Assembly (NCBI GenBank): GCA_903908555.1
Contig: CAIVSG010000061.1
Location: 1-41,065, forward strand
DNA: 41,065 nucleotides
From: an uncultured Chlorobiaceae bacterium
GTDB lineage: Bacteria > Bacteroidota > Chlorobiia > Chlorobiales > Chlorobiaceae
Reading direction: 5' to 3'
Part shown: positions 1-41,065 of the stretch, in pieces
How positions within the stretch are numbered: position 1 is the first letter of the stretch
How the letters are laid out: every line of letters begins with the position of its first letter
Program-made: the position numbers and the translations under genes
Notes under the pieces: model-generated
Seen by the model: the letters and a program-made list of their open reading frames with translations, nothing else
Told to the model about the DNA's origin: nothing
Database searches by the model: none

Positions 1-345
1 GTTTCACCGCAGGCCCCGTATTTCGAAGGGTCCGATCTGTTGCTTGCAGCCGACTGTTGTGCATTTGCTGTCGGCGACTTCCATGGCTCCTTCATGAAGG
101 GCAAAAGTCTTGCAATTGCCTGTCCGAAGCTTGATTCCGAAATGGATATCTATGTCGACAAACTTGCAGCTATGATCGATCTGTCGCACATCAACACCAT
201 CACCGTCGCCATTATGGAAGTTCCATGCTGCGGAGGACTCATGTCGATCGTTGCCGATGCCCAGCGGAAAGCAAAGCGTAAGGTGCCGGTGAAAAAGGTG
301 GTTATCAGTCTGCAAGGCGAGACGTTAGAGGAAGAATGGACTTGA
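1..345 (+). CDS. C-terminal part of an iron-sulfur/ferredoxin-like protein, truncated at the window edge
   Basis: Frame 1 is open from base 1 (VSPQAPYFEGSDLLLAADCCAFAVGDFH...) to the TGA at 343-345. Cys-containing (AADCC, PCCGG). It lies upstream of hcp, where such proteins are common. Confidence 0.6.
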   Translation, partial: VSPQAPYFEGSDLLLAADCCAFAVGDFHGSFMKGKSLAIACPKLDSEMDIYVDKLAAMIDLSHINTITVAIMEVPCCGGLMSIVADAQRKAKRKVPVKKVVISLQGETLEEEWT

Positions 346-351
346 AAAAGT

Positions 352-452
352 TGGCAGTAGGCAGTGGGCAGTGGGCAGTTGGCAGTCTGAAGAGGAAGAA
401 ACAAGAGCTGAGCATTGCCAACTGCTGACTGCCCACTGCCTACTGCCTACTG
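352..452. repeat. Inverted pair of heptamer arrays (GGCAGTN)n / (ACTGCCN)n with short spacer
   Basis: Arms 352-388 and 415-452, spacer AGAGGAAGAaacaagaGCTGAGC. Confidence 0.88.
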
Positions 453-510
453 GGTACTCCTCACTATTTTGGCTTGAATTTTGTTGCAAAATTATAACAG
501 GGAAGAGGCG

Positions 511-906
511 ATGCTGAAGGATGCTATGGGTGGTTACAGGGGTACGGCAACGGAGATCAGCCGGGTTATTGCTGAACATCCTGACAATGCCGAAGCGTAC
601 TATGATCGGGGAAATGCCCGAAGCAGTTGCAATGATTATGATGGTGCTATAGCTGATTTTACGATGGCACTAAAGGTAGGACTCCGCTTCCGTGAAGCCA
701 TAACTGCTTATGGTAACCGCGGTATCGCAAGAGTGAAGAGTGGTGATATGGAAGGCGCCATTCAGGATTTCAGCGAAATCATAAAGCGAAAGCCAACAAA
801 TCGGAGGCTTTTGAGTTCAGCGTATAAGAACAGGGCTTTGGTAAAAGAAAAAATGGGAGATAGGGAAGGAGCGGCGGAGGATAGGGGAAGAAGTGCTGAG
901 TGCTGA
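511..906 (+). CDS. Tetratricopeptide (TPR) repeat protein
   Basis: AYYDRGNARSSCNDYDGAIADFTMAL and AYGNRGIARVKSGDMEGAIQDFSEII are TPR motifs. ATG at 511; a TTG at 481 is possible. The C-terminus runs into heptamer repeat DNA. Confidence 0.75.
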   Translation: MLKDAMGGYRGTATEISRVIAEHPDNAEAYYDRGNARSSCNDYDGAIADFTMALKVGLRFREAITAYGNRGIARVKSGDMEGAIQDFSEIIKRKPTNRRLLSSAYKNRALVKEKMGDREGAAEDRGRSAEC

Positions 907-1064
907 GAAAGAAAGTGCTGAGTGCCGAGTGCTGAGTGCTGAGGTAAGAAATTGAAAACAGTTGGCAGTGGGCAGTCTGCAGTTGGCAGAGGAAGAGAAA
1001 AGGGCGTTGAGAATTGCCAATTGCCAACTGCCGACTGCCGACTGCCGACTGCCGACTGCCAACT
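895..1064. repeat. Composite heptamer element: GTGCTGA units plus inverted GGCAGTN / ACTGCCN arms
   Basis: GTGCTGA units 895-943, arm 961-990, arm 1013-1064, spacer AGAGGAAGAgaaaagggcgtTGAGAATTGCC. Confidence 0.88.
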
Positions 1065-1095
1065 CTCACACAGCACTTTATTTAATAAACTACTA

Positions 1096-2736
1096 ATGGA
1101 GAATACGATGGGAATGTCTTGTAATCAATGTCAGGAGAGTATTCATGGTACGGGTTGTACTGTGCGGGGGGTATGCGGCAAAGATGAACCTACTGCCCAG
1201 CTTCAGGATGTGCTGGTTTATGCGATTGAAGGGCTTGTTCTGGCTGCCGAAAAACTGGAGGGAAGTGTCTCAAGGAAGGTTGGTCAACTTATCAGCGAAT
1301 CACTTTTCGTCACAGTTACTAATACCAACTTTGATGAGGATGCAATAGTCGCCCAGATACGCAAAACCCTTGCAATGCGTGATGAACTGAACGCGACGCT
1401 CCATCATCTGCCGCATCATGATGCCGCACACTGGACAGGCAGTACAGAAGAGGATTTTCTTTCGAAAGCAGCAAGTGTAAGCATCGAAAGTCTCAGCGAA
1501 AACGAAGACCTTCGCTCTCTAAAAAGTCTTGTATTGTATGGGATAAAAGGACTTGCAGCCTATACCGATCACGCAGCAGTTCTTGGTTATCATGATGACG
1601 ATATCTATGCTTTTTATGTCAAAGCTCTTGCGGCGCTCACTAAAGAGCTGTCGCCTGACGAACTGACCGCACTCGTTCTTGAGACCGGTGGAGCCGCAGT
1701 CAAGGCAATGGCGTTGCTTGACAAAGCCAACACAACCACTTATGGCCAACCCGAAATCACCACGGTGAAGACCGGTGTGGGTACAAACCCCGGTATCCTT
1801 ATTTCCGGTCATGATCTGCGCGATATGGAAGACCTGCTGAAGCAGACCGTAGGAACAGGAGTGGATGTTTATACCCACTGCGAAATGCTTCCGGCACACT
1901 ACTATCCGGCTTTCAAAAAGTACCCTCACTTTGTCGGCAACTACGGCGGAGCATGGTGGTCTCAGGATAAAGAGTTCGATACCTTCAACGGTCCCATACT
2001 CATGACCACAAACTGCATAGTCCCTGTCCGCGAAAGCTATCGCAACCGCATGTTTACAACAGGCATGGCAGGCTATCCCGGTCTGAAGCATATTCCGGCT
2101 CGGCAGAATGAAGGACAGAAAGACTTCTCAATACTTATAAAGCTTGCCCAGACCTGCCCGCCACCAAAAGAGATTGAAAACGGCACCATCACTGGCGGCT
2201 TTGCACACCATCAGGTGCTTGCTTTAGCCGACAAGGTGGTCGATGCAGTAAAGAAGGGTGCTATCAAGCGCTTTGTGGTTATGGCCGGCTGTGACGGACG
2301 TCATACTTCACGCCAGTACTATACAGATGTGGCTGCAGCACTGCCGAATGATACGGTGATCCTTACCGCAGGATGCGCAAAGTACCGCTACAACAAGCTC
2401 GAGCTTGGCGATATCGGTGGCATACCTCGCGTGCTCGATGCCGGTCAGTGCAATGACTCCTATTCGCTTGCCGTGATTGCTCTCAAACTCAAGGAAGTTT
2501 TTGCTCTTGAGGATATCAACGATCTACCGATCTCCTTCGACATTGCCTGGTACGAGCAGAAAGCAGTAACAGTGCTCCTTGCCTTGCTTTATTTAGGGGT
2601 AAAAGGCATTCGCCTCGGTCCAACACTTCCCGAGTTCCTGACACCGAATGTTGCAGCCGTTCTGGTTGAGAAATTCGGCATCATGCCAATCGGCACCGTT
2701 GATGCAGACATAGAAGCCATGATGATCGGTGCCTGA
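1096..2736 (+). CDS. hcp: Hybrid-cluster protein (hydroxylamine reductase / prismane protein)
   Basis: [25 protein letters not shown] (Cx2Cx8Cx5C) N-terminus, plus [43 protein letters not shown] and [13 protein letters not shown] motifs. The start is 1096 or 1108; the ORF extension to 952 is repeat DNA. Confidence 0.95.
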
Positions 2737-2748
2737 AGACACTTTAGC

Positions 2749-2777
2749 CCCTCCTTTGTCATCCCGACAAAGGAGGG
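2749..2777. repeat. Dispersed palindrome CCCTCCTTTGTC-ATCCC-GACAAAGGAGGG (12-bp perfect stem)
   Basis: Read directly just after the hcp stop; a related copy lies at 15207-15235 and a partial copy near 24133. Confidence 0.85.
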
Positions 2778-2953
2778 ATCTATTAAGCCTCAATAATCGA
2801 ATGACTCATCTCTAAAAATGGAGGTCTTATTAGACTATCTCTTGCGAATGAGAGCAACCGGTATACTGGTTTTGAGAGGAGAGGGTTTTATAGAGTGGGC
2901 CTTACGGGATGTTAAAATCATGCGACTTCTTGAAGGCGTGCGCTCTTAGTTGA

Positions 2954-3544
2954 TCAGTAGTATACCATGGCGTAGAACACATTTTTTTTGATCTCGTTCA
3001 TGACAAACTGGTAACTTTTGTCGTTGTTCCACCAAAGCAGCGGGTTCCACCATGTCGGGTCAGTATGCACGAGGATAAATTTCTTTGAAGATCCTTCAAA
3101 TGCTTTGCTCCAAGTCTCTTGAAGACGGAGCAAGTGAGGGGGGTCGCTGACGACAATCGCACTTTTCCACCCCTTTTTTTCCATTGTGTCCGATGTGTTC
3201 TCAGCTTCCTCCCAGGTTGTTGTGGATTGTGCATCGACCTTGATAGCACTTTTCGGGATTCCAAGCGCCATCATGCGACGTTCCCTCCAGTTTAAATGAC
3301 TTGGATTGTAGAATCGTTCGTCAATGCCAGTCAATATGATATGAGAGGCAAATCCTGCCTTATATAATTCAGCCCCTTTGCGCACCCTGAGTCCGTTATC
3401 GCCTCCTAGCACAATAATGACATCTGATTTTTCAGGCCTTCCGGCATGTAGTGAAACAATACACCCTAGACTCAAAAAAATGATGACAGCAGCTGCGCTT
3501 ACAACAAGAAGAAAATTCACTATCAGTTTAAACAAGATTTTCAT
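2954..3544 (-). CDS. YdcF/SanA-like DUF218 family membrane-anchored protein
   Basis: N-terminal TM segment, then SDVIIVLGGDNGLRVRKGAELYKAGFASHIILTG and AIVVSDPPHLLRLQETW, typical of DUF218. Confidence 0.8.
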   Translation of the reverse strand: MKILFKLIVNFLLVVSAAAVIIFLSLGCIVSLHAGRPEKSDVIIVLGGDNGLRVRKGAELYKAGFASHIILTGIDERFYNPSHLNWRERRMMALGIPKSAIKVDAQSTTTWEEAENTSDTMEKKGWKSAIVVSDPPHLLRLQETWSKAFEGSSKKFILVHTDPTWWNPLLWWNNDKSYQFVMNEIKKNVFYAMVYY

Positions 3545-3660
3545 AGACTCGAATGGGGGTTGTTAATCTTGCCTTGCAGTTGCATAGTCAGCCTTTAAGC
3601 CTGATAATAAGCAATTTTGCAGAAACCTTGCGGCAGCTTTGGGGAGAGGGCCTGTTTGTG

Positions 3661-3697
3661 GAAAAAAAAAGCAGGCAGCTTTGTCATAAAGCGCCTG
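3661..3697 (-). terminator. Rho-independent terminator of the outer membrane protein gene
   Basis: On the minus strand, GCAGGC...GCCTGC stem followed by T9 (A9 on plus at 3662-3670), just downstream of the stop at 3731. Confidence 0.75.
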
Positions 3698-3730
3698 CTG
3701 CAGAAGAAAGGTTTAACTATTCCTTAAGGG

Positions 3731-4426
3731 TTAAAAGCCGTAGGCTAATCCTATAGAAACAACAGGATAATACTTGAATTTATCTGTCTTGTCCTTAAGA
3801 TCAGCGATTTCCTTGTTAATACTGGTCTGAATAGCCGTCTGAACTATAGCAGGGTTGTTTTGGAGATTGCTTGCGTTAAGCGCAACCTTGGGAGTCCCCT
3901 GAAACATGACACCAAGATCAAAAACAAAAGAAAGGCCGGAACCTTTTCCAACAGCATTTCCCCATCCGAGACCTGCATAAGGAACTGTCTTGTCGAAGTC
4001 AACACTACCTGTCAGTGAGCCAATCTGAGTTGTTGAATATGTGTCGCCTCCAATAGAGAAATTTACAACTTGTGCGGATGTACCGGTAGCGGTTACCTTG
4101 TTGTTATTGAAAATAACTCCAGGTGACAGCCTGAACCCGGAATGTTCAAACGGGTACCAGTCGAGCAGTACAGGATATGATCCAAGAGATAACTTGTAAT
4201 CATAGTTAATCTGATTTTGAGAGGTCGAGCCGGTGTAATTATACCCGTTATAGCCACCTCTTACATTCAGACAAGGGGTTAATCCAACAGTAACCTCTCC
4301 TCCAAAGCCGAGCGTGGAAGCTTTAGCTCCAATGGCTATATCCCCCGTGTTGGCAAAAGCGGATGATGCACATCCAAAAGCAACCAAAGACGCAAACAAT
4401 GCTTGTTTCAGATACCGGTTTTTCAT
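3731..4426 (-). CDS. Outer membrane beta-barrel protein
   Basis: Signal peptide MKNRYLKQALFASLVAFGCASSAFA, alternating beta-strand-like sequence, C-terminal aromatic (SIGLAYGF). Confidence 0.7.
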   Translation of the reverse strand: MKNRYLKQALFASLVAFGCASSAFANTGDIAIGAKASTLGFGGEVTVGLTPCLNVRGGYNGYNYTGSTSQNQINYDYKLSLGSYPVLLDWYPFEHSGFRLSPGVIFNNNKVTATGTSAQVVNFSIGGDTYSTTQIGSLTGSVDFDKTVPYAGLGWGNAVGKGSGLSFVFDLGVMFQGTPKVALNASNLQNNPAIVQTAIQTSINKEIADLKDKTDKFKYYPVVSIGLAYGF

Positions 4427-4722
4427 GCCATCTCCTTTATTAATTGTTATATGTGTGCAATATCACTCCTGCCAAAAATACCAAATTACAGTAGTAATAG
4501 AAAATAGAGGCCGTACTTTCAGCCCCCAGCACTTTCTTGCAAAACTATTTGTCAACAATTATGAAATGTTGTAAACTCGTAAACACAATGTTGCCCCCAA
4601 GGCCCCGTTTTAGTCCGAGCCACTCTTTTTGATTGCTGGAATTATCAGGTAAATCGGCACGTAATTGATTTCTAACAGGGCGTTTTCCCATTTGTGACCA
4701 ACTCTCTGGTTGATTGCGAACA

Positions 4723-6852
4723 ATGCCGAATATTCATGCCCCAATGAATACTCTTTTCCCACTTACTGTCTGGCGTGCACCCTGTGTCGGGATAATGTTT
4801 CTGCTCGTCCTTTTTTTCTCTGCCCATGCATGGGGGAGGCCACTGGTGCTTGGTGAGCAAGGTTCATATGAACTGGCAGGCCACATGGACCTCCTGAAAG
4901 ACCCGACACTACGCATGGACTTTAGTGAAGTCCTCAAAGCGGGGGAGAAGGGTAGTAGTTTCCGCCATCTTGATGGAAACCTCAATAACGGTTATAAAAA
5001 GGAAGCCTGCTGGGTTCGACTCACTATTGAGCGCAACCCGTCATTCCCCGAGCATGGCTGGCTCAGGCTTAAACCCAACTATATCAATTACCTTACCCTC
5101 TATATCCAGATCCCTGGTCATGACCCCTCGCTTGCATCCTCATACCAGATAGTCCGGCTTGGCAACCATATACCGGCACATGAACGTCCCGTGCTCCACC
5201 CCGACTTTGTTGTCCCTCTTGTTATGCAGGAATCTCAACCGGTAATCATTTATGCACGGGTTTTCTCAAACAGCTCCATCAGTCTTGCCGGGATGATTCA
5301 CACCGATGAAGACCTGCGCGACTACACCAACCGCCACGTCATCTTCCAGTCAGCCTTTCTCGGCATTTTCCTGACAATCCTCTTGATAAACGTCATCTTT
5401 TATATTTTTACCCGAGACAAGCTTTTTCTCTCTTATTCGATCTATTTGCTTGCAGGAATCATAGTGAACTTCGCTGTTGAGGGGGTATTGACCCTGCTCT
5501 TCCCGTCAATTGTTCACCTTGTCTCTGATTATCTTGTCTATGGTGGACTTGGTTTGAATATTCTGGTGTACAGCGAGTTCTCCCGCATTCTGTTCTCTAA
5601 GGCTACAGGTAGATGGAGCAGGCTATACATGCGATTTCTCTCATTGCTCGGTTTTGTGACAATTGTTGCTGTGCATGTTGGCTTCTATCCGCTGATGGCC
5701 CCGTTAGCCTTTATCGGATTATTAAGCCTGGTTGCAATACAATTGGGTTTGAGTCACAGGTTGAGTGTCTATTTTCCCGGCTCCGAAATCTATATTGTTC
5801 TGGCTTTTGTCGTCAACGCCCTCGGTTATTTTCATATGCTGCTTCGTCTTATCGGCATTATACCGTTGGGTTTTTTATGGGATATGAATACCCTTCAGTT
5901 CACCTCCCTGTTCCATATAACTCTTATATCTATAGCACTCTCCAGACGGGTACTTATAGCTGAACGGGTGCTGACGGAGAGTGCCAAGCAAGCACTTAAT
6001 GCCGCAAAAGAGACTGAACAAAAGGCACTTGCTCTTGCCGGCGATATGACGCAGGAACTTCTCAAAAGCAAGACACAGCTTGAAGGGGCCTTAGCCTCTG
6101 AACAACAGGTTCTCGAACAGCAGCATCGTTTTCTTTCAATGTTATCACACGAATACCGTACACCGCTGGCAGTTATCAGGGGCAACCTTGACCTCATTGA
6201 TATTCAGAACATCACACAACAATGCCGGTACGATGAAGAGCTTACCGCAATGCACCTTGCCGTTGACCGGCTTGTTGAAGTCATGGAAGTCTCTTTAGAA
6301 CACAGTCGTCTTTATGACAAACATATAAAAGGCGGAGTCAAGCCTGTGTTCATCGCTCCTTTTCTTTCTTCAATGGTTGCAACGATGCAGTCAATGTGGC
6401 CACATCATTTTTTCAGCTACACAGAGGCTTCCGATTCCCAACCCATCGTCGGTGAGGCTAAATACCTTAAAACAGCGCTTTTTAACCTTCTTGATAATGC
6501 CCGTAAATACTCTCCGCCCGACTCAGCAATCAAAGTTGAAAGCCACATTGAACAAGGCGACGTAGTTGTCACAATACAAAATCAGTCAGTGGCCTTAATC
6601 GGCAAGGAAGGGGACGGGCTATTCGAAAAATATGCACGGGGTGACAACAGCCACAATACCAGCGGAGCCGGAATAGGACTGTGGCTTGTCCGCCAGATCA
6701 TCGAACAGCATAACGGAGTGGTAAATCTCGAAGCCAGGGGCTCAATCATCCAGGCAACCATCCACCTTCCCCTGGCCAACCCTGAACCCTCAGCCCTCAG
6801 CCCTCAGCCCTCAGCACTCTCTTCCCCCAGCCCTCAAACCAATTTTTTATGA
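4723..6852 (+). CDS. 7TM-DISM-type sensor histidine kinase
   Basis: Extracellular 7TMR-DISM-like domain, multiple TM helices, HisKA H-box LSMLSHEYRTPLAVIRGN, HATPase motifs (NLLDNARKYSP, GAGIGLWLVRQIIEQHNG). Start at TTG 4714 or ATG 4723. Confidence 0.9.
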   Translation: MPNIHAPMNTLFPLTVWRAPCVGIMFLLVLFFSAHAWGRPLVLGEQGSYELAGHMDLLKDPTLRMDFSEVLKAGEKGSSFRHLDGNLNNGYKKEACWVRLTIERNPSFPEHGWLRLKPNYINYLTLYIQIPGHDPSLASSYQIVRLGNHIPAHERPVLHPDFVVPLVMQESQPVIIYARVFSNSSISLAGMIHTDEDLRDYTNRHVIFQSAFLGIFLTILLINVIFYIFTRDKLFLSYSIYLLAGIIVNFAVEGVLTLLFPSIVHLVSDYLVYGGLGLNILVYSEFSRILFSKATGRWSRLYMRFLSLLGFVTIVAVHVGFYPLMAPLAFIGLLSLVAIQLGLSHRLSVYFPGSEIYIVLAFVVNALGYFHMLLRLIGIIPLGFLWDMNTLQFTSLFHITLISIALSRRVLIAERVLTESAKQALNAAKETEQKALALAGDMTQELLKSKTQLEGALASEQQVLEQQHRFLSMLSHEYRTPLAVIRGNLDLIDIQNITQQCRYDEELTAMHLAVDRLVEVMEVSLEHSRLYDKHIKGGVKPVFIAPFLSSMVATMQSMWPHHFFSYTEASDSQPIVGEAKYLKTALFNLLDNARKYSPPDSAIKVESHIEQGDVVVTIQNQSVALIGKEGDGLFEKYARGDNSHNTSGAGIGLWLVRQIIEQHNGVVNLEARGSIIQATIHLPLANPEPSALSPQPSALSSPSPQTNFL
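6786..6836. repeat. Heptamer repeats (GCCCTCA)n inside the 3' end of the histidine kinase gene
   Basis: ccctcagccctcagccctcagccctcagcactc read directly; translates as PSALSPQPSALS. Confidence 0.9.
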
Positions 6853-7550
6853 CTTTAGATAAACGGATAATCATTGTCGAAGACGACAAACCCCTTCTCG
6901 CCAGTGTTGTTAAATACCTGACACTTGACGGATATGAAGTCACAGGGGTCAGCACAGCGCACGAGTTCTATCAGCTTTTGTTCGCTGAATCCTATTCGGT
7001 AGCAATAATTGATGTTGGCCTGCCCGACCAGAACGGACTGGTTCTCACTGAATATGTCCGCAATAACACCAGCATGCGGATCATCATGTTTACTGCCCGG
7101 GCCTCCATTGACGACCAGATTGCCGGTCAACAGGCAGGTGCGGACATCTACCTTGTCAAACCGGTCGATTTTCGCCAACTCTCAGCCTCCATCGCAACGC
7201 TTCTCAGTCGTCTTGCCGGGCCACCATTACCTTTTAAGACCGAAAAACCTCAGCACTGGAGACTTTTTGTCACTCATTGGGCACTTGAAACGCCGCAAGG
7301 GGAGCGCATCCTCCTTACCGCCAAAGAACTTGACTTTTTGACTCTGCTCGTCGCCACCCCGAATGCCGTCGTTTCAAGGCTTGCATTGCTGAACAAGCTT
7401 GGCTACTTGAACAACGAATCCGGTAGCCACTCACTGCAATCCCTGATCAATCGCCTGCGTCAAAAAATTGAATTCCATAACACCCCCTCTCCCATCCAGA
7501 CATCCCACTCAGTCGGCTACCTTTTTAAGGACGACATTACCATCGAGTGA
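6849..7550 (+). CDS. OmpR/PhoB-family response regulator (receiver plus winged helix)
   Basis: RIIIVEDDKP, AIIDVGLPDQNG, MFTARAS, LVKPVDF; C-terminal DNA-binding domain with LLTAKELDFLTLLV. ATGA overlap with the kinase stop. Confidence 0.93.
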   Translation: MTLDKRIIIVEDDKPLLASVVKYLTLDGYEVTGVSTAHEFYQLLFAESYSVAIIDVGLPDQNGLVLTEYVRNNTSMRIIMFTARASIDDQIAGQQAGADIYLVKPVDFRQLSASIATLLSRLAGPPLPFKTEKPQHWRLFVTHWALETPQGERILLTAKELDFLTLLVATPNAVVSRLALLNKLGYLNNESGSHSLQSLINRLRQKIEFHNTPSPIQTSHSVGYLFKDDITIE

Positions 7551-7661
7551 CTCACTGCGGCGCATTAAGTGTCAAAAAAATGATTATTAATGCGTTGCAC
7601 TCCTTCTCTATTTATTCTTATAATTCAAAAGGAGATATATATCCCAGAAGAATCAATTTGA

Positions 7662-8060
7662 ATGACTCAACCTTCCTGCCCCCAGAATAACTACCTCAAA
7701 CGAATCATTGTTGTCGTCGAGGAGCCATCGTTGCGCGTAAGCATAGTCAATCACCTCATGCTCGAAGGGTACACGGTTACAGGAGTAGATTCGGCCCTCG
7801 ATTTTTACCTGCAGTTTTTTAGAGAACCCTACCTCATCGCCATAATTGACAATGAACTGCCCGACCAGAGCGGCCTGGTCGTAGCCGAATACGCCAGAAA
7901 AAATACCGACATACGCATCATCACCCTCTCAGAGCCCCTCACCTCCACAACAGTGCCTGCCAACATCAAGGCCGGAGCAGACCTCAATCTCATAAAGCCG
8001 GTTAATTTTCGCCTTCTCAGCGCCTACGTGAAAACGCTCTTAAGCCGCATCGAACCGTAA
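7662..8060 (+). CDS. Stand-alone, partly degenerate receiver-domain protein (paralogue of 6849-7550, no output domain)
   Basis: Alignable with the upstream regulator (GYxVTGV, AIIDxxLPDQxG, AGADxxLxKPVxF) but ends after the receiver; the acidic DD pair is replaced by EE. Confidence 0.8.
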   Translation: MTQPSCPQNNYLKRIIVVVEEPSLRVSIVNHLMLEGYTVTGVDSALDFYLQFFREPYLIAIIDNELPDQSGLVVAEYARKNTDIRIITLSEPLTSTTVPANIKAGADLNLIKPVNFRLLSAYVKTLLSRIEP

Positions 8061-8131
8061 CTTGTATATCTGCGTTCATTGATAGTATTATTTCAAGTAA
8101 TCAAATGCGAATCAGCACTTGCCCGCAATAA

Positions 8132-8320
8132 GTATCAAGCCTTTTTGATAATCTCTCCGGAACAACCTCTCTTGATTCCAATGGTCATGCAACACCCGTA
8201 ACCATTACTACAGATGGCAACTCTTATGGTATCGTGGGTAATAACTTTTTCACCACCGAACTTTCAGGAACTTCCCTGAAAAATATTATGAATGGCTATA
8301 TGGTCACTTCAACGACAGCG
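8132..8320 (+). pseudogene. Possible relic coding fragment
   Basis: Open frame reading VSSLFDNLSGTTSLDSNGHATPVTITTDGNSYGIVGNNFFTTELSGTSLKNIMNGYMVTSTTAN without a credible start, then running antisense into the next gene. Confidence 0.35.
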
Positions 8321-9821
8321 AACCGTTTGTCCACTTTCCGCCCATGGCGACGAAGAGTGCTGTTGTATCCTGCAGTTGCTGGGCCTCGGCTTGAAGGTAA
8401 CTTATTTTTGCCCGACTATATTGGATGTCAGTGACCATTACCTGCAGGTAGTTTGCTGTTCCTGCCTGGTAATTCGCCTTAAGAAGATTCATTGCAATTC
8501 GGGCATCGTTTACAGCCGCAGCTTCGGTTTGCAGCAGTTCGGCGTCGTGCTCCAAAGCACGCAGGATAGAAGCCACTTCGGCAAAAGCAGCAAGAACAGT
8601 TTGTTTATAGCTGGCAAAGCTCTGCTGGTAGGCATCAATGGCCGCCCGACGTTGTGCTCTCAGTGTACCACCTTTAAATAACGGAGCTGTTACATTCCCT
8701 CCTAAGCTCCAGAGATTACTGGTACTGTTTAACAGATTGCCCGTCGTTTGACTGGCCTGTCCGTAACTTGCGTTCAGGGTAATGCTGGGGAACAATGCCG
8801 CGGTAGCAACACCAATCCCTGCACTGGCTGCATGTAACTGCGCTTCTGCGGCAAGAATATCCGGACGCTGGCGAACCAGTTCTGAAGGCAGGGATAAGGG
8901 CAACTGACGTGGCAGTGAAATATCCTTTAACAGAAGTGCAGGTGGTTGAAATTCAGCGGGAGTCTTGCCCTCAAGTGTCGCAAGAAGATGTTCTGCCTTG
9001 CTTAACTTCTGGCTGAGTGGAGGCAGTGTAGCTTCAAGCGCTTTCAGCTGGAGACGTAACGCGAGCAGTGCTCCATAGGTAGTAATGCCTGCCTGGTATT
9101 GTTTTTCAGCAATGCTGATCTGATCTTTTTCGAGCGCAATCATTTGCAAGCTCTCATCAAGTTGTGCATGATAGGCGGCTATTGCTATAGTGGTGTTGAC
9201 AATATTCCCCGTCAGCATCATGTAAGTGCCAAGGGTAAGAGCCCTTTGCCGGTCAACTTGCGCAGCCAAACCTTCTACAGCTCTTCGTTGTCCGCCAAAA
9301 ATGTCGAGCGCGTAGCTTACCGATGAAGAGAGAGTAGTCAAATTAAAGATACTTGCCGGTAAAGAGCTGCCGATGGTAGACGGTGAGTTCCGTTCACGGA
9401 CCTCGGCAAACGATGCACTGATTTGCGGATAAAAAATGCCGGAGCCTGCACGCAGGTTTTCCTGACTCTGCCTGAGACTGGCCTCAGCTGCCTGCAAGCC
9501 GGGATTATCAGCCAACCCTGCACTGACCGCGGCATTCAGCTGTGTTGAATTGAACGAGTGCCACCAGTTGGCTGCAGGGCCGGCACCATTTTCAAAGTGC
9601 TGAGGAAGTCCATCAACTGTCGCGATCTCTTTGGGATCGCCATCATGGGTGTAACGGGTTCCCTTAGGCGCTTCGGGACGGACAAAGTCAGGACCAACGG
9701 CACAGCCCGATAAAAGAAAGAGGGAGATCCCGAATGAAACCAGGAGAGTTTCCCCCCTGCGATAGCCTTGAATTGCGGCGTTATTTTTTTTGCGTACTAT
9801 GTTTTTCACCAATGTAGACAT
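8304..9821 (-). CDS. TolC/NodT-family outer membrane efflux lipoprotein
   Basis: Lipobox FLLSGCAVGPDFVRPEAP; RQRPDILAAEAQLHAASAGIGVATAALFPSITL. The start at 9821 is an estimate; the ORF opens at 9899. Confidence 0.88.
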   Translation of the reverse strand: MSTLVKNIVRKKNNAAIQGYRRGETLLVSFGISLFLLSGCAVGPDFVRPEAPKGTRYTHDGDPKEIATVDGLPQHFENGAGPAANWWHSFNSTQLNAAVSAGLADNPGLQAAEASLRQSQENLRAGSGIFYPQISASFAEVRERNSPSTIGSSLPASIFNLTTLSSSVSYALDIFGGQRRAVEGLAAQVDRQRALTLGTYMMLTGNIVNTTIAIAAYHAQLDESLQMIALEKDQISIAEKQYQAGITTYGALLALRLQLKALEATLPPLSQKLSKAEHLLATLEGKTPAEFQPPALLLKDISLPRQLPLSLPSELVRQRPDILAAEAQLHAASAGIGVATAALFPSITLNASYGQASQTTGNLLNSTSNLWSLGGNVTAPLFKGGTLRAQRRAAIDAYQQSFASYKQTVLAAFAEVASILRALEHDAELLQTEAAAVNDARIAMNLLKANYQAGTANYLQVMVTDIQYSRAKISYLQAEAQQLQDTTALFVAMGGKWTNGSLSLK

Positions 9822-10728
9822 CAACAAGTTGGCCTGGATAGATTGACACACCTTTTCGTTTTTCAAAACTGAAAATAACCGGCAGAACCCGCACATCAAC
9901 CCGCTCTGTTCTCTGGCTTGAGAGTTCGATCTTGGGAGTTACATTCGGCTGTATTCTCACAAATTTTAACGGAATGTTGATATCCGTACCATGGATAAAC
10001 ATCCGTGCCTGAATATCAGCCGGATCGGGAATCCGGTGAATCAGTATCTCATCAATGTAGCACCGGACAGCAAGATCGCCCTGCATATTTCCCAACACCA
10101 TAACAGGTCGAAATGCCCCGGTATAGCTGCTATAGACACCCTGGCTGGAAATATAACTGCCGACAGCAGTGTTAACCGACAAAACAGTGCCATCCGAAAG
10201 TGCTTTAATGGAATATTTTGCCAACAGTGCATTGGCAGCTTCGTACTGCTTTTGAGCAAGTTCCAAAGCTGCCTTTGCTCCTCTGGCTGCATTTTCAGCC
10301 GTATCAAGGACATCCTTACTTACTGAGCGCGTATCAAGCGACCAGGAGGCTTTCTGTTTCAGATACTGATCCTGCAGATTTTTAAGTGTTGCTTTTGCTA
10401 CATCAACCTGGGCTTTGAATGATGCAGTTGTGGCACGCTGCACAGAGTCGTCCAGAATCAACAAGGGAGTTCCTGGCGGCACATGCTGGCCTTCAGTAAC
10501 CAATATTTTTAACACCGTACCTGGAACTTCAGGATAGACGTTGACATTTTCGCCACTGGCCTGAGGAGTTTCAACAATGCCATTAGCATAAATACCCTTT
10601 GCATAGGGATTCGATGTGGGTTTGAACGCCGCTGGCTGAGGTTTTGCCGGTATCCCTGAAATATAGGCACTACCGATAGCAAGCAGAACTCCCAGTATGG
10701 CAACTCCGATTAACAGTTTATTTTTCAT
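9781..10728 (-). CDS. HlyD-family periplasmic adaptor (membrane fusion protein)
   Basis: N-terminal TM, VYPEVPGTVLKILVTEGQHVPPGTPLLILDD lipoyl-like motif, coiled coil. Confidence 0.88.
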   Translation of the reverse strand: MKNKLLIGVAILGVLLAIGSAYISGIPAKPQPAAFKPTSNPYAKGIYANGIVETPQASGENVNVYPEVPGTVLKILVTEGQHVPPGTPLLILDDSVQRATTASFKAQVDVAKATLKNLQDQYLKQKASWSLDTRSVSKDVLDTAENAARGAKAALELAQKQYEAANALLAKYSIKALSDGTVLSVNTAVGSYISSQGVYSSYTGAFRPVMVLGNMQGDLAVRCYIDEILIHRIPDPADIQARMFIHGTDINIPLKFVRIQPNVTPKIELSSQRTERVDVRVLPVIFSFEKRKGVSIYPGQLVDVYIGEKHSTQKK

Positions 10729-11437
10729 GCGTTACGATAATGTGTTGCGGTTCAAAGCCGATTATATTTCCATCTTCCATTTTCATGATTGAGTCCGCAT
10801 ATTCGTAGATACGGCTGTCATGCGTCACGATAATAACGCACCGGTCCGGGTTGAGGATTTTTGTTTTGATGAACTCCACGATCTTTCTTCCTGTATCACC
10901 GTCTAGAGAGGCAGTCGGCTCATCAAAGATCAGAATGTCGGGTTTGCCTGCAATTGCCCGTGCAATTGCCACTCGCTGCTGCTCACCACCACTCAGCTTT
11001 ACAGGCTGGAGCTTGGCTCGATCCTTAAGACCCACAATTTCAAGGTACTCCAGGGCAACGTTCAGCGCTTTATCCCAATCCATTTTTTTCAGTATAAGGG
11101 GAATCGCCACATTCTCCACCGTGGTAAGGCGAGGAAAAAGGTGGTAATCCTGAAACACAAAGCCGATTTTGTGCAAGCGAAGATCAGCAATATCATCACT
11201 TTTCATCTGCCAGATATCTTTGCCCTCTACAAGAACACTGCCCTCGTTTGGTTTGAGAATGCCAGAAATCATGCTGAGCAAGGTTGTCTTGCCGCTCCCT
11301 GACGGGCCAACGATATAGAGGAGCTCTCCAAAGTTTGCCTCGAAACTGGCACCCTTTACCGCAGTGGTTTTTGTCTCTCCTTCGCCAAACCATTTTATCA
11401 ACGCCTTGGCCTTTATGGCTACATTTCCCATAGTCAA
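10718..11437 (-). CDS. ABC transporter ATP-binding protein (LolD/MacB/DevA type)
   Basis: Walker A GPSGSGKTT, Q-loop FQDYHLFP, signature LSGGEQQR, Walker B ILIFDEPTASLD. Confidence 0.95.
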   Translation of the reverse strand: MTMGNVAIKAKALIKWFGEGETKTTAVKGASFEANFGELLYIVGPSGSGKTTLLSMISGILKPNEGSVLVEGKDIWQMKSDDIADLRLHKIGFVFQDYHLFPRLTTVENVAIPLILKKMDWDKALNVALEYLEIVGLKDRAKLQPVKLSGGEQQRVAIARAIAGKPDILIFDEPTASLDGDTGRKIVEFIKTKILNPDRCVIIVTHDSRIYEYADSIMKMEDGNIIGFEPQHIIVTHEK

Positions 11438-12570
11438 CCTCTGAATATATCAAACGGTTGTATCTGGAGGACTTTACGAACCCCGATATAACTGGAAACT
11501 CCTGCCATAATGAGTACCATAACAAATGCAAAGGTAAGATTGGTATAGGTAACCTGAGCAGCATAGCTTGGCAAGCGCAGCTTGGCTAGAATCATAAGAC
11601 CGGATGCCAGCCCGACGCCGAGTCCATAGCCCAGGAGCGCAGTAAATGAAGCCTGAAAAAGAATCATGGTGATAAGCTCGTGGCCTTTTGCTCCAATGGC
11701 TTTCAAGGCGCCAAAGCGCTCCATGTTTTCGAGGATAAAGGTATAGAATGTCTGGCCGGAAATCGAAAGGCCTACGATAAAACTTATTGCCGTCATCATC
11801 AGGACATTCATACCCATGCCGGTCTGGTAGGTATAAAAATCAGAGATTTTCTGGACAAACTGATCGCGGGTAAGTGCCTGATAGCCAAGTTTTTTGATTT
11901 GCTGCTGAATAAACGGAATATCAGCTTCACTTTTTGGCTCAATCAGAATATAGGACGTAGTAAAGCGCATCGAAGGAATGTAGGTGATTGCTCTGTTATA
12001 CGTTGTGTAAACCGTAGGAATGCCGAAAAGACCTCCTGAAGCAACTTTTGCCAAGCCGACGACCACCCCTCGATGATCGTTTATTTCAAATTCGGTTCCA
12101 ATTACGGGATTTTCAAGCTTTTTGAATTCCGCATCCTTGACCACAAAAAAGGCTGATTCAGCATAGATATCCTCAATCTTTCCTTCAATCAATTCCGGTC
12201 TGCCATAGAGAGTGGCATCATCAAGGCCGACAACAGATACTGCCTGATAAGCGCCGCTTTTGAGCTTTACAAGTGCGTTGCCAAAATAGATAGGTACGGC
12301 ATATTTGACGCCTTCAATACTTCTTGCATTTGAAAGGACATAATCAGGCATAGGAATACTGCTGGTGGCGTTGTTCACCGCCGGGTCCATAACCCATATT
12401 TTTGCTCCTACATTATAAACAGATGCTGATGAACGGGATAATATGCCCGAAAACATCGACATCATCATGATCATCAGAAATACAGCGAAGGTAATGCCGA
12501 CTAAAAGGGCTATAAACTTGCTCCTGTCATTAACAAGAAGCTTCAATGCTATTTTAAGAATTCCTGACAC
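11434..12570 (-). CDS. ABC transporter permease, FtsX-like (DevC type)
   Basis: N-terminal TM, large periplasmic MacB-like region, C-terminal TMs with ENMERFGALKAIGAKGHELITMI. Overlaps the ATPase gene. Confidence 0.9.
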   Translation of the reverse strand: MSGILKIALKLLVNDRSKFIALLVGITFAVFLMIMMMSMFSGILSRSSASVYNVGAKIWVMDPAVNNATSSIPMPDYVLSNARSIEGVKYAVPIYFGNALVKLKSGAYQAVSVVGLDDATLYGRPELIEGKIEDIYAESAFFVVKDAEFKKLENPVIGTEFEINDHRGVVVGLAKVASGGLFGIPTVYTTYNRAITYIPSMRFTTSYILIEPKSEADIPFIQQQIKKLGYQALTRDQFVQKISDFYTYQTGMGMNVLMMTAISFIVGLSISGQTFYTFILENMERFGALKAIGAKGHELITMILFQASFTALLGYGLGVGLASGLMILAKLRLPSYAAQVTYTNLTFAFVMVLIMAGVSSYIGVRKVLQIQPFDIFRG

Positions 12571-12876
12571 TTGCTATCACCGGTTGTTATTTGCTAATAT
12601 TATAAGGGTATACTGGATTGTCAACCACGACCTCTTATTATAAGTTTATCATGGATGTCAATCAAGCAGATTGTATGTTTAGTTATTATGTGATCTTAAC
12701 TTGTCGTCTTCACTTTTGCGATCATTTTATTCTTTCCCAGCGCAAGCATTTCAACTTTTTTCCACGCAGCGCCTCTGTAGGTTGGGTTGATTCCTGAACC
12801 CCAACAACATGAAAGTCGGAATGAGAGAAAATAAAGTTTGGATTGTTGGTGGTTGATTTATTAGTTTAATGTTGAG

Positions 12877-13386
12877 ATGTTTAATGTTGATATTTATTGT
12901 ATGATTACTGGTGTTGCTTCATATTCGGATACTGAAAAAAGGGCTTTGAGCGCTTATACAAAGTTGATGCGTGCTGCTGAGTCGGTCACTGGACGCACGA
13001 GCCGTATTCTGGGGGCTTATAATCTTACGGTGAGTCAGTTTGGAGTTCTTGAGGTTCTCTTTCATAAAGGCTCTCTTTGCCAGAGTGAACTTGCTGCCAA
13101 GATTTTAAAAAGCACGGGAAATATTACCATGGTTATTGATAACCTGGAGAAGCGCAACCTGGTGAGACGTGAGCGTGACCAGAATGACAGGCGTTTTATT
13201 GCCATTCATCTGACAGAATCGGGCCATGTGCTGATTGAAGAAGTTTTTCCATCTATTATGGCGGCCATCGTCAAGGAGATGAGCATCCTTCCTGAGAGAG
13301 AGCAGGGTGAGTTGGCAAGACTGTGTCGTCTCATTGGCCTTCAGGAGGATGCGGGTCGCAGAATTGATGTTTTTACAATCACATAG
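12877..13386 (+). CDS. MarR-family transcriptional regulator
   Basis: LTVSQFGVLEVLFHKGSLCQSELAAKILKSTGNITMVIDNLEKRNLVRRERDQNDRRFIAIHLTESG. The start may be 12877 or 12901. Confidence 0.93.
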   Translation: MFNVDIYCMITGVASYSDTEKRALSAYTKLMRAAESVTGRTSRILGAYNLTVSQFGVLEVLFHKGSLCQSELAAKILKSTGNITMVIDNLEKRNLVRRERDQNDRRFIAIHLTESGHVLIEEVFPSIMAAIVKEMSILPEREQGELARLCRLIGLQEDAGRRIDVFTIT

Positions 13387-13438
13387 TTCAACGTTACATA
13401 ATCTACTATCAATCAATAAAAACAAAAGGAAGCCGAAG

Positions 13439-14041
13439 ATGAGAAAAAATATCACCAAGGCAATGCTCATTGCAGCAATAATGGCCACACCGGCTCTCGG
13501 CAGTGCGACAGAGTGGAATATTGACGCCGATCACTCAAATGTAGGGTTCAGTGTCAGTCATCTTATGGTATCGCATGTAAAGGGCAACTTCAACAAGTAT
13601 AGTGGCGTTGTTGATATTAATGATAAAGATATCACGAAATCCAGTGTCAACGTTACGATCGATGCCGCGTCCATCAACACGAACGTTCAGAAGCGTGATG
13701 AGCATTTGCGGAGTGCTGATTTCTTTGATGCCGCCAAATACCCGACACTGACCTTTGTTTCAAAAAAATGGACACAGGCCGGCAAGGGTGCATTGAAGGT
13801 TGCGGGAGATCTTACGATCCATGGTGTTACCAAACCGGTAGTGCTTACAGTGGCACCGTTCTCCAGGGAGAGCAAGGATCCATGGGGCAATATGAGACGT
13901 GGAACTTCGGCAAGCACAACCATCAACCGCAAGGATTACGGTCTGGTCTGGAACCAGGCGCTTGAAACAGGTGGAGTGGCTGTCGGCGAAGATGTCAATA
14001 TTTCGCTTGATGTTGAACTGGTGAAAGCGAAGATTAAATAG
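13439..14041 (+). CDS. YceI-family periplasmic protein
   Basis: Signal peptide MRKNITKAMLIAAIMATPALGSA; WNIDADHSNVGFSVSHLMVSHVKGNFNKYSG; LTIHGVTKPVVL. Upstream ORF extension rejected. Confidence 0.93.
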   Translation: MRKNITKAMLIAAIMATPALGSATEWNIDADHSNVGFSVSHLMVSHVKGNFNKYSGVVDINDKDITKSSVNVTIDAASINTNVQKRDEHLRSADFFDAAKYPTLTFVSKKWTQAGKGALKVAGDLTIHGVTKPVVLTVAPFSRESKDPWGNMRRGTSASTTINRKDYGLVWNQALETGGVAVGEDVNISLDVELVKAKIK

Positions 14042-14188
14042 TTGGCAGTCAGCAGTCAGCAGTCAGCAGTTGGCAGTGGGCGGTTGGCAATATTGTTTCA
14101 GTGCTGAGTTAAGAAAGAAATCATTTGGCAGTGGGATTTATTGAGTGGTGAGTAAACAGTATTGAATGCCAACTGCCCACTGCCAACT
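14041..14188. repeat. Heptamer repeat element (GGCAGTC/GGCAGTT arms, spacer with GTGCTGAGTTAAGAAA)
   Basis: gttggcagtcagcagtcagcagtcagcagttggcagtggg...gccaactgcccactgccaac read directly. Confidence 0.85.
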
Positions 14189-14227
14189 TAATAGATTGTG
14201 TTGTGAAATCTTAAATGGAGAGTCGGA

Positions 14228-15007
14228 ATGGCTGATGTAATGCCGGCTGTTTTTTTCGGGCATGGTAATCCTATGAATGCGATTCAGTCGAATGCATTTA
14301 CTGAAGGGTGGAAGAGGTTTGGGCAAAGCATACCGCCCCCTACGGCGATTCTTGCCATATCGGCTCACTGGTATGGTCCTGATTTGGCAGTTTCAGGCAG
14401 CGTGTCTCCCGAAACCATCCATGATTTCTATGGGTTTCCCGGGGAGCTGTTTGAGGTCACATGGCCGGCCCCTGGGAGTCCGGAACTTGCGGAGCGTGTG
14501 CGTAATCTCCTTTTGCCGGTTGATCTGCGTTTCGATGCTCAGCGGGGTCTTGACCATGGCGTTTGGGCAGTGCTCTGCCATCTCTATCCGAAGGCTGATA
14601 TTCCGGTGGTTCAGCTCAGTATTGATAGCAGGAAGGCGCCAGAGTTTCATTATGAGATCGGCCGGCTTCTTCAACCGCTTCGGGATGAGGGGGTGCTGAT
14701 TGTCGGAAGCGGCAATATTGTGCACAACCTTCGTGCGTATGATTGGGAAAATGAGAATACTTCGCCTTTCGACTGGGCTGTTCGATTTGAGTCTGTAATA
14801 AGAAACTTCATGCTTGAAGGGAAAGATCGTGAAGTTGCTGATTACAGCAGCCTTGGTGATGATGCACGGCTTTCGGTACCATCTCCTGACCATTTTTTGC
14901 CTCTGCTCTATGTGCTTGGATTACGCAGAGAGTATGAGCAGGTGAGCTTTCCGGTTGAGGGGATTGTTGGAGGGGCGCTTTCTATGCTCTCTGTTAAGGT
15001 AGGATAG
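14228..15007 (+). CDS. LigB-type class III extradiol dioxygenase (4,5-DOPA dioxygenase family)
   Basis: PAVFFGHGNPMNAI, LAISAHWYG, YDFYGFPxELFEVTWPAPGSPELA-like, LDHGVWAVLCHLYPKADIPVVQLS, GSGNIVHNLR. Confidence 0.92.
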   Translation: MADVMPAVFFGHGNPMNAIQSNAFTEGWKRFGQSIPPPTAILAISAHWYGPDLAVSGSVSPETIHDFYGFPGELFEVTWPAPGSPELAERVRNLLLPVDLRFDAQRGLDHGVWAVLCHLYPKADIPVVQLSIDSRKAPEFHYEIGRLLQPLRDEGVLIVGSGNIVHNLRAYDWENENTSPFDWAVRFESVIRNFMLEGKDREVADYSSLGDDARLSVPSPDHFLPLLYVLGLRREYEQVSFPVEGIVGGALSMLSVKVG

Positions 15008-15013
15008 TGAAAT

Positions 15014-15042
15014 CAGTTGGCAGTCAGCAGTTGGCAGTTGGC
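15014..15042. repeat. Heptamer repeat cluster (GGCAGTT/GGCAGTC)
   Basis: cagttggcagtcagcagttggcagttggca, followed by ctgagttaagaaa as in the copy near 14105. Confidence 0.85.
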
Positions 15043-15206
15043 ATTGGAAGATAGTTCTGAGTTAAGAAAAAGAGTGGCAGTTGGCTGGGAAATAGTAGGA
15101 ATAGGGAATGGGGCTTATAGGTCTTATAGGCCCGATAGGACTTATAAAAGACAGTGTGATAGGGACTTGGGAGCGTTGGCCGTGGGCAAGTGTTGAGGAG
15201 ATGGAT

Positions 15207-15235
15207 CCCTCCTTTGTCGGGATGACAGAGGAGGG
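15207..15235. repeat. Second copy of the CCCTCCTTTGTC palindrome (loop GGGAT, inverted relative to 2749)
   Basis: CCCTCCTTTGTC-GGGAT-GACAGAGGAGGG read directly. Confidence 0.8.
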
Positions 15236-15267
15236 GAGTGTCTGGATGACAAAAAATGGTCGGGAGA

Positions 15268-15924
15268 TCAGGATGGTTCGGATAGCTCGGTATTTGCTTC
15301 CGGCTTGGCAGAGGGTTTTGTCAGCTTTTCTGTCGGGACGTTGAGCAGGCGAACGGCTCCGGCAAATCGCTTGTCGAAGTAGGTTTGCTTCAGTTTATCT
15401 TCGGTGATGCCTTTTGAGAGTGAGGAGTGGATAAAAGTGTCGTTGCCGATAAATATCCCTACATGGTTGATTTGGTGGCCATTTGTCTGGAAAAATACGA
15501 GATCGCCTGGCTGCAGTTCATTTTTTCCGACTTTATTGCCGATAGCAGACATCTCCCTTGAAGAACGGGGGAGATGCATATTAAATGCCTTGTCGTACAT
15601 GAAGCGGACAAAACCTGAGCAGTCAAATCCTTTGGCTGTTTCTCCGCCGAAACGGTATCGGGTTCCAAAATAGTGTATGACCTGGCTGAAGAACGTTCCC
15701 ATATGCCCAAAGGTCTGTGGGGAGTGTTCGGAACTTGTTGCTGTCTGTTGCTCCTTTACTGCTGCTTCTGCAGCAGGGTCAGAAAGGGCTGTTGCGGGTT
15801 GTGCAAATTGAAGTGATGATAGAGTCAGGAAGAGAGCTATAAAACGAAATGGTTTGAATCTATATTTCTGCGCAATATTTATACGCAGTGGCTGTTCGAC
15901 AGTTTGCTGCAAAGGCATAGGCAC
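15268..15924 (-). CDS. NlpC/P60-family cysteine peptidase
   Basis: GTRYRFGGETAKGFDCSGFVRFMYDKAFNMHLPRSSREMS, LQPGDLVFFQTNGHQINHVGIFIGNDTFIHSS. Confidence 0.93.
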   Translation of the reverse strand: MPMPLQQTVEQPLRINIAQKYRFKPFRFIALFLTLSSLQFAQPATALSDPAAEAAVKEQQTATSSEHSPQTFGHMGTFFSQVIHYFGTRYRFGGETAKGFDCSGFVRFMYDKAFNMHLPRSSREMSAIGNKVGKNELQPGDLVFFQTNGHQINHVGIFIGNDTFIHSSLSKGITEDKLKQTYFDKRFAGAVRLLNVPTEKLTKPSAKPEANTELSEPS

Positions 15925-16143
15925 TGTTTTTAATGAGGGTTCAGGGCTTCGTCTTGCCGGTAAAATTTTATCTTAAAAGTATAAGAACATATCGGGAGAT
16001 ATCCCAATGTTTTTACGGGGAATAATGAGTTATTCCTTTAAAATCAGCATTGCTTTTCAAGATAAGCAGGAAGATAGTTACTTTGCTGAAGTAAGGCGGA
16101 AATCCCGTCGTATTTTTCTCTTTCACCCTTAAATCCTTGTCGG

Positions 16144-16836
16144 ATGACTGAATTTGATGGCCTCAATGAACCGCTTGGTGTTGAGGAGATGCTTGTTCTA
16201 GAAGCGTTTCTGACTTCAGAGCGATCTTCCGGTAATGCGATGTCGATTGATGCTCTCGATGGATTCTTTACCGCTCTTGTTATCGGGCCGGTAATGGTAT
16301 TGCCAAGTGAGTGGATTCCGTTTTTTCTTGGAGCAGAGATGGATGGGGAATTTTTGTCGATTGAAGAGGCACAGAATATCATGCAGCTGCTTTTGCGCTA
16401 TATGAATTCGATTGCAGCTGCTTTTCAGGAAGATGCAGACGAGTTTGTTCCAATTTTTGAATGTTGTGAGTTTGAAACCATGGCGGACGAAAATTCAGCA
16501 GCTACTTCCTGGGCTCTTGGATTTATTATGGGTATGGAGCTGCGTTTTGATGAGTGGAAGCCGATCTTTGATGTGGGGGAAGAAGATAGCGAGGATGAGG
16601 ACTTGATTCTTGCCCCGATTCTTCTACTTGCCGGTCAGGATCACGAGGCTCATGAGCTGACGGATAAAGACAGGGAGATACTTAAAGAGCTTGTGGGTGA
16701 AAGTGTTATGAATATTTTCTGGTTCTGGCAGGCCTATAGTGAGCAGGTCGAACAACCGCTTCAATCCAATCAAAAAAAGCCAAGGATCATTCCTTTTGAC
16801 GAGAATGCCTCTCTTTTTGGTCCTGACAGTCAGTAA
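16144..16836 (+). CDS. UPF0149 (YgfB/YecA) family protein
   Basis: MSIDALDGFFTALVIGPVMVLPSEWIPFFLG and SWALGFIMGMELRFDEWKPIF. Confidence 0.8.
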   Translation: MTEFDGLNEPLGVEEMLVLEAFLTSERSSGNAMSIDALDGFFTALVIGPVMVLPSEWIPFFLGAEMDGEFLSIEEAQNIMQLLLRYMNSIAAAFQEDADEFVPIFECCEFETMADENSAATSWALGFIMGMELRFDEWKPIFDVGEEDSEDEDLILAPILLLAGQDHEAHELTDKDREILKELVGESVMNIFWFWQAYSEQVEQPLQSNQKKPRIIPFDENASLFGPDSQ

Positions 16837-16857
16837 AACACAGCACTCTTTCTCTCT

Positions 16858-17505
16858 ATGCTTAGCCTTCTTGTTTTTTTCTTTGTGCTTGTTATAACAC
16901 TCCCTCTTGACGCAGCGGAAAACAGAGACTTTGTTGATATCTCAGAGCTGGACGGCTCTCTTATTCTGGATATCCGCTATGCTACCAGCCGAAATTTTAC
17001 TGGTAAGGTCATGTATCCCGTTGTGCGCTGTCTGTTGAGGCGTGATGCGGCATTGCGGGTTATCAGGGTGGAGCAGAAATTAAGAACACAGGGTTACCGT
17101 TTAATTATTTTTGACGGATATCGTCCTCTTTCGGTGCAGAAGAAGTTCTGGAATATTCTGCCGGACGAGCGCTATGTGGCAGATCCTGGAAAGGGATCGA
17201 GGCATAATCGAGGAGCAGCGGTTGATGTCAGTCTCGGTGATCTTGCCGGTCACGCTCTTGCTATGCCTTCGGACTATGACGATTTTTCAGAGAAAGCCCA
17301 TCGTGATTATTCCGGCGCATCTGGGGAAGCTCAAAGAAACTGTGCACTCCTTGAAGCTGCCATGAGGGAAGAGGGATTTGATCCCTTTCCCACAGAGTGG
17401 TGGCATTTTGATGCTCCGGGATGGGAACGGTATCCTGTTTCAGATTTTTCTCTCGAGGAATTTAAAGGAGAAAACTGTGACGTGACTCAAAAGAGAAAAG
17501 ATTGA
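16858..17505 (+). CDS. D-alanyl-D-alanine dipeptidase (VanX/DdpX family)
   Basis: LILDIRYATSRNFTGKVMY, IFDGYRPLSVQKKFW, SRHNRGAAVDVSLGD, FDPFPTEWWHFDAPGW. Confidence 0.93.
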   Translation: MLSLLVFFFVLVITLPLDAAENRDFVDISELDGSLILDIRYATSRNFTGKVMYPVVRCLLRRDAALRVIRVEQKLRTQGYRLIIFDGYRPLSVQKKFWNILPDERYVADPGKGSRHNRGAAVDVSLGDLAGHALAMPSDYDDFSEKAHRDYSGASGEAQRNCALLEAAMREEGFDPFPTEWWHFDAPGWERYPVSDFSLEEFKGENCDVTQKRKD

Positions 17506-17535
17506 GGGTGAAGAACGTATGGAACCAATGAGAGT

Positions 17536-18339
17536 ATGACGGATTGTTCTCTGGGAGTTGTGATAACAGGTGGGAGTGCCGGACTTGGATATGCTCTTGC
17601 TTCAGTCTTTCTTGCTGCCGGTGATCGAGTGGTTATTTGCGGTCGCAATCAAGAGCGGCTGGATGGGGCGTTGCGTTCGCTCTGTGAAGAATTTCCAGAG
17701 GGAGTGGCTTATGGTATACGGTGTGATGTCGGTGATCCTCATGCGGTGAAGCTCCTTGCAGGGTTTGCCGCCGATCGGCTCGGGATGGTTGACCGATGGA
17801 TCAATAATGCCGGAACAGCGGGTCAGTTGAAGCGTCCGTTATGGATGCTTCGGCCGGATGATATCCTTGAGACCTGTACGACCAATCTTTCAGGCTCACT
17901 ATTGCTTTGTGCTGAAGCTGTGCGGCTTATGGAGAGTCAGCCACCGTCAACGGAAGCGATCTACCATATCTTTAATATGGGTTTTTCTTCTTCAGGTGCG
18001 TCTTTTTCGCGCTCTGCAGTGCCTCATAAGGCGTCAAAAAGGGGGGTGGCTGAGCTGACACATTTTCTTTCCCGTGAGTTGCGGGCTGCCGGAAAAACCA
18101 GTATAGGAGTACATGAGTTGAGTCCGGGTCTTGTGCTTACCGGGCTGCTTCTGAAGGACGCTTCACCGGAAGCGATGAGGATGTTCAAGGTAATTGCAGA
18201 GCGACCTGAACATGTGGCATGCCGACTCGCGCCGAAAATCCGATCAATTACTGGTTCCAATCGCCATATCAGGTATCAGCCTTTTGTGATGACGCTTTTG
18301 CGGGCGATAAAGGCAATCCCTTGGATTATTGGAAAATAA
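17536..18339 (+). CDS. Short-chain dehydrogenase/reductase resembling NYC1/NOL (chlorophyll b reductase) family
   Basis: GVVITGGSAGLGYALASVFLAAGDRVVICGR, DRWINNAGTAG, HIFNMG, HELSPGLVLTGLLL, MFKVIAERPEHVACRLAPKIRSI align by eye to plant NYC1/NOL motifs. Confidence 0.75.
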   Translation: MTDCSLGVVITGGSAGLGYALASVFLAAGDRVVICGRNQERLDGALRSLCEEFPEGVAYGIRCDVGDPHAVKLLAGFAADRLGMVDRWINNAGTAGQLKRPLWMLRPDDILETCTTNLSGSLLLCAEAVRLMESQPPSTEAIYHIFNMGFSSSGASFSRSAVPHKASKRGVAELTHFLSRELRAAGKTSIGVHELSPGLVLTGLLLKDASPEAMRMFKVIAERPEHVACRLAPKIRSITGSNRHIRYQPFVMTLLRAIKAIPWIIGK

Positions 18340-18352
18340 GAGACTTTTATCG

Positions 18353-19096
18353 TTATTTATCGAGCTCTGCACTCAGCTCTTTCCAGAGACTGCTGTATGC
18401 CTTTGCTGCTGTGGAGTTTGGCAGAACGGCATTGAGCGGTGCACGATAGATACCCATTTTTTCAACTTCAGAATTGTTGGGAATAGTCTGTGAGAGGAAT
18501 CCCGGGACATTGCGGAATTCATTAATGATATCTCGATGCATTTTCTTTCTTTTTTCGACCATGGTGAAAAATGCACGAATTTTTGAGCTGTCAAGATTGT
18601 TGGTCTCAAAAAATTCCTTCAGCTGAACATAGGTGCGTATTGAAAGCGTTGTAGGAATCATGGGTACAAGGATAATATCAGAGGCGGCAAAAACACTCTC
18701 AGAGAGCAGTGTAAGGTTCGGGGGGCAGTCGAAAAAAACATACCGGTAATCTTCGCTCAGCTCTTCAAGGTTTTTCTTGAGCTTTTTTCTCGGCTTTTTC
18801 TCATCGGAAAGTTCAATATCAAGATTTCGATATGAAAAGTCAGATGGAAGCAGGTCAAGGTGTTCAAAGTCCGTTGCCTTGATATTGTTATGGATTTTTT
18901 TGCTGCCTTTGAGGAATTTGTCGCTGTTGAACTTTTTTGAAGCGATAATTCTGAAATAGAAGGAGCTTGCTCCCTGGGGATCAAGATCGCATATCAGCGT
19001 TGGAGGGGAGTGTTGGGCAGAGAGATAAGAGAGGTTGACTGCTGTAGCGGTCTTTCCCACTCCTCCTTTGATGCTGTAGAGTGCTATTGTTTTCAT
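18353..19096 (-). CDS. ParA/MinD-type ATPase
   Basis: Deviant Walker [40 protein letters not shown]. Confidence 0.92.
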
Positions 19097-19318
19097 TATC
19101 AGGGAAGTGCTTGTTGGAAGATATGGAAACAGCTGAGATTTCTCTTAGACTAATATAGGAAGATATGATCTAAATGACAGGGTTGCCGCCTTCTTCGGTT
19201 ATGAGAAGGTGCTTTTAAATAGAGAGAGTTTTTCCTAAATTGCGGAACTGTATAATTTACTGAGAGTAATATAAAGGTTTGCTCGATGTATTCTCAACAA
19301 CCTGTTTTCAACAACCTG

Positions 19319-20362
19319 ATGAAGCAGCCAGTCTCTTTTCTTCTCTTATTGTTATTTCTCTTTGTCGGCTGTTCCGGAAAATCCACCGAAAAAAGAGGGA
19401 AAGAGGACGCTGTGAAGAGCAAATTAAAGGTAGGTCTGGTTTTTGACGTTGGAGGAAGAGGCGATAAATCATTTAATGATTCAGCCTATAACGGCCTGGA
19501 GCTTGCAAAGCAAAAGCATGGGGTATCTTTTATTTACCTTGAGCCGCAGGGGGAGGGCGCTGATCGTGAAGCAGCGTTGCGCCAGATGGCAACAGACCCT
19601 GATGTTGGCTTGGTTATCGGTGTCGGTATGCTCTTCAGTGAGGATATTACGGCAATTGCCGCCGAATTTCCCGACAAGAAATTTGCCTGCATTGACTACA
19701 TCAGTAAACCAGGAACACAAGTCCCGGGTAATCTTCAGGGAATTGTATTTGAAGATAAAAAAGGTTCATACCTCGCCGGCGCTCTTGCCGGACTCGTTAC
19801 CAAAACAAAAACAGTCGGGTTTATCGGAGGGATGGAATCGAATATCATCAAAAAGTTTGAGACAGGGTTTATTGAGGGTGTTCACGCAGTCAATCCCGGT
19901 GCCAGAGTGATTTCAGGTTATGTAGGCATGACTGGTGCTGCGTTTGCAAATCCTGCTAAAGGCAAGGAGCTTGCGCTTGGTCAGTATGGCAGGGGAGCGG
20001 ACATTATTTATGAGGCGGCGGGGGCTACCGGACTCGGAGTCATTGAAGCGGCCAGGGTCAGCAAAGCTCTTGTCATTTGCACTGATCGTGATCAGCAGTC
20101 AGAAGCTCCGGGATTTGTCTTGTCAAGTATGACCAAGGCGGTTGACAGGGCAGTTTTGAAAACTGTTGAAAATGTGCTGGATGGAAGCTTTAAGGGTGGA
20201 GGTGCCAGGGTATTTGGTCTTGCTGATCGCTATACGGACTATGTTTACAATAATAAAAATGCATCACTGATTGGTACTGAACACCATCAGCAGGTTGAGG
20301 ATATTCGCCAAAAAATAGTTGAAGGAAAAATTGTTGTCAATGAGACCGCCGTTGGACAATAA
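19319..20362 (+). CDS. BMP/PnrA-like basic membrane lipoprotein (substrate-binding)
   Basis: Lipobox LFVGCSGKS, KVGLVFDVGGRGDKSFNDSAYNGLE, YEAAGATGLGVIEAA. ORF opens at 19286. Confidence 0.9.
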   Translation: MKQPVSFLLLLLFLFVGCSGKSTEKRGKEDAVKSKLKVGLVFDVGGRGDKSFNDSAYNGLELAKQKHGVSFIYLEPQGEGADREAALRQMATDPDVGLVIGVGMLFSEDITAIAAEFPDKKFACIDYISKPGTQVPGNLQGIVFEDKKGSYLAGALAGLVTKTKTVGFIGGMESNIIKKFETGFIEGVHAVNPGARVISGYVGMTGAAFANPAKGKELALGQYGRGADIIYEAAGATGLGVIEAARVSKALVICTDRDQQSEAPGFVLSSMTKAVDRAVLKTVENVLDGSFKGGGARVFGLADRYTDYVYNNKNASLIGTEHHQQVEDIRQKIVEGKIVVNETAVGQ

Positions 20363-20436
20363 AGGTTGCATTATCGATCACACATGGATTGCTTTGAACG
20401 GTTTTGCGATGAGCGGAAAATTACAGTGTTTGTTAA

Positions 20437-21453
20437 TTGACTGAAGGTATACTACTGGTGAATAAAAAAATACTCGTAACCGGCGCAACCGGTTTTATTG
20501 GTTCAGCTCTTGTAAAAAAACTGGCGGTTACGTCTAATGAAGTTTCGATTATTGTCCGAAAAAGCTCAGATTTGACCTCTCTTGAGGATGTTCTGGACAA
20601 GGTTAAGCTTGTTTATGGCGACATTACCGACAGGGCCTCTCTTGATTCTGCGCTGCAGGGTATTGATTATGTTTACCACTCTGCCGGCCTTACCTATATG
20701 GGTGATAAAAAAAATGAGCTCCTCTACAGAATCAATGTGGACGGAACTCGCAATGTTTTACAGGCCTCTCTTGCCGCGGGTGTAAAAAGGGTTGTGCATG
20801 TCAGCTCTATCACGGCAGTAGGAATTGCCTTCGATAAAAAACCGCTCAACGAATCCGATGAATGGAATTTTAAGGCTATAGGTCTTGAATATGCAAGGAC
20901 AAAACATATGTCCGAAATCGAAGTTGCTGAAGCTGTAAAAAAGGGACTGGACTGTGTTATCGTCAATCCCGCATTTGTTTTCGGCGCTGGTGATATCAAT
21001 TTCAACGCAGGACGGATTATCAAGGATATCTACAACCGAAAGCTTCCGTTTTATCCTTTAGGAGGTGTCTGTGTTGTCGATGTTGAGAATGTGTCCGACA
21101 CCATCATTACTGCTATGGAGATAGGGAAAACCGGTGAGCGCTACATCATTGGTGGTGAAAATGTTTCCTACAAGCAGCTTGCCGATACGATTTCACGGAT
21201 AACCGGAGCTCCGAAAGTACTCTTTCCCCTTCCGTTCTGGATGGCAAAAATACTACGGGCCATCCTTGACAGGAGCAAGAACAAGAACCGCGTCTCGAAA
21301 CTCTTCAATCTCTCAATGTTCAGGGTTGCCTCAGAGTTTCTCTATTATGATTCAACCAAGGCGACCCGTGAATTGCATATGCGGGTTGAGCCCCATGAAA
21401 AGAGCATTATTAATGCTTTCGAGTGGTATCGTGAACGAAACATGCTTAACTGA
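20437..21453 (+). CDS. NAD-dependent epimerase/dehydratase (extended SDR)
   Basis: KILVTGATGFIGSALVKKL, VYHSAGLTYMGD, HVSSITAVG, YARTKHMSE (YxxxK). TTG start at 20437 or GTG at 20458. Confidence 0.9.
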   Translation: MTEGILLVNKKILVTGATGFIGSALVKKLAVTSNEVSIIVRKSSDLTSLEDVLDKVKLVYGDITDRASLDSALQGIDYVYHSAGLTYMGDKKNELLYRINVDGTRNVLQASLAAGVKRVVHVSSITAVGIAFDKKPLNESDEWNFKAIGLEYARTKHMSEIEVAEAVKKGLDCVIVNPAFVFGAGDINFNAGRIIKDIYNRKLPFYPLGGVCVVDVENVSDTIITAMEIGKTGERYIIGGENVSYKQLADTISRITGAPKVLFPLPFWMAKILRAILDRSKNKNRVSKLFNLSMFRVASEFLYYDSTKATRELHMRVEPHEKSIINAFEWYRERNMLN

Positions 21454-21465
21454 CGACGCGGCGGT

Positions 21466-22272
21466 TCAGACGTTTTTTGAGGCAAGGGGTTTCCGGCAGA
21501 AGATCAGCATTCGTGGTGAATCATTTTCCGCAAAAGTGTCGCCTTGATAGTTGCCGGCGATGTTTATGACAGAAAATCCCGCTTCCTGCAACAGTGCATA
21601 TATTTCTTCTTTCGGGTAGAGCCTTACCGATTCACTGAATCTGAGCTTTTCGCCGGTCTGGGGAGTAATGGTGATGGTTTTGGTAATCCTGTCCTCATTA
21701 AATGCCCTCTCTTCAAGGATCGTAAGTTTCGGGGATGTTCGCCGGGTCTCCGACACCAGGGTTCTCTTCAGATGGACGGGATTGATAAGGTCGAGTACGT
21801 ACCATCCACCCTGTTTCAGTGCACTGTAAACCTTACCGAGCACCACACTATCTTCATCTTTTACATCAAAATAGCCGAAACTGGTAAAGAGCTGTACGAC
21901 AAGATCAAAGCGATCAAGGTCGGGGATGCAGCGCATGTCGCAGCAGGTAAGTTCGAGTTGAAGCTTGCAGTGTAATGCTTCTTTGCGGGCCTCTTCAAGC
22001 AGAAAGGGTGAAAGGTCGTTTCCTGTAACCCTGTAACCGAGCCGGGCAAGTTCGTGGGCATGCCTTCCTGCTCCACAGGCTATATCGAGTATTGCGATTG
22101 TTGCTGGATCTTTACGGTCAAGCCCTGATAGGGAGAGAATTGTGCGAATGCAGCGTGCGGCTTCATCCTGATCGCGGTGGCTGTATACTTCAAGATAGAG
22201 AGGGTGGTTAAACCACGATTCAAACCATTGAAGCGACTGGGTGGCTCCTGAACTATCGGGACTCTCTGACAT
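21466..22272 (-). CDS. SAM-dependent class I methyltransferase
   Basis: ILDIACGAGRHAHELARLGYRVTGNDLSPFLLEEAR, FDLVVQLFTSFGYF. ORF opens at 22326; MSESPDS at 22272 is the likely start. Confidence 0.87.
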   Translation of the reverse strand: MSESPDSSGATQSLQWFESWFNHPLYLEVYSHRDQDEAARCIRTILSLSGLDRKDPATIAILDIACGAGRHAHELARLGYRVTGNDLSPFLLEEARKEALHCKLQLELTCCDMRCIPDLDRFDLVVQLFTSFGYFDVKDEDSVVLGKVYSALKQGGWYVLDLINPVHLKRTLVSETRRTSPKLTILEERAFNEDRITKTITITPQTGEKLRFSESVRLYPKEEIYALLQEAGFSVINIAGNYQGDTFAENDSPRMLIFCRKPLASKNV

Positions 22273-22353
22273 GCTCTTTTGAAAAAAAGGGGTGATAGAG
22301 GCGGGGGAATTCAGGGCATTATACAATGCCCTGATGAAGCATCCGTGGGGTAC

Positions 22354-22548
22354 TTATTTCGCGTAATCAGAAATTGCTTTTGCAAGAATAACCTGATCAT
22401 TTTCGCCGTTTGGAATGCGTACGTTTTTCTCGATGAATTTCCATGCATTGGTTTTCTCTGATTTAACAGAAAAAATCACTTTTGCACATTTGAAATCACT
22501 GGAACCTGATTTTTTGCCTTTATCTGCAAACGATTGTTTCTTTGCCAT
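22354..22548 (-). CDS. Small basic conserved-looking protein of unknown function (possibly DUF4295-like)
   Basis: MAKKQSFADKGKKSGSSDFKCAKVIFSVKSEKTNAWKFIEKNVRIP...; 64 aa between two genes on the same strand. Confidence 0.6.
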   Translation of the reverse strand: MAKKQSFADKGKKSGSSDFKCAKVIFSVKSEKTNAWKFIEKNVRIPNGENDQVILAKAISDYAK

Positions 22549-22663
22549 GACTCGTGAAGTAGTTCTTTTGGTTAAGTCGCTGTACTATTGTTTTTACTCA
22601 AAATCAACATGAAAGTAATAAAAATATATCCGATAAGCAAGTGATCTCATCATGGAATTACTT

Positions 22664-23992
22664 CTATAGAGAGGCTGATTCATGAAGCTTTCCCTTATGG
22701 AAGATTCCTCTTGCCCTTCCTTTCAGAGATCGGTGGAGAAAGGGGGTGTTTGATGATTTGGATTTCAGTGACTCCGGGGTGACAATCCATTGGGCATCAG
22801 GATCAATGATCGAGAAATTAGCCAGCTCTCCCTTTTTGAAAAGTATCGGCTTGAGGTTAAGGATTTTTCGTGGATTGACCGAGAGCAGTTCAATGGCCCG
22901 GGAGAGGGTAATCACTTTTTTATCCACCAGTTCGGTTATGGTAAGGGCAAGTGAGGTTTCAAGCCCGATAATGCCGAACGAAACCTGATCCAGAGGGCAC
23001 TCTTTTTCGTGAGAGGCGTGAGGCGCATGGTCTGTCGCTATGGCATCAATGGTACCGTCCCGAAGTGCCTCAAGGAGAGCATTGCGGTTTTCAATGGAGG
23101 TGAGTGGCGGCTTCATGATATAATTGCCCTTCTGGTCGGCATTGAACAGATCTTCATCACTGAGTGTGAAGTGGTGCGGGGTTACCTCGCAGGTAACCTG
23201 AAGTCCATCAAGTTTGGCTTTACGGACAAGGTCAAGTGCTGCTTTTGTGCTGATATGGGCAACATGGTATCGTGGTCTTTTGAGAGGGTCATGCAGCTTG
23301 TGCTCTTCGAGGTAGTGCATTAGCAGCAGATCCCGGCTGAGCGTAATGGCTTCGGAGACATCGGGAATGCCTTTCAGACCGAGTTTGGTGGAAAAGAGCC
23401 CTTCATTCATGACGGCTTTTTCAGTCAGCGAATTTTCTTCGCAGTGCTGAATGATGAGAATATCAAAGTTTGATGCGTACTCAAAGGCTAAGCGCATGAT
23501 CTTGCTGTTCTGAATGGCTGAGCCGTCATCCGACACGGCGGTCACTCCGTAAGAACTGAACTTTCCAAACGGGGCAAGGTGTTCGCCTTTGCTTCCTTCC
23601 GTCATTGCTCCTATAACTTCGAGATCTACAGGAAGTGTGGCGGAGTGATGGCGGATATAGGCTACGCCGAGGGGGCTGTCGATGACTGGTTTGGTATTGG
23701 GCATAAGGGCAACACCGGTGAACCCGCCTGCTGCGGCTGCATTTGAACCGCTTTCAAGAGTTTCCTTGTACTCCTGACCGGGTTCCCTGAAATGGCAGTG
23801 CATATCGAAGAGCCCGGGAGCGAGTATCTGGCCTTTCAGATCAATAATCCGGTCGTCCGGCGAGGCCGCTATAGCCTCATTGCCGTAGACGACCGTTTCG
23901 ATAATCCCTTCATCATCCACTTTTATGGAACCGGTAGTATCGAGATTTTCAAGAGGATTAAGAAGACGGCCACTGTGAAATATAAAGCTCAT
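22664..23992 (-). CDS. pyrC: Dihydroorotase
   Basis: APGLFDMHCHFREPGQEYKETLESGSNAAAAGGFTGVALMPNTKP, TCEVTPHHFTLSDED, IATDHAPHASHEKE. Confidence 0.95.
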   Translation of the reverse strand: MSFIFHSGRLLNPLENLDTTGSIKVDDEGIIETVVYGNEAIAASPDDRIIDLKGQILAPGLFDMHCHFREPGQEYKETLESGSNAAAAGGFTGVALMPNTKPVIDSPLGVAYIRHHSATLPVDLEVIGAMTEGSKGEHLAPFGKFSSYGVTAVSDDGSAIQNSKIMRLAFEYASNFDILIIQHCEENSLTEKAVMNEGLFSTKLGLKGIPDVSEAITLSRDLLLMHYLEEHKLHDPLKRPRYHVAHISTKAALDLVRKAKLDGLQVTCEVTPHHFTLSDEDLFNADQKGNYIMKPPLTSIENRNALLEALRDGTIDAIATDHAPHASHEKECPLDQVSFGIIGLETSLALTITELVDKKVITLSRAIELLSVNPRKILNLKPILFKKGELANFSIIDPDAQWIVTPESLKSKSSNTPFLHRSLKGRARGIFHKGKLHESASL

Positions 23993-24182
23993 GGTGCTGA
24001 AATAATTATAACGTTAGATAACCCGTACATAAAGGGTTACAAGCTCCAAGCGGGTATTCCTCTGAAATATAGGGTCACCGCAGCGTAATCCTTAAAGATA
24101 AAACAAATAATGAAGAAGCATCCAGCCCAACTCCCTCTTTTGTCATCCCGACAAAGCAAGGAACCATCTTCCCCCAAAAAAT

Positions 24183-24238
24183 TGCCAACTGCCAACTGCC
24201 AACTCTCTTCCCTAACTCAGCACTCGTCCCTCAGCACT
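24183..24238. repeat. Heptamer repeat element (ACTGCCA units plus CTAACTCAGCAC module)
   Basis: attgccaactgccaactgccaactctcttccctaactcagcactcgtccctcagcac read directly. Confidence 0.85.
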
Positions 24239-24376
24239 TTTTTAAAAATGCCGCCAGGCGCAATAGTTCAGCGATCAAGAGGGGTTTCCATGTTGTATTT
24301 TCTTATTTTAGTGCAACCACGGTCTAAGTAATTTAGTCATCTATTCAATATTGTTTGAGGGGAATCCAGAGGTGTG

Positions 24377-25009
24377 ATGAGTGAGGGCAAGAGTAAACCC
24401 AAGTCGAGTGCCATGGTGCGGGATGCTGGCGTTGCTGATACAAAAGCTGCCCTCAGGCAGAGGATGCTTGCTTTAAGGCGTTCGATTCCGGAAAGTCAGC
24501 GCTTTGAAATGAGCATGGCTATTGCCGGGCATGTTTGCGGGTTGCCTGAAATTCTTGATGCTCGCCTTATTCATCTCTACCTTGCCATGCACTTTTCTGC
24601 CGAAGTGGATACCGCCTCAATTCTTGATCGTTTATCAGCCATGGGTAAAGAGCTGGCGGTTCCTGTTGTCGGGGATGGCACTCTCGTTTCGGCAGCTTTT
24701 CAAAAAGGTGATCCTGTTTTGCCTGCACAATTTGGCCAGCCAGAACCTGTGGTTGTATCGGTTGTCGATGAATCACTGATTGATGTTGTGCTGATACCTC
24801 TTCTTGCGTTTGATTCAAAAGGATATCGTCTAGGATATGGCAAAGGCTTGTATGACTCGTTTTTGCATCGTCTTTCAGTGAGAGGGAGGAAGGTTCGGCG
24901 TATCGGTCTTGGATTCAGCCGGCAGATGGTTGAAAGTGTACCTGTCGACCCATGGGATGAAAGCCTTGACGCAGTTGTTTATGAACACGGAATCATTCGG
25001 TTTACCTGA
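24377..25009 (+). CDS. 5-formyltetrahydrofolate cyclo-ligase
   Basis: LRQRMLALRRSIPESQR, VLIPLLAFDSKGYRLGYGKGLYDSFL. Confidence 0.93.
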   Translation: MSEGKSKPKSSAMVRDAGVADTKAALRQRMLALRRSIPESQRFEMSMAIAGHVCGLPEILDARLIHLYLAMHFSAEVDTASILDRLSAMGKELAVPVVGDGTLVSAAFQKGDPVLPAQFGQPEPVVVSVVDESLIDVVLIPLLAFDSKGYRLGYGKGLYDSFLHRLSVRGRKVRRIGLGFSRQMVESVPVDPWDESLDAVVYEHGIIRFT

Positions 25010-25026
25010 ATATTTGTACTTGCTAA

Positions 25027-27183
25027 ATGCTCACATTGCTAGAAAAAAACCAAAATGTACCGGCACCGGCACCGGAGTTACATTTTTTAAATGCCTCCTT
25101 GTATGTCAACAGGGAGTTGAGCTGGATTGATTTCAACCAGAGGGTATTGGAGGAAGCGCTAAGCCCTGATTCACACCCGCTTCTGGAACGGGTGAAATTT
25201 ATCTCGATTTTCAGCTCAAACCTCGATGAATACTTTATGATCAGGGTTGCGGGTATTGAGGATCAGTATGAGGCCGGCATTCAGGATCGTACAATCGACG
25301 GCTATACTCCGGTCGAACAGCTCGAAAAGATCCGCACGATGGTTTTAGAGCAGCTCACCGAGCGTAATGCGTGTTTTTATCACGACCTTTTGCCTGCCTT
25401 GAAAAAGGAGGGCATAGAGTTGCTTAAGGTAGCTGAACTTTCAGCAACCAGGCAGCGGGCGCTGAGTCATTTTTTCCGCAAGGAGATTTATCCGGTACTT
25501 ACTCCGCTTGCATTCGATACTGGCCATCCTTTTCCCTTCATGTCGAACCTGTCGCTGAACCTCGCCATTGAACTGGAAGATGAGGAACACGGCTCGCTCA
25601 AGTTTGCCCGTGTGAAGGTTCCGAGCATTCTTCCGCGGCTTCTTAGACTTAATAATATAAAGGGTTTCAATGATGATGACGGTATCATCCGCTTTATCTG
25701 GCTTGAAGACCTCATTGAAAACAATCTCTCGCACCTATTCCCGAAGATGAAGATTACCAGGTCGCATCTCTTCAGGTTGATTCGTGATGCTGATATTGAG
25801 ATTGAAGAAGATGAAGCAGGCGATCTCTTAAAGACCATAGAGCAGGGGCTCCGGTCACGCCGTTATGGCAAAGTTGTGCGCCTTGACATTACGCCGGCAA
25901 TGCCTCATTCGGTGAGAAAGCTCCTTATGAAAAATCTTGAAGTTGCCAAAAGAAACGTTTATGAAATAGATGGTGCGCTTGGGCTCAGCTGTCTTATTGA
26001 CCTTTTGAAAGTAGAACGGCCAAAACTGAAGGATGAGCCGTTTGTGCCGAAAAACCCGATTGAAGAGCAGTTCGGCGGTGATATTTTCGCCGCTATAAGG
26101 GCTAAAGATCAGCTGCTCTACCATCCCTACGACTCTTTTCAGCCTGTTGTTGATTTTATCAATCAGGCTGCGGCAGATCCTGATGTACTTTCAATAAAGC
26201 AGACGCTCTACCGGGTCGGCAGCAATTCGCCGATTGTACAGGCTTTGATGAATGCAGCTGAAGATGGCAAACAGGTTGCGGTTCTTGTGGAACTCAAGGC
26301 CCGGTTTGACGAAGAGAACAATATTGTCTGGGCTCGGGCTCTTGAGGATGTAGGAGTGCATGTGGCTTATGGCCTTCCAGGGCTCAAAACTCATGCAAAA
26401 TTGACTCTGGTCGTTCGTCGTGAACAAAACAAACTGAAGCGCTATCTGCATCTTGGTACCGGTAATTACAACCCGGCGACAGGTAAAATCTATACTGACT
26501 ATAGTCTGTTCACGCTCAATGAAGGGCTTGCGAACGAAGTCGCTGAACTCTTCAATGCGTTGACCGGGTATTCAAAACATACCGGATATAAAAAACTGCT
26601 TGTTTCGCCTATCAACACCCGCAAGCGTCTTATCGAGATGATTGATCGCGAAGTTGAGTTGTGCAAAAAGGAAGGGAAGGGGAGAATAGTCATGAAAATG
26701 AATGCCCTCGTGGATGCCAGGACCATCCGGGCACTCTACAGGGCCTCCTGTGAAGGTGTCGCCATTGACCTTATAGTTCGTGGCATTTGCTGCCTTAAGC
26801 CGGGCATTGCCGGGATAAGCGATAATATCCGGGTTATCAGCATCATTGGCCGTTTTCTTGAACATAGCCGGGCATATTACTTTCATAACGGCGGCAAAGA
26901 GGAGCTCTATCTCGGCAGTGCCGATATTATGCCAAGAAACCTCGATGACCGGATAGAAACCCTTTTTCCTGTTTTTGACAAAGCCCTCATCCAGCGAGTC
27001 AAGGGCGATCTTCAACTTTTGTTGACTGACAATGTCAAGGCATGGGAGATGACCCCTGATGGTTTATATGCAAAGATTTGTAATGACGAACCTAAAGTTA
27101 ACAGTCAGGCTCTTTTTTTAAGCCATTCGCCCCTGATATCATCTGATCGCATCCCTGGTAACCCGGTCCGTGTTTTAAAATAA
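25027..27183 (+). CDS. ppk1: Polyphosphate kinase 1
   Basis: [84 protein letters not shown]. Confidence 0.96.
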
Positions 27184-27222
27184 CCGCACTACGTCCTCGC
27201 CAACAGTTTCCATGTGTTTTCC

Positions 27223-27252
27223 CCGGCTATTGCCAATAAAACCAATAGCCGG
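27223..27252. terminator. Hairpin CCGGCTATTG-(10 nt)-CAATAGCCGG downstream of ppk1
   Basis: 10-bp perfect stem 40 nt after the ppk1 stop; no clear T-tract. Confidence 0.45.
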
Positions 27253-27451
27253 TAACCAATCCCCCATGTAACCGGAGCCCTTTTCCCGCTGCCACCGCTT
27301 AGAAAATTTGCAATCATTTAACCTGTTCTCCTTTAAAAACCATCAGGACATTTAGTAAACTCAACAAACCACCATGTGGCCTGATTGATCTCAAACCATT
27401 TTTACCGGTTATCATCCAAATTTCTCGAAATTATAAAAAACTGAACCGGCC

Positions 27452-27817
27452 ATGAACAATGTTAAACCCTTCAAGATTGTTATTGAGTGGAGCGGCACGG
27501 AAGACTTTTACTTCAGCTGCGATTACAAACATCCTGATCTTGCCACACCTCCCCAAAAAAGTCAGATAAATGCTATCCGATCGCTACCCTTCATGACGCA
27601 GGCTATGGGCAATGTGTTTAGAAAACTTAGAAAAGAACATATTTCGTTTCCCTTTTTTCTTGTAACCCTGGCTTTCAACCACCGCGACCTGCTTCACGAG
27701 ATTGACCAGTTGCTTTTGCTTCTTCACCATCATCTCGAAAAAGAAAAAGACTCAGGTACTTTTTCCTGTTTTATAACCTCCTCTCAAACAGCCTCATTGT
27801 CACCGAGTCATGAATAA
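27452..27817 (+). CDS. Hypothetical protein
   Basis: ORF of 121 aa with ATG start in an otherwise empty gap; no family recognised. Confidence 0.45.
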   Translation: MNNVKPFKIVIEWSGTEDFYFSCDYKHPDLATPPQKSQINAIRSLPFMTQAMGNVFRKLRKEHISFPFFLVTLAFNHRDLLHEIDQLLLLLHHHLEKEKDSGTFSCFITSSQTASLSPSHE

Positions 27818-27883
27818 GCGAACCTTATTTTCTCCACTGAGGCAAGTGCGATAAAGACATGAACTTAAATAAATGCCAACCCT

Positions 27884-28339
27884 ATGTATATAATATATTT
27901 AGCTGGGCCGTTATTTACAGTTGCGGAAAGAGAATTCAATAGTCGATTGGCGGAGTCTATCAGAAAAAAACGAAATGACTTAATTGTTCTTTTACCACAA
28001 GAAGCAGCGTTAAAGTTTGAAAATTATAAAAATAAAAATCAAGAAATCTTCCGTGACTGTATTGATTCAATAAATAAGGCAGATATCATAGTGGCTCTGT
28101 TAGAAGGTGCAGATGCCGACTCCGGGACAAGTGTTGAACTTGGCTATGCGTACAGCAAAGGAAAAGCAATATTGGGGATCAGAACTGACTTTCGTATTTC
28201 TGAAGAGAAGGGATTAAATTTGATGCTCCCATTCTCGTGTACAGAATTATATCTTGATACTTCAGCAACCATCGACACAATTGCAGATAAAATTATTGGT
28301 TTTACTGATAGGCATACTATTGGTCTGAGCCCCGATTGA
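27884..28339 (+). CDS. Nucleoside 2-deoxyribosyltransferase family protein
   Basis: IIYLAGPLFTVAEREFNSRL, CIDSINKADIIVALLEGADADSGTSVELGYAYSKGKAILGIRTDFR. Confidence 0.9.
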   Translation: MYIIYLAGPLFTVAEREFNSRLAESIRKKRNDLIVLLPQEAALKFENYKNKNQEIFRDCIDSINKADIIVALLEGADADSGTSVELGYAYSKGKAILGIRTDFRISEEKGLNLMLPFSCTELYLDTSATIDTIADKIIGFTDRHTIGLSPD

Positions 28340-28392
28340 TTTACCGAAGCGTATCCAACATGTTTACGCTTTGTTTTTTCGCATTGGTCATC

Positions 28393-29613
28393 CTACTCCT
28401 TCAGCATATCCTTCACCCTTTCGATTTTCCCGTCAACACTAACAGGTTTGATATTCAAAAGTCGACTGATCAATGGATAAATATCAATGGCGTTGAGCCC
28501 TTTAGCTGCATATCCGTTTTTGAATGATGGGCCGGCTGCATAAAAAATAGCGTGCATCTTTTTATCATTCGGATCATATCCATGTGAACCTTCAGCGACT
28601 CGGTCATCGTCTCTCAACTTGACACTCCATCCATTTTCAGCAAGGAGAACAAAGTCAAGGGTACGCGGGTTTTTTCCATAATGCAGCTCAGGGGGGATTT
28701 CGTCCGATTTCCAAACACGGGAGTGCGGAATCAGCTTCAATGCATTAAAAGCTTTTTGCCTGTTTTCATCTTTAACTTTAAACATCAATACCGGTGATGA
28801 GCCTTTGATTTGCGAAAACCATGCTGTATCAAGATAATCGCTCAAGTTCACCGATCTGATGCGGTTGGTAGCCTCCATTCCATGATCGGAGACAACAATG
28901 AAATCGATTCCAGAAAAAAAGGGAAGCCGTTTCAATTTCCCTGTAAATTCCGCAAGCTTATGGTCAAGGTCTACAAGACATTTTTTCACCTCTTCGCTTT
29001 CCGGGCCGTATTGATGGCCGGAAGCATCAGGTTCGTGCGAGTACAACAGAACCAGTTGTGGACGTTTATCCTCCGGTAGAGAAAGCCAGCTCATAACTGT
29101 ATCGATACGAGCGGAAAATGGGACTTTCTGATCATATTTTTTCCAATATGCAGGGGATATGCCTCTGATGGGAGCCTCGGAGCCAACCCAGAAAAACGAT
29201 GCCGTCCTCACACCCTGCTTTTCTGCAGTCACCCATATAGGTTCACCGCCATAAAACGATGCATCTTCAACTGCTGAACGGTCCCCGATGCTGTAGTGCA
29301 TCCCCGACTTAGGGTCATAAAAGCTGTTTGCCACTATGCCATGATTATCGGGATAGAGTCCCGTCGCAATTGTGTAATGATTGGGAAAAGTAATCGAGGG
29401 AAACGCCGGTTTCATATACTCAGCCCTTACTCCTACCCTGGCAAGACTATCTAAAGTGGCAAGCCGGACCATCTCGGGATAATCACTTCTGAACCCGTCC
29501 ATCGAGATCATGATAACGCAGGGCTTTGGTGCCCCGCATAAAGGCGTGTAACTGAGTATCATCATGTTGAGAACAATGCCCAACCTGACAATCCACCTCG
29601 TTTTGTTTTTCAT
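28393..29613 (-). CDS. Ectonucleotide pyrophosphatase/phosphodiesterase (alkaline phosphatase superfamily), exported
   Basis: Signal peptide; MISMDGFRSDY, PAFPSITFPNHYTIATGLYPDNHGIVANSFYDP, VVSDHGMEA, GSHGYDPNDKKMHAIFYAAGPSF. Confidence 0.92.
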   Translation of the reverse strand: MKNKTRWIVRLGIVLNMMILSYTPLCGAPKPCVIMISMDGFRSDYPEMVRLATLDSLARVGVRAEYMKPAFPSITFPNHYTIATGLYPDNHGIVANSFYDPKSGMHYSIGDRSAVEDASFYGGEPIWVTAEKQGVRTASFFWVGSEAPIRGISPAYWKKYDQKVPFSARIDTVMSWLSLPEDKRPQLVLLYSHEPDASGHQYGPESEEVKKCLVDLDHKLAEFTGKLKRLPFFSGIDFIVVSDHGMEATNRIRSVNLSDYLDTAWFSQIKGSSPVLMFKVKDENRQKAFNALKLIPHSRVWKSDEIPPELHYGKNPRTLDFVLLAENGWSVKLRDDDRVAEGSHGYDPNDKKMHAIFYAAGPSFKNGYAAKGLNAIDIYPLISRLLNIKPVSVDGKIERVKDMLKE

Positions 29614-29973
29614 TGTTGTTCTCCCTCTATCTAAATCAGTGAGTGGTTATTCATGAACGCTATCCACTATAAATAATGTAAATGGGTGAAATAATTTTTT
29701 ATGACACAAAGATGTAACAGAGATGCGGTGATAGAAAATGTTCACGGAAAACAGGCGATGTATGATTGCTTGCGGTAAAAAGCAGGAACTGCGAAGTCGA
29801 ATGCCTGGTGAATTTGACCAATAAGATGATGTCCACCGAGGCGGTAGAATGAATATAAATATCGGTCAAATAAAAGTTTTCAATCCCTTTATACCATGGT
29901 AACAAATGCGTAACACACCGAGATTATATTAGTTAAGTGACTTCTATTCCTTTTCACAATTAAAAAAAATGAT

Positions 29974-32691
29974 ATGAAACGTACGGTCAAGATATTTCAA
30001 GCCGTAGCACCGATATCGCTTTTTCTTGCCTTGGCAGGAATCAGTCCGGCTATGGCTGCCAATGTTATTATTGAAGGCAGGGTTATCGACAAGGAAACAC
30101 GGGAACCTCTGCCGGCCGCAACCGTGGTTGTCCAGGGCACTGCCCAAGGTGTGATAACCGATGCTGACGGAAAATTCAGGCTTGCAGTATCTGATGAAGG
30201 ATCGCTGAATTTCAAGGCATCCTACATCAGTTATCGTCCTGAATCCTTAAGCGCTCAAGTGACATCCCATAAACATAATTATCTCGAATTCCTGCTTTCT
30301 CAGGAGAATGTCCTTGCATCACAAATTGTGGTGCTTGCTGACAGGGCGAAAGAACGCGAGACTCCCGTAGCAGTTTCAAAAGTTTCTAAAGAACAGATCA
30401 AAAGCCAGCTGGGGTCTCAGGATATCCCTCTTGTACTGAACACAACACCCAGTGTCTATAGTACAATGCAGGGTGGTGGCGCCGGCGATGCCCGTATCAA
30501 CGTCCGTGGGTTTGACCAAAGGCACATGGGGATAATGATCAACGGTATACCAATCAATGATATGGAGAATGGCTGGGTCTACTGGTCGAACTGGGACGGT
30601 CTTGGTGACATCACCTCGTCGATACAGATGCAAAGAGGGCTGAGCGCTGTAAATCTTGCTGTCCCCGCTATCGGCGGAACGATGAATATCATTACTGATC
30701 CCACTGCCATGGAGTCAGGTCTAAGCTTGAAGCAGGAGTTCGGAAATGATGGGTTTTTAAAATCCACAGCTGTCGCTAATTCCGGACTTATCGATGGAAA
30801 GTATGCTGTGAGTGGCGCAATAGTCCGCAAGACAGGGGACGGAGCTGTTGACCACGCTTGGACCGATGCATCGGCATACTATCTTGGAGCTGCATGGAAC
30901 ATCAACAAAAATAACAGGCTGGAGTTCTATGCAATGGGTGCTCCTCAGAGTCATGGTCAGAACAACAACAAGCAAAATATTGGAGTCTATGACAGCCAAT
31001 ATGCAAAGTCTCTTGATGGCTACAGTCCAGCGGCACTCGTATCCTATCAGGAAAGAGGTCGAACTTACAACCAGAACTGGTCGCCGGTCAGTTCCTCCTA
31101 CCAGGGCCAGCAGTACTGGAATGGTTCAACGCATGACCGGTATGATGCGAATTATATCAATCAAGCCCAGAATTATTACCACAAACCACTCATTAACCTC
31201 AACTGGTATTCCCAGCTCTCTGAATCCCTCAATCTCCTTTCGACAGTTTACTATTCCGGTGGTACAGGCGGCGGTTCGGGAACACTCGGGACTATAAAAC
31301 AGTATAATGCCAATAACGTTGCAGGAACTGCTACACCTCTGCCATGGCGTTACGATTGGGATGCGACCATAGCGGCCAATAAAGCCCAGGCTGATGGACG
31401 TTCCCTTGGTATTTTGCGCAACAGTGTCAACAACCAGTGGACCATCGGCGCTTTGTCAAAACTGAACTACCAGGCGACAGAAAACTTGAAGCTTTCGACC
31501 GGTATTGATGCCAGAAAAGCGGAAATCGACCATTTCCAGGAAGTCAGAGATCTGCTTGGCGGGACTTATTACAATGACACCTACAATCAGTTTCAAACAT
31601 CTTCCAAGAAAGGCCTGGGAGAGAAGATTGCCTACAACAATACAAATAATGTGGATTGGCTTGGTACCTATGGTCAGGCCGAGTACAAGAGTGGAGATTT
31701 TACAAGCTACGGTACAGCAGGCATTTCCAGTATCAAGTACAAGTTTACAGACCATTTCAATAAGGATGCCAATGGCAATGAACGGGTTATATCAGCTGAT
31801 CCTGTGACAGGCTACCAGTTCAAGGGTGGGGTGAACTATAACATCACCAGTGAACTCAACCTTTTCACTAATATCGGGTATGTTGCAAAGGTGCCGATTT
31901 TTGACAATGTTATCGATGATGTCACTGGTCGTATTGTAAACGATCCAAAAAACGAGAAGTTCACCTCGTATGAAGCAGGGGCAGTCTACACTTCGCCAGA
32001 CAAGGATTTCAAAGTTCAGGGAAATGTCTATTACACTCAGTGGAAAGATCAGGCTCAAACTATGAATGTCATCAACGCTGACGGTAGTGATGGTCAGGTC
32101 TTTCTTAACGGTCTGAATTCCCGATACTACGGACTTGAACTGGAGGCTGCCTGGCAACCTTCAAGATTTGTCAAGTTTGATGCTGCCGGCTCATTAGGTA
32201 ACTGGATGTATACCAATGATGTTAATGGTACCTATAATGATAAACCGGGACATGTCATACCCTATACATACTATATCAATGGGTTGAAGGTCGGTGATGC
32301 CCCTCAAACCCAATTCTCCCTTGCAGCGACGGTCTACCCTGTCAGCAGACTCTCTCTCCAGCTGGTAATGAAGCATTACCGCGATCATTATGCATCCTGG
32401 GATCCATTCACAAGAACAGCACTTGAGAATGGAGCGCGTCCTCAAAGCTGGAAGATTCCTGATTACAGTGTGTTTGATCTGCATGCATCATATCGGCTGC
32501 CGCTTGAAACAAAGAAAACAGAAGTCCGTCTTTTTGCGCATGTATTCAACCTCTTTAACACAGTTTACGTTCAAGAGGCAGTAGACAATGCGAGCTATGC
32601 CAAATTTGATTCCAATCACAGCGCCGATGATGTCGGCGTCTTTCTTGGACTGTCAAGATCATGGAATGCCGGTGTAGAGGTGACCTTCTGA
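29974..32691 (+). CDS. TonB-dependent outer membrane receptor with N-terminal carboxypeptidase-regulatory-like domain
   Basis: Signal peptide; VIEGRVIDKETREPLPAATVVVQGTAQGVITDADGKF; plug RINVRGFDQRHMGIMINGIPINDMENGWVYWSNWDGL; C-terminal WNAGVEVTF. Confidence 0.95.
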   Translation: MKRTVKIFQAVAPISLFLALAGISPAMAANVIIEGRVIDKETREPLPAATVVVQGTAQGVITDADGKFRLAVSDEGSLNFKASYISYRPESLSAQVTSHKHNYLEFLLSQENVLASQIVVLADRAKERETPVAVSKVSKEQIKSQLGSQDIPLVLNTTPSVYSTMQGGGAGDARINVRGFDQRHMGIMINGIPINDMENGWVYWSNWDGLGDITSSIQMQRGLSAVNLAVPAIGGTMNIITDPTAMESGLSLKQEFGNDGFLKSTAVANSGLIDGKYAVSGAIVRKTGDGAVDHAWTDASAYYLGAAWNINKNNRLEFYAMGAPQSHGQNNNKQNIGVYDSQYAKSLDGYSPAALVSYQERGRTYNQNWSPVSSSYQGQQYWNGSTHDRYDANYINQAQNYYHKPLINLNWYSQLSESLNLLSTVYYSGGTGGGSGTLGTIKQYNANNVAGTATPLPWRYDWDATIAANKAQADGRSLGILRNSVNNQWTIGALSKLNYQATENLKLSTGIDARKAEIDHFQEVRDLLGGTYYNDTYNQFQTSSKKGLGEKIAYNNTNNVDWLGTYGQAEYKSGDFTSYGTAGISSIKYKFTDHFNKDANGNERVISADPVTGYQFKGGVNYNITSELNLFTNIGYVAKVPIFDNVIDDVTGRIVNDPKNEKFTSYEAGAVYTSPDKDFKVQGNVYYTQWKDQAQTMNVINADGSDGQVFLNGLNSRYYGLELEAAWQPSRFVKFDAAGSLGNWMYTNDVNGTYNDKPGHVIPYTYYINGLKVGDAPQTQFSLAATVYPVSRLSLQLVMKHYRDHYASWDPFTRTALENGARPQSWKIPDYSVFDLHASYRLPLETKKTEVRLFAHVFNLFNTVYVQEAVDNASYAKFDSNHSADDVGVFLGLSRSWNAGVEVTF

Positions 32692-32709
32692 GGCCTTGTT
32701 GAACAGCAA

Positions 32710-32751
32710 GAAACAGCAAAAGGCGACTTGAAAGTCGCCTTTTGCTGTTTC
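32710..32751. terminator. Bidirectional terminator: perfect 19-bp stem, 4-nt loop
   Basis: GAAACAGCAAAAGGCGACT-TGAA-AGTCGCCTTTTGCTGTTTC lies between convergent genes ending at 32691 (+) and 32801 (-). Confidence 0.85.
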
Positions 32752-32800
32752 AGTATTTCATCAACTCTTCGTAAGGGCAGAGATGCCCCCAGGGGAAAAG

Positions 32801-33802
32801 TTATGCTAAAACGTTACCCTTTACATTCTTGGTCACCCTGATCTCTTCCTCGACAAAGGGCTGCGCATTCTCCTCACAAAGAAAATCCCCTCCGACTTTT
32901 TTCAGCTCGCATTCTAAAGTTGCAAGCTGATTGCCAGAACAATTGAAAGTTCCTTTCACTTTTTTAGGTGCTCCTGAAAGTGATGTCAACTGATTCATTG
33001 AACAATCAAAATTTCCTTTGACTTTTTCAGGAGATCTTTTTAGCGAGGTAAGCATGTTGCCGGAACACTCAAATGCTTCAACCTCTTGCGGTGTGCCTTT
33101 AAGCGAGGTAAGCTGGTTACACGAGCAATTGAAATTGCCTTTAACCTTCTTGGGCGATCCCTTGAGAGAGGTCAGCTGATTTCCTGAACAATCAAAACTG
33201 CCGAAAACTTCACGGGGTGCGCCTTCAAGTGAAAGCAATTGGTTCCCGGAACAGTAAAAATCTCCGAAAATGATTTCCGGTGAATCTTTGAGCGTGATAA
33301 GATGATTGTATGAACAATCAAAATCACCACCCACTATCTTTGGCGACCCTTCAATAGTTTCCAACTGGTTCCTCGAACAATTGAAGTCTCCCTCAACAAG
33401 TTCAGGACAACCTGTAAGAATAGTTCCAGCACTTGACACGATCTCTTCTTTCAATGACTTCAACTTGTTTCCTGAACAGGAAAAATCACCCATAACAAAA
33501 ACCGGGCACCCTGCAAGAGAGGACAGGTGATTGTTTGAACAATCATAATCGCCTTTAACTTCCTCCGGGCCACCATCGAGTGATTTCAATTGGTTTGATG
33601 AACAATTAAAATCCCCTTTGATCTTTTTGGGCGCCCCCGCAAGTGACGGCAGTTTATTTCCCGAACAATTGAAATTTCCCTTGACTTTTTCGGGACAGCC
33701 ATCTAATGAGGTTAATCCTTTATTCGAACAATCGATGTCGTCACGGCCATCAATGGCGCCCATGACATCGGCGAACGATAGTTGTGTGACTTTTTTAGCC
33801 AT
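32801..33802 (-). CDS. Cysteine-ladder leucine-rich-repeat protein
   Basis: About 13 tandem 21-aa repeats, consensus [FY][ND]CSxNxLxSLxGxPxxVxG[DN]. Confidence 0.85.
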   Translation of the reverse strand: MAKKVTQLSFADVMGAIDGRDDIDCSNKGLTSLDGCPEKVKGNFNCSGNKLPSLAGAPKKIKGDFNCSSNQLKSLDGGPEEVKGDYDCSNNHLSSLAGCPVFVMGDFSCSGNKLKSLKEEIVSSAGTILTGCPELVEGDFNCSRNQLETIEGSPKIVGGDFDCSYNHLITLKDSPEIIFGDFYCSGNQLLSLEGAPREVFGSFDCSGNQLTSLKGSPKKVKGNFNCSCNQLTSLKGTPQEVEAFECSGNMLTSLKRSPEKVKGNFDCSMNQLTSLSGAPKKVKGTFNCSGNQLATLECELKKVGGDFLCEENAQPFVEEEIRVTKNVKGNVLA

Positions 33803-33879
33803 AATGATATCAAAATAAATTTAGCAGTAATAACGCCTGTGTTCCTAATGCTAAACAATCGTAATGAATAAGCAAAAAA

Positions 33880-34551
33880 TTAGTTTGCGAGGTCTTCGTA
33901 ATCATCTTTATGATGAGCAATTTCTCCGGTAACCATATAAATAACCTCTTGGGCAATCTTTGATGCATGGTCGGCCATACGCTCGATATACCTGGAAATG
34001 CTTAAAGCATCAGCAAGCTTTTCAACATCTGCGTCCTGGCTTTTCATTAACGTTGTTACCTTGTTAAAAACAAAGCGATGCATTGCATCAATCTTTTCAT
34101 CATGAGCACAAACCTCTTCAGCGAGGGCGCGGTCTTGTAAGACAAATGCATCAATTGACTTTTTAACCATATCACCGGTGTGCATACTCATCTTCTCAAA
34201 CTCCAGTGTTTCAAGCAGTTCCGGAGCTAATTCCAACATGAGATCAATAATATGCAGAGAAAGTTCATCGATACGCACAAGATCATCATTGATCATGAGA
34301 ATTGTAACAATGGTGCGCAAATCCTTTGCCACAGGATGATGCATTGCCAAAAACGCAATACAGCGCTCCTCAAGGTCAATTTCTTCACTATCAAGCTCTT
34401 TTTGCGCAAGCTTGATGCTGGGAACACCGTTTGTGTCATGGTATTTAACTGCACGCAGTGCCTCAGATAAATGCCCTACGATCTTATCGGAGATGTCAAC
34501 AAGAACCAGGGAAAGTTCTTTTATATAAAGATGAACCGGCCTGTCAGGCAT
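33880..34551 (-). CDS. phoU: PhoU-family phosphate regulatory protein
   Basis: IDLEERCIAFLAMHHPVAKDLRTIVTILMINDDLVRIDELSLHI, ISRYIERMADHASKIAQEVIYMVTGE. Confidence 0.93.
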   Translation of the reverse strand: MPDRPVHLYIKELSLVLVDISDKIVGHLSEALRAVKYHDTNGVPSIKLAQKELDSEEIDLEERCIAFLAMHHPVAKDLRTIVTILMINDDLVRIDELSLHIIDLMLELAPELLETLEFEKMSMHTGDMVKKSIDAFVLQDRALAEEVCAHDEKIDAMHRFVFNKVTTLMKSQDADVEKLADALSISRYIERMADHASKIAQEVIYMVTGEIAHHKDDYEDLAN

Positions 34552-34820
34552 AATAAGGAGTTTGTAAAAATTGTTAAAGACCGAAATAGTTATAATTGCT
34601 ATGCACTCAATTTACACTCTTTCAAAATGCAGGCAAAGCTCTATAAGTTGCTCAGCACCTATAGACAGCTGATTACCGGAGAATTTGCATAAATGTAACA
34701 AGGTCTCTCTTGTCATGTTCATGAGAAATCGGTAAAATTTAGTGTTCAAATATCAAGGTGTTGTATGAGTTATACGTATCTGTTTTTACTTGCTGACTAA
34801 TCAATTAACAGGGAGAACCC

Positions 34821-35006
34821 ATGGCAAAAGGATCGAACACCGCTGATGTATTGGCGCCGGAGTTGTACGAACAAGTTGTTTCAGCCTCTGAGCAACATGC
34901 TGAAGAGATCAGGCTTGCTGCTTACTATCTTTGGGAATCGAAAGGAAGAAACAATGGCTCAGATGTCGAAGACTGGATTGAGGCATTAGAGCTTGTAAAC
35001 GATTGA
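34821..35006 (+). CDS. DUF2934 family small protein
   Basis: EEIRLAAYYLWESKGRNNGSDVEDWIEALE matches the DUF2934 pattern. Confidence 0.75.
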   Translation: MAKGSNTADVLAPELYEQVVSASEQHAEEIRLAAYYLWESKGRNNGSDVEDWIEALELVND

Positions 35007-35028
35007 CAACTGGCAGTATTGATCATTC

Positions 35029-35065
35029 CAAAAAAAGGTCACTTATCCTTGGGTGGCCTTTTTTC
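35029..35065 (+). terminator. Rho-independent terminator
   Basis: AAAAAAAGGTCAC ... GTGGCCTTTTTTC, stem with one G-T wobble and a T-run after the 34821-35006 gene. Confidence 0.75.
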
Positions 35066-35210
35066 TTGCTGACTCCGATGAAACTGATGAATTGCGTCAG
35101 CGTTTTCTCTCATCATTGTCATTCCGAACTCCTGTGAGGAATCTATTCCAATGTCATCCGGAAGAATTGAGGGATCTCTCTTTTTCCACTCCACTCTAAA
35201 CTATTCGATT

Positions 35211-35435
35211 ATGAAAATGGGTATATGGAACGAAATTGTTTGCCGTCTGGCAGAAAAGGGAATAACTGAACATCATGCAGCACTTTATATCCCACACTTT
35301 CAGACCGGTGATTATAATGAGCTGAACCCATTGGAATGGCACTCCCTTATACAACTCCTTTACGATGAAGCAGAAAAACGCGGCCTTGATGAGGCTGTTG
35401 AGACCGCTTACATTGAACGTAGTTATAAAGAGTAA
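35211..35435 (+). CDS. Hypothetical small protein
   Basis: MKMGIWNEIVCRLAEKGITEHHAALYIPHFQTGDYNELNPLEWHSLIQLLYDEAEKRG...; ORF opens at 35151 but 35211 looks like the start. Confidence 0.55.
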   Translation: MKMGIWNEIVCRLAEKGITEHHAALYIPHFQTGDYNELNPLEWHSLIQLLYDEAEKRGLDEAVETAYIERSYKE

Positions 35436-35566
35436 ATCAATACTTCGTCCTTCCTGTTACATGTTTGAAAACAATAGCGTGATGAGGCTAAAAGTATAGA
35501 TCAACGTGATATATTTGTACATCATTTTTAACTGTCTGAAAAAATTCAACATAAAATATTCACCTA

Positions 35567-35887
35567 ATGACTGATATATCAATATGGCCTAAAACGATCA
35601 ATGAGGGCGTAGAGCTGATGATCGATACCATGAGTGACGTAGATAAAAGGGACCTTATGAATGCTAAAAAGGAAGAGCTCTCCCGCTTCCATTATACTCT
35701 GGGCATGCTTATCTGCGGATGGTTCGGGCTTTATAACGGCAACAAAGTCCTGCTCGAAGCCTGCGCCAATACCCGGAAAAATGAGATCGAACGCCTCGTT
35801 TTTCAAAATGACCCTGAAGAGGCCGCGATGATTATTGTTGAAGCAATATGGAACCGGCTGAGGGCAGACATGAAGGTTCCTGTATAA
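35567..35887 (+). CDS. DUF6794-like protein
   Basis: WPKTINEGVELMIDTMSDVDKRDLMNAKKEELSRFHYTLGMLICGWFGLYNGNKVLLEAC ... DPEEAAMIIVEAIWNRLR. Confidence 0.6.
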   Translation: MTDISIWPKTINEGVELMIDTMSDVDKRDLMNAKKEELSRFHYTLGMLICGWFGLYNGNKVLLEACANTRKNEIERLVFQNDPEEAAMIIVEAIWNRLRADMKVPV

Positions 35888-35930
35888 GCCTGCGCCCTGA
35901 TTCAGCGTCACAGCAGGGAGCGTTTTTTAT

Positions 35931-35964
35931 AGTTCCTATAGGTCTTATCAGTCCTATAGGAACT
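35931..35964. repeat. 12-bp inverted repeat AGTTCCTATAGG-(10 nt)-CCTATAGGAACT
   Basis: Perfect stem read directly; internal TATAGGTCTTAT shared with 15117-15135. May also serve as a terminator of the upstream gene. Confidence 0.7.
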
Positions 35965-36017
35965 ATTCTTTTTCTTCTCTTTATTTCAATAGTTCAAATA
36001 ATATTGTATTATAGGGT

Positions 36018-36377
36018 ATGAAAAATATCATTGCGACAACTATATTTGAATCGCTCTCATCCGGTGTAAGGCTGGATGTCTATCGATTACTCGTCAAGAA
36101 AGGCCCCGAAGGTATGGTGGCAGGGGAGATTGGTTCAGCGCTTGACGTGCCGCCGACAAATCTTTCCTTCCATCTTAAAACTCTCACGCATACCGGTCTC
36201 CTTACCGTGGAGCAGGAAGGTCGCTTTCAGCGCTATCGGGCAAATCTTCCGTTAATGCTTGAAGTGATTGCCTACCTCACCGAGGAGTGCTGTGGCGGCA
36301 AGCTGGAAGAGTGCGTCGATTTCAGTGCTCAATCAATTTGTCCGCAGTGCATTGACACGTCATCAGACAAAAAATAA
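36018..36377 (+). CDS. arsR: ArsR-family transcriptional regulator
   Basis: LSSGVRLDVYRLLVKKGPEGMVAGEIGSALDVPPTNLSFHLKTLTHTGLLTVEQEGRFQRYRA; C-terminal CC...C; first gene of the ars operon. Confidence 0.92.
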   Translation: MKNIIATTIFESLSSGVRLDVYRLLVKKGPEGMVAGEIGSALDVPPTNLSFHLKTLTHTGLLTVEQEGRFQRYRANLPLMLEVIAYLTEECCGGKLEECVDFSAQSICPQCIDTSSDKK

Positions 36378-36404
36378 ATTCCTAATCCATTTATATCGTT
36401 TACC

Positions 36405-36833
36405 ATGAAGAAATCAGTTCTCATTCTCTGTACCGGCAACTCATGCCGCAGCCAGATGGCCGAGGGTTTTCTCCGTTCATTTGGCAGTGCTATCGACGTC
36501 TATTCCGCTGGCACAAAACCCGCAGAGTCAGTTCATCCGATTGCCGTGAAGGTTATGCTCGAAGAGTGGATCGATATCAGTTTGTACAAACCAAAAAGCG
36601 TAGACGAATTTCTCCAGAGACCATTCGACTATGTCATAACTGTTTGCGATGCGGCAAAAGAGTCCTGCCCGCTCTTTACCGGCGCGGTGGAGCATCGGCT
36701 GCATATCGGGTTTGATGACCCGGCTGAAGCCACGGGTACCCAGGAAGAAAAGCTTGCAGAATTCCGGCGGGTGCGCAACGAAATCAACCAGCGTTTTCGA
36801 AAGTTTTATAACGATAATCTAACTGGGAAATGA
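36405..36833 (+). CDS. arsC: Arsenate reductase, LMW-phosphatase type
   Basis: [34 protein letters not shown]. Confidence 0.93.
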
Positions 36834-36837
36834 CGCT

Positions 36838-37893
36838 ATGAGCAAAGCAGTAAAACAGCTTTCATTTCTTGATCGCTACCTGACCCTCTGGATTTTTCTT
36901 GCCATGGCGGCAGGTGTGCTGTCGGGCTATCTATTCCCTGGTATTCCGGGGTTCTGGAACCTTTTTCAGTCAGGCACAACCAATATCCTTATAGCTGCAG
37001 GACTCATTGTCATGATGTATCCTCCGCTTGCAAAGGTAAAGTATGAGGAACTGGGAGATGTGTTTCGCAACACAAAAGTGCTTGCACTGTCTTTAGTGCA
37101 GAACTGGGTGATCGGACCTGTTCTTATGTTCGTCCTGGCAGTGCTTCTGCTCTCCGATATGCCTCACTACATGGCAGGCCTCATCATGATTGGCCTTGCC
37201 CGCTGCATTGCCATGGTCATTGTCTGGAACGAACTTGCCAAAGGGGATACGGAGTATGCCGCCGGACTTGTTGCCTTTAACTCGGTTTTTCAGGTTCTCT
37301 TTTTCCCTCTCTATGCCTGGATTTTTCTGACGGTACTGCCAAAGTGGCTGGGTCTTGCCTCATTTGCTGTTGACATTTCCATAGCGGACATTGCCACGTC
37401 AGTCTTTATCTATCTTGGTATTCCCTTTATTGCGGGCTTCCTGACCCGTTTTGTCATGCTTCGCCTGAAAGGAAAGGAGTGGTATGAGGGTGAGTTCATT
37501 CCCCGCATCAGTCCGCTAACGCTTGTTGCGCTGCTTTTCACCATTGTCGTCATGTTTTCACTGAAGGGGGAATATATTGTTAAAATACCAATGGATGTGG
37601 TGCGTATTGCTATACCTCTCTTGCTCTATTTCGTGATTATGTTTCTGCTTTCGTTTTATATGGGAAAGAAAGTCGGGGCGGATTATTCCAAAACAGCAAC
37701 ACTCTCATTTACGGCAGCAAGCAACAACTTCGAACTGGCTATTGCGGTAGCCATAGCAGTTTTCGGCATCAATTCCGGAGAAGCGTTTGCAGCAGTGATA
37801 GGTCCGCTGGTTGAGGTTCCAGCCCTGATAGCACTGGTCAATGTCGCGCTCTGGTTCAAGAGCAAATATTTTGGTGAAACAATAGAAGCCTGA
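36838..37893 (+). CDS. acr3: ACR3-family arsenite efflux transporter
   Basis: About 10 TM helices; [53 protein letters not shown]. Confidence 0.95.
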
Positions 37894-37920
37894 TATCAAC
37901 ACATTATTCATCATTCTATC

Positions 37921-38379
37921 ATGCAAAAAAAACAAAACGTGCTTTTTCTCTGTACCGGCAACTCTTGCCGGAGCCAGATGGCCGAAGGATTACTTCGGAA
38001 CCTGGCAGGGGAGCGATTCGAAGCTTTAAGTGCAGGGCTTGAACCGAACCATGAAGTTCATCCTTTGGCGATACAGGTTATGCAGGAAATTGGTATTGAT
38101 ATAAGTGCTCAAAAACCTAAAGCAGTGGATATCTATCTTGGCAAAACTCCGATTCATTACCTGATGATTGTGTGCAACAAGGCACAGTCAACCTGCCCTC
38201 GAATTTGGCCGGGACTGCCTAATGAAAAACGATATTACTGGCCAGTCACCGATCCGGCGGCGACTTCCGGAACAACGGAAGAGCAACTTGCGGTTTTCCG
38301 TGAGGTTCGTGACGAACTACAGGAGAAAATAACCTTATGGCTTAACGACGTTTCAGTGTCAGCTTCAATTAACAGCTAA
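37921..38379 (+). CDS. arsC: Second LMW-phosphatase-type arsenate reductase
   Basis: [63 protein letters not shown]. Confidence 0.92.
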   Translation: MQKKQNVLFLCTGNSCRSQMAEGLLRNLAGERFEALSAGLEPNHEVHPLAIQVMQEIGIDISAQKPKAVDIYLGKTPIHYLMIVCNKAQSTCPRIWPGLPNEKRYYWPVTDPAATSGTTEEQLAVFREVRDELQEKITLWLNDVSVSASINS

Positions 38380-38391
38380 TCAAGGTTTAAG

Positions 38392-38754
38392 ATGAAAAAA
38401 ATACAGGTATTTGATCCGGCCCTTTGTTGCTCTACCGGGGTGTGTGGTGTAGACGCAGATCAGTCATTGATCAACTTCTCAGCAGATGTAGACTGGGCAA
38501 GGCAAAAGGGTGCCCTTATTGAACGATTCAATCTGGCACAGCAGCCAATGGCTTTCGCAGAAAATCAGATTGTAAAATCATTTTTAAAGCTCTCAACAGA
38601 GGATGGCCTTCCGCTTATTCTCCTTGATGGCGCCATAGTTTTGGCGGGACGATACCCAAGCCGTGCTGAGCTTGCTCGCTGGGTCGACATCGCCCCTTCT
38701 GACGAAGGCACTAAACCTGCTAAAAGTTGTTGCTCCGGCAGTAGCTGCTGCTGA
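38392..38754 (+). CDS. arsD: Arsenic metallochaperone ArsD
   Basis: IQVFDPALCCSTGVCGVDADQSLINFSADVDWA; C-terminal SCCSGSSCC. Confidence 0.94.
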   Translation: MKKIQVFDPALCCSTGVCGVDADQSLINFSADVDWARQKGALIERFNLAQQPMAFAENQIVKSFLKLSTEDGLPLILLDGAIVLAGRYPSRAELARWVDIAPSDEGTKPAKSCCSGSSCC

Positions 38755-38772
38755 AAATAATCAAACAATACT

Positions 38773-40530
38773 ATGGTATTTCTCAAGCAGCCACCACGCT
38801 TCCTTTTCTTCACCGGAAAAGGCGGCGTCGGCAAAACCTCTATTGCATGCGCAACGGCCATGCAACTTGCCGATGACGGCAAAAGAGTGCTCCTTGTCAG
38901 CACCGATCCGGCATCCAACGTCGGGCAGGTTTTCGGTGTAACTATAGGCAATCAGATTACTGCCATCAGTGCAGTGGAACGCCTGTTTTCTCTTGAAATC
39001 GATCCTCAGCAGGCAGCTCAGCTCTACCGGGAAAGAATTGTTGGACCGGTACGCGGCTTACTCCCTGAAACCGTGGTCAACAGCATTGAGGAACAACTTT
39101 CCGGAGCATGTACAACTGAAATTGCCGCCTTTGACGAATTCACTTCGTTACTCACTGACACTGCATTGCATGCCGAATATGACCATATCATTTTTGATAC
39201 GGCACCAACCGGCCATACCATCCGGCTGCTGCAGCTGCCCGGTGCCTGGAGCAGCTTTATCGAGGAGGGCAAAGGCGATGCGTCCTGCCTCGGCCCGTTA
39301 GCCGGACTGGTAAAGCAAAAAGCGCAGTACAAAGCCGCTGTTGAGGCTTTAGCCGATCCTCTGCATACACGCATGGTGTTGGTTTCCAGAGCTCAGAATG
39401 CAACCTTGCAGGAAGTCGCACGCACCTGTCGAGAGCTCGCTGCCATTGGTATCTCACAACACTATCTTGTCATAAACGGACTGTTACCCCATAGCGAAAC
39501 CCTGCAGGATGACCTCGCAAAGGCTATCTTTGCCCGTGAGCAGGCGGCACTCTCAGCAATGCCTCTCATTCTCACAACACTGCCTTGTGATCACCTCTCT
39601 CTCAAGTCCTTCAATCTTGTCGGTCTTGAGGCCTTGCGTCAATTACTTACTGAAAACGTTCCACCACAACTATTCGAAATAGATCAGACCACTACCTTCA
39701 ACGCTCCAGGACTCTCGTCACTGGTTGATGAAATCGCGGCCGATAGTCATGGCCTCATCATGTTTATGGGTAAGGGTGGTGTTGGCAAAACCACATTAGC
39801 TGCTGCAGTTGCCGTTGAATTGGCAAATCGAGGCCTCCAGACACACCTGACGACTACAGACCCTGCAGCTCACCTTAGCGGAACGTTGACTGGTGAAGTG
39901 GAGAGTCTTATCGTCAGCCGGATTGACCCTGAAGTTGAAACCGAACGTTACCGCGAGCACGTATTGGAAACCAAGGGAGCTCAGCTCGATGCCGAAGGGC
40001 TCGCCCTGCTTCAGGAAGACCTGCGTTCGCCATGCACAGAAGAAATCGCTGTATTTCAGGCATTCTCACGCATTATCAGGGAGGCTGATAAAAAATTTGT
40101 TGTTATAGACACTGCTCCCACAGGCCATACACTGCTCCTGCTCGATGCAACCGGAGCATATCACCGCGAAGTCAGCCGTCAGGCAGGTAAAAATGGTTTG
40201 CACGAAGCCACACCCATGATGCAGCTGCAAGACCCGAAACAGACAAAGGTGTTGATTGTCACATTAGCCGAAACAACGCCTGTACTTGAAGCCGTCAATC
40301 TCCAAGCCGACCTGCGTCGTGCCGGCATCGAACCCTGGGGCTGGATAATCAACAACAGTATTGCAGCCGCCAGAGAACTCCGCTCCCCACTCCTGAAGCA
40401 ACGCGCGCAAAATGAAGTCAAAGAAATTGAAGCTGTGGCACTTCACCACACCACTCGCTACGCTGTTATCCCCCTAATGAAAGAAGAGCCCGTAGGCCAG
40501 GGGCACCTCCGTCATCTTATCCAACCCTGA
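38773..40530 (+). CDS. arsA: Arsenite-transporting ATPase ArsA, two-domain
   Basis: Two P-loops (FFTGKGGVGKTSIA and MFMGKGGVGKTTLA), two DTAPTGHT motifs. Confidence 0.95.
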   Translation: MVFLKQPPRFLFFTGKGGVGKTSIACATAMQLADDGKRVLLVSTDPASNVGQVFGVTIGNQITAISAVERLFSLEIDPQQAAQLYRERIVGPVRGLLPETVVNSIEEQLSGACTTEIAAFDEFTSLLTDTALHAEYDHIIFDTAPTGHTIRLLQLPGAWSSFIEEGKGDASCLGPLAGLVKQKAQYKAAVEALADPLHTRMVLVSRAQNATLQEVARTCRELAAIGISQHYLVINGLLPHSETLQDDLAKAIFAREQAALSAMPLILTTLPCDHLSLKSFNLVGLEALRQLLTENVPPQLFEIDQTTTFNAPGLSSLVDEIAADSHGLIMFMGKGGVGKTTLAAAVAVELANRGLQTHLTTTDPAAHLSGTLTGEVESLIVSRIDPEVETERYREHVLETKGAQLDAEGLALLQEDLRSPCTEEIAVFQAFSRIIREADKKFVVIDTAPTGHTLLLLDATGAYHREVSRQAGKNGLHEATPMMQLQDPKQTKVLIVTLAETTPVLEAVNLQADLRRAGIEPWGWIINNSIAAARELRSPLLKQRAQNEVKEIEAVALHHTTRYAVIPLMKEEPVGQGHLRHLIQP

Positions 40531-40570
40531 AAATAAGTGAGTTCAGCCTTCTGCTATAAGTCCTATTCTT

Positions 40571-40645
40571 CAACTGCCAACTGCCAACTGCCAACTGCCA
40601 ACTGCCAACTGCCAACTGCCAACTGCCCACTGCCCACTGCCCACT
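40571..40645. repeat. Tandem heptamer array (CAACTGC)8(CCACTGC)2
   Basis: Counted directly: eight CAACTGC units, two CCACTGC units and a partial. Confidence 0.95.
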
Positions 40646-40883
40646 TCTTCCAATGCTTCTGTTAAATAATTGTAAACAAAGCTTCACCAAATATAAATCA
40701 GGCGGCCGCTCGGTATATTGTTAGAAGTTGTTTGTAGCCAGAAAAAGTTTCGAGCAGGGTGTGTACGGTCAGGACTCAGTCTGCAATTATTAACGAAGCA
40801 AAGCTGTGGGGGATTTCATCTTAGATGATGTTAAAAAAAATATCTACATTCACCTTTTATTTAAAAAATAAGGTGGAAAAATC

Positions 40884-41065
40884 GTGATTAATTTTAATAA
40901 GAAAATACTCATTATTGGATTTGGCTCTGTATCTCAATGTACAGTCCCTGTCCTTTTTAAGCACATCAATGTCGATTATTCTCAAGTCACTATTATGGAT
41001 TTTGAGGATATTCGCGAAAAAGTATCACCCTGGACAGCATTGGGCGTTACATACATTAATCATCA
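40884..41065 (+). CDS. Homospermidine synthase (saccharopine dehydrogenase-like), truncated at the window edge
   Basis: GTG start with AAGGTGG SD; MINFNKKILIIGFGSVSQCTVPVLFKHINVDYSQVTIMDFEDIREKVSPWTALGVTYINH; absent from the ORF track because no stop falls in the window. Confidence 0.75.
   Translation, partial: MINFNKKILIIGFGSVSQCTVPVLFKHINVDYSQVTIMDFEDIREKVSPWTALGVTYINH

What the first reader, a model, noticed from the sequence alone, without database searches (positions are those of the whole stretch)
17536..18339. NYC1/NOL-like chlorophyll-reductase SDR with the catalytic YxxxK tyrosine read as histidine
Seen: TGGSAGLG, NNAG and HELSPGLVLTGLLL motifs are intact, but the YxxxK segment reads SAVPHKASKRG, and codon 18025-18027 is CAT (His). 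In remembered plant NYC1/NOL sequences this region is TAVYGSTKCG. Knowledge: NYC1/NOL reduce the C7 formyl of chlorophyll b, and some green sulfur bacteria make a C7-formyl pigment (BChl e). Inference: this could be a tetrapyrrole C7 reductase with altered chemistry, an inactivated enzyme, or a differently used SDR.
Basis: partly seen in the sequence, partly recalled or inferred. Interest (0 to 1): 0.6.

Follow-up and report, generated by a model that had tools for sequence, protein, structure and literature searches.

The report
Green-sulfur SDR with histidine active site
Most green sulfur bacteria carry an enzyme that looks like the closest known bacterial cousin of the plant enzyme that breaks down chlorophyll b, but the tyrosine at the heart of its active site has been permanently replaced by histidine, so it probably does related chemistry in a different way on an as yet unknown substrate.

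Summary
The ORF at 17536-18339 encodes a 267-aa classical SDR whose YxxxK tyrosine is His164 (CAT, 18025-18027). It is no error or fresh mutation. All 66 distinct orthologues examined have His there (39 CAC, 27 CAT codons), under purifying selection. They come from Chlorobiaceae plus one purple sulfur bacterium, Thiorhodococcus minor.

The gene is in 66 of 86 Chlorobiaceae genomes and in none of the other genomes sampled in the phylum. Lys168, Asn117, the cofactor glycines and an NADP-type Arg37 are kept, and Ser/Thr is kept at 151.

Two related clades keep Tyr or Phe: bacterial SDRs of the same genomes, and plant NYC1/NOL. A NOL sequence recalled from memory groups as sister to the His clade (99/96) and, searched back, finds only Chlorobiaceae among 346 genomes of the phylum.

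The proposed bacteriochlorophyll e link fails. bciD is absent from the window's genome, and the SDR is in 4 of 9 bciD genomes against 62 of 77 without.

Best reading: a functional NADPH-dependent reductase, a sister lineage of NYC1/NOL, with His as proton donor and an unknown (perhaps tetrapyrrole) substrate. A new variant of a known kind.

The parts
17536..18339 (+). His-type classical SDR gene, 267 aa, NYC1/NOL-like
   Evidence: ORF; Pfam adh_short E 1.3e-27; orthologue alignment; AF2 model, pLDDT 89
17566..17589 (+). cofactor-binding glycine motif TGGSAGLG (residues 11-18)
   Evidence: T11, G12, G16 and G18 conserved in at least 97% of 66 orthologues
17644..17646 (+). Arg37 after the second strand, the position that favours NADP(H) in SDRs (assignment from family knowledge)
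   Evidence: present in all 65 orthologues that cover it
17884..17886 (+). Asn117, Asn of the SDR catalytic tetrad
   Evidence: invariant in 66/66
17986..17988 (+). Ser151, 13 residues before His164, the usual catalytic Ser spacing (loop alignment ambiguous by one residue)
   Evidence: Ser in 61 and Thr in 5 of 66
18025..18027 (+). His164 (CAT) in place of the catalytic Tyr of YxxxK
   Evidence: 66/66 His, CAC 39 / CAT 27
18037..18039 (+). Lys168, catalytic Lys of the (Y)HxxxK motif
   Evidence: invariant in 66/66
16144..16836 (+). upstream co-directional UPF0149 protein gene, possible operon partner; found near the SDR in 11 of the other loci
16858..17505 (+). upstream co-directional D-Ala-D-Ala dipeptidase (Peptidase_M15), ends 30 bp before the SDR; found near the SDR in 6 of the other loci

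Best explanation
The gene encodes a functional, NADP(H)-dependent classical short-chain reductase. It forms a lineage of green sulfur bacteria (Chlorobiaceae), sister to the plant chlorophyll b reductases NYC1/NOL. The catalytic tyrosine is permanently replaced by histidine, so the working tetrad is Asn117 - Ser151(Thr) - His164 - Lys168. Inferred mechanism: NADPH bound in the Rossmann cleft gives hydride to a carbonyl of a bulky hydrophobic, possibly tetrapyrrole, substrate, while His164, held near Lys168 and the nicotinamide ribose, supplies the proton that Tyr supplies in ordinary SDRs. It is not a step of bacteriochlorophyll e synthesis, and because about a quarter of Chlorobiaceae lack it, it is not an essential pigment-biosynthesis step. 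A role in pigment turnover or repair, or in an accessory carbonyl reduction, fits better. Shown: fixed His, conserved remainder of the active site, purifying selection, distribution, no link to bciD. Inferred: catalytic activity, His as general acid, substrate class. The sister-group claim rests on a recalled plant sequence.
For: His in 66/66 orthologues with two codons. Low dN/dS. Asn117, Lys168, Ser/Thr151, the glycine motif and Arg37 kept. In the His clade three neighbouring active-site positions changed together (E/D149 to G, G150 to F, Y164 to H) relative to both the Tyr/Phe-bearing relatives and NOL, a rewrite rather than decay. His193 and Arg236 are shared with NOL but not with the other relatives. 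NOL (recalled) is sister to the His clade 99/96, and the reverse search passes 1e-33 only in Chlorobiaceae. All listed PDB fold matches are SDRs. Restricted to Chlorobiaceae plus a phototrophic purple bacterium. bciD does not track.
Against: No biochemical evidence of activity; Tyr-to-His mutants of ordinary SDRs are generally expected to be weak or dead (family knowledge). No pigment gene was recognised next to it in the loci read: the neighbours are a Bmp lipoprotein, HpnA-like and NmrA-like proteins, a methyltransferase and cell-wall hydrolases. The plant comparison rests on a sequence recalled from memory after seeing the query. Cyanobacterial and algal relatives could not be searched. The loop alignment leaves the catalytic Ser uncertain by one residue.
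Confidence: 0.5

Rival explanations
1. Pseudoenzyme: the Tyr loss abolished hydride-transfer chemistry, and the protein persists as an NADPH-binding regulatory, assembly or redox-sensing protein.
For: Loss of the key general acid. The gene is dispensable, absent from 20 of 86 Chlorobiaceae genomes including several scored 99-100% complete. No constant metabolic neighbour.
Against: Asn, Lys and Ser/Thr of the tetrad are held invariant, which a binding-only protein need not keep. The replacement is always His, an acid/base residue, never Phe, Leu or another residue.
Confidence: 0.25
2. C7 (formyl) reductase of bacteriochlorophyllide e, or part of a C7 pigment cycle.
For: Kinship with chlorophyll b reductase. 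Occurs in phototrophs.
Against: The window's genome has no bciD, so no known route to a C7-formyl pigment (the assembly is 81% complete). SDR present in 62 of 77 genomes without bciD and only 4 of 9 with it. Not in the bciD cluster of Cba. limnaeum, where it lies over a megabase away.
Confidence: 0.05
3. Ordinary SDR of lipid, sugar or xenobiotic metabolism that happens to use His; the NOL resemblance reflects shared classical-SDR ancestry only.
For: The related Tyr clade occurs in non-phototrophs (Nonomuraea). No pigment neighbours recognised. The closest PDB hits are polyketide and sugar reductases.
Against: NOL groups with the His clade, not with the Tyr clade, sharing D30, H193 and R236. 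Restricted to phototrophs.
Confidence: 0.2

Closest known systems
Plant chlorophyll b reductases NYC1 / NOL
   Same: Classical SDR with the same HIFNM-type loop, the VH(E/N)LSPG segment and the C-terminal segment around Arg236; about 40% identity to recalled NOL; sister group in the tree.
   Different: Tyr of YxxxK is His; (D/E)G of the active-site loop is GF; green sulfur bacteria are not known to make chlorophyll b, and no bciD for BChl e is found in the window's genome. No activity known.
Tyr-type SDR relatives in Chlorobiaceae and Chromatiaceae (L002, L095, L100-L105)
   Same: Full-length homologues at 105-135 bits against the His-clade profile, found in some of the same genomes.
   Different: Keep Tyr (or Phe in one subclade) and the EGxGS-type loop; separate clade with 100/96 support.
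Classical ketoreductases (actinorhodin KR 1x7g, gluconate 5-dehydrogenase 1vl8)
   Same: Same fold (Foldseek E about 1e-17) and cofactor motif.
   Different: 22-28% identity; canonical Tyr; no longer loop between Asn and the active-site Ser.

Membership tests
Classical SDR | TGxxxGxG cofactor motif and NNAG | tested here: met
Classical SDR | Rossmann fold of classical SDRs | tested here: met
   AF2 model pLDDT 89 and Foldseek to 1x7g/1vl8 E about 1e-17
Classical SDR | catalytic YxxxK | tested here: not met
   HxxxK in 66/66 orthologues; Lys met
Classical SDR | catalytic Asn and Ser | tested here: inconclusive
   Asn117 invariant; Ser/Thr151 at the canonical 13-residue spacing, but HMMER aligns Phe150 to the 1vl8 Ser
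NYC1/NOL chlorophyll b reductase | groups with plant NYC1/NOL in a tree | tested here: inconclusive
   sister 99/96, but to a NOL sequence recalled from memory; no verified plant sequence could be fetched
NYC1/NOL chlorophyll b reductase | catalytic Tyr in YG(S/A)TK | tested here: not met
   His164
NYC1/NOL chlorophyll b reductase | organism contains a C7-formyl chlorin | tested here: not met
   no bciD in G000 (81% complete); SDR does not track bciD in 86 genomes
NYC1/NOL chlorophyll b reductase | NADPH-dependent reduction of the 7-formyl group | not testable with these tools
   needs an enzyme assay
BChl e biosynthesis cluster | encoded with bciD/cruB | tested here: not met
   in Cba. limnaeum it is at 1.21 Mb, bciD at 2.44 Mb

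The most novel reading that the evidence does not exclude
Green sulfur bacteria hold the nearest bacterial relatives of the plant chlorophyll b reductases. These use a histidine-based SDR active site to reduce a carbonyl of a (bacterio)chlorophyll, revealing a pigment-turnover step in these bacteria and a bacterial source for NYC1/NOL.
Probability: 0.2. Interest if true: 0.75.

Novelty: new variant of a known kind. Interest (0 to 1): 0.5.

Why it matters
The YxxxK tyrosine is the defining catalytic residue of one of the largest enzyme superfamilies. A whole lineage in which it is fixed as His, with the rest of the site kept, is a natural experiment on whether SDR chemistry can run on another proton donor. 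If the kinship with NYC1/NOL holds with verified sequences, it also bears on where plants got chlorophyll b reductase and on whether green sulfur bacteria turn over their pigments. The gene appears to be present in Chlorobaculum tepidum, a workable laboratory strain, so a knockout is feasible.

Tried and rejected
1) Sequencing error or recent point mutation: rejected, 66/66 orthologues have His. 2) Pseudogene: rejected, dN/dS about 0.2 and intact ORFs. 3) BChl e link: rejected by bciD co-occurrence. 4) Operon context as a clue to substrate: no constant partner; Bmp lipoprotein, HpnA-like protein and methyltransferase follow in about half of the loci, and an NmrA-like protein follows in about 15. 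5) Getting a verified plant or algal NYC1/NOL from viral contigs: only a 36-aa fragment at 50% identity. The PDB search with the recalled NOL listed no NYC1 or NOL entry among its best 60 matches. In plasmids the listed best matches were SDRs at about 29-34% identity. Cyanobacterial genomes could not be reached with the handles available. 6) Literature for green sulfur NYC1/NOL homologues or an HxxxK SDR: none found in the held library. 7) Labelling the gene at L109:8349-8987 as bchF2 was wrong; Pfam calls it DUF1997.

Full report
What is there. The ORF at 17536-18339 (+) encodes a 267-residue classical SDR (Pfam adh_short 97 bits, E 1.3e-27). The residue in the catalytic Tyr position of YxxxK is His164, codon CAT at 18025-18027, aligned opposite the catalytic Tyr of solved SDRs. 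The AlphaFold model is good (mean pLDDT 89, pTM 0.88), and the listed best PDB matches are SDRs.

Is the histidine real and kept? Orthologues were collected from GTDB genomes and from whole-genome searches. After removing identical sequences, 66 of 66 carry His at the site, encoded by both CAC (39) and CAT (27), and Ser (61) or Thr (5) sits 13 residues upstream. Asn117, Lys168, the glycine motif and the NADP-type Arg37 are invariant or nearly so. For the nearest relatives with unsaturated synonymous sites dN/dS is 0.18-0.21. A sequencing error, a fresh mutation or a decaying gene is therefore excluded.

Where it occurs. The clade is found in 66 of 86 Chlorobiaceae genomes of two genera and in none of the other genomes among 395 sampled across 171 genera of the phylum. 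Elsewhere it was found only in Thiorhodococcus minor: 1 of 210 genomes of that family, and no other match to its signature peptide in 369 genomes of that class. The chromosomal surroundings are shared in many Chlorobiaceae (NlpC/P60 upstream; Bmp, HpnA-like and methyltransferase genes downstream), which fits vertical descent with losses. Several genomes scored 99-100% complete lack it, so it is not an essential step of pigment synthesis (inference).

Relatives. A second group of SDRs in Chlorobiaceae, Chromatiaceae and Nonomuraea matches the His-clade profile over its full length at 105-135 bits but keeps Tyr, or Phe in one subclade. A plant NOL sequence written down from memory (not fetched; recall may have been influenced by the query) is 37-41% identical to the His clade over most of its length at 140-170 bits, against 31-38% at 98-125 bits for the Tyr group. 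It is sister to the His clade with 99/96 support. Searched back into 346 genomes of the phylum at E 1e-33 it finds only Chlorobiaceae (59 genomes), in each with the His clade as best match. His193 and Arg236 are shared by NOL and the His clade but not by the Tyr group. Relative to both, the His clade changed three active-site positions together: E/D149 to Gly, G150 to Phe and Y164 to His.

Test of the bacteriochlorophyll e idea. The published bciD primer (PMC3613366) matched one of 21 genomes, G001, taken to be Chlorobaculum limnaeum. Its BciD (L109:11121-12329, minus strand) was used to score the class: bciD is in 9 of 86 Chlorobiaceae genomes and not in the window's genome, which is 81% complete. 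The His-SDR is in 4 of those 9 and in 62 of the 77 without bciD (Fisher p = 0.029, in the direction opposite to the hypothesis and not corrected for relatedness). In G001 the two genes are more than a megabase apart. The hypothesis is not supported.

Mechanism. The most economical reading is an active NADPH-dependent reductase with a tetrad Asn117-Ser151-His164-Lys168, in which imidazolium replaces the phenol as proton donor. Catalysis, His as the acid, and the substrate are inferences. The substrate is unknown; a bulky (bacterio)chlorophyll-type carbonyl is suggested only by kinship and by restriction to phototrophs. The main rival is a pseudoenzyme that binds NADPH. The strict choice of His and the retained Asn, Ser/Thr and Lys argue against it but do not exclude it. 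The loop alignment leaves the catalytic Ser uncertain by one residue.

Verdict. Observation confirmed, interpretation partly supported: NYC1/NOL-like kinship plausible and well scored but based on a recalled reference, altered chemistry plausible, BChl e role rejected. A new variant of a known kind. No paper found in the held library describes NYC1/NOL relatives in green sulfur bacteria or an SDR with HxxxK, but that library is partial.

Noticed in passing
L109:7328-8104 (-) (G001, taken as Chlorobaculum limnaeum); also L156:6974-7747, L157:4571-5341, L154:5827-6597, L152:5421-6191: An SDR of the related clade lies next to a probable cruB-type lycopene cyclase and a DUF1997 gene, in four genomes also near bciD; its catalytic Tyr is Phe (GVFGTAK / GIFGTTK). 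It was not found in the bciD loci L153 and L155, which also lack the cruB-like gene, and is present in L152 without bciD, so it seems to travel with cruB rather than bciD.
   Followed up: partly
L050:6001-6759 and 6833-7423: Thiorhodococcus minor, a purple sulfur bacterium, carries the His-type SDR, probably by gene transfer, with a SAM methyltransferase gene starting a few bases downstream.
   Followed up: partly
L024:1538-2413: An NmrA-like NAD(P)-binding protein follows the His-SDR in about 15 of 41 loci; it belongs to a multi-copy family of Chlorobiaceae with weaker relatives in family f2.
   Followed up: partly
window 36018-40530: Looks like an arsenic resistance operon: ArsR-type regulator, two arsenate-reductase-like phosphatases, ACR3-type permease, ArsD-like and double-domain ArsA-like ORFs (read from the translations).
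   Followed up: no
window 952-1076: Short tandem-like repeats ([14 protein letters not shown] in translation) just ahead of a hybrid-cluster-protein-like ORF; the listed start there is probably too far upstream.
   Followed up: no
L107 (IMGVR_UViG_3300038829_000143): A viral contig holds a 36-aa stretch 50% identical to recalled NOL residues 160-195, with no further NOL-like segment around it.
   Followed up: partly
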